From the IMG/VR virus record IMGVR_UViG_3300043777_000092, positions 1-59,008 of that record: 59,008 bases of DNA, one strand, 5' to 3'. Shown piece by piece: positions 1 to 59,008 of this stretch (its first letter is position 1; every line of letters begins with the position of its first letter). The translations under genes and the position numbers were made by a program. Origin of the DNA: a virus. A model generated the notes under the pieces. That model had not been told where the DNA came from. It ran no database searches and saw only the letters and a list, made by a program, of their open reading frames with translations.

Positions 1-111
1 TCCGACAGGAAGTAGCCCGGGATCGCCAGATCGCAGGTAATTCACTATTTTTTCTGCCCAAGCAAGCATCTCCTCTTCCCTCGGGCAGTAGTCATGATTC
101 AACTCAACCAC
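1..111 (-). CDS. Partial unknown protein running off the left edge
   Basis: The gene starts inside the window and leaves it at the left edge, so only about 37 codons can be read. I take the GTG at 111-109, which overlaps the stop of the preceding gene; a TTG at 102-100 is an alternative. The visible peptide begins MVELNHDYCPREEEML and is mostly helical and acidic. I do not recognise the family. It is the last member seen of a run of tightly packed small early genes. Confidence 0.5.
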   Translation of the reverse strand, partial: MVELNHDYCPREEEMLAWAEKIVNYLRSGDPGLLPVG

Positions 112-340
112 CGTTCTGAAACTCATCACTCGCTTCTCCCTTCGCGTCCCGCCTACGCATCTGGAACCGGATGTAGTTACGTCCGCGCTGAGTGATCGAG
201 TACCACCCATTAAAGCCACCTGAAATATAGCCCTGACTGACGAGCGCCCACGCAGTCAGCAATGTGCGGCCCCCAAAGTGAAGATCGCCATACTGACTCT
301 TTTCCATGCGAATCAGCGTTTCACGTTGCACGCGGGTCAT
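104..340 (-). CDS. Small unknown protein, possible winged-helix fold
   Basis: This 78-residue protein has a short helical start, then a YGDLHFGGRTLLTAWALVSQGYI segment shortened here to its core HFGGRTLLTAWALV, and a Trp-Tyr-rich end (GGFNGWYSITQRGRNYIRF) that resembles the helix-wing layout of small DNA-binding winged-helix proteins. That resemblance is only by eye. The ATG follows a GGGGAGAAGCG ribosome site and overlaps the end of the next gene upstream by 20 bases. Function is unknown. Confidence 0.6.
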   Translation of the reverse strand: MTRVQRETLIRMEKSQYGDLHFGGRTLLTAWALVSQGYISGGFNGWYSITQRGRNYIRFQMRRRDAKGEASDEFQNGG

Positions 341-506
341 CGCTCGCTTCTCCCCTCTCGAGTTGCTTTCGTGCCCATTCTTTGTCGGCTTCCGCTCCTA
401 AATCCAGCATTGCCCGCAGTTTATTCACGATGGCAGTATCCGTCGGTGGAATCTTTTCCCGCTCGCACTGCTTAACAATCATGTCTATCAGTTCGTTTCC
501 GCTCAT
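321..506 (-). CDS. Small unknown helical protein
   Basis: This is a 61-residue, charged, mainly helical protein beginning MSGNELIDMIVKQCEREK. Its ATG overlaps the stop of the preceding gene in an ATGA arrangement and sits behind a good GAGAAGGGG ribosome site, so the two are probably translationally coupled. The C-terminal GEASDD string is echoed by GEASDE near the end of the next gene, which may be chance. No family is recognised. Confidence 0.6.
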   Translation of the reverse strand: MSGNELIDMIVKQCEREKIPPTDTAIVNKLRAMLDLGAEADKEWARKQLERGEASDDPRAT

Positions 507-958
507 TTCTGCCCCTTCTCATCTCCGATGGCGGCCAGGAGTTCGCACTTTCTGCATTTCGGTCTGAAATTGCAGCAGCCTAAGCCGCTTGGATTTGACA
601 AATCGCGCCCACACGTCACGCAAAACTCATGCGGCATCGCCTCCGCCAGCCCCGTCGTCCGGTCGATGCGGGCCGATATGACGGCAATTCGTTGAGCATC
701 CTTCAAAGATTCAACTTGGAATGTCGCAACTTGCGCTTCGAGCACCCGAATCCGCTCTCCCTGCTGCTCGTCATTCCGTTTCGCTTCGGCAAAGATCTTG
801 GCCCGCTCCGCATTTTGCTGTTGGATGATCTGATCCTGCACCCGAATCCGCTTCTCTTTTTCGGCCAGCGTGTCAAGAAGCCATTCAATGCGGTGCTCCA
901 CAGTAAATCCATCGGTGTGACGGCGAATCATGTCTATCTCTTCGTTCGTCAGGATCAT
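503..958 (-). CDS. Coiled-coil protein with C-terminal zinc-ribbon-like cysteines
   Basis: The 151-residue product has a long heptad-rich coiled coil (about residues 25-95, AEKEKRIRVQDQIIQQQ and on). A cysteine cluster follows, CVTCGRDL then CCNFRPKCRKC (about residues 112-142), which could bind one zinc. It overlaps both neighbours by four bases (ATGA), so it belongs to one coupled operon. Similar coil-plus-zinc proteins are common among phage early genes, but I cannot assign a role. Confidence 0.7.
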   Translation of the reverse strand: MILTNEEIDMIRRHTDGFTVEHRIEWLLDTLAEKEKRIRVQDQIIQQQNAERAKIFAEAKRNDEQQGERIRVLEAQVATFQVESLKDAQRIAVISARIDRTTGLAEAMPHEFCVTCGRDLSNPSGLGCCNFRPKCRKCELLAAIGDEKGQK

Positions 959-1479
959 GTCTTTCCCTTTCCGGCTGCGCGAAGGGCATCAAGGCGTTCT
1001 CTTGGTTCTTTGCATTCCGAACATCTCACTTCTTTCTTACATAATCCGTTACCGCTATTGAATCGCGCCGCCCACCACTCCGCCTCTTCGGCCAGCAGCT
1101 TGTCGAGCGCCTGCTTCGCGTCCCACAGCGTCATAGATCGGAGCTTCTGCGCCACATCCTCGGCTTTCATTTCCGATGCGATGTTGGCAGCGACAAGCCA
1201 GATCGAAGCGTCGTGCTGGTCGAGCGCGGAGGCGTCGGCGTCGGGGATGAGGGTGAGAATGGCGCGATGGCAGGCTTCGCCGCTTTTCCACGTTGCGTGC
1301 TCCCCGCGCGTATAGGTAGCATCAGCCGCCAGCCGCAGCGCCGCTGCCCGTTCGAGCTGGATGCGCTCCTCGCAGTCGGCTTGGGCTGCGCTCCAGCCAA
1401 TTTCGGCAATCCAGCGTTCCGATTCGTTCAATTCAGTGTTTGTTCCGTTAAGCCCGTCGAACCACTCCTCGAATGTCAT
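955..1479 (-). CDS. Unknown early protein with a CxxC pair
   Basis: This 174-residue protein starts MTFEEWFDGLNGTN. It is Ala, Glu and Trp rich, and near the end carries CKKEVRCSECKEPRERLDAL, a short cysteine knuckle like the one in the next gene. The stop overlaps the next ATG. It lies directly downstream of the Cas4-like nuclease gene and is probably co-transcribed with it. No catalytic motif is visible. Confidence 0.65.
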   Translation of the reverse strand: MTFEEWFDGLNGTNTELNESERWIAEIGWSAAQADCEERIQLERAAALRLAADATYTRGEHATWKSGEACHRAILTLIPDADASALDQHDASIWLVAANIASEMKAEDVAQKLRSMTLWDAKQALDKLLAEEAEWWAARFNSGNGLCKKEVRCSECKEPRERLDALRAAGKGKT

Positions 1480-1502
1480 GTGCCCCCCCCTTCTGGCTAC
1501 TC

Positions 1503-2498
1503 TCAGGGCTTGAAGAACTTGACGTGCCGCTCGGTGTGCGCTGGCACGGAGTACGCCTTCTTCGGTACGTCCTTGATCGACACAATCCAGTCACCCACGA
1601 CCAGCTTCTCCTGGCCTTCGGAAGCGTGCGACTTCATCTCCGATTTCAGATCATCGTCGAGCGCCTTATACTCGCGGAAGGCAGGTTCCAGTTCCGCGCG
1701 CCGCTCGAGCTGCGCCGCAAGGTCGCCCACCGATTCCTCGTCGAAGATTACGGCGCCTGGCCCGAAGGACAGATCAGGGAGGCACACATCGTAAAACTCG
1801 CACTCGCTGCAATAGTCGGCATCGGCAATCTTGTCGGACTCCTTTGGCATCTGGCGTATCTGGATGAGGTTGTTGACCCACTCCGCTTTCTGGATCATGG
1901 CTTCGGCGGTCTGGTAAATCTTGTCATCCATCGTGAATTCGAGGATCTTGATACTACCCTTGGTTTTGGACTTCAAGAGAAGCCAGTAGCGGTCCACGCC
2001 TTGCAGGACCATGTACAGAGCGAGCTGCTTGTACCACTTACGCAGCCAGTCTTGCTCCGCCTCGGCTATGTCCTCCGGCTTGTTGATCTTGTCGAAGGTG
2101 AATGGTGAGCACGACTTCACTTCGACATTGATCTTCTCACGGAAGCCTTCCTTCCAGATTTTCAGGTCCTTGCGGCCGCTGATCTGGTAGGCAGGCCATG
2201 CCATTTGGGACTCTTGGTCAGAGACGATGAAGCCCGCGTCTTCGAGGTCGCGCTTCACCATGCGCGCTTGGTCGTTACCCTCGGAGAAGATCATGGCGAG
2301 GTCGGCACCGATCTGACGGCGCTGCTCAGGCGGAACGGTGCGCATGTAAACTGCGTAGGCTCGGCAATCGTGGGCTAGGGTCGTCGGCCAATTTGACATC
2401 GCAAGCGTGCCACCGCTGCGGCGTCCGGCCTTGTACTTCTCGTAGGCTTCCACTACGGCCTGCGGAGTGAGTTGCGGAGTCTTGGTTTCAGTCTTCAT
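1503..2498 (-). CDS. Cas4/RecB-like PD-(D/E)XK nuclease with a likely iron-sulfur cluster
   Basis: The 331-residue protein has the PD-(D/E)XK signature: an acidic region before residue 125 and the EVKS motif (INVEVKSCSPF) near residue 127. A C-terminal CSECEFYDVC gives a Cx2Cx5C triad, and an N-terminal lone cysteine (HDCRAY) could complete a 4Fe-4S cluster, as in Cas4 and AddB. It probably acts as a 5'-to-3' exonuclease feeding the annealing protein encoded just upstream. The ATG at 2498 follows AAGGAG. A perfect 16-bp palindrome abuts that ribosome site, suggesting operator control. The Cas4 likeness does not imply CRISPR. Confidence 0.8.
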   Translation of the reverse strand: MKTETKTPQLTPQAVVEAYEKYKAGRRSGGTLAMSNWPTTLAHDCRAYAVYMRTVPPEQRRQIGADLAMIFSEGNDQARMVKRDLEDAGFIVSDQESQMAWPAYQISGRKDLKIWKEGFREKINVEVKSCSPFTFDKINKPEDIAEAEQDWLRKWYKQLALYMVLQGVDRYWLLLKSKTKGSIKILEFTMDDKIYQTAEAMIQKAEWVNNLIQIRQMPKESDKIADADYCSECEFYDVCLPDLSFGPGAVIFDEESVGDLAAQLERRAELEPAFREYKALDDDLKSEMKSHASEGQEKLVVGDWIVSIKDVPKKAYSVPAHTERHVKFFKP

Positions 2499-2513
2499 TG
2501 AGCATTTCTCCTT

Positions 2514-2529
2514 AGTCCAAATTTGGACT
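2514..2529. repeat. Dispersed 16-bp palindrome, copy 1 (intergenic)
   Basis: This is a perfect copy of AGTCCAAATTTGGACT. It lies in the 122-bp gap between the nuclease gene and the SSB-tailed gene, one base upstream of the nuclease gene's AAGGAG site. A bound protein here would block transcription or initiation of the nuclease gene. The same 16-mer recurs at 6657, 16933, 31380 and 37197, with a one-mismatch copy at 35474. Confidence 0.95.
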
Positions 2530-2620
2530 TCTCGGGGGCTACCGGCCCAGCCTGCAAACCGCCTGCGAGTTCGCACTCTCGCCACGGTTCACGGCAGCCC
2601 CCGCTTGCTCTACAGCAAGA

Positions 2621-3031
2621 TCAAAATGGAATGTCGTCCTCCACTGGGACCAACGCAGGCTTGGATTCCTGCTTTGGAGCAAGCAGGGGAGTGTCGAAGC
2701 ATTCCCATTCGACGATTTCCTCAACATGCGCTGGCACAACCTGCTCTGGAACGACCCGGCTGCCGACGATCTTCTTTTTGCAAATCTCGGAACGGGAAGC
2801 GACGGCTTCAATGGTGATGTCGCCAACCTTCTTTTGCAGTCTGAAGTTACCGTAGTCGTCGTACACCTTCTCGCATGAGCCAAAGTTGCGGGCTACCCTT
2901 TCCATGTCCGCGCGGCTGTGGACGTTGTAAAGGTGAATTACATTGGCGTCGTGGGGAGGTGCCACCTCCGGGTGCTTCTCGAACCAGTCAGCAACCTTTC
3001 GGAGCGACTGGGCGTACTCTTGGTTGTTCAT
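2621..3031 (-). CDS. Small protein with SSB-type C-terminal tail
   Basis: This 136-residue protein begins MNNQEYAQSLRKVADWFEKH; the ATG at 3031 follows AGGAGCACC. Its last residues, VEDDIPF, match the acidic tip of bacterial single-stranded DNA-binding proteins, the docking peptide for SSB partners such as RecO, PriA and exonuclease I. The upstream neighbour ends the same way (KDEDIPF). The rest of the chain is not recognised. It sits between an annealing-like protein and a nuclease, so a recombination or replication role is likely. Confidence 0.7.
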   Translation of the reverse strand: MNNQEYAQSLRKVADWFEKHPEVAPPHDANVIHLYNVHSRADMERVARNFGSCEKVYDDYGNFRLQKKVGDITIEAVASRSEICKKKIVGSRVVPEQVVPAHVEEIVEWECFDTPLLAPKQESKPALVPVEDDIPF

Positions 3032-3041
3032 GGTGCTCCTT

Positions 3042-4334
3042 TCAGAATGGAATGTCTTCGTCCTTGGCCTCATAGGGCATCGCGGTCTGTACGGGCGGAT
3101 CGCGCTGAATGATTGGCGTCCCGTCCTCAAGCCATTCGTACTGTCCGATCTTCGATGCGCCCACGATGCGCCAACCTTCTTTCCCACTGCTCTTGGCCTT
3201 GTACGCCTCGACGGTGAAGGTGCAATCCCAGTGCGAGCGCGCAGCGAGGTCCAGAAGCTCGAACACGGTGTACGGGCGGGTTCCACCCACTTCCAAAGTC
3301 TTATTGTCGAAGACGAAGAAGTCCACCTTGTTCATTGACACGATGCCGTAGGGCGACCCACTCGCAGTCTTGAGCTGCTTGAACGCTTCCACCCGGCCCC
3401 AGTTCTGCGGAGGGATGACCGCCTTCGGCAACCCTGTGGCTGCCGAAGGCGGGGCCTGGGGTGCCGGAGAAGCGTTTGAGGCAGCCTGGGAAGGTTGCGT
3501 CGGGTTAGGCGGCTGCTTCGGCTGGCTGGACTGAGTAGCGGGCTTCGATTGCGGCTCCGGCGAGTCGTCCTCGTCTCGGTTGCCGCCAAAGTTGGCACGC
3601 GGGATCTTGGTAATGTCCATACCTGAGTCCTTCAGGTCGCGCAGGGTGGGAGTAAACCCCAAGGCGTCCACGGCCTTGTTGAACGAGTTCGTGATGGCGT
3701 GCTTGCGCACATTTCCGCGGTTGATGTCTGAAAGTGGGCGGTAGGCGTTGAGCTTGCGCGCCTTAACCCTGCCGTGCTGGTCGCACAGCGTTCCGTATGG
3801 CATAGCCTGCCGGCAGGATGGGCACCCGTAGAACGTGAACGCTACTCCGTGGAACGGGTGCCGCGTCGAGCAACTGCCCATCACGCGCACTTCGCGCCCA
3901 TCGGCGGTCAAGACGTCTACCCACTGGTCGTACTCGATGAAATGGCCAAGTTCGTCTTCGTCGCGCCGCTCGATCATTTCCTTGTCCGGCATCCAGAGCG
4001 CACCGGCCCAAGCGAGAATGTTCTGACAGACCCTTAAAGGCATGTACGCCTTTAGTTTAAGCAGGTCGTCCTCGGTCTTGGTCTTGTAGCTGGCGAACAC
4101 AAACAGGTCGCGTGGGTCCGTTTCGGACGCAATGAGCTTTACGATGCCCTTGAACTGCTTGATACGCCGTTCAGCAAGGTCAAGGCTCATTTCCGGGCTT
4201 AGAGGCTGTCCCGGCTGCGCAAGCACGGCAGAGGGCACCTGTGGGGCAGGAATGATGGCTTGGACGGCACTCTCGGGTATCACCGTGACGACTTTCTCGG
4301 TTACTTCTGCTTCAGCCTTCTTCCGGGGTGTCAT
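3042..4334 (-). CDS. Putative single-strand annealing or DNA-binding protein with SSB-type tail
   Basis: The 430-residue protein has three parts: an N-terminal half (about residues 45-240) with SLDLAERRIKQFKGIVKLI and the helical NVRKHAITNSFNKAVDALGF block; a low-complexity Pro/Gln/Ser linker (about 245-305); and a C-terminal region of about 100 residues (NWGRVEAFKQLKTASGSPYG) that may be an OB fold. It ends KDEDIPF, the SSB docking peptide. A Rad52/ERF-like annealing function would suit the neighbouring nuclease, but I cannot prove the family by eye. The ATG at 4334 has a GGAGGAAGA site inside the preceding minigene; an upstream ATG at 4355 is less likely. Confidence 0.6.
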   Translation of the reverse strand: MTPRKKAEAEVTEKVVTVIPESAVQAIIPAPQVPSAVLAQPGQPLSPEMSLDLAERRIKQFKGIVKLIASETDPRDLFVFASYKTKTEDDLLKLKAYMPLRVCQNILAWAGALWMPDKEMIERRDEDELGHFIEYDQWVDVLTADGREVRVMGSCSTRHPFHGVAFTFYGCPSCRQAMPYGTLCDQHGRVKARKLNAYRPLSDINRGNVRKHAITNSFNKAVDALGFTPTLRDLKDSGMDITKIPRANFGGNRDEDDSPEPQSKPATQSSQPKQPPNPTQPSQAASNASPAPQAPPSAATGLPKAVIPPQNWGRVEAFKQLKTASGSPYGIVSMNKVDFFVFDNKTLEVGGTRPYTVFELLDLAARSHWDCTFTVEAYKAKSSGKEGWRIVGASKIGQYEWLEDGTPIIQRDPPVQTAMPYEAKDEDIPF

Positions 4335-4414
4335 TCTTCCTCCGATTCGTTCCATCGGGCCGCGATGTTCACGACGCCGAGATAGATTAGAAATAGCCAG
4401 AGTGCGGTGATCAT
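4331..4414 (-). CDS. 27-residue membrane minigene
   Basis: This tiny frame reads MITALWLFLIYLGVV and on to a charged NESEEE end, so it has one predicted membrane helix and an acidic tail. Start and stop both overlap neighbours in ATGA junctions (4411-4414 and 4331-4334), which argues that it is a real coupled gene. Its 3' end carries the ribosome site of the next gene. It may be a leader-type coupling frame or a small membrane effector. Confidence 0.55.
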   Translation of the reverse strand: MITALWLFLIYLGVVNIAARWNESEEE

Positions 4415-4542
4415 AGCTGCTTTTCCTTGTCGCGGATTTCTAGAACGATTTTCGTCAGGTTCGAGATCATCTTGCTTACAATCAGCAACATGAAACAAAC
4501 CATCAGCAGGCCGAGGTTAATCGCCATAAGATCTGTCTTCAT
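4411..4542 (-). CDS. 43-residue membrane minigene
   Basis: The frame encodes MKTDLMAINLGLLMVCFMLL and ends in a charged EIRDKEKQL, with one membrane helix in the first half. It overlaps the genes on both sides by four bases. The conserved coupling and hydrophobic profile support a real gene even though it is too short for family recognition. Confidence 0.6.
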   Translation of the reverse strand: MKTDLMAINLGLLMVCFMLLIVSKMISNLTKIVLEIRDKEKQL

Positions 4543-4718
4543 CGCTTGTGGGGCTCCACGCCGCTCCCGTCGTCCCAGCCGTCAAGTTGGTCGCCGGATT
4601 CGTACTGCCCCTCGGCCTCGTCGAAGCGCGTTCCCACTCGGATGAACGCACCGATGACGATGGCAAGCACTACTGATCCCGCAAGCGAGATCACGCCCCA
4701 CATCAGTAGGTGCTTCAC
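4539..4718 (-). CDS. 59-residue membrane protein, GTG start
   Basis: The product starts at a GTG (VKHLLMWGVISLAG) overlapping the preceding stop as GTGA, behind a GGGGGTGAA site. It has one strong membrane helix (about residues 6-28) and then a hydrophilic acidic tail (DEAEGQYESGDQLDGWDDG). It belongs to the chain of five overlapping minigenes downstream of the promoter near 5 kb. Function is unknown. Confidence 0.65.
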   Translation of the reverse strand: MKHLLMWGVISLAGSVVLAIVIGAFIRVGTRFDEAEGQYESGDQLDGWDDGSGVEPHKR

Positions 4719-4837
4719 GGCTTCACCCCCGGCGTAAACGCCACAGCCGCGAGCCACCCAGCCGCGATGAGGAACAGCACCCCAATCGCGCCCATCAGAT
4801 CGTTGCGGAATGCTGCGCTGCGAAAATAGGAGTTCAT
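4715..4837 (-). CDS. 40-residue membrane minigene
   Basis: The frame encodes MNSYFRSAAFRNDLMGAIGV followed by a hydrophobic helix (LFLIAAGWLAAVAF) and a short PGVKP end. An AGGAGG site five bases before the ATG lies within the preceding zinc-finger gene, and start and stop overlap the neighbours. One transmembrane helix is predicted. Function is unknown. Confidence 0.65.
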   Translation of the reverse strand: MNSYFRSAAFRNDLMGAIGVLFLIAAGWLAAVAFTPGVKP

Positions 4838-4977
4838 TGCGCCTCCTGACAGACGCGGGGATTGCGCTTACACCAGTTTCTGTTCCCGCAACGCTCGCTG
4901 CAAAATCTCTTTCGCGGGCCGCGCGTCCCGGGCTTTCTCACTGGAAGCTTCTTTCCACATTCGCGGCATTTGTGCAT
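4834..4977 (-). CDS. 47-residue zinc-finger minigene
   Basis: This basic protein reads MHKCRECGKKLPVRKPG and later FCSERCGNRNWCKRNP, giving CxxC and CxxxC pairs that should hold a zinc ion, as in treble-clef or ribosomal-type small zinc fingers. GGAGG lies six bases before the ATG. It is the first gene after the promoter at 4998-5026 and overlaps the next start by four bases. It may be an early regulator or nucleic-acid binder. Confidence 0.7.
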   Translation of the reverse strand: MHKCRECGKKLPVRKPGTRGPRKRFCSERCGNRNWCKRNPRVCQEAQ

Positions 4978-4997
4978 CAGGAACCTCCAATGCGCGG

Positions 4998-5026
4998 ACA
5001 ATATTCCTTGTCAAAGTAAATGTCAA
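4998..5026 (-). promoter_or_regulatory. Consensus sigma70-type promoter
   Basis: On the minus strand TTGACA (5026-5021) is followed after exactly 17 bases by TATTGT (5003-4998), a full -35 match and a four-of-six -10 match. The start point would be near 4990, just ahead of the zinc-finger minigene's ribosome site. It lies in the 68-bp gap after the 5046-5447 gene and would drive the minigene and recombination operon. Confidence 0.75.
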
Positions 5027-5045
5027 GGGAATTCGCAAACTATTT

Positions 5046-5447
5046 TTAGGATTGTACGGCGGAGATTACCACGGTGCTCAATTCACCATTGGCTTCGGCT
5101 TGATTGAGGGCTTCCTCGATCATATCGGTGGCAGGCTTCGACTCGTAAATCTCGTAGTCGCTGATCTTCTCGTCGGCGCATAGGATGCACCCGTCCGAGT
5201 CTGTCGCCCGGTTACCCCCGTGCATCTCGATCTCAGTGCGCCCAGGCACATCGAGGTGCGGCGTCGGCCGCTGGAAGCGGTTGCTCCAAAGCATTTTGAC
5301 GGGGTAGGTTCCTGCGGGGACCATCAAGGATGTAGGTTCCAAACAAAAAGAGACAGGGCGACCATCCAAGGAAATAGTTCCCGTGGTGGTCGCCCTGTAC
5401 TCTGAAGTCTCGGGCGCGTCTTTCGTCCGATTGACCTCGATTTGCAA
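5046..5447 (-). CDS. DUF5675-like protein
   Basis: This 133-residue protein has the layout of DUF5675: a strand-rich start, FCLEPTSLMVPAGTYPVKM (about residues 34-52), then VPGRTEIEMHGGNRATDSDGC (about 66-87) with the conserved His, Gly-Asn and Asp-x-x-Gly-Cys-Ile positions. The His/Cys arrangement recalls L,D-transpeptidase-like folds, but the activity of the family is not settled. Its place among membrane and peptidase-like genes suggests a cell-wall role. The start is TTG at 5447, three bases after the upstream stop. Confidence 0.65.
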   Translation of the reverse strand: MQIEVNRTKDAPETSEYRATTTGTISLDGRPVSFCLEPTSLMVPAGTYPVKMLWSNRFQRPTPHLDVPGRTEIEMHGGNRATDSDGCILCADEKISDYEIYESKPATDMIEEALNQAEANGELSTVVISAVQS

Positions 5448-5450
5448 ACG

Positions 5451-5765
5451 CTACTTCTTGCGCTTGGCCGATGCCGCGAGCGCGTATTCAAGATCGAGCG
5501 CGGTCGCTACCGGAGGTGGCGCGGCACTCACAGTGAAGACTACGGTATCGGTCAGGCCATTGCCTTGGTCAAGCACAGACACGTTGGCCGTTCCGGCCGC
5601 GACTGCCGTGGCGATACCCGTATTCGCGTCCACCGTCACGGTCGCCGGGGTGTCGCTCGTGTAGACGAGCGGCCCGATCGGCTGGATTGACGGCGTAGTC
5701 GGATTTGACTCGACTACGGTCGGATCATAAACCTGCCCTACTGTTGCGCTTACTGGAGCTCCCAT
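5451..5765 (-). CDS. Bacterial Ig-like (BIG2-type) small protein
   Basis: The 104-residue product is dominated by one Ig-like domain (about residues 25-82) with the BIG2 pattern VTVDANTGIATAVAAGTANV. Such domains decorate phage surfaces and bind carbohydrate weakly. The end, PPPVATALDLEYALAASAKR, is nearly the same as the end of the upstream neighbour, though the bodies are unrelated, so the tail may be a shared docking tag. The ATG follows AGAGGTGATTC. Confidence 0.75.
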   Translation of the reverse strand: MGAPVSATVGQVYDPTVVESNPTTPSIQPIGPLVYTSDTPATVTVDANTGIATAVAAGTANVSVLDQGNGLTDTVVFTVSAAPPPVATALDLEYALAASAKRKK

Positions 5766-5804
5766 GAATCACCTCTTTTTTTAGATTTGAAGCTACGAAT
5801 CGCT

Positions 5805-6098
5805 TTACCGAAACCTTTTCTGCGCCGAACCCAGTGAATATTCCAGCGATAGCGCAGTCGCTTCTTCTGGCGGCTGAAGCGCTTGGATCGCCGCAAGCAA
5901 CTGCGCGAATCCTTGGGCTTGCGCTGTGGCCATCACTCCCAGCACCGTTGCCAGCGTCCCAAATCCAGCTTGGTCCGCGGCGCTCAACTTCTGGATCGCC
6001 TCCGTGATTTCCTTGCAGCATCTGTCATGGCGATCCGCGAGTCGCTTCTCGATTTCGTACAGAATCCTGATTACGTCTTCGATGTTTTGGCGTTCCAC
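5805..6098 (-). CDS. Small helical protein sharing a C-terminal tag with its neighbour
   Basis: The 97-residue product begins at a GTG (6098) behind GGAGACGGAATT and is helical (NIEDVIRILYEIEKRLADRH). It ends PPEEATALSLEYSLGSAQKR, matching the tail of the Ig-like protein in 11 of the 14 positions from ATAL to KR when one gap is allowed. The helical part may form a coiled-coil oligomer. The function is unknown; the shared tail is its only distinctive mark. Confidence 0.65.
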   Translation of the reverse strand: MERQNIEDVIRILYEIEKRLADRHDRCCKEITEAIQKLSAADQAGFGTLATVLGVMATAQAQGFAQLLAAIQALQPPEEATALSLEYSLGSAQKRFR

Positions 6099-6110
6099 AA
6101 TTCCGTCTCC

Positions 6111-6872
6111 TTAGTTGACGATAGCGGTTAGGTCGGCCTGAAGCTGTCCAAGATTGAACAAATCAGGAGAAAGCCCCTTGCGCGCAACCCATGCGGGGGA
6201 GAGCAGGGCATACGCTTCGTCACAATAGGTGGTGAAGAACTCCCACGTCATTACCTGGCGCATTCCCCAAGTGATGCAGGTAAGCATCTCGCTCGCCGTG
6301 TCGTACATGGGCACCCAAACGTCGTGGCCGCCAACGATGCCTCCGTCGTTCGGCACCACGGTCCAAGGCTGTCCCGCCGCGTTTTGGTCCATGGCGCTTT
6401 GTGGGACGTTGAAGCCCATATCCAGACCACCGAACAGGTAGATTGCCTGCTGCGCGTGCAGCCAGTTTGTCGGATCGATGGCGGTGTAGGCGTCCAGCTC
6501 CACACCGCCGAAGCCATTCGCCCGCCAGTCGTTGAGGTTGTCGATCATGCTCTCGCCCTGGTCGGTCGAGGGATCGCCGGGAATGTACCCGCCGTCCGTC
6601 TCGTAGGCTTGGAGCACCACGCTGTCGGGGACTGTGACCATGCGCCCGTTGTCCAAAGTCCAAATTTGGACTGCATGGCCCTTCTTCGCCTCAGTGCAAC
6701 ACCCAAGGGTATCATTCAGAAACATCTGCCAATTGATTGCGAAGCCGCGGCTCCAATCAACTCGCGGCGGTGGCGCCGGCAGCGCAAGGCCAAGGTAGTC
6801 CTTGAACATCAGCCTGCGTTTGAGCTGGTCGGGGCGGGAGGGGTTGCGTCCAAATCTCTGTTGGCGCGGCAT
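6111..6872 (-). CDS. Papain-like cysteine peptidase-type protein
   Basis: The 253-residue protein has NDTLGCCTEAKKGHAVQIW (about residues 53-71), like the G-x-C-x-x-A-A active-site helix of papain-type folds, and a later GGIVGGHDVWVPMYD (about 178-192) that supplies the His. An Asn or Asp further on could complete the site. It lacks a signal peptide. With the adjacent lipoprotein and small membrane proteins it could be a lysis or cell-wall enzyme, or an effector. A copy of the 16-bp palindrome lies inside the gene and encodes VQIWT. Confidence 0.6.
   Translation of the reverse strand: MPRQQRFGRNPSRPDQLKRRLMFKDYLGLALPAPPPRVDWSRGFAINWQMFLNDTLGCCTEAKKGHAVQIWTLDNGRMVTVPDSVVLQAYETDGGYIPGDPSTDQGESMIDNLNDWRANGFGGVELDAYTAIDPTNWLHAQQAIYLFGGLDMGFNVPQSAMDQNAAGQPWTVVPNDGGIVGGHDVWVPMYDTASEMLTCITWGMRQVMTWEFFTTYCDEAYALLSPAWVARKGLSPDLFNLGQLQADLTAIVN
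6657..6672. repeat. Dispersed 16-bp palindrome, copy 2 (in a coding region)
   Basis: A perfect AGTCCAAATTTGGACT lies inside the peptidase-like gene and is read there as Val-Gln-Ile-Trp-Thr. Other coding copies are read in different frames, so the protein sequence is not what is being conserved. Confidence 0.95.
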
Positions 6873-7465
6873 TAGTAAATCTCGATCTCAGGATGGTAGT
6901 TGGCGATTGCTACAGCGTTAAAGTCGCGTTTGAAGTCTTTGACATTCTTGTACAGCTTCGGCGCCACCGGAAGCGTGGTGCCGCCAGCGGTGACGGTCGT
7001 GGATAGCACCTTCGTGTTCGCACCCGCAGTCGTCGGCAGTTGCCCGAGGAAGCCCGCAATCGCTGCGAGGAGTATCTGGGCAAGCCCGAGCACCACGGTC
7101 ACGATGGGATTCCCGCCGATGTTCAGGGCGTTCAGGAACGATTGGATGTTGGTGCCCACGTCGGACAGGAACGTGCGGATCTTCGCAAGCAGTGTGGCCT
7201 TGTCTGCGACGTTCGTATCGTTGTTGTACTCGGTGATTGCTCCGCCGAGGCTGGCAAGGGCCGCGAGCGCGAGATTGATAGCAGCCGTCGCAGCCGGATT
7301 GATAAACGGCGTGACGAGCGAGAGGATTCCTTGGATTGCCGTGGTGGCTACCGGAATCCAGGCGGCAATGTCCGCGAAGGCGTTGCATCCCGTCATCGCG
7401 AACGGCGCGGTAAAAGCCCCAAGGATCAGAAATAAGACGTTACGGTTGAAACTGCGACGATTCAT
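6872..7465 (-). CDS. Predicted lipoprotein with hydrophobic helices
   Basis: The 197-residue product starts MNRRSFNRNVLFLILGAF and has a lipobox-like MTGC near residue 26, so it should be exported and lipidated. The body is rich in Ala, Leu and Ile helices (PAATAAINLALAALASLGG; VTVVLGLAQILLAAIAGFLG). It may act at the inner or outer membrane during lysis, as spanins or superinfection-exclusion lipoproteins do; this is inference from type only. The start at 7465 follows AAGGAGAAGTT. Confidence 0.6.
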   Translation of the reverse strand: MNRRSFNRNVLFLILGAFTAPFAMTGCNAFADIAAWIPVATTAIQGILSLVTPFINPAATAAINLALAALASLGGAITEYNNDTNVADKATLLAKIRTFLSDVGTNIQSFLNALNIGGNPIVTVVLGLAQILLAAIAGFLGQLPTTAGANTKVLSTTVTAGGTTLPVAPKLYKNVKDFKRDFNAVAIANYHPEIEIY

Positions 7466-7517
7466 AACTTCTCCTTCGACATTGGATTTTCCCTGGGGAA
7501 GAATCTTCCACCATCGG

Positions 7518-7757
7518 CTAGTGATGGTAAGAGTATCCACCGAACGAGTAGATGCCCGTCCAGCTTAGAAAGAACGCTAAGAACACCAAAAACAAGATCA
7601 GCCCCAGCACAATCAGCAGAGGTTGAGGAATCACCCATCCTGTGAGCGAAAGCAGCCATCGGCACAGGATAATCACGATGGCGAGACAGACGCAAAGAAC
7701 GACAAATCCGAGCATCGCGCTGATTGGATTGAACTGCATCAAAATCGCACTCAACAT
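7518..7757 (-). CDS. Small two-helix membrane protein, holin-like
   Basis: The 79-residue product is almost wholly hydrophobic, with two predicted membrane helices (about residues 12-38 and 45-68) and a short Tyr/His tail (GGYSYHH). TAAGGAGGCATCT precedes the ATG. Size, topology and placement near a peptidase-like gene are compatible with a holin, but no holin family is recognised. Confidence 0.55.
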   Translation of the reverse strand: MLSAILMQFNPISAMLGFVVLCVCLAIVIILCRWLLSLTGWVIPQPLLIVLGLILFLVFLAFFLSWTGIYSFGGYSYHH

Positions 7758-7767
7758 AGATGCCTCC

Positions 7768-8079
7768 TTATTTCAGCGGAGGGATAATAACACCAATCGG
7801 AGGTTCAGCGGGAGGAATCGTGGACTTCGAGACTGTCGTAACTTCCTGCGATGTCATCGGCGGCGGTGTCGGGTCCGAGCTGCCCTTGAGGGCGAGCAGA
7901 AGCGCACCCATAAAAGCGCCAAGGCCGGCGATCATGCTACCGATCATCATTGACGAATCCCATCCCTTATGGACCACGTACACCGTTACGGTGATATTGA
8001 GCAACACGAGCAGCAGCAGAATCAAAATCGCCCCACCGCGGGTTGCGAGCGAGTTGAGCCACGCTTGCCAAGTATTCAT
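7768..8079 (-). CDS. Small membrane protein with Pro-rich tail
   Basis: The 103-residue protein starts at the ATG at 8079 that overlaps the upstream stop (ATGA). It has two membrane helices (GGAILILLLLVLLNITVTV; MIGSMIAGLGAFMGALLLAL) and a Pro/Ser/Thr-rich end. It could be a holin or holin partner. Because it is coupled to the coiled-coil membrane protein upstream, the two may work together. Confidence 0.6.
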   Translation of the reverse strand: MNTWQAWLNSLATRGGAILILLLLVLLNITVTVYVVHKGWDSSMMIGSMIAGLGAFMGALLLALKGSSDPTPPPMTSQEVTTVSKSTIPPAEPPIGVIIPPLK

Positions 8080-8429
8080 TTTGTCATCCATTTGAAAACG
8101 AGATTGATTGCGATGGTGATTGCCCCGGAGGTCGCCATGATCACCCATCCGAGCATCCACATGCGTCCGTCAAGATTCGATTTGGCGATCACCAAGGCGT
8201 CCACTTTCTTGATCAGTTCTTCGTGCTTAGAGTCATAGACTGCCTTGGTAACATAGTCGGCCCGCTCTTGATTCAACTGCGCCCGGAACTGATTCATTTC
8301 GTCGAGCCTACGCCCAAGATCGCCGAGAGCAACGAGGACAGCCTTATCTGCATCCATCGCCCTCTGTTGCAGGACGGACACTTGCTTGTCAAGTTGGTGG
8401 AACCTCTGCTCCTGTTCCTCGTCGCCCAT
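8076..8429 (-). CDS. Coiled-coil protein with C-terminal membrane anchor
   Basis: The 117-residue protein has a long coiled coil (about residues 5-80, QRFHQLDKQVSVLQQRAMD) and a single membrane helix near the end (MWMLGWVIMATSGAITIAIN). The layout resembles many phage lysis-cassette proteins of the spanin or hemolysin-XhlA kind. It overlaps the next small membrane gene by four bases. Confidence 0.65.
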   Translation of the reverse strand: MGDEEQEQRFHQLDKQVSVLQQRAMDADKAVLVALGDLGRRLDEMNQFRAQLNQERADYVTKAVYDSKHEELIKKVDALVIAKSNLDGRMWMLGWVIMATSGAITIAINLVFKWMTK

Positions 8430-8435
8430 GTGCCG

Positions 8436-8711
8436 TCATAGTAGCCAATCCCGCACTTCCCGCAAGTTAAATTTCAGCCTTCTTGGATGCACAGCACGAT
8501 GAACGCGACCACGGAGAGTGAAGTAGGCCACGGGCGCCTGCCCGGGCACTGGTGGATTCGGGACGTAAGCGCAATATCTCGGGATTCGGATCGTCAATCG
8601 GACGAGATCGACCTCTTCGCCCAAGTCTTCGATCTTCTCAACTACGAAATTGATTAGGACCGAGAACACCACCCCAAGCAGATATATGACCAGCCCGATC
8701 CACGTTGGCAC
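8436..8711 (-). CDS. Small membrane-anchored protein
   Basis: The 91-residue product starts at a GTG (8711) and has one N-terminal membrane helix (WIGLVIYLLGVVFSVLINF), then a basic soluble part with a Pro-rich turn (YVPNPPVPGQAP). The ribosome site is weak. The topology suggests an anchored protein of the lysis region; nothing more can be said. Confidence 0.5.
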   Translation of the reverse strand: MPTWIGLVIYLLGVVFSVLINFVVEKIEDLGEEVDLVRLTIRIPRYCAYVPNPPVPGQAPVAYFTLRGRVHRAVHPRRLKFNLREVRDWLL

Positions 8712-8755
8712 GAGTGTGATAGTGGCCCCTCATGTACGTAACGTCAACGGTAAGT

Positions 8756-8980
8756 TTAGACCGTTCCAATATTTTGCAGAGCGCTCAGAAAGGGGTTGAC
8801 TTGCGTACCCGGTTTCATTGCCGTTTGGCCCGGCGTGGCCGGCGCCGCTGGTCCCGCAGGCGCTGCCGGATTTGCTGCGCCCGCGTTCGTCAGTGAAGGA
8901 TTGGGATTAGAGGCGTAAATAGTGGCAGGCGTGGCGGTAGCTCCGGCGCCCGCACCGGCAGGCCCTGCAAGCTGGAACAT
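8756..8980 (-). CDS. Ala/Pro/Gly-rich low-complexity small protein
   Basis: The 74-residue product begins MFQLAGPAGAGAGATATPAT and is mostly Ala, Pro, Gly and Thr, ending in a less biased VNPFLSALQNIGTV. It starts 13 bases after the stop of the giant polyvalent gene without a clear ribosome site. It could be a small virion-associated peptide or a chance frame. Confidence 0.4.
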   Translation of the reverse strand: MFQLAGPAGAGAGATATPATIYASNPNPSLTNAGAANPAAPAGPAAPATPGQTAMKPGTQVNPFLSALQNIGTV

Positions 8981-8993
8981 TTTGGGTGGCGTG

Positions 8994-11900
8994 CTATTGC
9001 ACAACGGGAGCTCCCATTGGCAGCGTACCAGCCTGGGGTTGCTGCTGGCCCTGCTCCGGCCCAAGCCTTCTCTCGATAAGCCGCGAAATCATTTCCCCGC
9101 GCGCGAAGTTGTCCACATCTCGGATGGCTTCCTGCACCTCGCTGATTTTGTCCTGATCGTTCAGGGCTTGATAGTCCGGGCTTTTGAACATTTCGTCAAG
9201 CACTCCGCGCAGCACGTTTCCGCGCATCCCGAGGTATTCGTTCTGCTCTTGGCGGCTCATAGGAATCTTGGTGTTCTGGACAGTCAAGAAGCGTCCGGTG
9301 AAGCCTGGATTGCGAAGGCCGAGGTCGTGCAGACGCGCGAGTTCCGAGTCGATGTTACTTTCGGGAACGTCTTCGGGAATCGGCGCTGGCAGGAAAGCCT
9401 CGCCTCCTGTTCCGCCGCGGCGAATACTCGGACGCCCGAGCGCGTCTAGCCTCGGCGGTACGTCGCGACTGAATATCGGCAGGCCCGACTTAATGCGCTC
9501 AGCGAATCCCTGCGGCTCACGAATCTCTGGGTCCAAAGCTTCCGCCCATGTGCGGTCAAAGCCCGAGAACGGAATCATGCCGCTGGCAATCTCGGTGAGG
9601 AACTGCTGGCCGTATCGCTTCGGGTCCGATACCGCTTGGTCGAGGTTCTGGATACCACGGAAAAATGTCTGGTCGGTGATGGCGTTGCCGAGTCCCGCAG
9701 CCACTTCCTGAATCTTGTCAGAATTGGGTTGCTGGCCGCCATCCTTGAACGAATCGTACCATCCACCCACAGCCGCAATCATGAGTGCCACCGGTCCCCA
9801 TCCGGCAGTGTACCGCACCCAATGATTACCGATCTTGAGACTGTACGGCTGTTTCCCAGAACGGAAGAAGGCATCGCGGTCCTGCGCAGACTTCGGCGCA
9901 CCAGCGGTGATGTTCCCGTCGGCAGCCCACGCGGCGATTGCTGCCATGATGAGTGAACCGACAAGGGCCTGTGCCAGCACGTTTGAGGCTTCGGGACCCT
10001 CTCGGACTTCTTTCCGACCGAGGCGCGCCACGCCTGCCGGAGAGTACCGGAAGGCATTCTTGGCAATGTTCCAACCGATCGTAGCGAACGGGACCACAAA
10101 GCGCATGGGCGCAAGGCCCCCGACAAGGGGAACGTCCTCTGGAATCTTGAGGAAGTTCTCGCGGAAACTCAATAGGCTGCGCAGTGTCCTGTCCGGTTGC
10201 TCCACTAGGGACAGCGTTCGCGCTTCATCCCACGCCTGATTGATCATCCCGGGGAGCGGGTCGTTCACGAGTTCCGTTGCGCGTTCCCCAATGGCATCAC
10301 CTTTCAGTCCTTCCTTGATTGCCGTGCGCATCGCTAGGCCTGCGAGCGCAGACTTGAAGTGCATGGTCTTGAACATCGCCGTCGCACCGGCCAGTAAGCG
10401 CGTGGGCCAGTTCATCGCCAAACCGCCGGGCAGCTCGTACCGGAATGGCATGTCCAGTTCGGTCGCATCTTGTAGGTCAAAACCATTCGCCACGATGAAC
10501 GAACCGGCGCGGACGCCTGCCGGGATCGACTTCAGGTAGGCAAGCGTCTGCGCCAGCGCATCTCTCGCAAAGAACTCTCGCGGTCGGCCCTGCATCCTGG
10601 CGATGGCCGGGTCTAGTGCGCCCCTCACGAACCGCTCGGGAACGGCCAACGCAGCCATGGCCGCATCTCCCAAGAGCTTTCGCTGAATAGTCCGCGGAGA
10701 CGATAGAATGTTGTTAACCCAATACGCTACAACCTTTTGCGGCGTGGTGAACTTAGCTGTGTCGCGCAGGAACCGCGCGAGCGCAACCTTGTCGTCCTCG
10801 GGGATCTGTAATAGCTTTTCACGCTGCTTCTCAGTCAGCCCCCGACCGCCAAGCGCGTCGAGCACCCGCTCGTAGTTCCCTTTGTTCTGAGAACGGAACG
10901 CTTCCGAAACCATGCGCTGTATGCGCAGCGCGCGCCCCGACTCCGCCTTGGCTCCCGACACTGCCGCCTGGATGGCAACATACTCGTTTTCAAGGCGTTG
11001 CAACTCCAAAAGATTCTCGGTACTGTTTGCCTCTGCTGCTCGGTGGGCAGCCTCGCGTACCTGCTCCCCCTTGTCGAGCATGATGCCGATAGCCACCTGC
11101 ATCTCAGCCTCATTGAGGGCAGTGCCCTTCTTCAGTTTGGCGAGCTTCTCCGGGTCAAGGCCCACTTCGCCCATGCGTTGTTTCAATTGCGCGTCCGAGA
11201 GGCGCCCACGACGTTGCGCCTGGATGCGCGCGGTGTGGGTCTTCGCCACATTCCTGATCAGGTCCAGTACCTCGTCCGAGGTATTCAGCTTGTCCAAGCG
11301 GATATTGATGGCCTTTTCGCCGGGTTCGGCACCGCGCCGTGGTTCTTCCGGTTCCATGGGCAAGCCCTCTTCCGGCCGGCGCGGGGGCACCCCCGCACCC
11401 CCGCCACCTGCCGAAACGGCTGCGTTCCGCGCCCGCATACGCCTGATTGCCTGCGAGATACGGTTGTAGATGTTCTGCAGGCCGAGAAAGCTCTGTGTGA
11501 GGTCGTCCGGCGACTCCTGCGGTTCGTCTTGGCCGTCGTCCCCATCATCCTGATTCTGGTCGATGGCGTTCTTGAAGCCCAACTCCGTGTTGAGCTTATC
11601 GAGTTCGCCGTGCGCCTTGTCAAGTTCCTTCTGTTTGTCGAATGGCTTCTGAAGTTGCTCTCGGCGGTCCTCGAGTTCCTGGGTCAGCCTCGGAATGCGC
11701 TCGTGAAAGTCTTGCTCGGCGTTGACGATTTTCCGCCCAATCGTTTCAATGCTTTGGATGGTTCCTGCTGGGCTTGCCTCGATGTCGCCTTTCTCGTTCG
11801 GCTCACCCTGGCCCATTTTGAAGTCCCAAGACCGCGCTCCTCGTAGGTAACCGGTTCGTCCGGTTGTTTCCGGCGTCCCAGAGTAAATCTGGAATCCAGC

Positions 11901-14900
11901 ATATTCCCCGAGGCGCATCCCCTTATCGTATGTGGACTGCAGTGCGGAGTTTAGTGCGGCACCCGCTTCCTTGCGATCGGAGTACACCTTCTTCCCAACC
12001 GTCATCTGAAACTTCTCAGGCCGCGCGTCCCAGGTCGTTCGGTCGGCGCGCGTGGCGTCGAGTAGCTTCCTCGTAGTGTCGATGCGCTCCGGCAGTTGGG
12101 CAATCTTCGCGCGGTTGTCGAATTGCTGGTCGCGGTAGGCCGAGTGAACCATTTCCAACCGATGCAGCGTTGATTCAAGTTCGATCTTTCGGAATAGACG
12201 CTGGTCGCCGGAGGCGGCCGCCTTCATCTCGGCATAGTTCATCGAGGTCTTGGACAGGTCGCCGATGTCCCCGATGTCCGTTTCCCCCTTGAGCAAACTC
12301 TTGATGAACTCCGCTTTGCGGGTCAGAACATCCCACAAGTAGACGTCATAGCTGCGCTTCGTGACGTGGTTGCGGACGACCACTTCTTTGTTCTCGTTGC
12401 CCCACCGAATGCCACGACCGATCACCTGCTCCACTTGGTCAGGTCGGTACGGCGGCGCAAGGATGTGGATTGCACCGAGTTTCCGTTGTACGTTCACGCC
12501 CACCCCGAGGGTGTCGCTGTGCCCGATTACCACCGCGATGTCGCCCTTGTTCACCTGGGCGAACAGCTTTTGCTTCTTCGCAGCGGTCTTGTAGTCCTGC
12601 ATGAACGCGATTTCGTTTTTCGGGATGCCGAGGCCCATCAACTTCTTGCGCAGATCCTCGTAGGAATCGAAGCCGCCTTCGCCTTCGCGGAAGTCCATTC
12701 CCACAAGCTGCGTGGTTTTGCGGTCCCGGCTGTCGTGGTAGAGGTTGGCTATATCCTGCGCGGCTTGGTTGAGTTTGCTGTCGGGGTCGTCTTCAGCACT
12801 CGCGTCCACCATGCGCATGTCGAGCGCGGCCTTCCGGCCATCGCCCGTAATGACGAGCATGTTGTCTTCGCCCTTGCCGGGCTTCTTCCCACGAACTAAG
12901 GCTGCGCGAGAAACCAGTGATTCAATGAAGTTCAGGAGTGCGGGACTCGGTTCCGTCTCCCGTGCTTGCATCTTCCCGCCCACCATGCCCGGCCGGGACA
13001 GTTCGATTCCCTTGTCGTCGGCAAACTTCACATCGGCTGTGCGCCGAAACATCTGCGCGAGCTGCGCCAGATTGTCGAACTTCGAGAAGCGTGTAATCAT
13101 GCGCAGCTTTGATGGGTCTTCCGGTGAGCCCTCCGCTTTAGTTTCGGACTGGCCGAACGTGGCTGCCCATGCGTCGAAGTTCTGCATCCCGAGCGACCGC
13201 AAGTTGTCCTCGTCCAAGAACTTCATCATGATCCATGCTTCGGCAATGGTGTTCGTAACAGGAGTTCCGGTCGCAAACACCACCCCGTTGCCGTTGTTGA
13301 TGCGAGTCACGTACTGCGCCTTGATGTAAGAATCTAGCGACCGCTGCGACTTCGTTTGGGGGATGCCCCGGACGCGTCCCATCTTCGTCGGGAATGGCAG
13401 GCTCTTCAGCCGGTGCGCCTCGTCCACGATCAGGCCGTCCACGCCCGTTTCGTTGAACGGAATAACGTCGTCTTTCTTCTCTTGCGCTTGATAACGCTCG
13501 AGCTGCGCCTCAAAGTTGGCGATTTGGGTTTCCACCACTTTGACCGTTTCTCGATCGCCGTTATCCTTAGCTTCCTCATACTTGTCGCGGGCTTCGTCAA
13601 GCATCGCTTGGGTTGTCTCTGTTGCGATTGCTTGGCCGGGCGGCATCTTGCCGAATTGGCTGTCACCGATGATTACCGCATCCCAGTCGCCCGTAACGAT
13701 GCGGTTCAAAAACTCCTTGCGGTTCATCGTGTCGAAGGAATCTTCATCCGCAATGAGATAGTTCGCGCCGGGGTATAGCCGCATCAGGTCACCGGAGTTC
13801 TGCGGGACAAGATGCGTCGGGAATACAATCAGTGGCTTTTTCTTTAGTCCCAGCCGGCGCCATTCCGCAGCAACCGCGCCCATGATGTAGGTCTTGCCAA
13901 GGCCAACTTCATGCGCGAGAAGCGTGTTCGTGGAACCAGATACGGCGCGCCACACCGCATTCTTCTGGTACGGACGAAGCTGAATCTCCGGATTCATCCC
14001 CGGGAATGTCAGGTGTGAGCCGTCCGGCTGCCAATCCACATTGGCGTTCAGCTTCTCATTGAAGATATGGCTTACTTCATCGCCGTGCGGGGAATCCTCA
14101 AACACCCACCGCTTCAGTTCGGCGTGCAGGTCGTTCAGCTTTTGCTCTGCCGCTGCGGTTTCCTTCGGGTTGACGACACGCTTGTTATCCGGCAGCGGAT
14201 CGTAGATGGTCGGAGCCTTGAGGTTTAGCCCTTGCTGCAAAAGCCATTCCGCCGAGGCACGCGCGGTCCCCCATCGGGTTCGATTCAGTACCGGATCAAC
14301 CCCATACGGCACCGTCAAGTCATACGTTGCCCCGATGTCGTCGTGATAGAGCTTCACGTCGCGCACCGATTGCAGCCCAAGAATGTGCCCAACGAAGTCC
14401 TTCATCACATGATCGGGAATCCATGGCGAGCCGAGTTTCATAAAAATCTTGCTCGGGGATACCGTCTCAGGAATTACCGCCTGTAGGGCTTCGACGTTCG
14501 GGCGGAACTTGTCATCTTCCTGGGCGGCAGCCTCGGCCGCCGCAAGTTTCTTCCGCACGTTCCCCGACAAATAGCGGTCTGCCGTCTCCCAGTGTCCAGA
14601 CGGGTCCTCGAACACCAAGCCTTGCGCCTTGAGGTCGGCTTGCAGTTCCGCTGCGGGCTTGCCTGTCAACTCCGCCATCCGATCAAAGTCAAGGCGCCCT
14701 TTCTCCCCGAGGGACACCATCATCGCGTCTTTGGCGTTGTCCGCTGCTGTAACCGTGGGAGTTGGATTGACGACGCGCTGGCGGAAGATGGCAGCCTTGT
14801 TCGCGGTCTTAGTGTCCTTGTCGTAGTCCTCGAGCGAAAGCAGGAGCGGCAGGTCCGGGTCCGCGTGCATCGCCCGTTCATTTTTGGGCGAATGGATGAT

Positions 14901-17900
14901 GCCGTTCTTCTGGCGGAACTTGTCGTAGGAGTTGTTCAGCCGTCGGCGCAAGTCCGCGAGTTCCTTGGTCGAGCGGTCCTTCGCTTCGGCTTGCAGGAGT
15001 TCGCGCGCCACGTCGCGCACGCCGAGCATTTCCTTGAGCGTCTGAATCTGCTTCTTCGGAAAGTCTGGTTCGTGCTGGATCGCATCCCCGATACGCCGAT
15101 AAACCTTGCCATTCTTGACGGTCAGACCATAGGGCTTAACTTCCTTGTAATCGGGGATGGCGTCCGCACTCGCTTCCGTGGTCAATCCGTCGGGCGCTTG
15201 ACGTGGAACGAACGCGCCCTCTGGCAACTTTGCTACGGCTCGCGTAAGGGCCTCTTTCAGATCCTCGTCGGGACGCGCAATCAATGCAGGCTCTCCCGCG
15301 CGCCGCATGGTGCCGGCCAATTCCATGTTCCCGAGCATCATCTCGGGGTGCTTGGCAAAATATTCGTTGATTGGGATTTGATGCCCTTCGCCGCTCGTAA
15401 TCTCCTGCCGATCTTGGAACGGTTCCCCTGCGTACTTCTCGCCGGGTTCACGCTTCCTGAAAAACAGGATGTCGGTCGTAACTTCCGTTCCCGCGTTTCC
15501 CTTGAACGCATTGTTGGGGAGTCGAATCGCGCCGATAAGGTCCGCGCGGTTGGCAAACAGTTCCCGCTGCTTCTTCTCCTGGGAATCGAGCGTGTGCGCG
15601 GAAGTGATGAGCGCAGCCACGCCGCCCGGGCGCAGTTTGTCCAGCGTCTTCAGGATGAAATAGTTGTGGATGGACAGCTTGTGCTTGTTGTAGCCCGGAT
15701 CGTTGACGATGATTTTCCCGAACGGAACGTTACCCACCGCGATGTCGTAGGTGTCGTTTGGAACGCGGAAATCTCCGAAGCTCTGGATGCGCACATCGGC
15801 GGACTGATAGAGCTGCTTCAGAATCCGACCGCTTACGGGGTCAAGTTCAACCGCACTACGGCGAGTCGCATCTGCGAGATCTCCCGGTTCAAGCCCGAGA
15901 AAATGTCCGATTCCAGCCGAAGGCTCCAGCATCGCGCCCTCGCGGAAGCCGAGGTGCCGTAGTGCATCCCAGATCGCGCCAACCACCGGCGCGCTGGTGT
16001 AGTGAGCGTTTACCGTTGAGGCACGAGCACGCTTGTATTCGTCGTCGGACAGGAGTCCTCGGAGTTCTTCATATTCGTCACTCCAATTCTTGCCGCCCTT
16101 GGTGTCGGAATTGAAAAGCTGGTTGGAAGCGATGCCGCCCCAGCCTGTGTATTTTACGAGGGTTTGCTGCTCTTCGGGAGTTGCGAGACGGCCTTCAGAC
16201 TCTAACTGCTTGAGGGTTCGGATGGCAGAGATGTTTGCGCGGTACTTGGTGCGCTCTCCGCCTGATCCGAGGTGGTCGCGTTCCGTGATGCGGTAGTCGT
16301 GTCCGGCTCGGCTTCCGGTGATGTGCTGTGCGGGCTGCCTGGTTCTGGCGGCAGGAACAGATACCTCTCCCTCACCGCCTCCCACGCGCTCTGGTGGTCC
16401 GCTCCGTGATTGTTGATCGCGTCCAGCAAGTCGTTCTGCGTCTGCTCCGCCGCTTCCACCGCTCTCTGGTGCAGTTCCCCGTTCTTCTCCAGTTCCGCGT
16501 GCATCTTCGGGAGGAATTTCTTCCAATGGGCTTTCGCTTGCGCCACCCACGGACTGCTGTTCAATTCGCTCACCGGGTTCGGTTGGCTGCTCATCGGCAG
16601 GTACCTCTTCTTCTGTCGGGAGTGTACCACTCTCGCGCTGAAATGAATCAGAAAGTTTTTTCTGTACTTTCTGTTGAAGTTCATCCCATGGCTTTCCTGC
16701 AATGCTCGATGAGAATCCCAAGCCGATAAGACGAGCTTGACGTTCCGATGCAGGCATTTTGTTCCAGCGGTCAATAGATGGGCTAGTTTCCGAGGTTCTG
16801 AATCCTCTTGATACGAAAGGACTTTCCTCACCAGTTTTAAGCTGCTCTGTTTTTTCGCCCACACTTTTTATCTCCGCAAGTGTCTCATCCTCTTGTGGTT
16901 GCGGTTCCTGCTCAGGACTTATTTCCTCACCAAGTCCAAATTTGGACTCCGGCTCAGTTGGCAGTTCCCCGGGCCGCCCGGGTTGTTCCAATTCCGCCCG
17001 CTTCTCTTCTCGGATGGTCAGCGTGTCCCCGGGACCGTGCTCTGCCATCCCGCGCTCAAGGTTCGAGCGGTCCATGGCAACCGCTTCCTCGTCGGTGAGC
17101 GGGCGCCCGGCCTGCTCTTCGAGGTCTGCCTTCAGTTCGGCAGGGAGCGCAGCCTCTTCCCCGGTTGGCGTTCCCCGGCTCGTGGACGGCGGCTGGCGCA
17201 TGACTTCGCGCTCGGGTTCCATCGGTAATCCTGGTTCTTCTACAGGAGTTACGGGTTCGGCGGGGGCCGTGGACTCCCGTATCTCCTGCGCCGCGTTCTC
17301 GAGCGCCACCGCTGTCTTTTCCTCTGGCGGGGCCTCGGGAGGCGCTACCTTGCGCGCCTTGGACTTCCGGGGCTTCTCTGGCGGGGCTTCTTCCTTTTCT
17401 GGTGCCGCAGGTGCTTCCGGCTCGGGTTCTGGCTCTGGCGAGGCTGCGGACGCTTCCGCGGGCGGTTTCTCGGTCGTCTCGGGCAGCTTGGTGGTCGCTT
17501 CGGCCTGCCGACGAGAAAACTCATCACGGGCCCGCATGAACTGCTTCGTGATGTTCACGCCCTGGGTGATGCCCTCGTAGATGTTACGGACGCCCTCTGC
17601 GGTAAAGACCGCTGTGGGAATCGCCTGCCCAGCAAGAAGGGCCACTTGGTCCCAATTCTCGTGCGCGATGGCTTCGCGCACCTCTGGGTAGGTCTGCGCG
17701 AGTTGCACCGCCATGGGAACGGTGAAGCCCGTGCCGAGGATTACCTTGCCCGCGGCCGAGGTCGCGAACGTCGCAGGCAGGGCTTCCATGCCCCCCGCAA
17801 GGGCCAGATTCTCGGGCGTTGTCAGTTCCCCAACACCCTTGAGCAAGCCGCGTTCGAGGTTCGCCTGCACTCCGGTAGCGTCTGAGGGGATGGCAGCATC

Positions 17901-18446
17901 CAACGCGAGGTGCGGGGTCTGGACCATCGGCGCCGCCGTCTTCATAGCGTCCATGATCGTGTCCGGCGTGGGCTTGTTCCGCATCTGCGCGACTTGCTTG
18001 GCCCCTTCGAGCACGCTTTCCTCGGAGGCTTTGCCGATGCGGCCAAGCGCGCCCATGGCATCCTCGCGGGATTGCTCCTGCTCCTTCTCCGGTTCCCCGA
18101 TTCCCTTGTCCGTCGTTTCCTTGTACCGCTCGGATTCCAACTTCTCCTCCACCGGCAACGGGGGAATCGGCTGCCCGAACTGGCCGCGCACAGCATGGGG
18201 TTGCAACGATGAGGGAGGCAACTCCAGCGGCAATTCGCCCAGCCGACTCGCTTGGTCGGAAAGGGAAGGAAGTGGGGTCTTGAGGACGCGGGCGGCTTCG
18301 GTAAGGTCTTCTTTGGGCGCTGCTGGTGGTTTGCCTAGCTTGGAAATTTCAGACAGAACCGGATCTTCGGGTTCAGCAACGGCAACACCGCCGCCACCCA
18401 ACTTACCAATTTCGTCGAGAACCGGATCGCCATTGCCGTTTGCCAT
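8994..18446 (-). CDS. Giant polyvalent protein: N6-adenine methylase plus SNF2-type helicase, probably ejected with DNA
   Basis: This 3150-residue protein has an unstructured Pro/Glu-rich N-terminus (to about 680); a methylase-like region (about 740-1000) with KYTGWGG and the NVPFG motif near 907 in place of NPPY; a superfamily 2 helicase with Walker A HEVGLGKT near 1515, DEAH near 1673 and motif VI QVIGRGIRW near 2010; a Gly/Pro linker near 2340; and a C-terminal helical region with two hydrophobic stretches (about 2830-2890). This matches the polyvalent or DarB-like proteins described by Iyer, Aravind and colleagues, which are packaged and injected to protect or remodel incoming DNA. The C-terminus resembles their LPD38-type domain. 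It follows the ejection genes. Confidence 0.85.
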   Translation of the reverse strand: MANGNGDPVLDEIGKLGGGGVAVAEPEDPVLSEISKLGKPPAAPKEDLTEAARVLKTPLPSLSDQASRLGELPLELPPSSLQPHAVRGQFGQPIPPLPVEEKLESERYKETTDKGIGEPEKEQEQSREDAMGALGRIGKASEESVLEGAKQVAQMRNKPTPDTIMDAMKTAAPMVQTPHLALDAAIPSDATGVQANLERGLLKGVGELTTPENLALAGGMEALPATFATSAAGKVILGTGFTVPMAVQLAQTYPEVREAIAHENWDQVALLAGQAIPTAVFTAEGVRNIYEGITQGVNITKQFMRARDEFSRRQAEATTKLPETTEKPPAEASAASPEPEPEPEAPAAPEKEEAPPEKPRKSKARKVAPPEAPPEEKTAVALENAAQEIRESTAPAEPVTPVEEPGLPMEPEREVMRQPPSTSRGTPTGEEAALPAELKADLEEQAGRPLTDEEAVAMDRSNLERGMAEHGPGDTLTIREEKRAELEQPGRPGELPTEPESKFGLGEEISPEQEPQPQEDETLAEIKSVGEKTEQLKTGEESPFVSRGFRTSETSPSIDRWNKMPASERQARLIGLGFSSSIAGKPWDELQQKVQKKLSDSFQRESGTLPTEEEVPADEQPTEPGERIEQQSVGGASESPLEEIPPEDARGTGEERGTAPESGGSGGADAERLAGRDQQSRSGPPERVGGGEGEVSVPAARTRQPAQHITGSRAGHDYRITERDHLGSGGERTKYRANISAIRTLKQLESEGRLATPEEQQTLVKYTGWGGIASNQLFNSDTKGGKNWSDEYEELRGLLSDDEYKRARASTVNAHYTSAPVVGAIWDALRHLGFREGAMLEPSAGIGHFLGLEPGDLADATRRSAVELDPVSGRILKQLYQSADVRIQSFGDFRVPNDTYDIAVGNVPFGKIIVNDPGYNKHKLSIHNYFILKTLDKLRPGGVAALITSAHTLDSQEKKQRELFANRADLIGAIRLPNNAFKGNAGTEVTTDILFFRKREPGEKYAGEPFQDRQEITSGEGHQIPINEYFAKHPEMMLGNMELAGTMRRAGEPALIARPDEDLKEALTRAVAKLPEGAFVPRQAPDGLTTEASADAIPDYKEVKPYGLTVKNGKVYRRIGDAIQHEPDFPKKQIQTLKEMLGVRDVARELLQAEAKDRSTKELADLRRRLNNSYDKFRQKNGIIHSPKNERAMHADPDLPLLLSLEDYDKDTKTANKAAIFRQRVVNPTPTVTAADNAKDAMMVSLGEKGRLDFDRMAELTGKPAAELQADLKAQGLVFEDPSGHWETADRYLSGNVRKKLAAAEAAAQEDDKFRPNVEALQAVIPETVSPSKIFMKLGSPWIPDHVMKDFVGHILGLQSVRDVKLYHDDIGATYDLTVPYGVDPVLNRTRWGTARASAEWLLQQGLNLKAPTIYDPLPDNKRVVNPKETAAAEQKLNDLHAELKRWVFEDSPHGDEVSHIFNEKLNANVDWQPDGSHLTFPGMNPEIQLRPYQKNAVWRAVSGSTNTLLAHEVGLGKTYIMGAVAAEWRRLGLKKKPLIVFPTHLVPQNSGDLMRLYPGANYLIADEDSFDTMNRKEFLNRIVTGDWDAVIIGDSQFGKMPPGQAIATETTQAMLDEARDKYEEAKDNGDRETVKVVETQIANFEAQLERYQAQEKKDDVIPFNETGVDGLIVDEAHRLKSLPFPTKMGRVRGIPQTKSQRSLDSYIKAQYVTRINNGNGVVFATGTPVTNTIAEAWIMMKFLDEDNLRSLGMQNFDAWAATFGQSETKAEGSPEDPSKLRMITRFSKFDNLAQLAQMFRRTADVKFADDKGIELSRPGMVGGKMQARETEPSPALLNFIESLVSRAALVRGKKPGKGEDNMLVITGDGRKAALDMRMVDASAEDDPDSKLNQAAQDIANLYHDSRDRKTTQLVGMDFREGEGGFDSYEDLRKKLMGLGIPKNEIAFMQDYKTAAKKQKLFAQVNKGDIAVVIGHSDTLGVGVNVQRKLGAIHILAPPYRPDQVEQVIGRGIRWGNENKEVVVRNHVTKRSYDVYLWDVLTRKAEFIKSLLKGETDIGDIGDLSKTSMNYAEMKAAASGDQRLFRKIELESTLHRLEMVHSAYRDQQFDNRAKIAQLPERIDTTRKLLDATRADRTTWDARPEKFQMTVGKKVYSDRKEAGAALNSALQSTYDKGMRLGEYAGFQIYSGTPETTGRTGYLRGARSWDFKMGQGEPNEKGDIEASPAGTIQSIETIGRKIVNAEQDFHERIPRLTQELEDRREQLQKPFDKQKELDKAHGELDKLNTELGFKNAIDQNQDDGDDGQDEPQESPDDLTQSFLGLQNIYNRISQAIRRMRARNAAVSAGGGGAGVPPRRPEEGLPMEPEEPRRGAEPGEKAINIRLDKLNTSDEVLDLIRNVAKTHTARIQAQRRGRLSDAQLKQRMGEVGLDPEKLAKLKKGTALNEAEMQVAIGIMLDKGEQVREAAHRAAEANSTENLLELQRLENEYVAIQAAVSGAKAESGRALRIQRMVSEAFRSQNKGNYERVLDALGGRGLTEKQREKLLQIPEDDKVALARFLRDTAKFTTPQKVVAYWVNNILSSPRTIQRKLLGDAAMAALAVPERFVRGALDPAIARMQGRPREFFARDALAQTLAYLKSIPAGVRAGSFIVANGFDLQDATELDMPFRYELPGGLAMNWPTRLLAGATAMFKTMHFKSALAGLAMRTAIKEGLKGDAIGERATELVNDPLPGMINQAWDEARTLSLVEQPDRTLRSLLSFRENFLKIPEDVPLVGGLAPMRFVVPFATIGWNIAKNAFRYSPAGVARLGRKEVREGPEASNVLAQALVGSLIMAAIAAWAADGNITAGAPKSAQDRDAFFRSGKQPYSLKIGNHWVRYTAGWGPVALMIAAVGGWYDSFKDGGQQPNSDKIQEVAAGLGNAITDQTFFRGIQNLDQAVSDPKRYGQQFLTEIASGMIPFSGFDRTWAEALDPEIREPQGFAERIKSGLPIFSRDVPPRLDALGRPSIRRGGTGGEAFLPAPIPEDVPESNIDSELARLHDLGLRNPGFTGRFLTVQNTKIPMSRQEQNEYLGMRGNVLRGVLDEMFKSPDYQALNDQDKISEVQEAIRDVDNFARGEMISRLIERRLGPEQGQQQPQAGTLPMGAPVVQ
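16933..16948. repeat. Dispersed 16-bp palindrome, copy 3 (in a coding region)
   Basis: A perfect AGTCCAAATTTGGACT lies in the disordered N-terminal part of the giant polyvalent gene, read as Glu-Ser-Lys-Phe-Gly-Leu. This frame differs from that of copies 2 and 5. Confidence 0.95.
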
Positions 18447-18447
18447 G

Positions 18448-19395
18448 CTAACCCGCCGGCTGCTGTGCCAGTCTCTTCATCTGATCCGTTGAAAGCCCGG
18501 GTAGTTTGCGCGTGCTCGCCGGTCGCTGCATCTCGCGAATTCGCTGCCGCAGCGCGGACTTCGCGGCGGGGTCGAGGCTCTTCAGCCCTTCAACCGCATC
18601 GAGAGCCTTCTGCGCGTCTCCGCCGAATTGCTTAACGAGTGCGCCCGCGTAGGTTTCGATCTTGCCAGCGTCGGGCTTCGCTTGCGTGGACCGCGGCGAC
18701 TTCGGAGCGAACGTCTTCGGTTCTCCCTTGGCAATAACTTTCCCCGTGCCCGGCTCGATCGCTTCCTGTCCTTGGCCAAGAACCAGTGGCCGTTCGGGTG
18801 CGGATGGCTTCGTTGCCTTGTGCAGCGGCGCAACCTCCGGTTCATTCGGCAGCGGCAGACTCCCGGTTTTCTCCGGTTCCATGTTCGTTACGGGTCGCGC
18901 TTGGGCTGACTCAGGATCAATCGACATGATGCCCGCGTCGGTGTCCTCAATGACAGGCTTCACCTTGCCTTGCTGCCTCACTCCCTCTTCGGCTAATTGC
19001 GTCTGCCGTTCCGCCGTGGCCTCGGCCTGCTTGGACCGCGCCGCTTCGAGGGCATTCCGGTACTGATCGTCGTACATCTGGCGCGCGAGCATTTGCTGGC
19101 GCAGTTGCATTTCCTGTTGCATCATCTGCTGCTGTTGCTGCCTGTATCTCATGCCCTGCTCGGCAGCGAAGCCAGAACCGGGTATTTTCCAATTCCCCCC
19201 AAAGCCGCCAACGCCAGCGCCTTGCACAAGTGGAAGCACGACTTTCAGGAGCTTTCCAAATTTCGTTGGCATCATCGTCGTTGAGGTCGGCGCAGCGGGC
19301 GGTTTGTCGAGCGAACTATCGACGCCCGTGATCGGGCTTTCCGATGGCGGTGCGCCAGCGCCCGTGTAGGTGGCGTTCGGATCGGTCGAGGTCAC
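18448..19395 (-). CDS. Gln-rich internal virion (ejection-type) protein
   Basis: The 315-residue protein has an N-terminal Pro/Thr-rich stretch, a glycine-rich hydrophobic segment (VLPLVQGAGVGGFGGNW), a Gln/Met coiled region (RYRQQQQQMMQQEMQLRQQM) and a Lys/Pro-rich C-terminal half. Its place, between another ejection-like gene and the polyvalent gene, and its composition fit an internal core protein. I prefer the GTG at 19395, just after the stop of the inserted HNH gene; a TTG at 19452 would overlap that gene. Confidence 0.6.
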   Translation of the reverse strand: MTSTDPNATYTGAGAPPSESPITGVDSSLDKPPAAPTSTTMMPTKFGKLLKVVLPLVQGAGVGGFGGNWKIPGSGFAAEQGMRYRQQQQQMMQQEMQLRQQMLARQMYDDQYRNALEAARSKQAEATAERQTQLAEEGVRQQGKVKPVIEDTDAGIMSIDPESAQARPVTNMEPEKTGSLPLPNEPEVAPLHKATKPSAPERPLVLGQGQEAIEPGTGKVIAKGEPKTFAPKSPRSTQAKPDAGKIETYAGALVKQFGGDAQKALDAVEGLKSLDPAAKSALRQRIREMQRPASTRKLPGLSTDQMKRLAQQPAG

Positions 19396-19403
19396 AGGTT
19401 GTT

Positions 19404-20015
19404 TCAGCGAGCACAAAGTTTTGCGCCCTTCTTGGAGTTGCAACTGTGGCAAAGCCCTTGAATATTCGTGATGAAATTTGAACCGCCCTTAGACAAGGGA
19501 ATGACGTGATCTACCGTTAGTCTCTTGCGTTTGTTACACATCGCGCAACGATGTTTTTGCCTGTCACAGACCGCGATCCACTCTTTCGCCGTAAACGAGC
19601 CCACGGAGGACTTTTCCAGAGCCCTTCGCCGATATTCTGCCTGTCGCAAGTTGTGCTTGTAATTCGGTTCCCTCTTCAGCCTTGCGGCATAACTGAAATA
19701 CTCTTTCAGTTCCTCCCTGTGAGCCGCGCGCCATTTTGCTTGGTAGGCACGGTAGCGCCCCCTGTTCTTTCTTTGCCAAGCAAGTCCGATAGCCTTCACT
19801 TTGTCTGAGTTCTGTCGATACCATCGGTGTGCGTTTGTGAGTCTTGCGGGACGGTTCCTGTAATAGCTGGCCATCGAGGACGCGCGATTTTTGTCGGGAT
19901 TCTCTCGCCGCCACTTCTTTGCTTTTTCGGGATTGTCTTTTGCCCATTGACGGCGATAAGCATACTTCGCCTGCCTGCGTATGAGAATTTCGGTAGCTTT
20001 GATGAGTGCAAACAT
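19404..20015 (-). CDS. HNH homing-type endonuclease
   Basis: The 203-residue protein has a highly basic helical N-terminus with repeated W/Y-rich units (KKWRRENPDKNR; RWYRQNSDKVKAI), a pattern seen in DNA-binding regions of free-standing HNH enzymes. A compact HNH core follows: CDRQKHRCAMCNKRKRL, VDHVIPLSKGG, then NIQGLCHSCNSKKG. It starts directly after the stop of the ejection-like gene (TAAATG) and ends just before the next virion gene, so it looks like a selfish insert. Confidence 0.9.
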   Translation of the reverse strand: MFALIKATEILIRRQAKYAYRRQWAKDNPEKAKKWRRENPDKNRASSMASYYRNRPARLTNAHRWYRQNSDKVKAIGLAWQRKNRGRYRAYQAKWRAAHREELKEYFSYAARLKREPNYKHNLRQAEYRRRALEKSSVGSFTAKEWIAVCDRQKHRCAMCNKRKRLTVDHVIPLSKGGSNFITNIQGLCHSCNSKKGAKLCAR

Positions 20016-20543
20016 TTACACTGCCCCAATTAATCCACCGACAAGATTAGACCAGAAATTATTGCTCAACGGGGCCTGCATGATCGAATTGTTGCCACTC
20101 TGCGCTGCGGTCGCAGCGCCAAGGGGATTGAGGCCCTGCGCTCCGGCAAGTTGGCGGCCAAACATGGACTGTGCTTGCGCCTGATCGTAGCTTTCCCCGA
20201 GTTGAGTGTTCTCCGCCGCCGCAAAGCCCGAGGGAAGCGCGCTACCGTAACCAGCGTTGTTTGCTGCCAATTGCGCTTTCTGCTGACCGTACTGCTGCGC
20301 AAGTTGCGGATTCTGCTGGGGATTGGAAACCAGGCTGGAGAAAAATGGGTTCGTTATCGCCGTGCCAGTGTTGAACTGGTTGGAAAGAGATGTATCAAGG
20401 GCGGCGGTGGATGATGCCGCCGCATTCTGTTGAGCTGTCGGTCCTCCGCAGGCTCGAACAAGTGGGCCATGATACTCGTAGGAGTCACGAGAGATGACCC
20501 GTCCAGTCTCAATCTCTATAACTACACGCGTGTTGCATCGCAT
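20016..20543 (-). CDS. Ejection-type internal virion protein
   Basis: The 175-residue product begins MRCNTRVVIEIETGRVISRD at the ATG at 20543, four bases after TAGGAG; a longer frame from 20594 overlaps the upstream gene and is less likely. It is rich in Ala, Gln and Asn with a YGQQKAQLAANNAGYG region. This matches the N-terminal style (EYxGPVxxCGG) of small podovirus internal core proteins. It should be a structural protein ejected early. Confidence 0.65.
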   Translation of the reverse strand: MRCNTRVVIEIETGRVISRDSYEYHGPLVRACGGPTAQQNAAASSTAALDTSLSNQFNTGTAITNPFFSSLVSNPQQNPQLAQQYGQQKAQLAANNAGYGSALPSGFAAAENTQLGESYDQAQAQSMFGRQLAGAQGLNPLGAATAAQSGNNSIMQAPLSNNFWSNLVGGLIGAV

Positions 20544-20550
20544 GAAACTC

Positions 20551-20991
20551 CTAGCGTACTTCGATCTCGTACCTGTGTGCAGGCCTTGCGCCAATCTTCA
20601 GCAGGAAGCGACGCCAATATCGCTCCGCCGTCTCAGCCACGAAGCAAAGCACAGTGTTTCCCGTGTGACCCAAATCCTCCAAGTAATCATGAATGCGGAC
20701 ATACATCAGATCACGCCCCCGCTCAGCTATTCTCAGTCCCTCCTTGTCGGCAGTCGGCGGTATCACGTGGAAAAGGCAAATATCCACCGCCGCTCGCGTG
20801 CCAACAAGGCCAATGACGCGCAAGACTTTGTCGTCGTCCCGGATAGTAGTAGCCCAGACCTTCGCGTAGCAAGGAAAAACCAATTCTGAACCGAACTGGT
20901 CTTTGGCGAATTCCTGGACGGCTCCGAACAGCGCTGGGTCACGCGGTTTCCCGTCTTGATAGAAATCTATCGGTGTAACCTTGAGGCACAC
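20551..20991 (-). CDS. Unknown protein, possible acetyltransferase-like fold
   Basis: The 146-residue protein starts with GTG (20991) eight bases after AGGAG. The C-terminal half (RGRDLMYVRIHDYLEDLGH, then AERYWRRFLLKIGARPAHRY) has the helix-then-strand layout and terminal RFLxKxGA pattern of GNAT-like proteins, but there is no clear acetyl-CoA loop. It lies directly before the ejection-type gene, as similar unknown proteins do in podoviruses. I am unsure of the function. Confidence 0.45.
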   Translation of the reverse strand: MCLKVTPIDFYQDGKPRDPALFGAVQEFAKDQFGSELVFPCYAKVWATTIRDDDKVLRVIGLVGTRAAVDICLFHVIPPTADKEGLRIAERGRDLMYVRIHDYLEDLGHTGNTVLCFVAETAERYWRRFLLKIGARPAHRYEIEVR

Positions 20992-21048
20992 AAAGGGCTC
21001 CTATGCTAAAATGGCGGCTGAACGCAACACCTTACTGGAGGTAAGGTC

Positions 21049-21558
21049 ATGCCAAAACGTCGTGTCAGGCGACATTCTGTTGTTCAGCCGCTCGATGCAG
21101 ATTATAGACTCATTCCTCTCACCAAAGGTCAGAATGCGATCGTTGATGCCGCAGACTACGATTGGCTTAACCAGTGGAACTGGACGGCAGTATGGAATTC
21201 CTGCACTAAAAGTTTCTACGGAAAGCGCCGTGGTGCAAGTATGCATCGCGTCATTCTTGGTTTGATGCCAGGGGAGCCGGGTGACCATATAAACCGGAAT
21301 ACTTTGGACAATCGAAGAAAGAATCTTCGCAAAGCCAATTTCAGCCAAAACGATTGCAATCGCGGACCTCAGGGCAACAACACGAGCGGCTACAAGGGTG
21401 TCTGTTTTAATCATGAGGGATGGGTAGCAAGAATCGCAATCAATGGAGAGACCAAATATCTTGGAAATTTCGTAACCAAAGAGGACGCTGCCCGCGCTTA
21501 TGATCGGGCGGCTAAAGAGTTGCATGGGGAATTTGCCTATCAAAACTTCTCCTCATGA
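21049..21558 (+). CDS. HNH endonuclease with AP2-type DNA-binding domain, only plus-strand gene
   Basis: The 169-residue protein has an N-terminal strand region (YRLIPLTKGQNAIVDAADYD), an HNH core (MHRVILGLMPGEPGDHINRN, then NRRKNLRKANFSQNDCN) and a C-terminal AP2-like domain (SGYKGVCFNHEGWVARIAIN). This is the usual layout of free-standing phage homing endonucleases. GGAGGTAAGGTC precedes the ATG. It is inserted in opposite orientation between a fibre gene and an ejection-side gene, and its end overlaps the fibre gene's end by six bases. Confidence 0.9.
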   Translation: MPKRRVRRHSVVQPLDADYRLIPLTKGQNAIVDAADYDWLNQWNWTAVWNSCTKSFYGKRRGASMHRVILGLMPGEPGDHINRNTLDNRRKNLRKANFSQNDCNRGPQGNNTSGYKGVCFNHEGWVARIAINGETKYLGNFVTKEDAARAYDRAAKELHGEFAYQNFSS

Positions 21559-23250
21559 GCACCCGAGTGTCACGAGTCCAGGCGGGAGCGCCACGTTGCA
21601 CAGCCATTTCGGGAAAAGTGGGTCAACGACACTGCCGCTCGATGGGATCTGGTACCCGTTAGCATTCGCGCCGCTGGCACTCGGCGTGAAGTTTGAAATG
21701 ACCGTGGCCATGCAGTTCGGGACACTTGAAGCACTGCCGCAGCTTGGCGCTCCCGGGATAGACGTGCTCGCGAAAGACGGGTTCGTTCCGAAAGTGTTCC
21801 CCGCCCCGTAGGAAAAGCCCGTGCTGGTGTTGATCCCATCGTTGTTGCCGGCCGCCGAGTACCCCCAGCTATTGTTAACCGTGTCCGTGCCGTTGCCACC
21901 GCCAACATAGAAAGCGTACTTCGGATTGGACCCGCAGCCGGTCGCGGAGTTCGTCATTCCCAAATCGTTCAGAAGCGTGGTCGTGTACGCCGCCGCTATC
22001 GTGAGATCGCCGCACCAAGTGGCGCTTTGGTTGGTATCGAGATTGTTTCCGTAAGCGGTGATGAACTCCCCGTAGATGGGAGCAGAGCTGGCCCCTGTCT
22101 TGTTCTGGTAAGCCTGGAATCCTCGGCCACCATTCCCAACGAAGAGATCGTTGTAGGCGACCGCCTGATAAATGTATGCCGTCCCGCCGGTCTGACTGTT
22201 GTCGAAATCGTCGAAGATTAAACCTTCGCCGTCCGTGGGGGCGCCACCAGCGCAGGGATTTGCATCCGTGTTCGCCCATCCGAAACTCCCGGCCACGTAA
22301 ATGTGGGTGCCTGAATTCGTGTCTGACGCAGACGGGCTATATACGCTGAATCCGCTGTAGCAAGCCGTCCCATTTTGCGCGGCGTTGTAGGCGATGCTGC
22401 CGATGATCGCAAAATAGTCCACTCCAACGTGACTGTTATTGAAGGTCACGATGCCGCCCTGCTGGCAGCCGTTCGCAATGTCATTCGCAAAGATGATGTG
22501 ATGGATCGCCGCCCCGCTCGTAGGAGGAACAGCGTTGAAGCAGGCTCCGCCTCCGCTGGTGGTGGTGGCTTCCCAGCCCTGCACCCCCCAGTAGTTTGCG
22601 CTGATCCTCATGCCGCCGCTGGCAGAGTTAGTGCTGATCTTGCAGGCGTCAAAGGTTGCGCAGATCACCCAGGCTACGTTGTTCCCGGCAGGACAGGTCA
22701 CCGCCCCCCACTTTCCAGAGGCGAAGTTCGCAGCCGAGTAGGACGTGCTCGTAGCCGCAATGATCACATCCCCGCAGTTGAGCGCGTGGTTCGGACTGAG
22801 CCACGGCGATCCGCTTGAAGTGCCGCTGTTCGAGTCGCTGCCCGTCGCGGACATGTAGTAAGTCGCGCCCGAGCTTCCGCCCGGCACTTGCGAGCCGAAG
22901 CAGTACCAGATCGAACCGTTGGAGATGGCGGTGGCTTGGTTCGATCCTCCACCCACGCAAGTCTGCCCTTCGGTCGTCACGGCCGTTGAATCGCTCACGG
23001 TTCGGACAAGTCCAGTATTGGAAGAAGCTGCTGGCAATCCTGCCACCGTCGTAGACGCTGGCTGCAAGATGCTGAATATATCGACCCATACCCCACCGAT
23101 ACACGTCCAGGGATGTCCGTTGGAACTCTCGCTGTAGGTACTTCCGCTCGCGCACGATCCGGTGGGCGCACCTGAGCCAGTCGTGGCGGATTGCGCGTGC
23201 GCCGTGCTGGCAAATGTCAAAAGCAAGCATGCGATCAATACGATCCGCAA
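21553..23250 (-). CDS. Secreted-type beta-helix spike or fibre protein
   Basis: The 565-residue protein starts with a classical Sec signal peptide, MRIVLIACLLLTFASTAHAQ. A tail-fibre-like N-terminal part is followed by repeated strand-turn units from about residue 130 (GDVIIAATSTSYSAANFASG and on) typical of a right-handed parallel beta-helix, as in pectate lyases and phage spikes. Such proteins bind or cut surface polysaccharide. A cleavable leader on a virion protein would be unusual, because phages assemble in the cytoplasm. It overlaps the preceding gene by 16 bases. Confidence 0.7.
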   Translation of the reverse strand: MRIVLIACLLLTFASTAHAQSATTGSGAPTGSCASGSTYSESSNGHPWTCIGGVWVDIFSILQPASTTVAGLPAASSNTGLVRTVSDSTAVTTEGQTCVGGGSNQATAISNGSIWYCFGSQVPGGSSGATYYMSATGSDSNSGTSSGSPWLSPNHALNCGDVIIAATSTSYSAANFASGKWGAVTCPAGNNVAWVICATFDACKISTNSASGGMRISANYWGVQGWEATTTSGGGACFNAVPPTSGAAIHHIIFANDIANGCQQGGIVTFNNSHVGVDYFAIIGSIAYNAAQNGTACYSGFSVYSPSASDTNSGTHIYVAGSFGWANTDANPCAGGAPTDGEGLIFDDFDNSQTGGTAYIYQAVAYNDLFVGNGGRGFQAYQNKTGASSAPIYGEFITAYGNNLDTNQSATWCGDLTIAAAYTTTLLNDLGMTNSATGCGSNPKYAFYVGGGNGTDTVNNSWGYSAAGNNDGINTSTGFSYGAGNTFGTNPSFASTSIPGAPSCGSASSVPNCMATVISNFTPSASGANANGYQIPSSGSVVDPLFPKWLCNVALPPGLVTLGCS

Positions 23251-26200
23251 GTGACCTCCAAAACGTCGCTGTCAACCCATGCATGCGTAGCGACAAGGTT
23301 GGTGTAGTTCTGCAGGGTGACCGAAGTTGAGGAAGTCGGAACCGACCTAGTGATGAATACGTTCCCGCTTGTGGTCGTTCCGTCAGTCACCATGCAAGCC
23401 CACCCGTGAGGCGCCGAGGGCATCGTAAGCACTCCGGTCCCGGTGTTGCTCGTTCCTACGTTGATCGTGAAGGCCGCGGTACCGTTCGAGTTCACGATCG
23501 AGGCACCCGAGCCAAACCCCGAGGCTATCGTCGGTGGAGATGATCCGGCTGGACTGCATCCGACGCACGTCCCCAAGACAGTAATGTTGTGGACGAATAC
23601 CCCGGGCCCCCCGGCGGCATTTGCCGTCGTATACTCTGATGGACTGAGATTGAAGCCGTACCATCCCGTTCCACCGTTCGATGTACCGCAGCCGAGGCAC
23701 GAGGCTGCATTATTCTCCAAACTCAACCACGAACGCATCGCGTTGCCAACGAGCGCAGGCGTGCCAGCCGTTTGCCCGGAGGTGGTCGTCAAGCTGTACG
23801 TGCAGGTGCCGTTTGTGACTGTCGTGGAATCGAAGTAGTCGGCTTCGCCACCCGATGAGGTTCCGAAATAAACGCGGCAGCCTGCCGGGAAGTAGGTACC
23901 AGTCACCGCTGAAACGGAAATGGAAGCCGACGGCCCGAGAACTATTGATTGTTCCGGGGACGGAGCGGAGAAGCGACCCGCCACGTCCTTCACGGCGACC
24001 TCAACATAGTAGGTTGCCGCAGAAAGAGAACCGCTTCCAGAGGTCAGCGTCGTAATGGGTCGTCGGAATGCGTGCGCGGCCATGTACTCGCCGCCAGGTC
24101 CGTTCGAGTCGTTGCCGCCCAGGGCAATATAGCTCGTCGATTGCGATTCACTGCCGCTTGTCGTTAGCCCAAGATCGCATCCAGAATATTTCCCGAAAAT
24201 GCTCTGCACATAGCCGCGACTGTTGATTCCCGTGCCGCCTTGACTCGGGTTCTCATACGTCCAGCCGCGGCAATCTACGCTGAGGGTTGGAGAAACCGCG
24301 CTTCCGACAAGCGCATTCCATCCAGTCGTTTGCCCGTGTATCCACACGCCATTCCCAGGTAACGGCGTGGTGTTGTAGTTGTAAACGAGCGCCAGTTGCG
24401 GGTTCATCGCGTCGCCGGTGTCCACGTCGTTGATGTTGACGTTCCCGATGGAATTATTCGTAGCGAGGCAGATGAAGCAAGGGTCGTAGTTGTCCTCGAT
24501 GTCCTCTTGCCCGGTGAAAACGAAATCTCCGAACGGGCCGCCACCACCCGGGAACGCGATGTCAACACGAACCGTGTGACTGATCCACTCAATTGTATCG
24601 AAGACGAAAACGCTCGTGTGCCCGGAGTTCGTCAAACCCAGAAACCAAACGGCCGGCACGTTGTTGTTCGCGTTGTTTGCGTTAAAATTCACGTTGTGCG
24701 CAACGCTGAAAAATGAGTTATTGTCGATCTGAAGTTCCGGGCCGCTTCCGTTGTTATTGAACGAATCATTCTCGAATGTATAAAAACCGCCAACGTCGAT
24801 GATTCCAGCCTGCGAAGTCGAGAACGTGATTCCTTTCGCGTAAATTCCGCCACCGCTGGCGACCGCGAGCGCGCCCAGGGTGGGCCAAGCAGAAAGCGTG
24901 TTGCCAGGAATGGTCAAATCGTTCGGAGAATAAATCCCGCCAAGGCCCTCCAGTGCGTAAAACCCAGTGCTCGTCGCGCCGCCAGAGAGCGCACCCTCTA
25001 TCGGAAGCCCGAACAGTTGAACCGCGCCTGCCAAGTTGATCTTTACGCCTTCGGTGCCTGTAGCAGGAAACGGAAAAGTGCTGGCGAAATAGAATCCGTT
25101 CGGAATCAGGACGATTCCTTTCGTCACGGTTGACGAGCCTCCATCTGTCGATGCCGCGGCGATAGCAGATTTTATAAACGGAGCGATGTCAGCCATGACG
25201 AACACGCCAGATACGGCATTCGTCGCTGGCGTCGCCAATGTAAGCGTGTTGCTTGCCCCGCCGGCCGTGAAAGTCGTCACGAGAGCGTCATTCGTTACGG
25301 AGGCAGGCGGCGTGGTCGGCCAGAAGCCGTTGAAGCCCGTCCAGGTGTTCGTCTCCGTCCCCTTGTCAATCGCGCCGCAGATGTTTCCCGCACTCCAACC
25401 GTTGCAAGCGAACGAATAGCCAAGCGGGACGTAGGTTATGTTGTCGGTGCTGATGTAGGTGAGGTAACCGCAGGCGTTAGAAACCGATATCCAGTAAAAT
25501 CCAACGTAGTTCGTACTGGTGCGTGTCGCTGGCGCCGTAGCCAAACTGATCGCTGCGCTGGCCGCGGAGGTCCCGAAATTGCAGTCAATCGCCGCGACTT
25601 TGTAATAGAGCGTCGTACTGCCCGCCAGCCCGATGACGTTTGGGTTAGGTGCTGCGCCCTTGGCAGGCGTTGAAAGTGTCGAGGCTGGCCCGGCGTTGGC
25701 GATAAACACGCCACAGCCGTTAGTGAGCATGTGGTTGTTGTAGGTGAGGCTGAGGGTCGAAAGTGATCCCCCAGAGATTGTGCCTACTTCACGGCTGCCG
25801 CTTACACCAGCTTCATTGCATCCACCGGACGGCATCCCGGCGGTTACATCGCGCCAGGGAATCGGCCCTCCGAAGCGGTTATTGTTCGTCCAAGCGTTGT
25901 CTGTTCCCAAGGAACTCGGTAGCGGGTTCCAAGTACCGTCTGCCCGAAGAAAATTTGTCGTTCCCCCACCAGAAGCCGGAGTGAGCCCCTGCAATGTTGG
26001 GCTGAACAGATTCAGGAAGGCCGTCAGAGTTGTGGCCGTGTACGAAGTGTTCCAAGTGGTGCCATTCCAAGAGGTGATTCCAATCGTGCTCGGGTTCGTC
26101 CCCCCGCCACCACCGCCAGTGTCGGCCGTGCAGGTGATCGAGCCATCCACATTGATCGCAAAAATGTGGTACATGCTCGGACAGGTAATGGCTTCCACGC

Positions 26201-26732
26201 CGCCCTTGGTCGTGGTCGCGGGTGCCGGAAGGTCTGCACCGATGAGAGGACGGAATGATGGGCTTGTAGCAGCACCGGACGGCGGCCCAGCATAGACCGT
26301 GTTTGCATTCTGAAAATCAACCGGAGGCGCCGGGACGAGGTTCGTCGGCGTAGCCGTGTTGAGGTTCCAAGTCGTGCCAGCAGAATAGTTAATGGTGTAG
26401 TTGTTGCACTGGAACTGCGAGCCCTGGTAGTACACGCACACCCGATAGAACGTGTTCGCCGGTGTGATCGAATCATTGGACTGAATACTTCCGCTGATCG
26501 CGCCACTGCCGTTCGGCGTGAATGGCGGGCTGATCTGACTCACGATCGCGTTCGTCCCAATCACCCGCGGTATGTTGCTGCCAAAATTCTGCAAAGTGAA
26601 CAGGACGTAGGCGTTCTGCTGAGTCACAGGCGCGCCGGTCAGCGCACCCAGGTTGCCGCTTACGGTCACGAGTTGCGCGTGCGTTGTCGTCGCGCACAGC
26701 AGAAGCCCGAAGATAAGAAGCAGTTTCCTCAT
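23235..26732 (-). CDS. Very large secreted-type fibre or spike protein with pectate-lyase-like region
   Basis: The 1165-residue protein begins MRKLLLIFGLLLCATTTHAQ, a strong Sec signal peptide. The first 250 residues resemble phage receptor-binding proteins of soil phages (VTVSGNLGALTGAPVTQQNA; SFRPLIGADLPAPATTTKGG). A middle region (about 480-800) reads like a pectate-lyase beta-helix (DGGSSTVTKGIVLIPNGFYF and many N/S ladder residues), followed by strand-rich modules to the end. It lies next to the tail nozzle and FN3 genes, supporting a host-adsorption role. The leader is the oddity. Confidence 0.7.
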   Translation of the reverse strand: MRKLLLIFGLLLCATTTHAQLVTVSGNLGALTGAPVTQQNAYVLFTLQNFGSNIPRVIGTNAIVSQISPPFTPNGSGAISGSIQSNDSITPANTFYRVCVYYQGSQFQCNNYTINYSAGTTWNLNTATPTNLVPAPPVDFQNANTVYAGPPSGAATSPSFRPLIGADLPAPATTTKGGVEAITCPSMYHIFAINVDGSITCTADTGGGGGGTNPSTIGITSWNGTTWNTSYTATTLTAFLNLFSPTLQGLTPASGGGTTNFLRADGTWNPLPSSLGTDNAWTNNNRFGGPIPWRDVTAGMPSGGCNEAGVSGSREVGTISGGSLSTLSLTYNNHMLTNGCGVFIANAGPASTLSTPAKGAAPNPNVIGLAGSTTLYYKVAAIDCNFGTSAASAAISLATAPATRTSTNYVGFYWISVSNACGYLTYISTDNITYVPLGYSFACNGWSAGNICGAIDKGTETNTWTGFNGFWPTTPPASVTNDALVTTFTAGGASNTLTLATPATNAVSGVFVMADIAPFIKSAIAAASTDGGSSTVTKGIVLIPNGFYFASTFPFPATGTEGVKINLAGAVQLFGLPIEGALSGGATSTGFYALEGLGGIYSPNDLTIPGNTLSAWPTLGALAVASGGGIYAKGITFSTSQAGIIDVGGFYTFENDSFNNNGSGPELQIDNNSFFSVAHNVNFNANNANNNVPAVWFLGLTNSGHTSVFVFDTIEWISHTVRVDIAFPGGGGPFGDFVFTGQEDIEDNYDPCFICLATNNSIGNVNINDVDTGDAMNPQLALVYNYNTTPLPGNGVWIHGQTTGWNALVGSAVSPTLSVDCRGWTYENPSQGGTGINSRGYVQSIFGKYSGCDLGLTTSGSESQSTSYIALGGNDSNGPGGEYMAAHAFRRPITTLTSGSGSLSAATYYVEVAVKDVAGRFSAPSPEQSIVLGPSASISVSAVTGTYFPAGCRVYFGTSSGGEADYFDSTTVTNGTCTYSLTTTSGQTAGTPALVGNAMRSWLSLENNAASCLGCGTSNGGTGWYGFNLSPSEYTTANAAGGPGVFVHNITVLGTCVGCSPAGSSPPTIASGFGSGASIVNSNGTAAFTINVGTSNTGTGVLTMPSAPHGWACMVTDGTTTSGNVFITRSVPTSSTSVTLQNYTNLVATHAWVDSDVLEVTCGSY

Positions 26733-27154
26733 GAAGCCGCCGCGATGATCTGCGTCTTAATGCTTTCCATGAGCGCGCTATAAGCCGAGACAAAGAAAGC
26801 AGTTTTAGTCCCTGTTACAAGGCCCGGAATCGTCACACTCACGACTGGCGATCCCGAAGGGGAGCGGTTTGAGCCGGACGGCGTAGAACTGGGGAACTGC
26901 GGCGCCGAGACGTTTATGACAGGCCCATTCTCATTCCCCTGGTACACGTTGTAGCCAGTGATGCCCGCGAGGTTCTGAGGTCCAACCCAAGAAAGCAGGA
27001 CCGCTCTAACCAGCGAGGTCGCCAAGAGATTACGAACCGGAGACGGGCGGCGGCGACTGGCAAGCATTTCCTGTGACGTGCCGATGTTCTCGCGGAAAAA
27101 TCGCTGCATCAGCATGTTGTTCTTCGCCGTGTTTTGGCCGAGCACGTAATACAT
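26729..27154 (-). CDS. Fibronectin type III-like small tail protein
   Basis: The 141-residue product has a basic helical start (NMLMQRFFRENIGTSQEML) and then one FN3-like domain (about residues 48-135): LSWVGPQNLAGITGYNVYQG and VTIPGLVTGTKTAFFVSAYS, with the usual Trp, GYNVY and Tyr positions. FN3 domains are frequent accessory modules of tail proteins. It overlaps the nozzle stop by one base (TAATG) and the large fibre start by four bases, so the three are coupled. Confidence 0.7.
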   Translation of the reverse strand: MYYVLGQNTAKNNMLMQRFFRENIGTSQEMLASRRRPSPVRNLLATSLVRAVLLSWVGPQNLAGITGYNVYQGNENGPVINVSAPQFPSSTPSGSNRSPSGSPVVSVTIPGLVTGTKTAFFVSAYSALMESIKTQIIAAAS

Positions 27155-29661
27155 TACCTAGCCTCCGGCCGCTCGCGTCCAGTCTTGAAATCGCTCAAAT
27201 TTATACAGCCGTACCACGGCATCGGCAGGAACGGCGGGTTCGTGAGCGCGAAGCTGCCATCTGCCGGGTGCGACGTGAGCTGCGCTCGAATGTATAGCCA
27301 GCGGCATTCCTCGTTGGCGAACTTCACTCCGAAGCGCGTTGGCGTCTGCGCGAATCCGTCAGGAATCACATCCTGCGTAACCGGGATGAACTCGTTCAGC
27401 GTCAAGCTGTAATCCGGCAAGTACGACCATTCGATGTTCGGGTCGCCTTGGTATTCCAGTTCCACCGCGGAAGGCCGATTCGGCCCTAAAGCGATGAGGC
27501 CGATGTAGTCGCCCATGAAAGCGGCACCATTGTCTGAAAGGCCGTCCTCAAGCTGCGCAAAGAAACCGCCGCCGCTCGATCCCGGCGGCGCGCCAGCACC
27601 ACCACACCACAGCCGCATCCTTCCCCCCGTGTCGTACACGTTCTGCCGGGGAGTGAACCCCGCACCCACGAAAGTCCGGGGCAGAAGTCCCTGATAGATG
27701 GCGTTATAGCCCTGCCCATGCGGACTGCGCTCTTCCTTGAGCAAGAAATCGTGGATCACGATGACAGGGTTTCCCTGCGCGTCGAGCCCTTTAATCACAA
27801 TCTGGTCAATCAGTTGTGTTTGATCCAGCAAATATCCCAGTTCCACGGTGTTGATAGTCGCATCCGCAAGCGTTCCGAGCAACGCCAATTCGTACTCATC
27901 GCTGACCGGCACAACGCCGTCCTCTTGGAAGGTGCAAAGCTCCTTTTGCGTGGAGATCCAGAATGGTCCGTGCGGAGTTTCGATAAATCCCCGCTGCGAC
28001 GGACAACCTCCCGGGTACGGGCCGCGCCACGGATTCACGCCCTGCTGCAACAGGAAATACGACCAGATACACAGATTCTCCCGGCTGAAGAACCATCCCT
28101 CTAGGCGGTAAGCATGGATGGAGGTCGGAAGCTGCCCGTCCGGCATTGGCTCAACTTGGTCGGGAGGCCAACTCTCCTCTGGGATGCCCACATAGCCCGC
28201 ATTGCTGATGTCCGCTGCATCGTTGGAATAAGACAAGTACGGATTCCCTGCGAGACCTGCAAAGATACGTGTGCCTACGCGGGCGAACTTGTCCAGTGGT
28301 GGAGGGGGATAGTTGTTGATCGGCAATTCCTGCGTCAAATTAATGTTGCCGATAGTGATGGTCCCAAAAGTAGCCGTGTTCCCGATGATGATGTTGTTTC
28401 CCTGTGCGTCGGTCAACCAATACGGAATCTGCGCGCCGTCCTGAGTCATGCCCACAGCGTACTCCCATTCGTAATCGTAACCACTCAACAACGGAAGGCC
28501 AGCAATCACAATGGCAGATGTTGTCGCGCTGACTGGGACCGGAGCACCGATTGCCAATCGGTTTCCCATGTGCTGCGTGACAGGATTGTAGATCGCAATA
28601 TAGAATTGATAGCCGCCGAGCAACGTGGGCGAAAAACTTCCTATCGAAGAGGACGTGACAGATACGGAAGCACCGTTTAGCACGCTGTAAAAGAGCGTGA
28701 TGCGCACGCTATCCACAAAAGAACTCGCTCCAAGTCCTAGCGATTGCAGTGCTTGAAGCTGCACTCCAAAGGTAGAGCTGTTCACGATGGCTGTAGTTAA
28801 GTTGGCGCCCAACGCGTTGTTCGGCCCTCCGACAGCGACGGTTGCCTCTGATCCCGCAGGTAGAGGCAGGATTGCTCCATTCCCGGGCAAGACCGCACCG
28901 AGGCAAGTAAGATAGGCCTGAAGACTCACAGCCGCCCCTGTGTAATATCCAATCACCGAAATTTGGATGCCCAAGATGCTTGCACTCGTCGGAATTGAGA
29001 ATCCAAAGTTGGTGACTTCTAGGAAGTTACTGAACAATTCCGAACTTGTCAGCACAACGCTTGCGTAGGTTCCGTCTGGGGCACCTGTTGCGTTTCCAGG
29101 GTTTGACCAAGACGGAGCTGCGCTCAAGGTTCCGTTAGTTGCAGCACCAGCATAGTTTTGACTTGGGGCAGCAAGAAACGCCGCGCCTGGCAACCCAATC
29201 GGTCGCAGCGTGCTGCCATCCCAACTAACGCCGTCTCCGTTTTCCCACGATGCGGTGTAGTTGGTATTTGGAGGTGCCGCTCCGCTCGATATGAAAATGC
29301 GATTCTCGGCACGGAAATGTCCCCATGGGTTTGAGGAACCCATCACCCCAACTGCCTCCGACAGTTGCGAACTCATGTTATAGGAAAGAATCTGGGAGTT
29401 CTTACCGTACATCACGTACTGCGGGCCAAGATAGGATGCCGAAAAAAGTTCGTAATAGACTGCGGAGTGTATGGTGTTGTTCGTCCCACCAACTGTGTCG
29501 TTCGTCATCCAAGCGGTGTAGCCTTGGCGGAGACGAAGCTGCCCGCTGATTGTTGGTGCGAAATTCAGGCAGCGCAACGCGCGGTCAACGGGATAGTTGG
29601 CCGGATTGCTTCTGGAATCGACCCCGCCGAATGAAAAGGATTCTCGCTTGGTGGTCGGCAT
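27154..29661 (-). CDS. Tail nozzle protein (T7 gp12 / P22 gp10-like)
   Basis: The 835-residue protein opens SFGGVDSRSNPANYPVDRAL and LRCLNFAPTISGQLRLRQGY, the start pattern of podovirus nozzle or tail-stabilisation proteins. The rest is rich in beta strands, including LARV-type blade repeats and a GHFRAENRIFISSG segment, as expected for a propeller. It lies immediately downstream of the tail-tube adaptor gene, the same order as T7 genes 11-12 and P22 genes 4-10. Confidence 0.75.
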   Translation of the reverse strand: MPTTKRESFSFGGVDSRSNPANYPVDRALRCLNFAPTISGQLRLRQGYTAWMTNDTVGGTNNTIHSAVYYELFSASYLGPQYVMYGKNSQILSYNMSSQLSEAVGVMGSSNPWGHFRAENRIFISSGAAPPNTNYTASWENGDGVSWDGSTLRPIGLPGAAFLAAPSQNYAGAATNGTLSAAPSWSNPGNATGAPDGTYASVVLTSSELFSNFLEVTNFGFSIPTSASILGIQISVIGYYTGAAVSLQAYLTCLGAVLPGNGAILPLPAGSEATVAVGGPNNALGANLTTAIVNSSTFGVQLQALQSLGLGASSFVDSVRITLFYSVLNGASVSVTSSSIGSFSPTLLGGYQFYIAIYNPVTQHMGNRLAIGAPVPVSATTSAIVIAGLPLLSGYDYEWEYAVGMTQDGAQIPYWLTDAQGNNIIIGNTATFGTITIGNINLTQELPINNYPPPPLDKFARVGTRIFAGLAGNPYLSYSNDAADISNAGYVGIPEESWPPDQVEPMPDGQLPTSIHAYRLEGWFFSRENLCIWSYFLLQQGVNPWRGPYPGGCPSQRGFIETPHGPFWISTQKELCTFQEDGVVPVSDEYELALLGTLADATINTVELGYLLDQTQLIDQIVIKGLDAQGNPVIVIHDFLLKEERSPHGQGYNAIYQGLLPRTFVGAGFTPRQNVYDTGGRMRLWCGGAGAPPGSSGGGFFAQLEDGLSDNGAAFMGDYIGLIALGPNRPSAVELEYQGDPNIEWSYLPDYSLTLNEFIPVTQDVIPDGFAQTPTRFGVKFANEECRWLYIRAQLTSHPADGSFALTNPPFLPMPWYGCINLSDFKTGRERPEAR

Positions 29662-29664
29662 GAG

Positions 29665-30432
29665 TCACCAAGTGTACGGCGTGTTGTTGTTTCCGTAGTT
29701 TCTGCCGCGGCTTCCTGTGGCAGTGACGGATCGCTGCTGCATCTGGGAATGGATGGCTTCCTGCTGAGAGAACTGTTTGTTCTTCGCGGCGATGAGCTTG
29801 AAATCGTTGTACCGGGTGTTGCTCACCGTCCACCTCGGGTCGTTCTGGCCGTAGAGATACTCGTAGATTCTTCGCTCAAACATGTACAGAAGGCCGAAAT
29901 GCAGGTTCGGCGGCACCAAGGGAATCACGTCAACCGTCGTGTCCGTAACCATCGGCACGGCATAGTATGTCGCTGCGACCGTGTTCTGCACCGTCGGCGG
30001 ATTCATAAAGACAAGTTCCTGAAATCCCGCGAGGGCCATGAAATACCCTGTTTGTGGCACCGTCCCTACGATGTTGTTCTGCCCGTAAAGCGCCGCTACT
30101 TGGTCGCGCGCTGCGAAATGTGGTGGAACTCCCCATGGCCAATATTGCGGGTTGGCGTTGATGACGAACATCTCCTCAATCTCAACGCAGTCGGGCGCGT
30201 TCGCGGAAAGGGTGCTCGCAGAAGCGGATAGATCGTAATTCTGCTGGCCTGGCACCGTCGCCAGCGAGAACGACTTGCGGCGCCACCAGTAGTGTTTCTC
30301 CTGGCAGAACTCGTCAAGCCCGAGGAAGAACTCAATGCGCGGGTCGAAGTTTTTCTTGTTTGCGGCGCGGTTCTCGGTCCTGCCCATGACCTGCGTAACG
30401 ATTTGCGAGACTGTCCACTGTGGAATCGGCAT
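29665..30432 (-). CDS. Tail tube or head-tail adaptor protein (T7 gp11 / P22 gp4-like)
   Basis: The 255-residue protein has a helical start (SQIVTQVMGRTENRAANKKN), a conserved-looking Trp/Tyr patch (CQEKHYWWRRKSFSLATVPG) and a later helical MFERRIYEYLYGQNDPRW. This layout is that of podovirus adaptor proteins that connect the portal to the nozzle. The stop lies three bases before the nozzle gene start, consistent with co-assembly. The exact family is inferred from pattern and neighbourhood. Confidence 0.65.
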   Translation of the reverse strand: MPIPQWTVSQIVTQVMGRTENRAANKKNFDPRIEFFLGLDEFCQEKHYWWRRKSFSLATVPGQQNYDLSASASTLSANAPDCVEIEEMFVINANPQYWPWGVPPHFAARDQVAALYGQNNIVGTVPQTGYFMALAGFQELVFMNPPTVQNTVAATYYAVPMVTDTTVDVIPLVPPNLHFGLLYMFERRIYEYLYGQNDPRWTVSNTRYNDFKLIAAKNKQFSQQEAIHSQMQQRSVTATGSRGRNYGNNNTPYTW

Positions 30433-30433
30433 G

Positions 30434-31375
30434 CTAGGCGCTCGGCACCAAGGCTACCTTATTCGGCTCTTCCGTGGACTTGTACAACCCAGCAGCCTTC
30501 GCTTGTTCGACAAACGACCTGTAGTCTTGGACCCCGTACCCATATTGACCAAGGTGTCCCGGTTGAATCTGCGGGTCCGCGAAGATCCTGAATCCAAGCT
30601 GCTTGGCCTTCCAGCAGAAAGTCAGGTCCTCACCGAGTTCGCCAATCTGCTTGTCGTGTACGTTCTGTGCGAACTGGAACCACCATTGATCGCACTGGCC
30701 CCAAGCCTTTTCCTTGAACGCGCGCACGAAGTTGGCCTTGCGATGGTCGGACTTCTTGGCCCAGTAGTCGCGCATCGCGGGAGTGTCAAGGCCCTTGCGC
30801 ACGTCCTCGGCAATCTCGAACTCGCAATCGAGATACGCTTGGCCCATGCGCTCGAACACCTTGCGCTTCACCAGCATGAATGCCGCGCCGGCCGCGTCAA
30901 TCTCCATGAGCTTTTGCGAGTCCCACTCCCACTCAACCGGATCGTAGAACCGCGCCTGGTCCTCGTTCCAGTACCGGATGTTCGGGCGCGGAGGATCGCG
31001 CCGCACTGTGCAGATGCCGCACACGATGTCGATTTTGTAGGACACCATGCGGGAGAGGAAATCGGGCTGGACGACCATATCATCGTCCATAAGCAGGAGA
31101 TATTCCGCCGGCGGCCGCCCGTCCTCGGGTTGCCCATACAACGCCTGGGAGATGACTTGATTGCGCGCCCAGTGAACAACCGAGCTGCTGTAGATCGGCG
31201 GCGTCATGCGAACGCTATGCTTGCCGTTCGTGCATTTCCAGCCGGGATGGAGCGGGGCGCCGGTCTTGTGGTCCCGGCAGAAGCAGTTCGAGTGTTGGAT
31301 CATCGCCAGAAGCGGAGAGTAGGCTTCTGCCGCGATGCCTCGGTAAGTCGCTATAACTACGTCAATTACGGCCAT
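30434..31375 (-). CDS. GT-A-fold glycosyltransferase
   Basis: The 313-residue protein begins MAVIDVVIATYRGIAAEAYS, the nucleotide-binding start of family-2-like glycosyltransferases. It has the metal-binding DDD motif (LLLMDDDMVVQPDFLSRM, near residue 98) and a C-terminal ED pair (GELGEDLTFCWKAKQLGF) as catalytic base. It should transfer a sugar from a nucleotide donor, to virion protein, DNA or host surface. It sits between tail and capsid genes. A 16-bp palindrome occupies the five bases and more before its ATG where a ribosome site should be. Confidence 0.75.
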   Translation of the reverse strand: MAVIDVVIATYRGIAAEAYSPLLAMIQHSNCFCRDHKTGAPLHPGWKCTNGKHSVRMTPPIYSSSVVHWARNQVISQALYGQPEDGRPPAEYLLLMDDDMVVQPDFLSRMVSYKIDIVCGICTVRRDPPRPNIRYWNEDQARFYDPVEWEWDSQKLMEIDAAGAAFMLVKRKVFERMGQAYLDCEFEIAEDVRKGLDTPAMRDYWAKKSDHRKANFVRAFKEKAWGQCDQWWFQFAQNVHDKQIGELGEDLTFCWKAKQLGFRIFADPQIQPGHLGQYGYGVQDYRSFVEQAKAAGLYKSTEEPNKVALVPSA

Positions 31376-31379
31376 GTGG

Positions 31380-31395
31380 AGTCCAAATTTGGACT
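31380..31395. repeat. Dispersed 16-bp palindrome, copy 4 (gene boundary)
   Basis: A perfect AGTCCAAATTTGGACT lies between the stop of the small basic gene and the ATG of the glycosyltransferase (31375). It overlaps the stop codon and displaces any Shine-Dalgarno sequence, so a bound protein or the hairpin itself could control translation of the glycosyltransferase. Confidence 0.95.
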
Positions 31396-31651
31396 AGAAT
31401 TTCAGGTTCTTCGCCAAGTCTTTGACGCGAGACCGCGGCACAACCCGCTCGCCCTTGTGAAGTTTGTACTTCCCGGTCTTCTTGACGCGACCGCCCTTCT
31501 TGAAACTTCCGAGCAATTTCCCGACTCCCTTTGCCGCATCGGTGACAGCGTGGCGCTCGACACCACCAAGGAAGCTGCTGGCGCCGGGCTTGGAAGGCGT
31601 CTGCTCGTAGGAATTGCCGTAGTTGTATATTGAATTCGCCCAACTGCTCAT
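31394..31651 (-). CDS. Small basic phage protein with KTGxYxLHKGE motif
   Basis: The 85-residue product carries FKKGGRVKKTGKYKLHKGER (about residues 49-68). This motif recurs in small structural-region proteins of many phages, where it is of unknown function. The N-terminal part is polar (MSSWANSIYNYGNSYEQTPS). It lies in the capsid-to-tail region and is likely to be a minor virion or assembly protein. Confidence 0.7.
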   Translation of the reverse strand: MSSWANSIYNYGNSYEQTPSKPGASSFLGGVERHAVTDAAKGVGKLLGSFKKGGRVKKTGKYKLHKGERVVPRSRVKDLAKNLKF

Positions 31652-31656
31652 GGCGG

Positions 31657-31962
31657 TTACCCCCTCGGAACGAACAGTACATCCCGGTACCGTTGGTCAA
31701 TCTGCACAATCACATTGCGCGACCCAGGCGGCGGTTCCGGCAACGCCGCGGCAAGCTGCCCTTGATCCTCGGCCGCGATCACCTTCATTACCGGGCTCGT
31801 GCGCGACACCTCTTTGCCGTCAACCTCTGTAATTTGGTGGAAGTAGACTCGGTACACGCCGAGCTTCAGTCCCTTCCGGTGAGCACCTTCCACGTTTCCG
31901 GGGATACTGAAGTGTTTTCCTTCCTGCGCGCGGATGCCCGCCTCTGTAAGCCTTCCATCCAC
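31657..31962 (-). CDS. C-terminal part of a probably frameshifted protein
   Basis: From about 31960 leftward this frame looks coding: VDGRLTEAGIRAQEGKHFSI and then GVYRVYFHQITEVDGKEVSR to the stop at 31657. No good start is present; a GTG at 31962 has no ribosome site. It joins smoothly to the zinc-finger-like frame of the overlapping gene (31866-32177) by a -1 shift near 31956-31960, giving one protein of about 173 residues. No classical slippery heptamer is visible, so a mutation or sequencing error is as likely as programmed shifting. Confidence 0.5.
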   Translation of the reverse strand: MDGRLTEAGIRAQEGKHFSIPGNVEGAHRKGLKLGVYRVYFHQITEVDGKEVSRTSPVMKVIAAEDQGQLAAALPEPPPGSRNVIVQIDQRYRDVLFVPRG

Positions 31963-32177
31963 AGGTGGTTCTTCTCGATGGTCTTGTTCTTCCCGTACAC
32001 CTCGTAGGCCGGCCAAATCTTCCGTCCTGTTCGGACCCGCATGTTCCTGGCCTCGCGGCCCCGCTCCATGAACGTCCATATGCAGCCCTCGCATCCCCAA
32101 TGAGGTTTGCCGCGCTTATCTGTCCAGCAGACGGCGCGCGACGGATGCCGCCTGCACCGCCTATTCGGGCACTTCAC
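31866..32177 (-). CDS. Cysteine-rich N-terminal part of a probably frameshifted protein
   Basis: The frame starts with GTG (32177) and reads KCPNRRCRRHPSRAVCWTDK, then HWGCEGCIWTFME, giving four CxxC-type pairs that should form a zinc ribbon. After HLWMEG (near 31955) the frame loses its coding character and ends at 31866, while the frame one base back continues with sensible sequence. It overlaps the upstream gene by 17 bases. Function is unknown. Confidence 0.5.
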   Translation of the reverse strand: MKCPNRRCRRHPSRAVCWTDKRGKPHWGCEGCIWTFMERGREARNMRVRTGRKIWPAYEVYGKNKTIEKNHLWMEGLQRRASARRKENTSVSPETWKVLTGRD

Positions 32178-32586
32178 GGCGCGGCTGCTTCTTTTCGAGT
32201 TCGGCTAGCTTCTGCTTCAGGCGACTGTTCTCCGCCAAAACTTCTTTCGCTTCCGCCGCGGCCACGAGGCCCTGATTGGCTTGCCGCTTCAGCCTCTCGG
32301 CGGGCGTCATGACGTGGCTCAGATACTCCTCGTAGCTTTCGGTGTATCCGGCGCCGTTCTTTGCGCACATCCGGCGCAGGCACGCGATCGTCTCCGGGTC
32401 CTCGGTCTGGAAGATGCCGTTGTGGAACCGAGCTTCCTTCATCGGCGTCTTGATTGGCGCGCCGTTAGAACCCATGACGCGCTCGCCGCCAGAGACATGA
32501 AGAATCTCAGACGACGGATAGGAACTCCCATCGGGCTTCAGCCCGAGCCAGTGATAAAAGGTCACTGCTTCAACTGCGGTTTCCAT
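32161..32586 (-). CDS. Small coiled-coil protein downstream of the major capsid gene
   Basis: The 141-residue protein has a folded-looking N-terminal two-thirds (FYHWLGLKPDGSSYPSSEIL; HNGIFQTEDPETIACLRRMC) and a C-terminal coiled coil (AEAKEVLAENSRLKQKLAEL). Position after the capsid gene suggests a head-completion or minor head role. It is separated from the capsid gene by a strong GCAA-loop hairpin. No family is recognised. Confidence 0.6.
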   Translation of the reverse strand: METAVEAVTFYHWLGLKPDGSSYPSSEILHVSGGERVMGSNGAPIKTPMKEARFHNGIFQTEDPETIACLRRMCAKNGAGYTESYEEYLSHVMTPAERLKRQANQGLVAAAEAKEVLAENSRLKQKLAELEKKQPRREVPE

Positions 32587-32607
32587 AAGTCCTCTCTTTA
32601 ACAGTGA

Positions 32608-32625
32608 CCGGGCCTTGCGGCCCGG
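32608..32625 (-). terminator. Strong GCAA-tetraloop hairpin after the capsid gene
   Basis: On the minus strand the sequence CCGGGCC-GCAA-GGCCCGG forms a seven-pair GC stem closed by a GNRA tetraloop, between the capsid stop (32656) and the next start (32586). There is no U-tract after it, so it is not a classical intrinsic terminator. It may protect the abundant capsid message from 3' decay or attenuate downstream expression. Confidence 0.5.
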
Positions 32626-32655
32626 CCCCCGTCTGGTAGCTCAACTGGAACAACG

Positions 32656-33870
32656 TCAGGCGTAAGCCGATACGCCGTAAAGCCTTGCATGGCGCTTCTC
32701 AAAGCGCGTAATCCATGCCCCCTCAGTGAGATACTCGTCCCTGTACAAATCGGCGCCGTCCTTGATCACATCAATCAAGAGCTGCGTGTCGCGATTCTCG
32801 CCGTTACCGACAAGAGGCGCAAACTCGATTGAATCGAGGTCCAGAGCGTATGCTTCACCGCCCCAGCCCGCGGCCGCGACCGTGGGAGCGTTCTGCAGGT
32901 TCAGGTCGCGGGTGATCATGAAATCGCCGTGGCTCGTGACATAGCGGCTCACCTTGACGCCGTAGATGTCGTCGCCGGGGGCGAGGCGCAGCTTGTTGTC
33001 CGCCCACCAATCGAGAGCGGAAATGACGACGGGCGCGGCCACGAGGAGCTTTTCGGCACCCTCGTAGTATTGCCCGAACGCCTGCTGCGTGAAGGTGAGG
33101 AATGCGCCCTCGGTCAGCGTGGTGTTGCCGTTGTATACGTTCGTCACGATGCGGTTTTTGATGCCCATCGTGGTGCGAATCGTTCCCGGCAGCGCCAGGT
33201 TTTCCGAAGGATGCGACCAGAGTCCCGCCGATTCCATGTCTCGGCGGTGCTCCTCGAGCATCTTGCGCCGCTGGTAGAGGCGGTCGTTCGAGGGGCCGAA
33301 GAGGGCTTGCGCCACCTCCGACTTCGTGACCGACACCGGACGGCGGAAGATCTGCGTGTAGGAAATGAGCACGCTCTTGGCGGTCGTGCGCACCGTGCCG
33401 TAGGCCGCGCCTTCAGGAAAGGCGGGAGACAGGATGCGAATGTCGGCCGTCGCGCCGATTGTGTTTTGGCCGGCGCCGCCGATGCCACGGGTGAGGGTCA
33501 GCGTCGAGCCGTTGATGGCCGTGACCTGGGCCACTTCTTCAACCGTCGAGGAAGTGACTGCGTTCGGGAAGGCAATCAAGTCGTTGACGGCAAAGATGGT
33601 CGGATCGACAACGGAAATGCCCGTGGCAACCGAGCTGTAAGAGGTGGTCGCGTTCGAGACTTGGCCGAATACCGCGAGGTAGTCGTCCTCAATCCACTCG
33701 ACGCGGGCGGAGTTGGTGGGCTTTTTGCGATTCCCAATTTTCGTGATGAGCGTCAAAATCGGGGTCAAGCTCGGATTCAACAGTACGTCATCTTCCCCGA
33801 TAAACTGCCGTTTCTGGACCGTTTCGGTGTACGCCTGGTCGATGGACCGGGCCACTGTGATTGCTGCCAT
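32656..33870 (-). CDS. Major capsid protein, SU10/DUF5309 type
   Basis: The 404-residue protein has the marks of the SU10-type capsid family: an early TPILTLITKIGNRKKPTNSA segment, a strand-rich insertion (about 75-150), RTTAKSVLISYTQIFRRPVS (about 160-180), a long helix YQRRKMLEEHRRDMESAGLW (about 197-217) and an end with RDEYLTEGAWITRFEKRHAR. It should form the HK97-fold shell. It follows the acidic scaffold gene by 21 bases, the usual order. Length fits the family. Confidence 0.88.
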   Translation of the reverse strand: MAAITVARSIDQAYTETVQKRQFIGEDDVLLNPSLTPILTLITKIGNRKKPTNSARVEWIEDDYLAVFGQVSNATTSYSSVATGISVVDPTIFAVNDLIAFPNAVTSSTVEEVAQVTAINGSTLTLTRGIGGAGQNTIGATADIRILSPAFPEGAAYGTVRTTAKSVLISYTQIFRRPVSVTKSEVAQALFGPSNDRLYQRRKMLEEHRRDMESAGLWSHPSENLALPGTIRTTMGIKNRIVTNVYNGNTTLTEGAFLTFTQQAFGQYYEGAEKLLVAAPVVISALDWWADNKLRLAPGDDIYGVKVSRYVTSHGDFMITRDLNLQNAPTVAAAGWGGEAYALDLDSIEFAPLVGNGENRDTQLLIDVIKDGADLYRDEYLTEGAWITRFEKRHARLYGVSAYA

Positions 33871-33891
33871 GAAGTACGAACACCCAGAGGG

Positions 33892-35118
33892 CTACTGCTT
33901 GGAGCGTCCCACGTCCCTGAACAGCCGTGCCGCACGGCTTGAGCCGTTGGCTACGATCTGATCAATGAGTCTTCCTCGCGGGGCCCCTGCAGCTCCTCGA
34001 CTCGAACTCCCCGGTGGCGTTCTGCCGGCGGCAACCTTCAGCGAGCGCGTCTTTTCCGCTTCGCGCCCGCGACGTGATGCCTCTGCCAGCATTTTGGGAT
34101 CAACCCGCTCATTGCGAGCGAGCTTAAAGGCCATTTTCAGCTTGGCCACCCGGTTCTTGTATGGGTCTTTCGAGAAGACCGCATCCTTCAGTTCCGGGCT
34201 TGCCAATGCTCGGTTGATTGCACCTGTGTCCACCAGCTTGTCGAAGCCCGTGTACAGTTTGTCCGACAAGATTTCCTCGACTGCCGCTTCCTTCTCGGCT
34301 AGGTCTTGGCTCTTGGAGAAAAACGGGTATGCGGTTTCGACGGCTTTCCCGACGTTCGGCAGAATCCCGCTCGCAATTTCCATGCCCTTGAGCGTCATCA
34401 CCGTATCCATAGCCTGCGCCATCTCAAGCAGGTCTTCTGGCCTGCGATTGGCCATGAACGCGGCACCCTTTTCCTTGCCCCAGAAGAAATTCGCCATGGC
34501 TCCCATCATCGGGAGAATCGCGTCTTTCAGGACAATCGGGTTGATGTTCGTCTTGGAGTAGTTGCGGGCAGACTCTAGCTGCGCCGTGATTACTTCCTCT
34601 GGTGTCTTTGGCGCCGGGGCTTCCTTGGCCTCCGGTGCCTCTTCGGTGCCCTCTTCCTCTTCTTCCTCAGGTTCCTCTCTGGATTGCAGCTCGGAAATCT
34701 TCCGGCCGCGCTCCATGAGTTCCCGCAGAAGCGCCCTGTCCCCTGGATCGTTGGGATCCAGTTGCTTATTGAATTGCTTCGAGTAGTGCTCGGCTGCCTT
34801 GGCGTAGGCCGATTCCGCGAAGTCGGTTTCGAGGTCTGAGACGTCAAATTCCTCTTCACCAGATTCTTCCTCGCCCTGCTCTTCCTCGCTGGATTCCTCG
34901 GTGGGCTCGCCCTCTTCGGTCGGCTCCTCCGTGGTGTCCTCTACCCCAGATTCCGGCTCTTCCTCGACTTCGGTCCCACGGTCTGCCACTGAGGTATCCT
35001 CTGTGACCGGGGCCTCTGTCTCGGTGACGCCAAGATCGGCGCCAAGCAACGAGTTGATGGCCTCATCGCCCGATGCGGTTTCTATTGGATTCGCTGCTGG
35101 TGCTGTTGGAAACGGCAT
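33892..35118 (-). CDS. Acidic scaffolding-type protein
   Basis: The 408-residue protein has a long Glu/Ser/Thr-rich acidic N-terminus (about residues 30-95, for example EEEQGEEESGEEEFDVSDLE) and a helical remainder (KQLDPNDPGDRALLRELMER; KLKMAFKLARNERVDPKMLA), ending in a basic, glycine-rich tail. Acidic, helical proteins directly upstream of capsid genes are typically scaffolds that guide procapsid assembly and then leave. A 382-nt structured non-coding stretch precedes it. Confidence 0.7.
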   Translation of the reverse strand: MPFPTAPAANPIETASGDEAINSLLGADLGVTETEAPVTEDTSVADRGTEVEEEPESGVEDTTEEPTEEGEPTEESSEEEQGEEESGEEEFDVSDLETDFAESAYAKAAEHYSKQFNKQLDPNDPGDRALLRELMERGRKISELQSREEPEEEEEEGTEEAPEAKEAPAPKTPEEVITAQLESARNYSKTNINPIVLKDAILPMMGAMANFFWGKEKGAAFMANRRPEDLLEMAQAMDTVMTLKGMEIASGILPNVGKAVETAYPFFSKSQDLAEKEAAVEEILSDKLYTGFDKLVDTGAINRALASPELKDAVFSKDPYKNRVAKLKMAFKLARNERVDPKMLAEASRRGREAEKTRSLKVAAGRTPPGSSSRGAAGAPRGRLIDQIVANGSSRAARLFRDVGRSKQ

Positions 35119-35500
35119 ACTTCCCTCGCCCGCTCATCGCGGGAACTGCTCGTGGCCTGTCGCGCTCGTCGCGCGTTGGCCGAAACTTTGGCGGGAGGTC
35201 CCGCAGTTACCCGGCTAGGCGACTTAACCGACCCTTTCGGGCTGCGACTTACCCTGCCCTCATGCCTGGACGCCGGGGATTCCGGTAATTCAGGTCGGTT
35301 GCCATCGCGTCCCCGATACTAACATCGGAAGTAAGCGGCCGTGGCACGCTTCTTTGGACGGGTTACGCTTCCGAATCTCCACTCTGGCAATCCGACCCGG
35401 GTGCACCTACGAAACCGGAACGGCAGGACTCGCTCTTCTCAACCTCCCGGGGGTTTCCCCCGCGCTCGTTGGCCAGTCCAAATTCGGACTGGCCGAAACT
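35119..35500 (-). ncRNA. 382-nt non-coding stretch with many hairpins, possible structured RNA
   Basis: No frame here has a start codon and coding character. The minus-strand transcript can form several GC-rich hairpins: two with GAAA tetraloops (GGGGGAAACCCCC near 35453-35465, GCCCGAAAGGGT near 35231-35242), CCGAT-N-ATCGG near 35313-35328, and three just before the scaffold gene (GCGGGACCTCCCGC, CGCGCGACGAGCGCG, CCCGCGATGAGCGGG). A segment at its right end, CGCGCTCGT...TTGGCC...GAAACT on the plus strand, is repeated near 35161-35189. It may be a regulatory leader, a free RNA or a packaging signal. I could match no known class; tmRNA was ruled out. Confidence 0.45.
35471..35494. repeat. Dispersed palindrome, copy 6 (one mismatch, extended arms)
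   Basis: The core at 35474-35489 is AGTCCAAATTCGGACT, one base off the 16-bp consensus, extended by GGCC on both sides so that the arms GGCCAGTCC and GGACTGGCC pair perfectly. It lies just past the stop of the 63-residue gene at the start of the non-coding stretch. Confidence 0.85.
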
Positions 35501-35692
35501 CTAGGTGTTGATCGTGACCGGCTGCGGGTCAATCGACTGGACTTCGGTGATGTTCGTGGCCGTAACTCCCGCCACGTCGGCTATCGCCGCGGTCACCGCC
35601 GCGTTCGGTGTCGCCGCGCGAACCACAGCGTACTGCTGCTGCCCGTTCGCGTAGTAGCACACCTTGTACCAGTTCCCCATGTCTGTTCCCAT
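35501..35692 (-). CDS. Small paralogue B upstream of the scaffold gene
   Basis: The 63-residue product begins MGTDMGNWYKVCYYANGQQQ and contains AATPNAAVTAAIADVAGVTA, a short strand-helix fold. The ATG at 35692 follows AGGAGGCTTC. Its GNWYK start and Ala-rich helix align with GNFYK and the helix of the neighbour at 35701-35940, so the two look like tandem paralogues. They may be head decoration or minor structural proteins. Confidence 0.65.
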   Translation of the reverse strand: MGTDMGNWYKVCYYANGQQQYAVVRAATPNAAVTAAIADVAGVTATNITEVQSIDPQPVTINT

Positions 35693-35700
35693 GAAGCCTC

Positions 35701-35940
35701 CTACTGATAGCAGGTACTCGCGTACAGGTCTTGCTGCTGCACGTTCTGGATCGAAAGAAACTGGCTGCCGGTGAGCCCGATGTCCGCGGCCAGGGCTATA
35801 ACCGCTGCGGCTGCGGTGGCCGCATTGACCAGCGCGAAAGCGATCGCGCTCACAAGGGTGGGAGGGTTCGTCGTTCCCTGTGCGTTCGGCGTCACGATCT
35901 GGTACGTGATCTTGTAAAAGTTGCCGGCGATTGTGGCCAT
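35701..35940 (-). CDS. Small paralogue A upstream of the scaffold gene
   Basis: The 79-residue product begins MATIAGNFYKITYQIVTPNA and has an Ala-rich helix (FALVNAATAAAAVIALAADI) and a GSQFLSIQNVQQQ end. AGGAGGGGGC precedes the ATG. It is similar in layout to the next gene. It lies 16 bases after the 3' end of the tRNA gene. Confidence 0.65.
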   Translation of the reverse strand: MATIAGNFYKITYQIVTPNAQGTTNPPTLVSAIAFALVNAATAAAAVIALAADIGLTGSQFLSIQNVQQQDLYASTCYQ

Positions 35941-35956
35941 GCCCCCTCCTAAACTT

Positions 35957-36034
35957 TGGTTGCGGGGGTCCGATTTGAACGGACGACCTCGAGCTCATGA
36001 AGCTCGCGAGCTAACCGGGCTGCTCCACCCCGCG
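35957..36034 (-). tRNA. tRNA with CAU anticodon, initiator (fMet) type
   Basis: The 78-nt gene folds perfectly: acceptor CGCGGGG/CCCCGCA, D stem GAGC/GCTC, anticodon stem CGAGC/GCTCG with loop TTCATGA, T arm GTCCG-TTCAAAT-CGGAC, and an encoded ACCA end. The C1-A72 mismatch and the A11-U24 pair are the hallmarks of bacterial initiator tRNA. It lacks the usual three consecutive G-C pairs at the base of the anticodon stem (here A-U, G-C, C-G at 29-31/39-41). It sits between the deoxyhypusine synthase-like gene and small structural genes in the late operon. Confidence 0.92.
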
Positions 36035-36057
36035 GCGGGATAGTAGAACAAGCTCTC

Positions 36058-37143
36058 TCATTTGCCAAGCACATACGCGAAAATCAGCGGCGCGACGATA
36101 GCCGCGTCCGACTCGATGACGAAGCGCGGCGTTTCGGGCTGGAGTTTCGCCCAAGTAATTTTCTCGTTCGGGACCGCACCGGAGTAGGAGCCATAGCTTG
36201 TGGTGCTGTCCGAGATCTGAACGAAGTAGGACCAATAGGGGACCTTATCGTCCATTCCCATGTCGATCTTAAGCAAGGGAACAGCGCAAATGGGAAAATC
36301 CCCGGCAATTCCCCCACCAATTTGAAAGAACCCAACACCTGCACCTTTGGCCTCTTTCTTGTACCATTTGCAGAGTTCCAGCATGTAGGCGATGCCGCCC
36401 TTGACGCACTCCGGCCCGTGGATTTTCTCTTTCAAGATCATGGACGCGAACATGTTCCCGAGCGTGGAATCCTCCCACCCAGGGACAAAAATCGGCAGCT
36501 CTTTCTCTGCGGCGGCGAGCATCCAAGAATGTTTAGGATCAATCTCGTAATGATCTTCAAGGCTCCCGCTACGCAGAGCACGATACAGATACTCATGAGG
36601 GAAATAAGAAAGTCCGCCAGCATCGGCTTCCTCCCAATACTCTGCCACCACGTCTTCAATCAGCTTCATCGCCGCTTTTTCAGGGATTGCTGTGTCTGTG
36701 ACCCGAGGCAACTCGTTCTCGAGTAGCAGCTCCTCATCGTCTGGCGTAAGGTCGCGATAGCCCGGAATGCGTAGATACTTGGAATGGGCCACCAAGTTGA
36801 AAACGTCTTCTTCGAGGTTCGCGCCCGTGCAGCAGATTGCATGGACCTTCCCTTTGCGGATCATCTCCGCAAGCGTGATTCCCAGTTCGCCCGTGCTCAT
36901 CGCGCCGGCCATAGCCAGGAACATCTTGCCGCCCTTGTCGATCAGGGCGCAGTAGGCTTCGGCGGCTTCGTGGAGCGTGGCGGCGTTGAAATGCTTGAAC
37001 GTGTCGGTGATGAACTGACCCACGGGACCGAGGCCCTTGTGCGTCTCAAGGTCCAACGGGAGGGTGTCGCCGTGGCCGGGGAGAAGCGTTTCCCGGGTCA
37101 GTCCCTCTGGCGCGTTCTTGCCGAATTGGGTCTTGGTGGGCAT
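36058..37143 (-). CDS. Deoxyhypusine synthase-like enzyme
   Basis: The 361-residue protein matches deoxyhypusine synthase along its length (human enzyme 369 residues). It has FLAMAGAMSTGELGITLAEM and CCTGANLEEDVFNL (about 75-115), FVPGWEDSTLGNMF near 220, the NAD-site-like GVGFFQIGGGIAGDFPICAV near 275, and GSYSGAVPNEKITWAKL, where Lys333 corresponds to the catalytic lysine in the WGK motif. The eukaryotic enzyme moves the aminobutyl group of spermidine to eIF5A; bacterial homologues act in polyamine chemistry such as homospermidine formation. It starts directly after the previous stop (TAGATG). A phage copy is unexpected. Confidence 0.85.
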   Translation of the reverse strand: MPTKTQFGKNAPEGLTRETLLPGHGDTLPLDLETHKGLGPVGQFITDTFKHFNAATLHEAAEAYCALIDKGGKMFLAMAGAMSTGELGITLAEMIRKGKVHAICCTGANLEEDVFNLVAHSKYLRIPGYRDLTPDDEELLLENELPRVTDTAIPEKAAMKLIEDVVAEYWEEADAGGLSYFPHEYLYRALRSGSLEDHYEIDPKHSWMLAAAEKELPIFVPGWEDSTLGNMFASMILKEKIHGPECVKGGIAYMLELCKWYKKEAKGAGVGFFQIGGGIAGDFPICAVPLLKIDMGMDDKVPYWSYFVQISDSTTSYGSYSGAVPNEKITWAKLQPETPRFVIESDAAIVAPLIFAYVLGK

Positions 37144-37623
37144 CTATCTTCCGAACCGCCCCTCGATGTGAGAACGGAAATCTTCGGGCAATGCGGAGTC
37201 CAAATTTGGACTTGGCTCCTGCACATCTAGTGTTAAATCAGCAGCTTGCAAGTCGTCGCCGTACCCGTAGTGCCGCGTCTCGACGTTCTGCGCGAGTTGC
37301 CGCGAGAGTTCCGCCTTGACCGCCACGCGCCCGCCGTCGTTGATCTTGCGAATCATGCGCGCGCGGCGCCCGTGCTCCTCAAGCGTGAAGTCGTCGCGCT
37401 GGCGAAGCTGCCATTCTAAGTTGGCGATGTCCGCGTTGTGAATGCCCAGTTTGGCCGCCGCCCGAATCACGTCCATCATGGCCCGCGTCTTCGTGTCGCT
37501 GTCGCAGATGTTCGACACCTGCATCCACATCTCCTGCTCCACTTCCATGAGCAACTGCTCGTTCCCGTGGCCGTAGAACGCTTTGCGCGTTTCGATGGTG
37601 TAGCGGTCCAGCAACTCGCTCAT
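37144..37623 (-). CDS. Unknown helical protein in the cargo island
   Basis: The 159-residue product begins MSELLDRYTIETRKAFYGHG at the ATG at 37623, two bases after the upstream stop. It is helical and charged (QLLMEVEQEMWMQVSNICDS; RDDFTLEEHGRRARMIRKIN). No motif is recognised. The 16-bp palindrome lies inside its 3' end, read as Ser-Pro-Asn-Leu-Asp-Ser. Confidence 0.6.
   Translation of the reverse strand: MSELLDRYTIETRKAFYGHGNEQLLMEVEQEMWMQVSNICDSDTKTRAMMDVIRAAAKLGIHNADIANLEWQLRQRDDFTLEEHGRRARMIRKINDGGRVAVKAELSRQLAQNVETRHYGYGDDLQAADLTLDVQEPSPNLDSALPEDFRSHIEGRFGR
37197..37212. repeat. Dispersed 16-bp palindrome, copy 5 (in a coding region)
   Basis: A perfect AGTCCAAATTTGGACT lies near the 3' end of the helical gene, read as SPNLDS, the third of the three possible frames used among the coding copies. 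Confidence 0.95.
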
Positions 37624-37625
37624 GG

Positions 37626-38246
37626 TTAAGCGCATTCGAGGCATTGGTTTCTCCCCCACGCTAGAGCGATCCGGTACTGACCGATTTCAAAAATCTCCGG
37701 CGCTTGGATTTCGTGCCCGCCTATTCTAAACCATCTGCAAAAATCTTCCACATCGAGTGACCACTGGTGATCTCCCCCCGAAATATCTCCGCCCAAGTCT
37801 CCATCAATCGGATGCGAGATTAGCACTGTCTTCGCGTGCGGGAGCCACTTTTTCACGAGGCTTACCGGATCGTGCATGTGCTCAAGAATCTCGCACAGGA
37901 TCAGCAGGTCAACCTGCGTGGGTTCAACGTCCTCAATCTCCGCTTGGCAGTAGAGCGCAAGGTATTTCCCCCACCGCTCGTTGGCCTTCTGAATGGCGAG
38001 AGGATGGCAATCGAATCCGCCTACACTGCAGGCCCAAGCAAGCTGCCCGGAAATGTCGCCGGTGCCGCAGCCAAGTTCCAGCACCGTGCGTTCACTGCGA
38101 CCGAGCGACGCCAGCGCGTCCTGGGCGCACTTCACGCTGCGCTTGATGCGGTCGGCCATGAGGGGATGCTCGGTGTAGATGCGCACAGGGTCAAGAGCGT
38201 GGTGGGCAACGCCTTCCTTTGCGTTCCTGTGCTTGAGGGCGATCAA
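37626..38246 (-). CDS. Class I SAM-dependent methyltransferase
   Basis: The 206-residue protein has motif I VLELGCGTGDISGQLAW (about residues 52-68), an acidic turn at FDCHPLAIQKANERWG and the motif IV-like QVDLLILCEILEHMHDP (about 110-127). These are typical of small-molecule or protein methyltransferases of the Methyltransf_11/23 kind. The TTG at 38246 overlaps the HNH stop as TTGA; an ATG at 38336 would overlap the HNH gene by 94 bases. The substrate is unknown. Confidence 0.75.
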   Translation of the reverse strand: MIALKHRNAKEGVAHHALDPVRIYTEHPLMADRIKRSVKCAQDALASLGRSERTVLELGCGTGDISGQLAWACSVGGFDCHPLAIQKANERWGKYLALYCQAEIEDVEPTQVDLLILCEILEHMHDPVSLVKKWLPHAKTVLISHPIDGDLGGDISGGDHQWSLDVEDFCRWFRIGGHEIQAPEIFEIGQYRIALAWGRNQCLECA

Positions 38247-38788
38247 CCGGCACGCTCGCAGAGAAACGGGATACCGTTCAGCTTTCTGGTTTTGTGGGGG
38301 CAGATGCCGCCGTTCATTCGTTTGCCCCAGTTGCACTGCATGCAGAGAACCTGGAAACCAGGTGGGTATCCATGACGTTTAAGCCAGAAGTAAATCTTCG
38401 ACGCTCCGATTTCCTTCCGATGTTTGTTCCCACCATTTTCGATGTGATCCAATGTCAGGAAAAGTCTTTCTATTTCTCCGCAGCACGCGCAGACATAGCC
38501 ACCGTAGGCCAGAAAGGCTTCGTCTTTCACCTTCCGATAGCGGACCATCGTAAGGGCATTGTAATGCGCTCTGTTTTCGTGCTTCCACTTGGCAACTCGC
38601 TCACGGTTCTTCTGATGCCATCGCCTCGTTCGATCAGATTGTTCGTGCCTGTGAGTCCGAACCCAATTCGTAGAAGCTGCGCGAGCGCATGGCTTGCAGT
38701 AGTGCGACAGCCCGTCTTTCATAGACACATTGGAGTGAAATTCTGAGAGCGGGAACTCCTGCTTACATTTGGTGCATTTCTTTGTCAC
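38243..38788 (-). CDS. HNH-type endonuclease
   Basis: The 181-residue protein begins KKCTKCKQEFPLSEFHSN with a second cysteine pair (HYCKPCARA), a zinc-finger start frequent in phage HNH proteins. A basic helix follows and then VCACCGEIERLFLTLDHIENG and FQVLCMQCNWGKRMNGG, the HNH core. It overlaps the radical SAM stop by four bases and the methyltransferase start by four, so it has been inserted into a coupled operon without visible damage. Confidence 0.85.
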   Translation of the reverse strand: MTKKCTKCKQEFPLSEFHSNVSMKDGLSHYCKPCARAASTNWVRTHRHEQSDRTRRWHQKNRERVAKWKHENRAHYNALTMVRYRKVKDEAFLAYGGYVCACCGEIERLFLTLDHIENGGNKHRKEIGASKIYFWLKRHGYPPGFQVLCMQCNWGKRMNGGICPHKTRKLNGIPFLCERAG

Positions 38789-39612
38789 ATCAACTCCGGG
38801 AGTGCCTCGTTATTTATGATGAACCGCTCCACGCCCCTGTTGAAGGAACATTGTAAGCATCTTTGGCACAGTTTGGGGACTATTTTTTCGGCAATCTCCC
38901 GGTGTTTTGCACTCAGCCAAATCGACTTAAACGACTGTTGGTTACAATTTCCAAAAACCAAATCCCTCCTATCGCAGCAAGCGCAGACACTTCCATCGGC
39001 CGAAATTACCGCGTTCGTGAAGGCCGAGTAGCAGGCGTCAAATTCCCGCTGGTCGAACACGTCCCGGTACCGCTTGCCCGTCAGGTGGACCACCACATTG
39101 TACGGAGGCGAAATCTCCTTAATCTCCTGCTGAATTTCGAGCCAGTGTCGCGTAAGACGTACCGGGGTTTCCTCCGAGAGCGGCCGGAATTGAATGTAAT
39201 CCACGCCAGCGGTAGCAGCAAAATCAAGCACGCGGCGAATACTTTCCCCCGAAGAGTTCGCATCAGCGCAAATGTAGGCAAGGCCCACCTCCGGCGATCC
39301 GTTCGTGCGGCTGTGGCACAATCCCTTGATGTCTGCCAACACAGTTCCAAATTCTCCTTCCCGCGTTCCGTGCATTTCCATGTGTTCTTTTTCATTCGAG
39401 GCATCAAGGCTAACCCTGATGTGGTCCGCGAGAAGAAGAGAAGAGAGCCACCTACGGATAAAGCCGCCATGCGTGACAAGCCACGTCCTAAAACCCATAT
39501 TTGCCGCTGCCCGCAGGATCAAACCAAACTGCGGATGCAGCGTAGGCTCGCCTCCGCCACTTAGGTTAATGGTCTTCGTGTCCATTTCCTTCAGGTCATG
39601 GAGCACTTCCAA
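38785..39612 (-). CDS. Radical SAM/SPASM protein, C-terminal body
   Basis: The 275-residue frame, from a TTG at 39612, holds most of a radical SAM enzyme: TINLSGGGEPTLHPQF (the GGE motif that contacts SAM), IRVSLDASNEKEHMEMHG, and a SPASM-like C-terminal cysteine set (VCACCDRRDLVFGNCNQ; KLCQRCLQCSFNRG). The upstream coding character continues to 39687, and the CxxxC motif lies in the same frame beyond a TAA at 39690-39688. As read, translation from the proper start would stop inside the cluster motif. The stop overlaps the HNH start by four bases. Confidence 0.7.
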   Translation of the reverse strand: MEVLHDLKEMDTKTINLSGGGEPTLHPQFGLILRAAANMGFRTWLVTHGGFIRRWLSSLLLADHIRVSLDASNEKEHMEMHGTREGEFGTVLADIKGLCHSRTNGSPEVGLAYICADANSSGESIRRVLDFAATAGVDYIQFRPLSEETPVRLTRHWLEIQQEIKEISPPYNVVVHLTGKRYRDVFDQREFDACYSAFTNAVISADGSVCACCDRRDLVFGNCNQQSFKSIWLSAKHREIAEKIVPKLCQRCLQCSFNRGVERFIINNEALPELM

Positions 39613-39687
39613 GGCGACGTTGTATGGAAGTGTGTGCGATTTTTCAGCAATAGTCGCGCGACGAAAATCAAGCGGTTCGCACCAAAG

Positions 39688-39828
39688 TTAAGGGCATGCG
39701 TGCGAGCAAAGATTTGTCAGGTCAATGCTGGCCCTTATGGGACCGACCTGTTCACCGGCCAATGCCGAATCTATCCGATCAAAAAAGCGCAGGACGCGTA
39801 AATCCGAAAATCTTTCGCTCGTACTCAT
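39688..39828 (-). pseudogene. N-terminal fragment of the radical SAM gene, ended by TAA in the cysteine motif
   Basis: The ATG at 39828 overlaps the glycosyltransferase stop (ATGA) and starts MSTSERFSDLRVLRFFDRID, then reaches IDLTNLCSHACP followed by TAA and then LWCEPLDFRR in the same frame. Removing the six bases TAACTT would give CSHACPWCEP, the normal CxxxCxxC iron-sulfur motif. A six-base insertion has therefore probably inactivated the gene, unless the stop is read through. The total span, 38785-39828, is 348 codons. Confidence 0.65.
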
Positions 39829-40904
39829 GCCTGGGCGCACCCCCTTTCCGGCTGCTTCGCCACGGTATTCACGCGAACCGCGAGCAAGAGTTCCGCGAGT
39901 CTTCGCATAAGACTATGGTTTTTGTGGACCTCTTCACAGCCTGCTTGAGCTATTCGTGCTCGCTCCTGATCTCGGTCATCACTTACCCACTCACGAAGCA
40001 ACTGCGCGACATAGGGAATGTTCGTCGGGCTGTAGTAGACGAGATGGACGCCCGATTTCAAAGGTTCCATGTTGCGCTCGGCGCCGCGGTTCTCGGGGAG
40101 CATTGGGGTTAAGAGAAAAGTCCCGCACGCCATCGTTTCGTAAATCTTGCTCACAAGAAGCTGCGAGAGCGCCGGAAGGTTAAAGAAGACCTTGATCTGC
40201 CGGGTGTTCGACACCAGCAGCCGAATCGAGTCCTCCAAGTGGTAGCCGTGCAGGTCCGACACCGAGCACATCCCGCAGCGGATCGGCGGGTGATTGTGAT
40301 TGCTCAAGGACCGCAGGAAGAGCTGGCGCTTTGGGTACATGAGGCCGAGGAAGGCGATGTCGAAGCATTTCGCCTGCTGCACTTCAAATCGCGCGTCCTC
40401 TGCGGAGTTTCCACGCATCGTAACAAGACCATGGGGCTTGAACATCTCCGTATCCACTCCAAACGGCATCCAGTGCGAGCGCCCTTTCACGAACGGTTCC
40501 TGATCGTGAAACTCCGCGTCCTGAATCGCCGGGAAGAACCACTCGTCGCCCACCCACTTCAAGACGTCTAGGTCGATGGTGTAGTCCTCGCGGTTGCACG
40601 ATTCGTGCAGCCAGCACGCTTTCGGAACCGGGACGTGCTTCCAGTCGTACTTGCCGTATACGAGGTCGATCCACGGGGAAATGTGCTCGGGGCCGCTCAC
40701 GATGATGGCGTCACAGGTCTTGAGCGCGTCTACCTTCGGAGCGCCCGCTTTCACCATCTCGATCATGGGCTTCGAGGCTTCGCGGGCGGTGGGAAGCGGG
40801 CCTTCGAGGACAAAGTGCCCCATCCTGCGCAGGGTCTTGATGATCCCCATTCCCATATTCCATCCGCTTGTGGGATCGTTGGAGTGAAACACCGCTATCT
40901 TCAT
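39825..40904 (-). CDS. CgeB-like glycosyltransferase (GT-B type)
   Basis: The 359-residue protein begins MKIAVFHSNDPTSGWNMGMG and has a middle MPFGVDTEMFKPHG segment and a C-terminal KIYETMACGTFLLTPMLPEN, which is the donor-site motif (E-x7-E-like with YExMACG) of the glycosyltransferase-1/CgeB group. CgeB of Bacillus modifies spore surface; here the acceptor is unknown. It starts and ends in ATGA overlaps with its neighbours, so it is part of the coupled cargo operon after the portal gene. Confidence 0.75.
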   Translation of the reverse strand: MKIAVFHSNDPTSGWNMGMGIIKTLRRMGHFVLEGPLPTAREASKPMIEMVKAGAPKVDALKTCDAIIVSGPEHISPWIDLVYGKYDWKHVPVPKACWLHESCNREDYTIDLDVLKWVGDEWFFPAIQDAEFHDQEPFVKGRSHWMPFGVDTEMFKPHGLVTMRGNSAEDARFEVQQAKCFDIAFLGLMYPKRQLFLRSLSNHNHPPIRCGMCSVSDLHGYHLEDSIRLLVSNTRQIKVFFNLPALSQLLVSKIYETMACGTFLLTPMLPENRGAERNMEPLKSGVHLVYYSPTNIPYVAQLLREWVSDDRDQERARIAQAGCEEVHKNHSLMRRLAELLLAVRVNTVAKQPERGCAQA

Positions 40905-41161
40905 CTGCTTTGCGGACTCATCCTTTCGACTCGCGTTTTTAGCACCTGCTCGAACTCAGCCCACACGCGGGACTCGGCCGCGAGCTTCACAATCTCGCCC
41001 GCGCGCCCGTGCCCCAGCGCCTCCGCGCGCATCGCTTCGTTCTTGGCGGTTTCCTCGGCCTTGGCGATCTTCCGCAGGCCGGACATAGCGATGAAGTTTT
41101 CGAGGAGGTCTTTCACGGCAACGTACTCTTCGCCGCTCAAGCGTTCACTTGGCAGAGCCAT
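40901..41161 (-). CDS. Small helical protein after the portal gene
   Basis: The 86-residue product is helical and charged (ALPSERLSGEEYVAVKDLLE; LRKIAKAEETAKNEAMRAEA). It overlaps the portal stop by 17 bases and the glycosyltransferase start by four. No family is recognised. It may be a minor head protein, or a spacer gene coupling the cargo genes to portal translation. Confidence 0.6.
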   Translation of the reverse strand: MALPSERLSGEEYVAVKDLLENFIAMSGLRKIAKAEETAKNEAMRAEALGHGRAGEIVKLAAESRVWAEFEQVLKTRVERMSPQSR

Positions 41162-43382
41162 TCGGCTTTCCTTGCGGTTGGCTGTGATCGACTGGCGCTT
41201 CGAGGTTTGCGGCAGCGTCCGCGGCGTCGCTCGCGTGTTCGATCATCTTGCCGATACCTTTAGCATGGGTGAGTTCCGTGGGCAAGCCCTCTTTTCCAAG
41301 AATCGCGGCTTGAACGTCGGGAGGCAACTCTTCCCACTTCACGGACACCGAGATATTCATCTTAACCGGAGGCACAGGTGGCTGTGGTGGTGGTGGCGGC
41401 AGGATGATGTCCTCCGGGTTGATGCCCGGGGTAGCTTCCGCCAGCTTGGTGCAGACCGCGCGCAAATTGATGATGTCCGGGTGCCGCTCCCCGATGGCGA
41501 ACATCTGCTGCAAGCCCTTCACCTTAAATTCGTCGTCCGCTGAAAGCGTGGAACCCTGCTCCGGCAGAATCTCGTAGTCCTCCTGCATGTCCATCGGCGT
41601 CACGTCGATTACCCGAGCCTGGGCTCCCGCGTTGTTGATCGAAATGGCGTCAGTCTGCTCGAAGTCCGGCTTAAGCGGATTGGGGCTCTGCGGCTGCGGC
41701 GGAGTTTGCTGCTGCGGCACTTGGGCGTTGATGCGCTTAAAATAGGTGTCGGGTACCTTCACATTCTCGTTCATCGCCTGCTGATCCATCCACAGCTCGA
41801 GTTCCACTACCTCTCGGATGAACTGGCCAATTTGGTCAAGGGTGTCGGCGGTCACGCTGTCGGCAGTCTGCGCGGCAAGGCGCGCGGTTGTGGCGAACTT
41901 CCCGGCCTGCGCCACGTCCGACGTGCCAGGCGCGAAGTCGATTGTGGACGGGTCGGCCTGCTGCATCTGCTGCTGGAGTTGGGCTTGGTCCTGCCAAGCC
42001 TCGGCAGGAAGGCGAGGATCTTGCTGCCACTCCATATCGTTCAGGTTGTCGAGCATCAACAAACGTCCCCAACCGGTTCGCACGATGTCGTAAGCAGTGA
42101 TGTCTGAACCGCTGCGGGCCTTCAAAAGCGGTAGCAGAATGTTGTTGATGAAGTCCGTCGTCTGATTGAGCCGCTGATTCCGCAGCATTTGCAGGAATCG
42201 CGTTACCCGCAGCGTGCTCATCCCGATCCCGCCCAGCCAGTCGGGAATCATCACCATCTCGACGTACTGATACCGCCCGTAGGTTTCCCACGGGTACCAG
42301 AGCCGCCCGAGGTATTCGCTTTCCTCGCCCACGAAGTCGGTGCAGAGATGGCCGCCAACGATCGCGTGCCGCTCGTCCACCATGAAGCGCTTCTTCGGAG
42401 CCCGCACGGGCTTGCCGGCGGTGATCGGGTCAGCTAGGTCGATGGCATCGCGCAGATGGCGCCGCAGCGTCATTTCCTGGGTGTCAATGTAGGTGCGGTT
42501 GCCTGCCTTCTCCATCGTCTTTTCGCACGCCGCTGCGTCGAAGACGGGCTTTTCTTCACCCGTAACCGGGTTGATCGACTTCTGCTTGAGCCAGTATTGC
42601 AGCCACTCCTTGTCCCGCATCGAGTTCTCAATCCAGTACGCGGACTCGTTGGCCGACTTGAACCCGGGCTCGCCAAACATATCCCCGATGAAGACGTTAT
42701 CGAGCACGGGGCCCTTGTAGCGGAAGGTGCTTACGTTCAGGGAGGCTTCATCGCCCATTGCCGCCACGATTTGCGACATTTCGTTGTCGTCGAAGGGCGT
42801 TTCGTCCTTCAGGCGGTCGCCAAAGTGTGTCACGAGCGCAGCAATCTTCGGGTCGCCAGAGTTGGCGAGGTTGTCGAAGTCTGCCGGCTGGAGTTGCCGT
42901 GAGAGCCGCCGCAGACGCCGCACCACCGGAACCTCGTCGTAATAGACCTTGCCCATGCCCCAGCCGAGGCCGTAGGTGATGCTCACCGTCTGCTTGAACG
43001 ACTTCTGAGACTCGGCGCGGTCCCAGTTCCACATGAGTTTCGCGCTTACCTTGTCGCGCTGCGCTTGGCCTTGGGAGTTGTCTGGTCCACCGCGGACACG
43101 CAGGTTGGGCGGGTTGCGAGTCAAACGCGCGACGCCGCGGCGTTGCATGACGAAATGATCTGGCGTGCAGACGTTCGTGCGGTCGTGGTCGTCTTCCCAT
43201 TCCCCGGTCTTCGCGTTGAGCTTTTTGAGGGGTTTCGTGCGACCGTTCAGGTTGCGGTAGATTTCGGCAAATTCCGAGTAGTAATTCTCGTTGTAATAGC
43301 GCAGACTCGCCTTGCGCTGCTCGATCGTGTCAGAAACGATCTGCTGTGGCTTTACTTCCTCGTCGATGGTCTTCTCAGCCAT
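41145..43382 (-). CDS. Portal protein (P22-like)
   Basis: The 745-residue protein has the podovirus portal layout: N-terminal RKASLRYYNENYYSEFAEIY, a nucleotide- or wing-type TNVCTPDHFVMQRRGVARLT, the crown region with YGRYQYVEMVMIPDWLGGIG and FLQMLRNQRLNQTTDFINNI, a long helical stem (about 440-560) and a C-terminal Pro-rich part. The size agrees with P22 gp1 (725 residues). It forms the dodecameric DNA gate at one capsid vertex. The gene follows the secreted-type proteins and precedes the cargo island. Confidence 0.82.
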   Translation of the reverse strand: MAEKTIDEEVKPQQIVSDTIEQRKASLRYYNENYYSEFAEIYRNLNGRTKPLKKLNAKTGEWEDDHDRTNVCTPDHFVMQRRGVARLTRNPPNLRVRGGPDNSQGQAQRDKVSAKLMWNWDRAESQKSFKQTVSITYGLGWGMGKVYYDEVPVVRRLRRLSRQLQPADFDNLANSGDPKIAALVTHFGDRLKDETPFDDNEMSQIVAAMGDEASLNVSTFRYKGPVLDNVFIGDMFGEPGFKSANESAYWIENSMRDKEWLQYWLKQKSINPVTGEEKPVFDAAACEKTMEKAGNRTYIDTQEMTLRRHLRDAIDLADPITAGKPVRAPKKRFMVDERHAIVGGHLCTDFVGEESEYLGRLWYPWETYGRYQYVEMVMIPDWLGGIGMSTLRVTRFLQMLRNQRLNQTTDFINNILLPLLKARSGSDITAYDIVRTGWGRLLMLDNLNDMEWQQDPRLPAEAWQDQAQLQQQMQQADPSTIDFAPGTSDVAQAGKFATTARLAAQTADSVTADTLDQIGQFIREVVELELWMDQQAMNENVKVPDTYFKRINAQVPQQQTPPQPQSPNPLKPDFEQTDAISINNAGAQARVIDVTPMDMQEDYEILPEQGSTLSADDEFKVKGLQQMFAIGERHPDIINLRAVCTKLAEATPGINPEDIILPPPPPQPPVPPVKMNISVSVKWEELPPDVQAAILGKEGLPTELTHAKGIGKMIEHASDAADAAANLEAPVDHSQPQGKPNGSAK

Positions 43383-43409
43383 ATGCGCCTGATAGTCTCA
43401 CAATCGCGC

Positions 43410-45413
43410 TCACTGTACGAGCAAGCCTGCCTTCGGCGGGGCGGATGGAACGCCCAGCGATAACTGCTGCACCGAAATCGAGGAAATGTCTCCAGCGTTG
43501 TTGGTCTGGTTCCCGATTCCAGCGTTGTAGAATGACAGTACGCCATTCGCCACGGTCACGTTCTGAGTCAGCGTATATGGCTCATTCGCTCCACCGGCAG
43601 CTACGCTCGGATCAACCGTGGCAACAAGTGCTCCCTGCGCGTAGAAGTAGAGCTTATCATTGCCAGCTGCTACTGTCGTTCCGAGGTTGTAAGTAACTTT
43701 ATATACCCCATTGGGAACGTGGTAATCAATCTTGAAATCGTTGATGGTGCCACTGCTGGCGTAATGGTTCCACCAAAGCTGCTTGTCCGTGATTGCTGGA
43801 AATGATGCGTTCTCTTGGCAGCATCCCTTCTCGGCAGGCGATACAGAAGAAGGCAGTCCATATCCGCCATACCAGACGTTGCTTCCTGAGTCGGTGTAAT
43901 TTGCCGTGTCCTGCGTAAATCGCATCACGGAAGGTGTCACATAGATCAGCATTTGAGCCGTTACTGAAGAATCCACGCTGCTCGTAAAGGTCACTGTCGT
44001 TGTCGTCACAGAAGATTCGGAAGACGGAGCGGTATAGAGACATCCACTCGTCAAACTTCCCACGGTCGGACTCATCGAGCAGGTATAAGCGCCATTGCTG
44101 TACGCAGTAAGCTGGAACTGCGGAGTTCCGGGCATCACGTAGAGTTGGTTCGTCGCCACGTTTACTGCTGTTCCCTGCAAATCGACGTGCGTGCAGGTTG
44201 TTCCCGTGCTGCTGTTGAAGCAGACGCGCTCGCCAGTGTTCACGCCACCGGATGTGGCAGATTCTTCGAGGCTCGATAGGTCTACGGCTCCCCAGTTAGA
44301 GGTTGCGATATTCGCGGAATTGATGGCTAGAAGCGCTGTGACTTCCGTCAGCGGCATGTTGTCCCAGTCGGTTGTGATAGTCCAATTTCCTCCTCCATCT
44401 GTCAGGAAGGTGCAATAGTTCTTCATCTCCGTCAGAATGATTTGCGCAGCCGCTGAGAAACCGGAAATGTCGTAGGCGGATTTAAGTCGGAAGCATGCCC
44501 CGTATGGAACAATGCCTCCGCCAGAATTGGTGTCAGTTTGCGCGGGCCAAACGTGACGGCTTCCTCCTGCATTGCAATTCGACCCCACACAGCATGCACT
44601 TGCCGTCCCCGAGTCGCAGATGAATCCGTTTGAGAGCGTCATCTGGAGGGCGTGCATAATTGCTCCACTCGTAGCCACCGCATTTACAAATTCCTGGGAA
44701 TGTAATGTCAGCGGAGCGATGAAAGTCCCCCCGGCATTCGATGCGCCATTTGTCGGGAGTCCGTAGTCCGCATAGGTGTATTGGACGCCTTCCTGCGAGT
44801 TGCAAGTCAGGCAGCTTGCATTGTCGGTGAGCGGATAATACTGGTACATTTCATAGAGATTCCCATTGGTTATGTCGATAGTAAGAAGGTGATGGTCATT
44901 TCCGGCGTTTGCCCGCATATCAAACCACCCATTTTCCACGTTTGCTGCGGGCCACAAGGGAATCTTGAAAGTCCCATTGTTCGCCGGATTGTAATAGAAC
45001 ACGATGGAATCTGTGCCTGTGGAAGCGTTGGCGTAGTTGATCGGATAGGCCGTATAGAAGTTGACGGGCGACGATCCTACGGCTGCCATGATCGTCGCCG
45101 AGTTCGAGGCCTCAGGCAGACCTGATATATTCGTGTTAATGATGTGATCGTTTGGGAGAAGCTGATAGCCCCCGAGTGACTGATTCGCAGCAAGCGTGGC
45201 GGGAGGAGTATACACACCACCCACGCTGATCGATCCTTTGCAGCCCGGGCAGGACCAACCAGTGCCGCCCGTACAGGTACCGGAAGTGCAGGAGAACGCA
45301 GTCGTGCTGCCGCCTGGAGTCGAAAGAGGATTCGTGGGCGAGATGACTGGGGCCTGCGCGTTAGCAATCCCAGCGGATAGTACTATTCCGATGATTAGAA
45401 ATAGAGTTCGCAT
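43410..45413 (-). CDS. Secreted protein of a bacterial family with malectin-like C-terminus
   Basis: The 667-residue protein has a Sec signal peptide (MRTLFLIIGIVLSAGIANAQ). A domain follows (about 65-350) with GNDHHLLTIDITNGNLYEMY, FVNAVATSGAIMHALQMTLS and FRLKSAYDISGFSAAAQIIL; I recognise these as a conserved secreted family of soil bacteria of unclear, possibly carbohydrate-related, function. Then come Ig-like strands, and a malectin-like C-terminal domain (about 510-650, VPNGVYKVTYNLGTTVAAGN). Next to the portal gene, this looks like a host-derived gene adopted as an adhesin or hydrolase. Confidence 0.65.
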   Translation of the reverse strand: MRTLFLIIGIVLSAGIANAQAPVISPTNPLSTPGGSTTAFSCTSGTCTGGTGWSCPGCKGSISVGGVYTPPATLAANQSLGGYQLLPNDHIINTNISGLPEASNSATIMAAVGSSPVNFYTAYPINYANASTGTDSIVFYYNPANNGTFKIPLWPAANVENGWFDMRANAGNDHHLLTIDITNGNLYEMYQYYPLTDNASCLTCNSQEGVQYTYADYGLPTNGASNAGGTFIAPLTLHSQEFVNAVATSGAIMHALQMTLSNGFICDSGTASACCVGSNCNAGGSRHVWPAQTDTNSGGGIVPYGACFRLKSAYDISGFSAAAQIILTEMKNYCTFLTDGGGNWTITTDWDNMPLTEVTALLAINSANIATSNWGAVDLSSLEESATSGGVNTGERVCFNSSTGTTCTHVDLQGTAVNVATNQLYVMPGTPQFQLTAYSNGAYTCSMSPTVGSLTSGCLYTAPSSESSVTTTTVTFTSSVDSSVTAQMLIYVTPSVMRFTQDTANYTDSGSNVWYGGYGLPSSVSPAEKGCCQENASFPAITDKQLWWNHYASSGTINDFKIDYHVPNGVYKVTYNLGTTVAAGNDKLYFYAQGALVATVDPSVAAGGANEPYTLTQNVTVANGVLSFYNAGIGNQTNNAGDISSISVQQLSLGVPSAPPKAGLLVQ

Positions 45414-46114
45414 CGCCTCTTCCAGATGGAAGGCATGAAGCCAAAACCACCCTTACCACCAATGCCAGCCTTCCCGCCAAAACCACCGCCGCCACTTGCT
45501 GCGGCACAGGTAGGCAAGCAATCCGCTGAAAAAAGCGTCACCGTCGGATTTGACCCGTTGTTGTATCCAACCATTCCAGGATAGCCAGAAGAAAATGTAC
45601 TGTCCGTAAAAGCAGTGCAGCCTGGCACTGAGGAACTGTTATGGGTGTAGGTGACGGTGGTCCCGGAAACAGACAATTCGAGCGTGTCACCGCTTACAAA
45701 CCCATCGTTCCCCGTGCTGGTGCAAAGATTAGTCCTAACTCCGCTGACAAATTTTACAACATTGGAGGTATTCGGCGTTCCATCTATCACCACGCAGTAG
45801 CCCGAGAACACACTATTGGACATGCGCACGCACGGCCCCAAATACGTGTCCACATTCCCAGTGCCTACCGTGATCGTAGCCTCTTGATTGTTGTTGAAAC
45901 TCTCAGCCGTATAGGAGTCCGAGGTATACGCACTGCTCGTCGTCGCTATGGCGGTATCGCTCGAAATTGACCAGTTATTCGATAGTGCTGTCCAATTTGT
46001 ACCAAGGTTTCCAGAGTTGGCACGTGTGAAGTTGTCAGTCGCCGGATATTGAGCCAAAACTGGGGTGGCACTGATCGCTAACAGTAGCCCCAAGAGTGGA
46101 AGAAGGCGCTTCAC
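45395..46114 (-). CDS. Secreted lectin-like protein with Gly-rich tail
   Basis: The 239-residue protein has a Sec signal peptide (MKRLLPLLGLLLAISATPVL, cut after LAQ) and a jelly-roll-like domain starting DNFTRANSGNLGTNWTALSN, a common opening of concanavalin/LamG-type sugar-binding modules. A glycine-rich stretch (GGGGFGGKAGIGGKGGFGF) ends the chain before a basic tip. It overlaps the next gene by 19 bases and the previous by four, so it is coupled to both. It is probably a surface-binding virion or secreted accessory protein. Confidence 0.65.
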   Translation of the reverse strand: MKRLLPLLGLLLAISATPVLAQYPATDNFTRANSGNLGTNWTALSNNWSISSDTAIATTSSAYTSDSYTAESFNNNQEATITVGTGNVDTYLGPCVRMSNSVFSGYCVVIDGTPNTSNVVKFVSGVRTNLCTSTGNDGFVSGDTLELSVSGTTVTYTHNSSSVPGCTAFTDSTFSSGYPGMVGYNNGSNPTVTLFSADCLPTCAAASGGGGFGGKAGIGGKGGFGFMPSIWKRRCELYF

Positions 46115-47973
46115 TGATAGATCACCGAGCAGGCGCTATCCCGCTTCACGATGAAATTGTCGGACCCGGTGGTTGTGTAGACGTAAACACCAAAGACTCC
46201 AGGAGTTGCGTTCGAGGGCTGTTCAATGGTGCCGCTCAATTCGGCGCTCCAGATCGTGGTGATCGCTGAGGGCGTGAACGAGACAACGGAAGTGGGCGTA
46301 GTCGAAGCCAGATCGCTCAAAACGCCAGTGGCCGACCAAGCATGGCTCGCGGCAGCCCATACAACCGCGTGGTGGTTTGAGTAAGTCGGTGCCGTACCAG
46401 TAATCCCTACGCCGATCTCATCCACTACTGCCGCAGTCGCCTGATCGAAGTAAAGGAGACAATCATACTTCACCACAGCCGCCTGGCTCACCGGCATGGT
46501 CGTGCTCAGGCCGGTCACGAGAACAAGAGTCGTGCTGGTCGAGTCGGTGAAATCGCTCGTTACCGTGAGCACTACCGGGACGGCATGCCAACTATCCGTA
46601 CAAACCGAAGCGGGGCATCCATTCGTCTGCTCATAAGACGGAATGACAGGAACCGTTCCCGCTATATTTTCGAGCATTGCCGTGACTGCCGTAGGAGCTT
46701 GCTTGCAGCGGGTGTTCGCCCCGTTGCACGGGGCAACCGCTGCGCTCGTAGTACCTTGAGCGAAAGCCTCAAAGGTCGCCGTCGTTCCATTTAATTCGTA
46801 CACCGGAGCCGTGACTACGCCTGTGAATGTCGGCGAGGCAAGGGGAGCGCATCCGGTGCATGCGGTCAAGATTTGTGCAGCTGTGGCCGTTGAAGGAATC
46901 CCCGTCGCGGTCGTGATGTACAAAATGCCGCTCGCAAGACCTGATAGTTGCACGCCATTCAAATAGCCGGATAGCGACACACAATCCAAATCCCATTGCG
47001 TCGAAGCAACTTGGTCAACTACCTGGGAGCATTTCGTGTAAGCGGTAGGAGCCGCCGTTGCGCCTGCTGTCCCCCCATTCAAGGAGATTGTCCACGTCGC
47101 AGGAGTGATCGTCGGAACGGTGCCGTGGATGAAATAATTGGTGAAGAAATTCGCGTTGCCAAGCGTGGTCGGAGTAGGCAATGCAGTGGCGGCAGCAGGA
47201 TTGTAGATCACGCCGTTGTTGTGGCTATATAAAACTGAGGCTGGCGCTGATTGGTCGGGAACGAGGCCGACGAGGGCCAGAGTCGGGGCTACCGCGGCTG
47301 CCGCGGTCACGTTCTCCACGAGCTGATACAAGCCGTTTGTCGTTCCAGGCGCCGCAACTCCCGGGCAGACTCCTGCTCCACCGCCGTACATCGGCCCGTA
47401 CTGTGTCAGCAGCGAACTGGCAGCCTCAGTCGTCGTGCTGGTGAAACAGGGGATGCCTCCGGACACACCCCCTGTCACGGTTACCGGGAAGGCTGAACCG
47501 CCAGATCCACTGCCTCCACCAGCTCGAGCAGACGCCGGCGAGGATGTGTTGATGATCGTGGAAATTCCACCGACAAGCGTGGACATCCGAACCCGCAAAT
47601 AGGTGAAGGCTCCGACATTGAACTGGTACCAACCCGTTCCGGTGGTGGAACTGGCCTGGGTCGAGGAGCTCGCGCTGTTCTGGACGCTGGTGATAGACGC
47701 CCAGCCGACCTGGTTGGTCAAGCAGTCCGCGGCGGTAGAGTTGCACGCCTCGAACTGCAGGGTGTTGGCCGAAGCGTTGGCCGTTACGTTGACGATTGCC
47801 GACCCGTTGTAGATGTTGGTTCGGGCCGGTCCGGTGATGGTTAAAGGAATGACAACGCAGGATGCAGCTACCGAGCAGTTTGTGCTGGCAGCGGAAAGCG
47901 TGGTCGTTTGCTGTGCGTGCCCGGGAAGGCACGCGGCAAGGAAAAGAACTGCAAGGCAGACTATTCGCTTGAT
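46111..47973 (-). CDS. Secreted-type fibre-like protein, apparent ATC start
   Basis: In this frame a textbook leader (KRIVCLAVLFLAACLPGHAQ) runs directly from codon ATC at 47973-47971, six bases after a perfect GGAGG(TGA). A stop lies two codons upstream and the first regular start in frame is TTG at 47721, well inside the protein. So translation most likely starts at ATC, or an ATG has been lost by mutation or error. The mature protein (about 600 residues) is Ser/Thr/Ala-rich and strand-rich, with FTGVVTAPVYELNGTTATFE in the middle, a phrase typical of receptor-binding fibres. Confidence 0.65.
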   Translation of the reverse strand: MKRIVCLAVLFLAACLPGHAQQTTTLSAASTNCSVAASCVVIPLTITGPARTNIYNGSAIVNVTANASANTLQFEACNSTAADCLTNQVGWASITSVQNSASSSTQASSTTGTGWYQFNVGAFTYLRVRMSTLVGGISTIINTSSPASARAGGGSGSGGSAFPVTVTGGVSGGIPCFTSTTTEAASSLLTQYGPMYGGGAGVCPGVAAPGTTNGLYQLVENVTAAAAVAPTLALVGLVPDQSAPASVLYSHNNGVIYNPAAATALPTPTTLGNANFFTNYFIHGTVPTITPATWTISLNGGTAGATAAPTAYTKCSQVVDQVASTQWDLDCVSLSGYLNGVQLSGLASGILYITTATGIPSTATAAQILTACTGCAPLASPTFTGVVTAPVYELNGTTATFEAFAQGTTSAAVAPCNGANTRCKQAPTAVTAMLENIAGTVPVIPSYEQTNGCPASVCTDSWHAVPVVLTVTSDFTDSTSTTLVLVTGLSTTMPVSQAAVVKYDCLLYFDQATAAVVDEIGVGITGTAPTYSNHHAVVWAAASHAWSATGVLSDLASTTPTSVVSFTPSAITTIWSAELSGTIEQPSNATPGVFGVYVYTTTGSDNFIVKRDSACSVIYQ

Positions 47974-48002
47974 GAATCACCTCCGAAAAGGCGGGAAGAA
48001 GG

Positions 48003-48440
48003 TCACTGGCCGATACAGATGAAGCTGTATGTATCGGTGCTGCTGTTGGTTGCGGTCAGCACCGTGCTCGATGCGCTCGCGTTGGCTATTTTGAACACGC
48101 CGTTGGCTGCGGTCGTCGCATCGGAGGCAGTGCAAACGTAGCTTGTCGTGGACGTGTAAGGCAATCCCGTCAATGTGACGACGCCGGCGGTTGCGGGAGC
48201 GGTGCCGATTACCTCAATCGCCTTCGGAACGACTGTGTTCGCGCACGCTACGGTGGTGCCGCAATTGTAAATCAGGTCTTGGTTGATGACGTAATCGACG
48301 CCATTGGCTCCCAGGTGGAACAGGGCGGCAACCGGGTCCCACTGCACGTATGTCGCGGTCGAGCGCTGTGCGTGAATCCCGACAATCGTCAGCCCCACAA
48401 GCCCTAGAACAATCAGAATCTTTCCAAGGTATTTTCTCAT
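48003..48440 (-). CDS. Small secreted-type structural-like protein
   Basis: The 145-residue product has a signal peptide (MRKYLGKILIVLGLVGLTIV, cut after HAQ), then a strand-rich body with a TATYVQWDPVAALFHLGANG start and an end SSTDTYSFICIGQ. GGAGG lies seven bases before the ATG at 48440. A similar Ser/Thr-rich ending is seen in the next fibre-like gene. It may be a small fibre or cement protein. Confidence 0.65.
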   Translation of the reverse strand: MRKYLGKILIVLGLVGLTIVGIHAQRSTATYVQWDPVAALFHLGANGVDYVINQDLIYNCGTTVACANTVVPKAIEVIGTAPATAGVVTLTGLPYTSTTSYVCTASDATTAANGVFKIANASASSTVLTATNSSTDTYSFICIGQ

Positions 48441-48841
48441 CAGTCTGCCTCCGTGCCGCCGATAGTAACAGAAGATTCCGTGGAGGCTACGAAAAAACAT
48501 CCCGGCGTAGGACACCGGAACAGGCCGCGGGCCACGTAGAGCTTTCCCGCGTTCCCCATCTGATGAACGGTCTGCATCGTGTTCTTCTTTGTGGGCGTGA
48601 GGAAGGTGTAACCGAGGTTGCCGAGAAGGACCATGGTGACGCCGTGGCGCGAGCACACCGGCTTGAGCTTAAGCCCGCGCTGGCGGTAGATGATTTTCTG
48701 GATGAGGTCCGCTAAAGCCTCTGGCTCCGAGGTGCAATCAGGAAGAAAGCGGAAGTCTTTGATGAAGCGACGCCAGATCTCACGCGCCGACAGGGCGCCG
48801 CTTCGGTAGTTGAACGTGGGCCGATAGCACTCAGACAGCAA
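48440..48841 (-). CDS. Unknown small soluble protein
   Basis: The 133-residue product contains FIKDFRFLPDCTSEPEALAD and a later CSRHGVTMVLLGNLGYTFLT with CPTPGCFFVAST near the end, so one CxxxxC pair could bind metal. The stop overlaps the next start by one base (TGATG). No family is recognised. Confidence 0.55.
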   Translation of the reverse strand: MLSECYRPTFNYRSGALSAREIWRRFIKDFRFLPDCTSEPEALADLIQKIIYRQRGLKLKPVCSRHGVTMVLLGNLGYTFLTPTKKNTMQTVHQMGNAGKLYVARGLFRCPTPGCFFVASTESSVTIGGTEAD

Positions 48842-48853
48842 AATGAAACACCC

Positions 48854-49129
48854 CTACGATTTCGGCTTGAGGTGGTCCCAGATAAACTGCATCTTCTGGT
48901 CGATGCCGGGATTCATTTCCGCCCACAGGCAGTGATCCATCAGCTCAACGCGCTGCGCCATGAGCTTCTGCATCGCCTGGCTGTGGTCGCGTTGCTTGGC
49001 TTCCATGATCATGTCGAGGTCCTGAAGCTGCGCCTTGAGCTGTTCTGCGATCGTGGGTGGCTTCGGCACCGGGGGTGGGGTGGGTGCCATCTCTACTGGA
49101 TCAGGTTCTCTGCGAAGTGGATTTCTCAT
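48854..49129 (-). CDS. Small coiled-coil protein
   Basis: The 91-residue product has a Pro-rich start (APTPPPVPKPPTIAEQ) and then one long helix (LKAQLQDLDMIMEAKQRDHS and on) likely to form a coiled coil. AAAGGAGATGATTT precedes the ATG, inside the 3' end of the small cysteine gene. Function is unknown. Confidence 0.6.
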   Translation of the reverse strand: MRNPLRREPDPVEMAPTPPPVPKPPTIAEQLKAQLQDLDMIMEAKQRDHSQAMQKLMAQRVELMDHCLWAEMNPGIDQKMQFIWDHLKPKS

Positions 49130-49141
49130 AAATCATCTCCT

Positions 49142-49312
49142 TTAGGCCCAATGGCCCACATGCCATTTTTTGCACCAATAGCACCTGTACGCCTGAATCT
49201 TCTCTCCGGTTGCTTGGCGCAATCGAAACGCTTCTGCTTCTGCCTTTTGACGGGAAAGGTACATCACCTTCTGGCGGCACTGGCGATCGCGGATCCTGCG
49301 TTTGGACGCCAT
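49142..49312 (-). CDS. 56-residue basic zinc-knuckle protein
   Basis: The frame encodes MASKRRIRDRQCRQKVMYLS and ends YRCYWCKKWHVGHWA. The C-x2-C-x3-H-x2-GH ending is a pattern I have seen in small bacterial and phage proteins, and the N-terminal half is a basic helix. The ribosome site is weak (GTTGAG). It probably binds nucleic acid. A longer frame on the same strand at 49101-49322 is its shadow. Confidence 0.6.
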   Translation of the reverse strand: MASKRRIRDRQCRQKVMYLSRQKAEAEAFRLRQATGEKIQAYRCYWCKKWHVGHWA

Positions 49313-49364
49313 TCACACTCAACGAAATACACCGATTCCCTTAGTAACGCAAGAGGAAAATACC

Positions 49365-49832
49365 TTATTTTGCGACGGCTGTAATCCCCGTGGGGGCGAG
49401 CGGCGCCGCGGACGCTGCATCGGACACCGCTGATACCTGTACCGAGTCGGGACTGAGCTTCCCTTCGGCATCGACCGCGCGCACGACGTAGTAGTATTTC
49501 ACTCCGCCGACGTTGACTGTATCCGCAAACGAGAGCGTTGTGAGGGGCAAGATCGTGGGGTTGATCTGCGTGTACGGGCCGCCGTTGGTAGTCGAGCGAT
49601 AGACGTTGAACCCTGCGGCGAGGTCCGTTCCTTGCGTGTAGGACCAACTGATCGTGATGCTGTGAAGCGTCTGAGCTTCCGCCAAGGCACAGAGCCCCAG
49701 CCCAATCGAGGCAAGCGCCAAGATTCCAAGTGCCCGCCATGCTCGAGTGCAATGAGATAACAGTCGGCGCACATCGGGATTCGCTTTCTCTGGCGCCGTC
49801 CGCGCATCGAGTACCGAGCCCTGTTTGGACAT
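49365..49832 (-). CDS. Fibronectin type III protein with N-terminal leader
   Basis: The 155-residue protein has a basic N-terminus, a hydrophobic leader ending in AEAQ (RALGILALASIGLGLCALAEAQ, given here as its core ILALASIGLGLCALAEAQ) and one FN3 domain: SITISWSYTQGTDLAAGFNV, YRSTTNGGPYTQI and YYYVVRAVDAEGKLSPDSVQ. GAGGTG lies six bases before the ATG at 49832; an overlapping GTG at 49841 is an alternative. It is exported or anchored and probably binds surfaces. Confidence 0.7.
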   Translation of the reverse strand: MSKQGSVLDARTAPEKANPDVRRLLSHCTRAWRALGILALASIGLGLCALAEAQTLHSITISWSYTQGTDLAAGFNVYRSTTNGGPYTQINPTILPLTTLSFADTVNVGGVKYYYVVRAVDAEGKLSPDSVQVSAVSDAASAAPLAPTGITAVAK

Positions 49833-49842
49833 GCGTAGCACC

Positions 49843-50844
49843 TCATTGGATGGATAGTGGCAGCTCGTTGTACGCTTGTCCAGCAGGCTTCCCCGTCAGC
49901 GTTCCCCATTTCGTGTTGTCCCACGCGTACCAATAGACCCGTTCAATGCCAGCCGCGCGCAGATTCTTGTGGTAGGTGTAGACGTAGATCACCTGGGCAG
50001 TCATAGTCTGCGGCGTCCAGAGTCCCCAACTGCCTTCGGTCATCCAGAGCGGTTTGCCTCCGGCAAGCGCGGTCAGAGCGTCGGCCATGATCAGCACGTC
50101 GTTTGGGTCCTGCGCGTAGGCGTGGAAGGCCATTATGTCGAATGTGGACGCTCCGCCGGCCGCAAGGTAGCCCTGCATCCATACCTGCGGGCTTGCGAGC
50201 GTAGGTGTGGGCGAGACAACCTTGGCGGCCGGGTCCAAGGCGCGAATGAGGCCCGAGGCGTCTTTCGCCATTGTCACAAGCTGCGCGGTCGTCCCGGCCC
50301 ATGAGTTCGGCTCGTTTGGCTCGTTCCAAAGTTCGTAGAACTGAATCTTGCCCTTCTCGTGCAGGACGAGAGCCTGGACGAACTCGCGCCATTGATGATC
50401 AGTAGTTCCCACATCGCTCGGCACTCCTGCACACCAAGCGTTGTACGCACACGGCGCCCCCGTGGTTGCCCACTTCGGCGTGCGCCCGAAGACGTATAGC
50501 ACATCCCGGTTCGCCACCTTCGCGGTGGCGATCCACTCATCGAGCGGCTTCCAGTTGTACACGTTCAGGCTGGTGTTGATTTGCTCCCAAGCGACCGCAT
50601 CATCCCACAGCCGAATGCCGCAGCCAGCCACCGCGGGTACTTTGGCGATGTCCAGTTCGTTGAAGTTCATGCCGAGGAACGAGCACGGCAGGGTTGCCGT
50701 CGTTCGGGGAACGAGCACCTGGCGCTCGTCTTTAGGAGGCGGCTGGCTCTGCCGGGTCGGGAGTCGGAAGGCCAAAACCGTCATCGCGGCTCCCACTATC
50801 GACGCCAGCGAGAACAGCAACCTTACTAGGTTTTTGTTCGTCAT
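49843..50844 (-). CDS. Clan GH-A glycoside hydrolase, membrane-anchored or exported
   Basis: The 333-residue protein has an N-terminal hydrophobic helix (LVRLLFSLASIVGAAMTVLA) and then a (beta/alpha)8 glycosidase body. The acid/base motif is FYELWNEPNEPNSWAG (WNEPN, about residue 187) and the nucleophile motif is PLWMTEGSWGLW (about 275), the usual pair of clan GH-A, nearest by eye to family 39 or 5. It should cut a glycosidic bond of host capsule or cell envelope. The start at 50844 overlaps the upstream gene by 113 bases. Confidence 0.75.
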   Translation of the reverse strand: MTNKNLVRLLFSLASIVGAAMTVLAFRLPTRQSQPPPKDERQVLVPRTTATLPCSFLGMNFNELDIAKVPAVAGCGIRLWDDAVAWEQINTSLNVYNWKPLDEWIATAKVANRDVLYVFGRTPKWATTGAPCAYNAWCAGVPSDVGTTDHQWREFVQALVLHEKGKIQFYELWNEPNEPNSWAGTTAQLVTMAKDASGLIRALDPAAKVVSPTPTLASPQVWMQGYLAAGGASTFDIMAFHAYAQDPNDVLIMADALTALAGGKPLWMTEGSWGLWTPQTMTAQVIYVYTYHKNLRAAGIERVYWYAWDNTKWGTLTGKPAGQAYNELPLSIQ

Positions 50845-51019
50845 GGAGAACCCTTTCAAACAGCACCCGCTTGGACAGTTCAATGTTAATCATCTGCTGT
50901 TGGTCGTGGCGCATGTCCTCCAGCAGATAGATTATGCGCCACATAAGCAGGTAGGCGCCGATGGCCGTCACGCCAAGCAGAATCAGCAGTGACCTGTCAA
51001 ACCAACTGAGCGTCGTCAT
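50732..51019 (-). CDS. Small membrane-anchored protein
   Basis: The 95-residue product has one membrane helix (SLLILLGVTAIGAYLLMWRI) and then a charged helical part; its last 35 residues overlap the start of the glycosidase gene in another frame and may be less constrained. GAGGAGAAT precedes the ATG. It may be a membrane partner for the exported proteins, or unrelated. Confidence 0.55.
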   Translation of the reverse strand: MTTLSWFDRSLLILLGVTAIGAYLLMWRIIYLLEDMRHDQQQMINIELSKRVLFERVLHDEQKPSKVAVLAGVDSGSRDDGFGLPTPDPAEPAAS

Positions 51020-51026
51020 ATTCTCC

Positions 51027-51146
51027 TCACCAACTGAGAAAGTCTCGAAAGAACTCTGCCACCTCGCGCGCCGAAAGGATGATGACGCCTTGCGCGAGCA
51101 CGAACAGCGAGAGCACCGCGAAGAACAGCACGAAAGCTAGAATCAA
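51027..51146 (-). CDS. Possible 39-residue membrane minigene, TTG start
   Basis: After a TTG at 51146 the frame reads ILAFVLFFAVLSLFVLAQGV and ends AREVAEFFRDFLSW, one membrane helix plus an amphipathic end. No ATG or good ribosome site is present, so it is uncertain; its stop is immediately followed by the GAGGAG site of the next gene. The window has other short coupled membrane genes of this type. Confidence 0.35.
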   Translation of the reverse strand: MILAFVLFFAVLSLFVLAQGVIILSAREVAEFFRDFLSW

Positions 51147-51165
51147 TCGCCGCGTATTAGGGCTC

Positions 51166-51239
51166 CATCATCAACCGCAACCCCCTTGGGGGTCTTACGC
51201 CAGTCCGGGGGGATTGGAGGTAGGTTGCGGCTGGTGATG
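51166..51239 (-). other. Stem-loop element after the terminase nuclease gene
   Basis: Just past the stop at 51248, two arms (51239-51223 and 51182-51166) can pair over 17 positions with one mismatch and one G-U pair, enclosing a loop that contains ACCCCCAAGGGGGT. There is no U-tract. It may be a processing site, transcript stabiliser or weak terminator separating terminase from the next genes. Confidence 0.45.
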
Positions 51240-51247
51240 AAGTCCTT

Positions 51248-52213
51248 TCACCGAACAATGTTCGGGTCGTCAGGAGGATACCACTTTCGCGGCGTCCCGC
51301 GAAAGTACGGTCTGTCAGTTTCTATATAGTGCAGGCAATCGAGGCAGTGCTTCTGGTATGTGATGGGCCGTTCGTCCACCGGACGCTCGGGCGCGCCCTC
51401 GGGAAACCGCACGTTCTCGAACTCGTCGATCAGCTCCAAGAGGTTGTTGAACACGCGCATCCTTGGCGGTCCATCGTTCTCGCCTGCCCGCTGCTGCGGC
51501 ATGAGTGCTCGAGCAATCGAGTCCTGCGCCTTCGCCAGATTGTCGTGGCCCTTGAGTGCCGGCGTGAAGTTGAGGTTGAGCGTCATCGAGGCGTCGTTTA
51601 GGTGCAGCTTGGTCAGCTCCGCACCAAGCCGTCTGTAAGTCTCAAAATAGTCCTCGCCCTCGTCTGAGTTTGCAGCCGACCCGAAGGTGTCCATATACCT
51701 TCGAGAAACAACGAGCCTCTTACCGCGCGCCCAGCGAAACGGTTCAGGTTTCTCTGCTGAGTCTGACTCGAAGAATTGAATCCATTCCGCGTACTCTCGC
51801 GTGTGCCAGCGCACACCATCCGTAGGACCATAGGTAGTTCCAAATTCAGGCCAGAACTCTCCGCACACGGCGCGGTCACCGTGCTTGTTGAATGCTTCCC
51901 ATACCATTGCGTGCGCAGTTCGTGGGTGAGGATCGAGAGCCATATAAATAGTCCAACGATCACGGTCAGAGCAATCAAAAGGCTCGCACAAGTTTCTCTC
52001 GCGGTGAAACTCGGGGTAGAGCAGTTCGCCCTCAAGGGCTTCATACTCGATCTCCATCTCGCGCCGGAAGCGCGCCTCGGATGTGTACTTGGACCTGAGA
52101 AGCTGCAGGCGCTCGGCGTCCATGCTGGGGTCTGCCGAGTAGTGTAGGCGCACGACGGGGATGCCTGCGCCTGGGCGCCCAGGCGGGATCTGGCGGATGG
52201 TTACGCCTTGCAT
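51248..52213 (-). CDS. Large terminase, nuclease half (split gene)
   Basis: The 321-residue protein begins with the linker typical of the middle of large terminases (GIPVVRLHYSADPSMDAERL, then RRMEIEYE-like RREMEIEYEALEGELLYPEF) and continues into the RNase H-like nuclease with WTIYMALDPHPRTAHAMVWE, whose Asp is the first metal ligand, and FKNLLELIDEFENV-like FNNLLELIDEFENVRFPEGA near the end. It has no ATPase motif; that half is encoded at 52966-53757. I take the ATG at 52213, which overlaps the preceding stop; an ATG at 52249 is possible. The two halves must assemble to package DNA. Confidence 0.8.
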   Translation of the reverse strand: MQGVTIRQIPPGRPGAGIPVVRLHYSADPSMDAERLQLLRSKYTSEARFRREMEIEYEALEGELLYPEFHRERNLCEPFDCSDRDRWTIYMALDPHPRTAHAMVWEAFNKHGDRAVCGEFWPEFGTTYGPTDGVRWHTREYAEWIQFFESDSAEKPEPFRWARGKRLVVSRRYMDTFGSAANSDEGEDYFETYRRLGAELTKLHLNDASMTLNLNFTPALKGHDNLAKAQDSIARALMPQQRAGENDGPPRMRVFNNLLELIDEFENVRFPEGAPERPVDERPITYQKHCLDCLHYIETDRPYFRGTPRKWYPPDDPNIVR

Positions 52214-52410
52214 AGCGCCTCGAGTTCTTCGAGCCCACGCTTCTCCCATTCCAGAATCTCTTCCACGCTTAGCACGCGTGTTTCAACCCGATTGTGCGGG
52301 AATGTATATCTCATAGCATTCCGCACGCTCGCCTGCACACCTCTGATCGTGCGGGCTTTCCTGATAAACCGCAGTTTTCCGTTCCAAAAAATGAAAATAA
52401 GAAATCTCAC
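52201..52410 (-). CDS. Small basic protein in the terminase split
   Basis: The 69-residue product starts at a GTG overlapping the preceding stop (GTGA) and reads RFLIFIFWNGKLRFIRKART, later VLSVEEILEWEKRGLEELEA. The last part is a charged helix. It is one of three genes inserted between the two halves of the large terminase. It has no recognised motif. Confidence 0.55.
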   Translation of the reverse strand: MRFLIFIFWNGKLRFIRKARTIRGVQASVRNAMRYTFPHNRVETRVLSVEEILEWEKRGLEELEALCKA

Positions 52411-52538
52411 AGCAGCACATCCCTTATCTCAGCCACCACGGCGATCAGGAAGAGCATGATGGCCACCGCGGCGGCGCACGCCCCGAAGATGGCGGCCATC
52501 CACTTCACGATCCACAGGAAGAACAGCCACTGGATCAT
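52407..52538 (-). CDS. 43-residue membrane minigene in the terminase split
   Basis: The frame encodes MIQWLFFLWIVKWMAAIFGA and a second hydrophobic run (AAAVAIMLFLIAVVAEI), so one or two membrane helices. It overlaps the upstream stop by one base (TGATG) and the next start by four (GTGA), which supports it as a real coupled gene. Function is unknown. Confidence 0.6.
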   Translation of the reverse strand: MIQWLFFLWIVKWMAAIFGACAAAVAIMLFLIAVVAEIRDVLL

Positions 52539-52969
52539 CAGGGCACCGCAACTGCCTTAAACGCAAATAGATCACGAATCTTCTGGAAGTCGTCAGTAAC
52601 GAGGCCAGCCATTTTCACCATCAGATCCGGTTCACGAAGTCCTGGCACAAATATCGCCACTGGTTTTCCTGACCCCACGGCCCATCCCATTTCCATGCTT
52701 GCAGACGGCCCGCAGGGCATCACCATCACAAGGGCCTCGCACTCGCGTAGCGCTTTCATATCCCGATTAAAGCCACGCTCTGCGCACGGATGATCAAGTC
52801 CTTCAATATAGCCACGAGGGGTCCACAATTTCCAATTTGGATCTACTTCCGACCAGTGAAACCCCTCTGAATCCTTGAAGTCGTATACTTCATGTCCGTC
52901 AAGGCGGAGCGCAGCAACTACTCCGGGCTGAAAGTCGTTGCGCCAAGAACTTGCCACATAGATTTTCAT
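52538..52969 (-). CDS. Nucleoside 2-deoxyribosyltransferase-like (DUF4406-like) protein
   Basis: The 143-residue protein starts MKIYVASSWRNDFQPGVVAA, has NRDMKALRECEALVMVMPCG and then PSASMEMGWAVGSGKPVAIF. This is the Rossmann-like layout of nucleoside 2-deoxyribosyltransferases and DUF4406, where the Glu of the second motif is the nucleophile. It could act on nucleotides or on ADP-ribose-like compounds. Its ATG overlaps the terminase ATPase stop by four bases, so it looks like an insertion into the large terminase gene. Confidence 0.65.
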   Translation of the reverse strand: MKIYVASSWRNDFQPGVVAALRLDGHEVYDFKDSEGFHWSEVDPNWKLWTPRGYIEGLDHPCAERGFNRDMKALRECEALVMVMPCGPSASMEMGWAVGSGKPVAIFVPGLREPDLMVKMAGLVTDDFQKIRDLFAFKAVAVP

Positions 52970-53757
52970 AAATACCTTTCCAACCCAATCGGCCGCGCGT
53001 CCTTCGTGAGCCGCCTAAACCAGCTCGGTGCTGCGGAGGATAGCACAATCACCTTGGGAACTTTCGATGAAATGGCGATATCGAAGGCTTCGCCCCCGTT
53101 GTCAATGAAGCAGGCCTCATCCACAACCAAAATCGACGGGTGCTCCGACCTGATTTTGTCCGGGTCTTTGCCTGGCAAAGCGATCAGTTTCCCGCCGTCC
53201 GCGAACTCGAGCGTGGTGGTGTTCTGGCGGTCCATTGGTCGTTTTAGGGGCCAAAGCTCTCGAAATATCGTGTCCTGCTGCCCGTAGAGCACTTTTGCGT
53301 AGTCGAGTAGGGCTACAGACCTATCCTCATCCTGGGACCAGAAGATTCCCTTGCTGGGCTGGTGCGTCATGCAGAAATGCACCGTTTCGCCTGCCGCCCA
53401 CCACGACGCCATCATTGTGCGGGACTTCTCAACGAACGTCACAGGTTCTTGGCGATAGACGTTGTGGAGGACGACGAAGTAATCGCGGTCAGGGAAAGGC
53501 TTATAAGGTTGGATCGGGTCCTGGTCGTCTCTTGTCTTGGTGTGGTTCCACATCCAGTACAGGCTGTTCAGGATTGGGGGCACTTGCGGCACCGATTGCC
53601 ACAAGGACCTTTGGATCGGTTCCGGCAGGGAGTGCCACTTGGACGGTAATGTGGCCAGGTCGAGCTCCAACTGGATCTGGCTCGTCTGGGTTGTGTCCGT
53701 TGCCGATGATACCGAGGAATCGGGCGCAATCGTTTGCTGCAGCTCGCTGTTCGGCAT
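52966..53757 (-). CDS. Large terminase, ATPase half (split gene)
   Basis: The 263-residue protein carries the packaging-motor ATPase. It has an adenine-side WMWNHTKTRDDQDPIQPYKP motif, a Walker-A-like FVEKSRTMMASWW (about residues 112-124), the Walker B ILVVDEACFID (about 213-223) and the coupling motif VIVLSSAAPSWFRRL (about 239-253). It then ends at RPIGLERYL where a normal large terminase would run on into the nuclease domain. The nuclease half lies at 51248. The first 85 residues overlap the small terminase gene in another frame, so the true start may be further in. Confidence 0.82.
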   Translation of the reverse strand: MPNSELQQTIAPDSSVSSATDTTQTSQIQLELDLATLPSKWHSLPEPIQRSLWQSVPQVPPILNSLYWMWNHTKTRDDQDPIQPYKPFPDRDYFVVLHNVYRQEPVTFVEKSRTMMASWWAAGETVHFCMTHQPSKGIFWSQDEDRSVALLDYAKVLYGQQDTIFRELWPLKRPMDRQNTTTLEFADGGKLIALPGKDPDKIRSEHPSILVVDEACFIDNGGEAFDIAISSKVPKVIVLSSAAPSWFRRLTKDARPIGLERYL

Positions 53758-54058
53758 GGGGGATTACCGTCCTTTGGTCCATGACCACGCCACCGCTTTG
53801 AAAGAAGATGGTTTCCTTGCATTCCATCTTGGAGCGGAGCTTGCGATAAATCGTCGTCACTTCCTTGTCAAGGTTGAATCCAGCGGCTTCCAAGGCGGGA
53901 TGAAAGCGTAACTTCAATCGCTTGTATGCGTTGTGGGCGGATTGTCTCGTTGCAAAGCCTGCTTTGAGGCCAGCGTCTTTGATGGTCATACCTTTGCCCA
54001 GGTTTCTGAGCATTTTCCTATCGGCTTCTTTCCTCTTTGGGGGACTCTTGCGCGGCAT
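53501..54058 (-). CDS. Small terminase subunit
   Basis: The 185-residue protein begins with a basic arm (PRKSPPKRKEADRKMLRNLG), then a helix-turn-helix of the small-terminase kind (MTIKDAGLKAGFATRQSAHN) followed by a helical oligomerisation region and a strand-rich end (ITVQVALPAGTDPKVLVAIG). It should recognise packaging DNA and recruit the motor encoded just downstream. There is no ribosome site before the ATG. The 3' 257 bases overlap the ATPase gene. Confidence 0.75.
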   Translation of the reverse strand: MPRKSPPKRKEADRKMLRNLGKGMTIKDAGLKAGFATRQSAHNAYKRLKLRFHPALEAAGFNLDKEVTTIYRKLRSKMECKETIFFQSGGVVMDQRTVIPHAEQRAAANDCARFLGIIGNGHNPDEPDPVGARPGHITVQVALPAGTDPKVLVAIGAASAPNPEQPVLDVEPHQDKRRPGPDPTL

Positions 54059-54065
54059 AACGGGA

Positions 54066-54077
54066 CGGATTGTAGCA
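54066..54077 (-). promoter_or_regulatory. Possible extended -10 promoter for the terminase genes
   Basis: TGCTACAAT lies on the minus strand with TACAAT at 54074-54069, an extended -10 element with five of six -10 bases right. No good -35 is seen. The start point would be about 3-5 bases before the small terminase ATG, which has no ribosome site, so the message could be leaderless. Confidence 0.4.
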
Positions 54078-54160
54078 TGAGGCGGGCACCTTGCGTAGCG
54101 CCCTGTGAGGGATTATCAGTCCCAACGCTCCGCGACTCTGGAGTAGAGTTGGTTCGGAGA

Positions 54161-54352
54161 CTAGGATGGTTCCATTCCAAAGAAGTCATCAGGATCGCGC
54201 CGTGCCATCGACCGCAGACACTTCGGACAAATAGAGCTGGTTGCTGTTTTCGGTAATCGCTTGCCGCACTCCACGCACTTCATGCGGCCTTGCGAATCGG
54301 GGCAATCGCCAGCTTCATGTCCACAGCAAGGATAATCTTCACATCGTGCCAT
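54161..54352 (-). CDS. Small double zinc-finger protein
   Basis: The 63-residue product has CEDYPCCGHEAGDCP, MKCVECGKRLP and SICPKCLRSMA, at least two CxxC pairs for one or two zinc ions. AGGAGAACAAA precedes the ATG. It is probably a nucleic-acid or protein-binding early protein. It ends with an acidic DPDDFFGMEPS. Confidence 0.65.
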   Translation of the reverse strand: MARCEDYPCCGHEAGDCPDSQGRMKCVECGKRLPKTATSSICPKCLRSMARRDPDDFFGMEPS

Positions 54353-54413
54353 TTTGTTCTCCTGCGAGTTGATTAGGGGTGGCCCCCGCTCGCAATTCGG
54401 ACTATGCGCCTAT

Positions 54414-54605
54414 TCAGGTTTGCTTGTCAACAACATTCTGCTGCCACCACTCGGGGTCTTCCTTGAAACAGAACTGGTACCCGCTCTGAAAGTGGACGTA
54501 GGAACCGCCATCGAGGTCCGAGTGTACGCGCTCAACCATGTCGGTGTTGACCCAGTTCTGGGCCGTCTCGGAGTTCCCTATCTTTTGAGTTAGGAGGACC
54601 CACAT
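54414..54605 (-). CDS. Small unknown protein
   Basis: The 63-residue product begins MWVLLTQKIGNSETAQNWVN and has MVERVHSDLDGGSYVHFQSG and EDPEWWQQN. GGAGGAGTAGCG precedes the ATG, which follows the stop of the 27-residue gene by two bases. The compact beta-rich fold is not recognised. It belongs to the small-gene cluster. Confidence 0.6.
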   Translation of the reverse strand: MWVLLTQKIGNSETAQNWVNTDMVERVHSDLDGGSYVHFQSGYQFCFKEDPEWWQQNVVDKQT

Positions 54606-54607
54606 CG

Positions 54608-54691
54608 CTACTCCTCCACGATCCCGAAGCGCGTCCACGGGTAGTACCCGCTCTCGGCGATGCCGTCCCGGTTGATCTCAAGGTAGAACAT
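54608..54691 (-). CDS. 27-residue unknown minigene
   Basis: The frame encodes MFYLEINRDGIAESGYYPWT ending RFGIVEE. Its stop region carries the next gene's GGAGGAG site, and its start overlaps the end of the membrane gene. The strand-turn-strand composition resembles the start of its neighbour. It has a weak ribosome site but a convincing sequence. Confidence 0.5.
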   Translation of the reverse strand: MFYLEINRDGIAESGYYPWTRFGIVEE

Positions 54692-54896
54692 CAATCAAAC
54701 CAATGAACAGTAGACGTACTCCCACTGTAAGGCACACAAATGATGCTACGGCAGAAACTGATTCCGATAGAGTTGACCATCCCGAGTCGCTGTTGATCAT
54801 CGCAAATATGAGGATGCAGCCGATGACCATCACCACTATCCCGACGATGATATTCAGCCATTTGCTCCTAGTGCTGCTCTTGGCGATCAGCATCAT
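54678..54896 (-). CDS. Small two-helix membrane protein
   Basis: The 72-residue product starts at tandem ATGs (54896/54893) overlapping the stop of the Lys/Pro-rich peptide gene. It has two membrane helices (WLNIIVGIVVMVIGCILIFA; VSAVASFVCLTVGVRLLFIG) joined by a polar hairpin (NSDSGWSTLSES). Role unknown. Confidence 0.6.
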   Translation of the reverse strand: MMLIAKSSTRSKWLNIIVGIVVMVIGCILIFAMINSDSGWSTLSESVSAVASFVCLTVGVRLLFIGLIDVLP

Positions 54897-54958
54897 TCGG
54901 CCTGCGGGTGGACAGGCGGCTTCTTCGGTTTGGGCTTGGGTTTTGGTTTCTTCGCCAT
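54893..54958 (-). CDS. 21-residue Lys/Pro-rich peptide
   Basis: The frame encodes MAKKPKPKPKPKKPPVHPQA and a final Glu. GAGG lies six bases before the ATG and the stop overlaps the next ATG (ATGATG). The (KP)n pattern is unstructured and basic and could contact nucleic acid or act as a leader. The good ribosome site is the main reason to accept it. Confidence 0.5.
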   Translation of the reverse strand: MAKKPKPKPKPKKPPVHPQAE

Positions 54959-55318
54959 ACGCTGCCTCACTTTGAATTGGGTGCCGGGTGGATCGTCGCT
55001 GCACCACCGCGATGTGTCCGAGTTCTAACCCTAGCAAGTACTCACCATGCGGCTTCTATCGCTTTGCGGCACCCAAACTTTGCTCACACAAAATGCAGCG
55101 AGGCGATAGCGAATCTCCGTCTGACAGACCCTCTGGACACTTTCCCTTGGGGGAACCGGGGCGGATTACAAGGTGCCGCCATTAGAGTAACCGTTTGCCT
55201 CAGTGAGTCTGCGGCCCCTAGAGGCATTCCCTTACTGCCAGTGTTTCTGTTCGATTCGGAGAGTTGCATCGCTATCGCCTTCGCTGATGGTGCTCGCTTT
55301 TGTGTGTGGGATCTCGGT
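54959..55318. other. 360-bp stretch without a convincing gene, with inverted repeats
   Basis: No frame is a clear gene. One minus-strand frame shows a cysteine-knuckle-like phrase (SPRCILCEQSLGAAKR) then TAG and KPHGEYLLGLELGH, as if a small zinc-finger gene had decayed. GGCGATAGCGA at 55102-55112 recurs inverted at 55269-55279 (TCGCTATCGCC), and GCGATAG again near 55056. A 61-residue frame at 55084-55266 is possible but lacks coding character. The repeats could be an operator. Confidence 0.4.
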
Positions 55319-55906
55319 CTACCCAATGCTCTGATGGAACGAGAGCTTCTTGGCAATGTCGCTGATTCGGTGCGCGCTCGTCTTGCGACCATGCTTGAAT
55401 CCGCCTGTGGGCTTCATGCCGCGGTTGATTACACTCTGATGCCCGGGGACGCCGCGCTTGTGCTCCACGAAGTCGCTCATGCCCGTCTCGCCCTTGAACA
55501 TCCCAGGCTTGGACTTCTTGAACTGCGTGCGCATCGCGCCTATCGGGTGGTGCGCAGGAACGCTGTGCATTTTCTTGATGTGCGTCGGGTGGTGAATCGT
55601 GCGTCCTTCCGTTCCAGCAGAACCGCGCGCAATGCGATGCTCTGGATCGAGCTGCGGCGATCGGCTAGGCGCGTCGTGCGCGCCGGACCCGCGCCGGCCG
55701 ATGCGCGTGCCGCTGAATGTCTTCGCGTCCATGTGCTTCTGTGTGGCCTTGTCGTTCGGACGGCGGTTGCCTGCCGAGCCGCCAGCCTGCGGCTTCTTGC
55801 CCGACTGGAGGTTATTGGCAGGGATCTGGATGCTCTTGTTCTTGGACATGCTGCGCAGGAGTTCGCTGAAGCCATGGCCCCTGTTGCCGCTGTGAAATCT
55901 TGCCAA
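55319..55906 (-). CDS. Basic His/Gly/Lys-rich unknown protein, TTG start
   Basis: The 195-residue product starts at TTG (55906) five bases after GAGGAGGG, giving MARFHSGNRGHGFSELLRSM; an internal ATG at 55849 has no site. The body is basic and low in hydrophobic residues (GKKPQAGGSAGNRRPNDKAT; KHMDAKTFSGTRIGRRGSG), ending with a helical HRISDIAKKLSFHQSIG. It is probably disordered and nucleic-acid binding. No family is recognised. Confidence 0.6.
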   Translation of the reverse strand: MARFHSGNRGHGFSELLRSMSKNKSIQIPANNLQSGKKPQAGGSAGNRRPNDKATQKHMDAKTFSGTRIGRRGSGAHDAPSRSPQLDPEHRIARGSAGTEGRTIHHPTHIKKMHSVPAHHPIGAMRTQFKKSKPGMFKGETGMSDFVEHKRGVPGHQSVINRGMKPTGGFKHGRKTSAHRISDIAKKLSFHQSIG

Positions 55907-55917
55907 GTTGCCCTCCT

Positions 55918-56109
55918 CTACATCTTGATCTTTTTTGCGAGGTCGCGCGCGTGCTTGCGACTCATGGCGCGCCCTTTCGCAGTTTCTTCTGAGCCGTGCA
56001 TCGCGCCCATGTTGTTCAAGGCTCCGTAAACATAACGCTGCGCCCGCTTCCCAGTGAAACCTTTCTTTCGTGCCCCTGCTGCAAGTTTCTGTTTCAAGAA
56101 CTCTGGCAT
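55918..56109 (-). CDS. Small basic helical protein of a phage-wide type
   Basis: The 63-residue product, MPEFLKQKLAAGARKKGFTG, then RAQRYVYGALNNMGAMHG, belongs to a type I know from many phages: short, basic, two helices, with the YVYGxxNNMGxMHG motif. Function is unknown. It lies directly before the His/Gly-rich gene. Confidence 0.65.
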   Translation of the reverse strand: MPEFLKQKLAAGARKKGFTGKRAQRYVYGALNNMGAMHGSEETAKGRAMSRKHARDLAKKIKM

Positions 56110-56147
56110 GATGAAACGATAGTATTACCAACGTCTATCCGAATCAA

Positions 56148-56507
56148 CTACGAATTTGGGTGGTACTTGCGCTCAAAGACCTCTTTTGGATTTAGATAAA
56201 TGTAGCCGTCAGATTGGATCACCCAGTAGTCGCCAATAACGGGTGTCATGCGGGAAGTCATCTCTGGTTTCGCTGTCACGATTTTACCGCCTTCTAGTTC
56301 CAAACCCAATCCTTCGGCATTCCACGTACCAGATACATAAGCATGATCCATCCCAACATCACCACGCGCCGCCTCATGAGTGTGAGCCGATTCGGGCTCA
56401 CCGCACACGATACCACCTTCAGCGGAGGCACATGCACCCTGGACAAAAATACGCACGATCTTGAACGCGTCCACTTCGACTGGATTTGCCGTGTATTTCA
56501 TTTTCAT
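56148..56507 (-). CDS. Small phage protein with GDYWVIQSDGYIYLNP motif
   Basis: The 119-residue product ends in PVIGDYWVIQSDGYIYLNPK and VFERKY. The pattern (GDYxVxxxDGxxYxxxPxxFxxxY) occurs in many small phage proteins of unknown role. The rest includes GGIVCGEPESAHTHEAARGD. It overlaps the preceding gene's stop by four bases. Confidence 0.65.
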   Translation of the reverse strand: MKMKYTANPVEVDAFKIVRIFVQGACASAEGGIVCGEPESAHTHEAARGDVGMDHAYVSGTWNAEGLGLELEGGKIVTAKPEMTSRMTPVIGDYWVIQSDGYIYLNPKEVFERKYHPNS

Positions 56508-56749
56508 CTCCTCTTCTCAGGCCAAGATAACGATTCTTTTAGAATCGCATCGAACTTTTCGACATCGAAACCGTCACCACCCTGGACGAGCGCCTCTATT
56601 TCCGGCCACAGCCGCACAAGATCCGGCGTGTAGCAGATTATAAACTTGCCGTCAGGGGTGGACATCGGCTTACCGATTCGCAGGCGATCGAGGTTGCCCT
56701 GCTCAACGATCAGCATCGCCTTGCCGTCTGTTGTGGTGAAGTAAATCAT
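56504..56749 (-). CDS. Small unknown protein
   Basis: The 81-residue product starts MIYFTTTDGKAMLIVEQGNL, overlapping the stop of the 49-residue gene. Its end, DVEKFDAILKESLSWPEKRR, is an amphipathic helix. A compact alpha/beta fold is likely; no family is recognised. Confidence 0.6.
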   Translation of the reverse strand: MIYFTTTDGKAMLIVEQGNLDRLRIGKPMSTPDGKFIICYTPDLVRLWPEIEALVQGGDGFDVEKFDAILKESLSWPEKRR

Positions 56750-56895
56750 TGCGGTTGGCTGACTGCTTTTTCAGCGAGTTCGCCCGCTATCTCCCAAATT
56801 ATGCCATCGAGGTCGGCTATCACCTCGGCGTCGCAGTCTTTCAGGAACGGGTTGAACTTTCGGTGCAGGTAGGCGTAAAGCTGGTCGCGGTTCAT
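56746..56895 (-). CDS. 49-residue helical minigene
   Basis: The frame encodes MNRDQLYAYLHRKFNPFLKD and ADLDGIIWEIAGELAEKAVS. It overlaps the next ATG by four bases and has AGAGGATGCC before its own ATG. Two amphipathic helices are expected. Function is unknown. Confidence 0.6.
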   Translation of the reverse strand: MNRDQLYAYLHRKFNPFLKDCDAEVIADLDGIIWEIAGELAEKAVSQPQ

Positions 56896-56904
56896 GGCAT
56901 CCTC

Positions 56905-57216
56905 TCAGTCTGCTTGGATTTGATGCTCGCACACGTGCAGCTCATCGTCGGGAAGGTCTGGCTCGAACAGATACGTGTCATCAGGATGGATTAAGAATAC
57001 TCGCCCTGTTGGACAGTCTATCGTGTGGCCAGTTACCGGCCTGACGCGCACGATCATGCCCTGGGTTTTCCGCCAGACATGGTGGTGGGTCCCAGGAAAC
57101 CCATCACAGCAAACCGGGGCGGCTGGCGCAATCCGTACCGGCTGCCACTCACTCTCTGGATCATAGGGTTCGTGGCCTGCCGCGATTGCTTTGTCGTTCA
57201 TGCCCCAGTCGCTCAT
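56905..57216 (-). CDS. Small unknown protein
   Basis: The 103-residue product starts MSDWGMNDKAIAAGHEPYDP at the ATG overlapping the resolvase-like stop. It has a CCDGFPGTHHHVWRK segment and TPGH-like VTGHTIDCPTGRVFLIHPDD, His and Cys positions that could bind metal. No family is recognised. Confidence 0.6.
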   Translation of the reverse strand: MSDWGMNDKAIAAGHEPYDPESEWQPVRIAPAAPVCCDGFPGTHHHVWRKTQGMIVRVRPVTGHTIDCPTGRVFLIHPDDTYLFEPDLPDDELHVCEHQIQAD

Positions 57217-57422
57217 ATCGCTTTCACCTTGCACTGCACCCCGACGATTGTTAGGAACACGCGGAACTGATTCTGACGCGTCTCCTTGGTACACACGAGG
57301 TCCACTTTCTCTTCCAGCATCTCCCCTTTACTGCCGGCGCCGCGGACCACTGAGAACCCTGCGGCCTCAAAGAGATTGCGGACCTCGTGCTCAAAAGCTC
57401 GGCCCTTGGTTGCGGTACTCAA
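57213..57422 (-). CDS. Short PD-(D/E)XK resolvase-like protein
   Basis: The 69-residue product has KGRAFEHEVRNLFEAAGFSV, RGAGSKGEMLEEKVDLVCTK and the final VQCKVKAI. The Glu, Asp and QxK-like positions are those of archaeal-type Holliday junction resolvases and related nucleases. It stops right after the catalytic strand and is thus about half the usual length, so it may be truncated or minimal. The TTG start overlaps the preceding stop (TTGA). Confidence 0.55.
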   Translation of the reverse strand: MSTATKGRAFEHEVRNLFEAAGFSVVRGAGSKGEMLEEKVDLVCTKETRQNQFRVFLTIVGVQCKVKAI

Positions 57423-57721
57423 TCTTCTTCCTTTTCCTTCCGCACGCGCACCTTGACCTTTTCGCCCTCGGGAATCAGCTCAATCTCGATGTCCTCGTAG
57501 ACGTAGGTCTTGCGGTTGTGGCGGTGCATCAAAGCAATCAGTTTGGTTTTGAGTTCAACTTCGCGCTTAGTCATCTCCATGCGCTCGTCGCGGCCTTCGT
57601 CGTAGTCGAGGGCGGCTTGGTTCAGTTCGTGGATCGCGCTGTCCTCCATCGTGGGCAGGCGCGGCGGGGCTTCCTTGCTCTTCTTGGTGGGCTTGTCTGC
57701 TGCTTTGCCTTTAACTGCCAA
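57419..57721 (-). CDS. Small helical phage protein, TTG start, shared N-terminal tail
   Basis: The 100-residue product starts with TTG after GGAGGAAC. It has a Lys/Pro-rich tail (AVKGKAADKPTKKSKEAPPR) and then two helices and strands (VELKTKLIALMHRHNRKTYV; EDIEIELIPEGEKVKVRVRK). The body is a type I have seen in other phages, of unknown role. The first 71 bases are 68/71 identical to the start of the HNH gene at 58142-58492, a partial duplication. Confidence 0.65.
   Translation of the reverse strand: MAVKGKAADKPTKKSKEAPPRLPTMEDSAIHELNQAALDYDEGRDERMEMTKREVELKTKLIALMHRHNRKTYVYEDIEIELIPEGEKVKVRVRKEKEED
57650..57720. repeat. 71-bp direct repeat, copy A (copy B at 58421-58491)
   Basis: These bases encode the Lys/Pro-rich N-terminus of the 100-residue protein. 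They match 58421-58491, the start of an HNH gene, at 68 of 71 positions, including a stretch of 50 identical bases. The high nucleotide identity points to a recent copy or recombination event. Confidence 0.95.
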
Positions 57722-57732
57722 AGTTCCTCCTT

Positions 57733-57915
57733 TTACGGTTGTTTGTCCCAGATGTTGCCGAGAATTTCCTTCTGCCTATCTGAAAGCCTGCGATTGCGCG
57801 TCCATTGATCAGTGATTGACTCCACGAACGATTGCTCCCATGCGGAAAGGCGGTCCAACTCAAGCCCGTCAAGGATGTAGTCGATCGCTTGGTCCGTGAG
57901 TTCTTCTTGCTTCAC
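57733..57915 (-). CDS. Small helical unknown protein, GTG start
   Basis: The 60-residue product starts with GTG at 57915, overlapping the preceding TAG by one base, with GAGG eight bases before. It reads KQEELTDQAIDYILDGLELD, then WEQSFVESITDQWTRNRRLS and QKEILGNIWDKQP, three amphipathic helices. No family is recognised. Confidence 0.6.
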   Translation of the reverse strand: MKQEELTDQAIDYILDGLELDRLSAWEQSFVESITDQWTRNRRLSDRQKEILGNIWDKQP

Positions 57916-58142
57916 TAGAAAAACCTCATCACGGGATGCCGCGGGCAGGTGTCCACGTTGGGACCGAATGGCTTTGAACACCTGTCGCAAATATAAGCAT
58001 CGCAAGTGTGCTGTTTGTCCAGTGGATAATCACATTGCTTGGTGCTAACCGCATCGCAGAATTCACATTTCGGAGCGCGCTTGCGACCACGCGAGCAAAC
58101 GATCACATGAGTGCCACCAATAATTTTGTGTTCACAGCCCAT
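57915..58142 (-). CDS. Small cysteine-rich zinc-binding protein
   Basis: The 75-residue product begins MGCEHKIIGGTHVIVCSRGR and has CEFCDAVSTKQCDYP and CDAYICDRCSKPFGP, at least three cysteine pairs for two zinc ions. Its ATG overlaps the HNH stop by one base (TGATG). It may help a neighbouring nuclease or bind nucleic acid itself. Confidence 0.65.
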   Translation of the reverse strand: MGCEHKIIGGTHVIVCSRGRKRAPKCEFCDAVSTKQCDYPLDKQHTCDAYICDRCSKPFGPNVDTCPRHPVMRFF

Positions 58143-58492
58143 CAGGGATGCTCTCCTCTCGCACCGCGGTGGCACCCGGAACACAGCGTGACAAGGTTGT
58201 CAGCGTTGTCCCAGCGGCGCGCACCGTAGTTTTGTGCAACGTGATGTGGTTCCATTTGGTCCAGCGGCACGAACGCTCCGCACTTCACGCAGTGGTGCCG
58301 GTCACGCTCCCAGACTTCGATGTACCGGCGCTTTTTGTCGATTCCGACAAGGTACTCGCGGCCATCGGTGGCAACAAACGAGTCGGCGTGCTCGTAATCT
58401 CCGCACTCCCGTTTAATCTTCGTGGGCAGGCGCGGCGGGGCTTCCTTGCTCTTCTTGGTGGGCTTGTCTGCGGGCTTGCCTTTAACTGCCAT
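58142..58492 (-). CDS. HNH endonuclease, mosaic gene
   Basis: The 116-residue product has a Lys/Pro-rich tail copied from the 57419-57721 gene (about 24 residues), a strand region (YLVGIDKKRRYIEVWERDRH) and an HNH core: HHCVKCGAFVPL, DQMEPHHVAQNYGARRWDN and NLVTLCSGCHRGARGE. The start at 58492 follows AAGGAGGAAT. The 3' half is identical over 127 bp to the partial gene at the window's right edge. It appears assembled from pieces of two genes. Confidence 0.8.
   Translation of the reverse strand: MAVKGKPADKPTKKSKEAPPRLPTKIKRECGDYEHADSFVATDGREYLVGIDKKRRYIEVWERDRHHCVKCGAFVPLDQMEPHHVAQNYGARRWDNADNLVTLCSGCHRGARGEHP
58182..58308. repeat. 127-bp exact repeat, internal copy (end copy 58882-59008)
   Basis: These 127 bases within the HNH core are identical to the last 127 bases of the window. 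Identity breaks exactly at 58181/58881 on one side and the other copy stops at the window edge. The length equals a common assembly k-mer size. Confidence 0.95.
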
Positions 58493-58500
58493 ATTCCTCC

Positions 58501-58842
58501 TTAAAATAGACGTGCTTGGCCCGTTTCTCTCTCTCGGCGTTCTCTTCGATGTTGCTTGTGGAGTTTCACATCGTAACGCAGGTGGCAACGCTGGCACATT
58601 GCCTTGAGGTGCTTGCGCCGCGGACATTTCGGATTATGGCAAAGATGGGCCACTGTGAGCACGATCTTCCCTTTCGCAAATTTGGCAGGCTCGCCGTTTC
58701 GTTCAACGCAGCGCCGCGGCCCTGGGTGTGTCCGATGGAGTCCGCACTCACCAGTGCATTCACAGCGACCACCTGAACGCGCGCGAACCTCATGCGAGAT
58801 CGCGGGCCAGTTCTTCGGATAGTTCTTGCGGTCTGCTGGCAT
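58501..58842 (-). CDS. HNH endonuclease
   Basis: The 113-residue protein has WPAISHEVRARSGGRCECTG, a Cys-rich insertion (RCVERNGEPAKFAKGKI), then VLTVAHLCHNPKCPRRKHLK and AMCQRCHLRYDVKLHKQ, a small HNH fold of the type found near terminase and replication genes in many phages. Its ATG overlaps the stop of the partial HNH gene by one base. It may assist packaging or recombination rather than homing. Confidence 0.8.
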   Translation of the reverse strand: MPADRKNYPKNWPAISHEVRARSGGRCECTGECGLHRTHPGPRRCVERNGEPAKFAKGKIVLTVAHLCHNPKCPRRKHLKAMCQRCHLRYDVKLHKQHRRERRERETGQARLF

Positions 58843-59008
58843 TATGGATGTTCACCTCGTGCGCCCCTGTGACACGCACTGCACAGCGTGACAAGGTTGT
58901 CAGCGTTGTCCCAGCGGCGCGCACCGTAGTTTTGTGCAACGTGATGTGGTTCCATTTGGTCCAGCGGCACGAACGCTCCGCACTTCACGCAGTGGTGCCG
59001 GTCACGCT
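58842..59008 (-). CDS. Partial HNH endonuclease at the right edge
   Basis: Only the C-terminal 55 or so codons are inside the window: the frame covers the HNH core (PHHVAQNYGARRWDNADN) and ends LCSACHRGARGEHP. Over 127 bases it is identical to the gene at 58142-58492. Beyond that the codons differ while the protein stays almost the same (SG to SA), showing true paralogues rather than a simple assembly echo. Confidence 0.75.
   Translation of the reverse strand, partial: RDRHHCVKCGAFVPLDQMEPHHVAQNYGARRWDNADNLVTLCSACHRGARGEHP

Follow-up and report, generated by a model that had tools for sequence, protein, structure and literature searches.

The last ~65 nt of a 382-nt non-coding gap in front of a predicted scaffold protein gene in a 59-kb virus record (analyzed at its full length and referred to below as the window) contain two minus-strand hairpins, each with a G-A-N-G-A loop closed by a C-G pair, and comparison with related phages supports a conserved hairpin element at the start of the scaffold gene. 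These C-GANGA-G hairpins, which are conserved in the relatives, went unmentioned in a preliminary description of this DNA; the signal in the gap is confined to the last ~65 nt and does not belong to a single 382-nt RNA. From the comparisons described below, the GANGA hairpins probably serve the scaffold gene as a translational operator to which a protein of the phage or its host would bind.

The gap (35119-35500, minus strand) is bounded by the stop of a small ORF (35501) and the ATG of the scaffold candidate (35118). The order along the minus strand is a deoxyhypusine-synthase-like gene (36058-37143; PF01916), tRNA-Met (CAT; 35957-36034), two small ORFs (35701-35940 and 35501-35692), the gap, the scaffold candidate (33892-35118), and the major capsid protein gene (32656-33870; PHROG 1328). 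The two small ORFs are adjacent paralogs, with an alignment score between the pair of 81 versus 51 for the best of 1,000 shuffles. The preliminary description had held that the gap has no gene and that it precedes the scaffold gene, and both points agree with the ORF limits on the minus strand. Codon scores in all six frames of the gap (-0.094 to -0.342) were under the mean for coding pieces of the same phage (0.166; range, -0.108 to 0.363), with a single plus frame (-0.094) just within the low tail of the coding pieces, and the two small ORFs scored 0.31 and 0.34; a protein-coding gap was therefore rejected. The gap is real and non-coding. An extra tRNA was also rejected, as the tRNA search made no call inside the gap and, like Rfam, gave only the nearby 35957-36034 gene outside it, and so was a terminator, since the sole site was at chance level and on the opposite strand. 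Mimicry of 16S rRNA through short matches was likewise considered and set aside. The scaffold gene is predicted as such from its position and composition: the product is acidic and helical, and the gene lies directly upstream of the major capsid gene. Searches with it found no match in PHROG, Pfam, or PDB and no relatives in the phage collection, and its AlphaFold model is helical but poor (mean pLDDT, 56.4; pTM, 0.31).

Hairpin 1, CGCGC-GACGA-GCGCG (35161-35175, minus strand), has its loop centre ~51 nt upstream of the ATG and is extended by GGCC/GGCC pairing of 35178-35181 with 35154-35157. Hairpin 2, CCCGC-GATGA-GCGGG (35129-35143, minus strand), ends 10 nt upstream of the ATG and adjoins a Shine-Dalgarno-like sequence, GAGGGAAG (35120-35127, minus strand), which lies between the hairpin and the start codon; the pairing probability of hairpin 2 in context is 0.69.

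Relatives were collected by capsid and scaffold searches of IMG/VR, with the major capsid protein as the capsid query, which gave eight contigs in six lineages. Capsid identity to the window is 91% for L001, 84% for L002, 67% for L003, L004, and L005, and 68% for L006; the other lineages are L017 and L035. L004 and L005 have identical ORFs and were merged into the L003 lineage, so that the window together with L001, L002, L003, L006, L017, and L035 makes seven lineages. Distant capsid relatives (L008, L011, L012, L028, L029, and L030) were kept outside these seven; the L030 capsid match covers only 55 residues. A search of the genome contig collection found no capsid relatives, and a search for portal relatives returned only the L001 contig. 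For L006, the scaffold start was taken as the ATG at 4725 and not the longer ORF start at 4662.

The surroundings of the scaffold gene differ among these lineages. tRNA genes lie upstream in the same region in L001 (4617-4692) and L003 (4604-4678), both tRNA-Met (CAT) as in the window, and in L002 (4346-4423), where the type is unassigned; the distance from tRNA end to scaffold ATG is 70 nt in L001 and 47 nt in L003. By eye, L006 has an apparent degenerate tRNA at about 4557-4627, and a similar GGGGC...GCCCC hairpin precedes the tRNA or tRNA relic in L003 (4545-4595) and L006 (4480-4532). L002 has an 85-aa ORF at the gap position. Similar-looking ORFs to the deoxyhypusine synthase family gene, a gene for which a search of the phage collection found no match, occupy the same place in the head region in L001 and L002. 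Genes for a methyltransferase, a radical SAM/SPASM protein, and a glycosyltransferase at 37626-40904 adjoin the head genes of the window and are possibly a modification cluster; similar-looking ORFs occur in L003, L006, L017, and L035.

All seven lineages have copies of C-GANGA-G around the scaffold start, usually two per lineage and 26 to 63 nt apart. Relative to the ATG, they lie at -53 and -21 in the window, -55 and -24 in L001, -52 and -26 in L002, -28 and +13 in L003 (with a third at +38 that has no stem), -58, -21, and +16 in L006, -43 and +13 in L017, and -59 and +4 in L035. Hairpin 1 is conserved in L001, whose identity to the window is 78% over the 70 nt preceding the ATG versus 65% over the gene's first 300 nt. 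The loops of the 15 copies are GACGA (12), GAAGA (2), and GATGA (1). The GANGA loop is constant, and the stems vary by compensatory substitutions; constancy of the loop and closing pair comes partly from how sites were chosen, whereas the outer three pairs were not used for that choice. Pairing is good at every position in the 11 upstream copies (9 to 11 of 11). The four copies in coding regions pair only over their inner two to four pairs (0, 1, 3, 4, and 4 of 4, counted from the outside in); they place a copy within the first codons in four of the seven lineages, inside the stretch covered by a starting ribosome.

The preliminary description had proposed a covariation analysis with related phages, and covariation was indeed found, for the last ~65 nt only. 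In alignment A4 (13 copies, L035 not included, hairpin 1 among them), the covariation score was 0.408 versus 0.149 in shuffles, standard pairs made up 83.1% of pair cells versus 66.1%, and 10 cells were changed on both sides versus 4.2, each value reached by 0 of 500 shuffles. Of two further measures on these 13 copies, "further pair types" (9) was reached by 19 of 500 shuffles, and "pairs with change on both sides" (3) was not above shuffles, 293 of 500 being as high. When the register was slid, the covariation score fell to 0.067 or less, leaving the true register the best by far. With L035 added (15 copies), three of the five pairs show several compensating pair types.

The hairpins are also concentrated at this gene. 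On both strands of the seven loci, the interval from -120 to +45 around the scaffold start makes up 0.44% of the sequence scanned, and it holds 9 of the 15 C-GANGA-G hairpins that have 4 or more pairs and 7 of the 10 that have 5 or more; the motif was defined on the window, L001, L002, and L006, and counts that include them are post hoc. A site with at least 3 pairs is found at six of seven scaffold starts versus 0 of 108 other ORF starts, these controls being mechanical ORFs of at least 150 aa on the coding strand, not curated genes. Of the six remaining sites with at least 4 pairs, three (two in L003 and one in L017) are coding-strand sites within scaffold genes, in which GAC GAG codons are common. 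The bare 9-mer shows no enrichment in the window (6 versus 4.4 expected), and it is found elsewhere in the related records (28 matches in seven records); it is therefore the hairpin at the scaffold start, and not the word, that is special. L035, found after the motif was defined, is the sole clean test: its site at +4 is a hairpin of 4 bp, and another, at -59, sits atop an 8-bp outer stem. With a model built without L035, the +4 copy scored 19.7 bits and ranked 8th of 29 hits; the same model gave a 20-bit chance match in the distant L011, away from any scaffold gene, and single hits of this 15-nt model are for that reason weak evidence. No copy was found at the scaffold start in L008, L011, L012, L028, L029, or L030 (the scaffold genes of L028 to L030 were not located).

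Several of these observations point to an operator acting on translation: the stems differ while the loop stays, hairpin 2 lies close to the ATG and copies sit in the first codons in other lineages, and a site at +4 as well as one at -59 is present in L035, the late addition. In this view, the gap ends in the scaffold mRNA leader, which would carry tandem G-A-N-G-A hairpins as an RNA operator, with one copy close to the first codons or the ribosome-binding site and the second further upstream. A protein that recognizes the loop, a putative GNRA-like pentaloop, would bind both copies and thereby alter how often ribosomes initiate on the scaffold mRNA, the simplest effect being a block; we infer that RNA is the active form, translation the controlled step, and repression the effect. 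Against such an operator stand the weak stems of L003 and L017, where the pairing probability of the upstream copy is 0.02 and 0.00, respectively, the chance that the coding-region copies partly reflect a conserved Ala-Thr-Ser, and the distant capsid relatives with no copy at the scaffold start. The preliminary description had listed a translation-control leader among its candidates, and of the three it is the one that stands, though only for the last ~65 nt by the start codon, with their covariation and conservation.

A comparable arrangement is known from phage T4, whose gp43 represses its own mRNA by way of a hairpin with a conserved loop, ~40 nt upstream, and a second stretch that lies at the ribosome site (PMC3014915). 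Like the present element, the T4 and RB69 gp43 operators have, ahead of the start codon, a hairpin whose loop is conserved and whose lower stem varies, together with the ribosome-site stretch (PMC3014915); the gp43 loop is UAAC, however, the gene encodes DNA polymerase, and there is one hairpin, whereas here the loop is GANGA, the gene is a scaffold gene, there are usually two hairpins, and the binder is putative. A conserved-loop hairpin near the ribosome-binding site is thus found in both.

The ligand is presumably a protein, perhaps the scaffold itself as a head-assembly feedback. The scaffolding protein of phage P22 reportedly autoregulates its own synthesis, in a study from 1985, and would be a case of a scaffold gene under post-transcriptional feedback; the P22 gene is not known to share sequence with the present element, whose RNA site comes from comparison. 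Self-binding is attractive because of this reported control of P22 scaffold synthesis and because of the T4 gp43 layout. More tentatively, the GANGA hairpins might be read by free scaffold, outside heads, which would shut off its own mRNA and so make the element an RNA-level assembly sensor; we regard this version as possible but doubtful.

Apart from a translational operator, the hairpins could stabilize or process the mRNA, in that the tRNA would be cut out and 5' stem-loops would shield the scaffold mRNA from RNase E, with no binder needed. The free variation of the stems would suit such a role, and the leader directly follows the tRNA 3' end in L001 and L003. It is nevertheless unlikely, given that the GANGA loop and C-G closing pair are constant in 15 of 15 chosen copies (partly a product of site choice), that some copies lie inside the coding region, and that no tRNA was found in L017 or L035.

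Distinctly less likely is a boxB-type role, in which an N-like antitermination protein would bind the hairpins and carry RNA polymerase through the head genes. The loop of phage lambda nutL is GAAGA. Like the boxB of lambdoid phages (P22 and lambda), the present element is a 15-nt hairpin with an about 5-bp stem and a pentaloop, and GA(N)GA fits, from its sequence, the fold described for the P22 boxB loop GACAA, in which the third base is extruded from an otherwise GNRA-type loop (PMC12550061). Unlike a nut site, the element has tandem copies centered on the start codon of a late gene, some of them in the coding region, and it has no boxA: within 60 nt upstream, the best boxA match in each of the seven lineages was no better than in random pieces, which makes antitermination less likely.

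The motif could also be a DNA or coding feature, that is, repeated GCGACGAGC arising from conserved codons or a DNA-binding site. The coding-region copies do read Ala-Thr-Ser in four lineages, and the near-expected number of plain 9-mers in the window would fit, but the upstream copies are untranslated, and a constant center with covarying arms is the reverse of a DNA operator; we consider this reading very improbable.

Another candidate of the preliminary description was a structural RNA, by which the 382-nt gap in its entirety would be one discrete structured RNA of no known class; about eight hairpins had been noted on the minus strand. The whole gap does modestly beat shuffles (z = -2.03 on the minus strand, with 2 of 100 shuffles as good), but it does so equally on the plus strand (z = -2.07), and the middle of the gap (35191-35470; 280 nt, ends excluded) has no excess folding, with z = -0.51 on the minus strand (86 of 300 shuffles folding as well) and -0.61 on the plus strand; the ends, namely, the palindrome hairpin at 35471-35494 and the leader hairpins, therefore account for the modest signal. 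In a minus-strand scan of 1,473 segments of 120 nt, those wholly or largely over the gap span the 3.7th to 75.4th percentile of z; z reaches -7 elsewhere in the genome, and the gap is not exceptional. The strongest minus-strand local folding is at 5289-5408 (z = -7.0), 3369-3488 (z = -6.7), and 2489-2608 (z = -5.5). Both GAAA tetraloops that had been described are in the sequence (GGGG-GAAA-CCCC, 35449-35461; CCC-GAAA-GGG, 35232-35241), and the middle has a long helix with one bulge. As had also been stated, the gap matches no known class: across the window and six loci, only tRNAs outside the gap reach the Rfam gathering score, and at E values up to 10, three leaders including the gap gave only the known tRNA and chance-level matches. 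Searches with the gap middle against seven related records, 50,697 phage records, and 72,556 plasmids returned only short chance pieces (best E values, 0.09 to about 1), a 20-mer taken from it has no exact match in IMG/VR, and the middle is absent at the same place in relatives; L035, which was not among the records of these homolog searches, has its own 259-nt gap before the scaffold ATG, compared with that of the window by eye only. Despite the z score of the full segment, the helix, and the GAAA loops, a structured non-coding RNA over the whole gap is not supported by stability or conservation and is most improbable, as its middle lacks excess folding, an Rfam match, a counterpart in relatives, and any homolog usable for covariation. 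For a packaging or replication site, also suggested at the time, there is no evidence, and GC skew has no switch at the gap.

At the upstream end, the gap contains, as described before, a copy of a dispersed palindrome (core, 35475-35490), extended by GGCC on both sides (35471-35494). This perfect 16-bp palindrome, AGTCCAAATTTGGACT, has six copies in the window (2514, 6657, 16933, 31380, 35475, and 37197; five exact and one with one mismatch) versus 0.16 expected, and it looks like a phage-wide operator. The copies at 2514 and 31380 adjoin gene starts, and there are two copies in L013, one of them exact and the other with a single mismatch. A target-site duplication was rejected, as the flanking GGCC is unique, by eye, to the copy at 35475. 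The duplicated module reported at both ends of the gap fared less well: both ends do share the 11-mer AGTTTCGGCCA exactly, along with shorter matches in collinear order, and these make up a weak partial repeat of the leader (AGTTTCGGCCA ... ACGAGCGCG; 35450-35497, minus strand), but the end-to-end alignment is marginal, with 29 of 2,000 shuffles as good. A reasonable guess is that the rest of the gap is a leader duplication that has decayed and received inserted sequence. The gap middle is non-coding, window-specific filler, and the ~300 nt other than the leader are best explained as an insertion or relic that is peculiar to the window and has no known role.

Operators in the form of hairpins close to start codons are already known. 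Neither a GANGA-type loop at a scaffold start nor a conserved RNA site for scaffold feedback was found in the literature searched, and the former has no Rfam family. Phages need scaffold and coat protein in proportion, and the covarying element offers a concrete site at which such control may be tested; it may also help to annotate the leaders of scaffold genes in uncultured phages.

What the first reader, a model, noticed from the sequence alone, without database searches (positions are those of the whole stretch)
35957..36034. Phage-borne initiator tRNA with altered anticodon stem
C1-A72 and A11-U24 mark an initiator, yet the three G-C pairs that normally tune P-site selection are replaced by A-U, G-C, C-G. 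The encoded CCA and perfect fold suggest function. It could raise initiation on phage messages or resist host depletion of initiator tRNA.
Basis: partly seen in the sequence, partly recalled or inferred. Interest (0 to 1): 0.75.

Follow-up and report, generated by a model that had tools for sequence, protein, structure and literature searches.

The report
Phage initiator tRNA, unusual anticodon arm
An uncultivated phage carries a single intact start-codon (initiator) tRNA gene whose decoding arm departs from nearly all bacterial initiators, above all by a G next to the anticodon that its relatives have kept while most of the rest of the molecule changed; phage initiator tRNAs are not new, but I found no description of this variant.

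Summary
At 35957-36034 (-) lies one well-folded tRNA with anticodon CAU, a C1xA72 mismatch, G2:C71, C3:G70, A11:U24 and an encoded ACCA. Stem pairs 29-31 are A-U, G-C, C-G, so the middle G30:C40 is kept.

Five phage lineages hold a tRNA or tRNA-like gene at the same place. In all five, 1:72 is unpaired (C.A, C.C, U.C), acceptor pairs 2-6 and G30:C40 are invariant, and G follows the anticodon, while the D, anticodon and T stems changed with pairing kept. That indicates selection for an initiator. Changes at 29 and 31 are common in viral initiators (69 of 119) and occur in named phages (Wakanda, Milchi).

Best explanation: a phage-owned initiator, charged and formylated by host enzymes, whose altered arm spares it from host nucleases such as VapC (cut at A38/C39; here residue 39 is G). 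The initiator role is well supported; nuclease evasion is inferred. Pairing of G37 with a pyrimidine before AUG is suggested in two relatives but not across the wider set, and not clearly in the window.

The parts
35957..36034 (-). tRNA gene, anticodon CAU, 78 nt, initiator type
   Evidence: ARAGORN; Rfam RF00005 54.5 bits; covariation in five lineages
36028..36034 (-). 5' acceptor strand CGCGGGG, C1 at 36034
   Evidence: read from sequence
35957..35967 (-). 3' acceptor strand CCCCGCA with A72 at 35961, then encoded ACCA 35957-35960
   Evidence: read from sequence; 1:72 unpaired in all five lineages
35990..36006 (-). anticodon arm CGAGC UUCAUGA GCUCG; anticodon C34-U36 at 35999-35997, G37 at 35996
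   Evidence: read from sequence; compared with viral and cellular sets
36058..37143 (-). neighbouring gene on the 5' side, deoxyhypusine-synthase-like protein, 361 aa; same order in L003 and L012
   Evidence: Pfam PF01916 E 2.3e-39
35701..35940 (-). 79-aa open frame that starts 16 nt after the tRNA, with a strong Shine-Dalgarno sequence
33892..35118 (-). 408-aa scaffold-like gene (inferred from position), marks the shared locus
32656..33870 (-). major head protein gene, marks the shared locus
   Evidence: phrog_1328 E 9.8e-23; relatives

Best explanation
The gene makes a working initiator tRNA owned by the phage. Host methionyl-tRNA synthetase charges it through CAU, host transformylase formylates it through the unpaired 1:72 end with G2:C71 and C3:G70, and it starts translation in the P site. 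Its anticodon arm is altered (G37, U32, A29-U41, C31-G39) and so escapes host enzymes that cut the standard initiator arm, such as VapC, which keeps initiation going late in infection. Shown by sequence comparison: an intact tRNA with initiator determinants that are kept while the stems turn over. Inferred: expression, charging, formylation, use in initiation, and nuclease evasion.
For: Intact tRNA with encoded CCA. In five lineages 1:72 is mismatched in three different ways, acceptor pairs 2-6 and G30:C40 are invariant, and 13 of the 14 D, anticodon and T pairs are intact in every lineage despite heavy sequence change. C39, one side of the VapC-cut bond (PMC4105405), is replaced here and in 45 of 119 viral initiators, but in none of the cellular matches. 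Evasion by anticodon-loop change has been proposed for other phage tRNAs (PMC10264068).
Against: No host or host nuclease is known. Three of the five lineages keep C39, and the D and T stems drift as much as the anticodon stem, so the arm changes may be plain drift. L012 has C11-G24 and an 8-nt loop; the L016 copy is degenerate. Relatives L271 and L273 showed no tRNA. The cited paper reports that phages of VapC-bearing Shigella generally avoid encoding tRNA-fMet.
Confidence: 0.4

Rival explanations
1. It is a functional initiator kept for dosage, giving more initiator during the late burst. The stem and loop changes are neutral drift under relaxed constraint, with G30:C40 the one stem pair that has to stay.
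For: All three arms drift alike while the acceptor and G30:C40 stay; G30:C40 in 109 of 119 viral initiators; lone initiator-like genes occur in unrelated phages such as ct7L0027.
Against: G37 is rare (3 of 119 viral, 18 loci in 84,980 species) yet present in all five lineages of this group, which drift alone does not predict.
Confidence: 0.33
2. G37 extends start-codon pairing: the loop CAUG pairs with a pyrimidine, C or U, just before AUG, so the phage initiator favours phage messages.
For: In relatives with a 7-nt CAUG loop, homology-supported ATG starts have C or U at -1 in 40 of 54 cases against 0.40 at control ATGs; L012, with an 8-nt loop, has 4 of 15.
Against: No excess across contigs with G37 tRNAs, C 25% against 24% for A37; in the window C is 3 of 24 and C or U 8 of 14. 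The test was post hoc, starts are crude, genes are shared between the genomes.
Confidence: 0.1
3. It is a poor P-site binder that is still charged and formylated, and so ties up host initiation factors and slows host translation: a decoy or dominant-negative initiator.
For: The acceptor determinants of formylation are intact while two of three 3GC pairs and A37 are changed.
Against: Most viral initiators share relaxed stems, and G30:C40 is conserved, which a decoy would not need. No direct evidence.
Confidence: 0.07
4. It is a Met elongator or a decaying passenger tRNA without an initiator role.
For: A11:U24 is not kept throughout (C11-G24 in L012); the L016 copy is degenerate; L271 has none.
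Against: 1:72 is unpaired in all five lineages, and arm pairing is maintained through many compensated changes.
Confidence: 0.1

Closest known systems
Bacterial initiator tRNA-fMet (type carried by Aeromonas phage AP1; Acidobacteriota initiator in L219)
   Same: CAU, C1xA72, G2:C71, C3:G70, A11:U24, G30:C40, A73 and CCA
   Different: A29-U41 and C31-G39 instead of G-C pairs; U32 and G37 instead of C32 and A37
tRNA-Met of Streptomyces phage Wakanda and Pseudomonas phage Milchi
   Same: Phage-borne initiator-like tRNA with the same 29-31 triad A-U, G-C, C-G
   Different: A37 and C32; 1:72 is C.U in Wakanda and U-A in Milchi; they lie among other phage tRNAs
Lone tRNA before the capsid gene of Caudoviricetes ct7L0027 (MW202675)
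   Same: An initiator-like CAU tRNA shortly before the major capsid gene
   Different: A37, C32.A38, U1-A72, stem UGG/CCA; no relation of the phages was shown
Phage tRNAs with anticodon-loop changes proposed to evade host tRNases (PMC10264068)
   Same: Phage tRNA with substitutions at and near a known nuclease cut site
   Different: Those are mainly elongators of mycobacteriophages with a known host nuclease set; here the host and nuclease are unknown

Membership tests
Bacterial initiator tRNA (tRNA-fMet) | No Watson-Crick pair at 1:72 | tested here: met
   C1xA72; unpaired in all five lineages
Bacterial initiator tRNA (tRNA-fMet) | G2:C71 and C3:G70, assisting formylation (PMC7949028) | tested here: met
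   Present, invariant in five lineages
Bacterial initiator tRNA (tRNA-fMet) | A11:U24 in the D stem | tested here: met
   Present in the window and in L013; G11-C24 or C11-G24 in L003, L016, L012
Bacterial initiator tRNA (tRNA-fMet) | Three G-C pairs G29:C41, G30:C40, G31:C39 | tested here: not met
   Only G30:C40 is met. Not strict: Pseudomonadota initiators with U41 and most viral ones fail it too, so I claim a variant that works like an initiator, not a canonical member
Bacterial initiator tRNA (tRNA-fMet) | A37 and C32.A38 of the special loop conformation (PMC4611024) | tested here: not met
   G37, U32, A38
Bacterial initiator tRNA (tRNA-fMet) | Formylated methionine and P-site use | not testable with these tools
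   Needs expression, charging and initiation assays
Nuclease-evading phage tRNA (PMC10264068) | Substitution at or next to a known nuclease cut site | tested here: met
   C39 to G39 beside the A38/C39 bond cut by enteric VapC (PMC4105405); G37 nearby
Nuclease-evading phage tRNA (PMC10264068) | Host encodes a nuclease that cuts its own counterpart and spares the phage one | not tested
   Host not identified; Acidobacteriota only suggested (and the L012 tRNA resemblance)

The most novel reading that the evidence does not exclude
CAUG-loop initiators are a virus-specific class that reads one base beyond the start codon, pairing G37 with a pyrimidine at -1, and so gives phage messages their own start context in the presence of the host A37 initiator.
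Probability: 0.1. Interest if true: 0.82.

Novelty: new variant of a known kind. Interest (0 to 1): 0.5.

Why it matters
The three G-C pairs and A37 of the initiator arm are treated as near-universal. Viral initiators show which parts evolution lets go and which it keeps: the unpaired acceptor end and G30:C40 stay, while 29, 31 and, in this lineage, A37 do not. If the altered arm spares the tRNA from initiator-cutting toxins, it would be a counter-defence acting at the first step of translation; if G37 reads the -1 base, it would be a way to favour phage messages. Both are simple to test with a single tRNA gene.

Tried and rejected
Extended pairing at -1: not supported in the window (C in 3 of 24) or across G37 contigs; a bias in L014 and L016 is noted as post hoc. 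Attachment-site or host-fragment reading: the gene lies among late structural genes, and no tRNA with its T arm was among the parsed cellular G37 matches. Elongator reading: disfavoured by the conserved 1:72 mismatch. Rarity of the 29/31 changes: rejected. The Rfam scan of the whole window gave nothing, probably a filter effect, as one search shows. A DNA search of seven contigs with the window tRNA gave nothing although one of them holds the diverged tRNA of L003, so that search was too insensitive to use. Literature searches for A37G initiators and for mycoplasma 3GC variants gave no held paper.

Full report
What is there. The window is a 59 kb uncultivated virus record. It holds one tRNA gene, 35957-36034 on the minus strand: CGCGGGG TG GAGC AGCCCGGUUA GCUC G CGAGC UUCAUGA GCUCG AGGUC GUCCG UUCAAAU CGGAC CCCCGCA ACCA. 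C1xA72, G2:C71, C3:G70, A11:U24, A73 and an encoded CCA are present. The pairs 29:41, 30:40 and 31:39 are A-U, G-C and C-G. Base 37 is G and base 32 is U.

Is it more than chance? Searches with neighbouring proteins brought relatives with the same gene order. A tRNA or tRNA-like gene lies upstream of the scaffold-like gene, itself upstream of the head gene, in L003, L012, L013/14/15 and L016; the L016 copy is not called by ARAGORN and was read by eye. Laid out by tRNA position (the layout is mine), 1:72 is C.A, C.A, C.A, C.C and U.C, never a pair. Acceptor pairs 2 to 6 and G30:C40 never change. Of the 14 pairs of the D, anticodon and T stems, 12 change, mostly on both sides, and only one is broken, in one lineage. 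G follows the anticodon in all five (CAAUG in L012). Third-position identity to the window is 42-61% in the neighbouring genes compared. This is a maintained RNA with fixed acceptor and anticodon identity. L271 and L273, more distant relatives, showed no tRNA, so it is gained or lost. Limits: only five lineages; L012 has an 8-nt anticodon loop; L016 lacks the usual T-loop and D-loop sequence and scores no Rfam tRNA match, so it may be decaying.

How unusual is the arm? A scan of viral contigs blind to base 37 and to the stem gave 119 distinct tRNA ends of the type TCATN...CCCGCAACCA. Base 37 was A in 116 and G in 3. The stem was GGG/CCC in 11, AGG/CCU in 39 and something else in 69, with G30:C40 in 109. 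In cells, 39 matches in Acidobacteriota and 107 in Pseudomonadota (both counted by hand) were all A37 apart from one copy in each of the two seed genomes, which had been picked for G37; bases 39-41 were CCC or CCU throughout. A scan of 84,980 bacterial and archaeal species found 18 loci with G37 and A72; 8 of 11 such genomes examined also carry an A37 copy. A viral scan for G37 gave 49 contigs, with 43 distinct tRNAs; these mostly lack the C32.A38 combination (U32 in 27, C38 in 21). So changes at 29 and 31 are usual for viruses; G37 is rare anywhere and kept in this lineage. Named phages Wakanda and Milchi carry the same stem triad with A37.

How it may work. In E. coli the free initiator arm has A37 in a triple with G29-C41 and a C32.A38 pair (PMC4611024), and the 3GC pairs support P-site use (PMC7949028). 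The window tRNA lacks these loop and stem features but keeps the acceptor determinants of formylation. I infer charging and formylation by host enzymes and use in initiation. For the altered arm the idea I rank first is evasion of initiator-cutting nucleases: enteric VapC cuts between A38 and C39 (PMC4105405), C39 is replaced here and in 45 of 119 viral tRNAs against none of the cellular matches, and evasion by loop changes has been proposed for other phage tRNAs (PMC10264068). Relaxed constraint explains the stem drift nearly as well, because the D and T stems drift too and three of five lineages keep C39.

The -1 idea. Base 37 faces mRNA position -1 (Esposito 2003, known to me by citation only). 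Across contigs with G37 tRNAs there is no excess of C at -1 (25% against 24%). Within the lineage, homology-supported ATG starts have C or U at -1 in 40 of 54 cases where the loop is a 7-nt CAUG loop, 4 of 15 in L012, and 0.40 at control ATGs. This was found after looking, rests on crude starts and shared genes, and is weak in the window (8 of 14). I keep it as the most novel reading, at 0.1.

Host. Acidobacteriota genomes hold relatives of the neighbouring deoxyhypusine-synthase-like protein at about 60-65% identity, and the L012 tRNA shares its anticodon stem UUGGG/CCCAA with an Acidobacteriota initiator. No other phylum was searched with this protein, so the host is a guess.

Verdict. The tRNA is real, initiator-like and under selection. 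A new variant of a known kind, interest 0.5.

Noticed in passing
window 36058-37143 (-); also L003, L004-L009, L012: Deoxyhypusine-synthase-like protein in phages (Pfam PF01916), closest NCBIfam model homospermidine biosynthesis protein but far below its cut-off; the lysine of the conserved W-x-K motif is kept. [quoted passage not shown]
   Followed up: partly
L012 4346-4423: Initiator-like tRNA with an 8-nt anticodon loop UUCAAUGA at the same locus; its reading of a codon is unclear.
   Followed up: partly
L016 about 4564-4636: tRNA-like element with a 4-nt D loop, a non-standard T loop UGCGACU and the same UUCAUGA loop; not called by ARAGORN or by Rfam tRNA.
   Followed up: partly
L008 and L009: Viral contigs of 25.7% G+C that carry the same deoxyhypusine-synthase-like family (39% identity), far from the 57% G+C of the window.
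   Followed up: no
window 8994-18446 (-): 3150-aa protein matching DarB-like antirestriction (phrog_10089), with helicase and methylase parts.
   Followed up: no
window 37626-40904 (-): Methyltransferase, radical SAM/SPASM and glycosyltransferase genes next to the deoxyhypusine-synthase-like gene.
   Followed up: no
L183-L200 (genome contigs): Rare cellular loci with G37 initiator-like tRNAs; 8 of 11 genomes examined also have an A37 copy, in G008 and G018 a few kb away on the same contig.
   Followed up: partly
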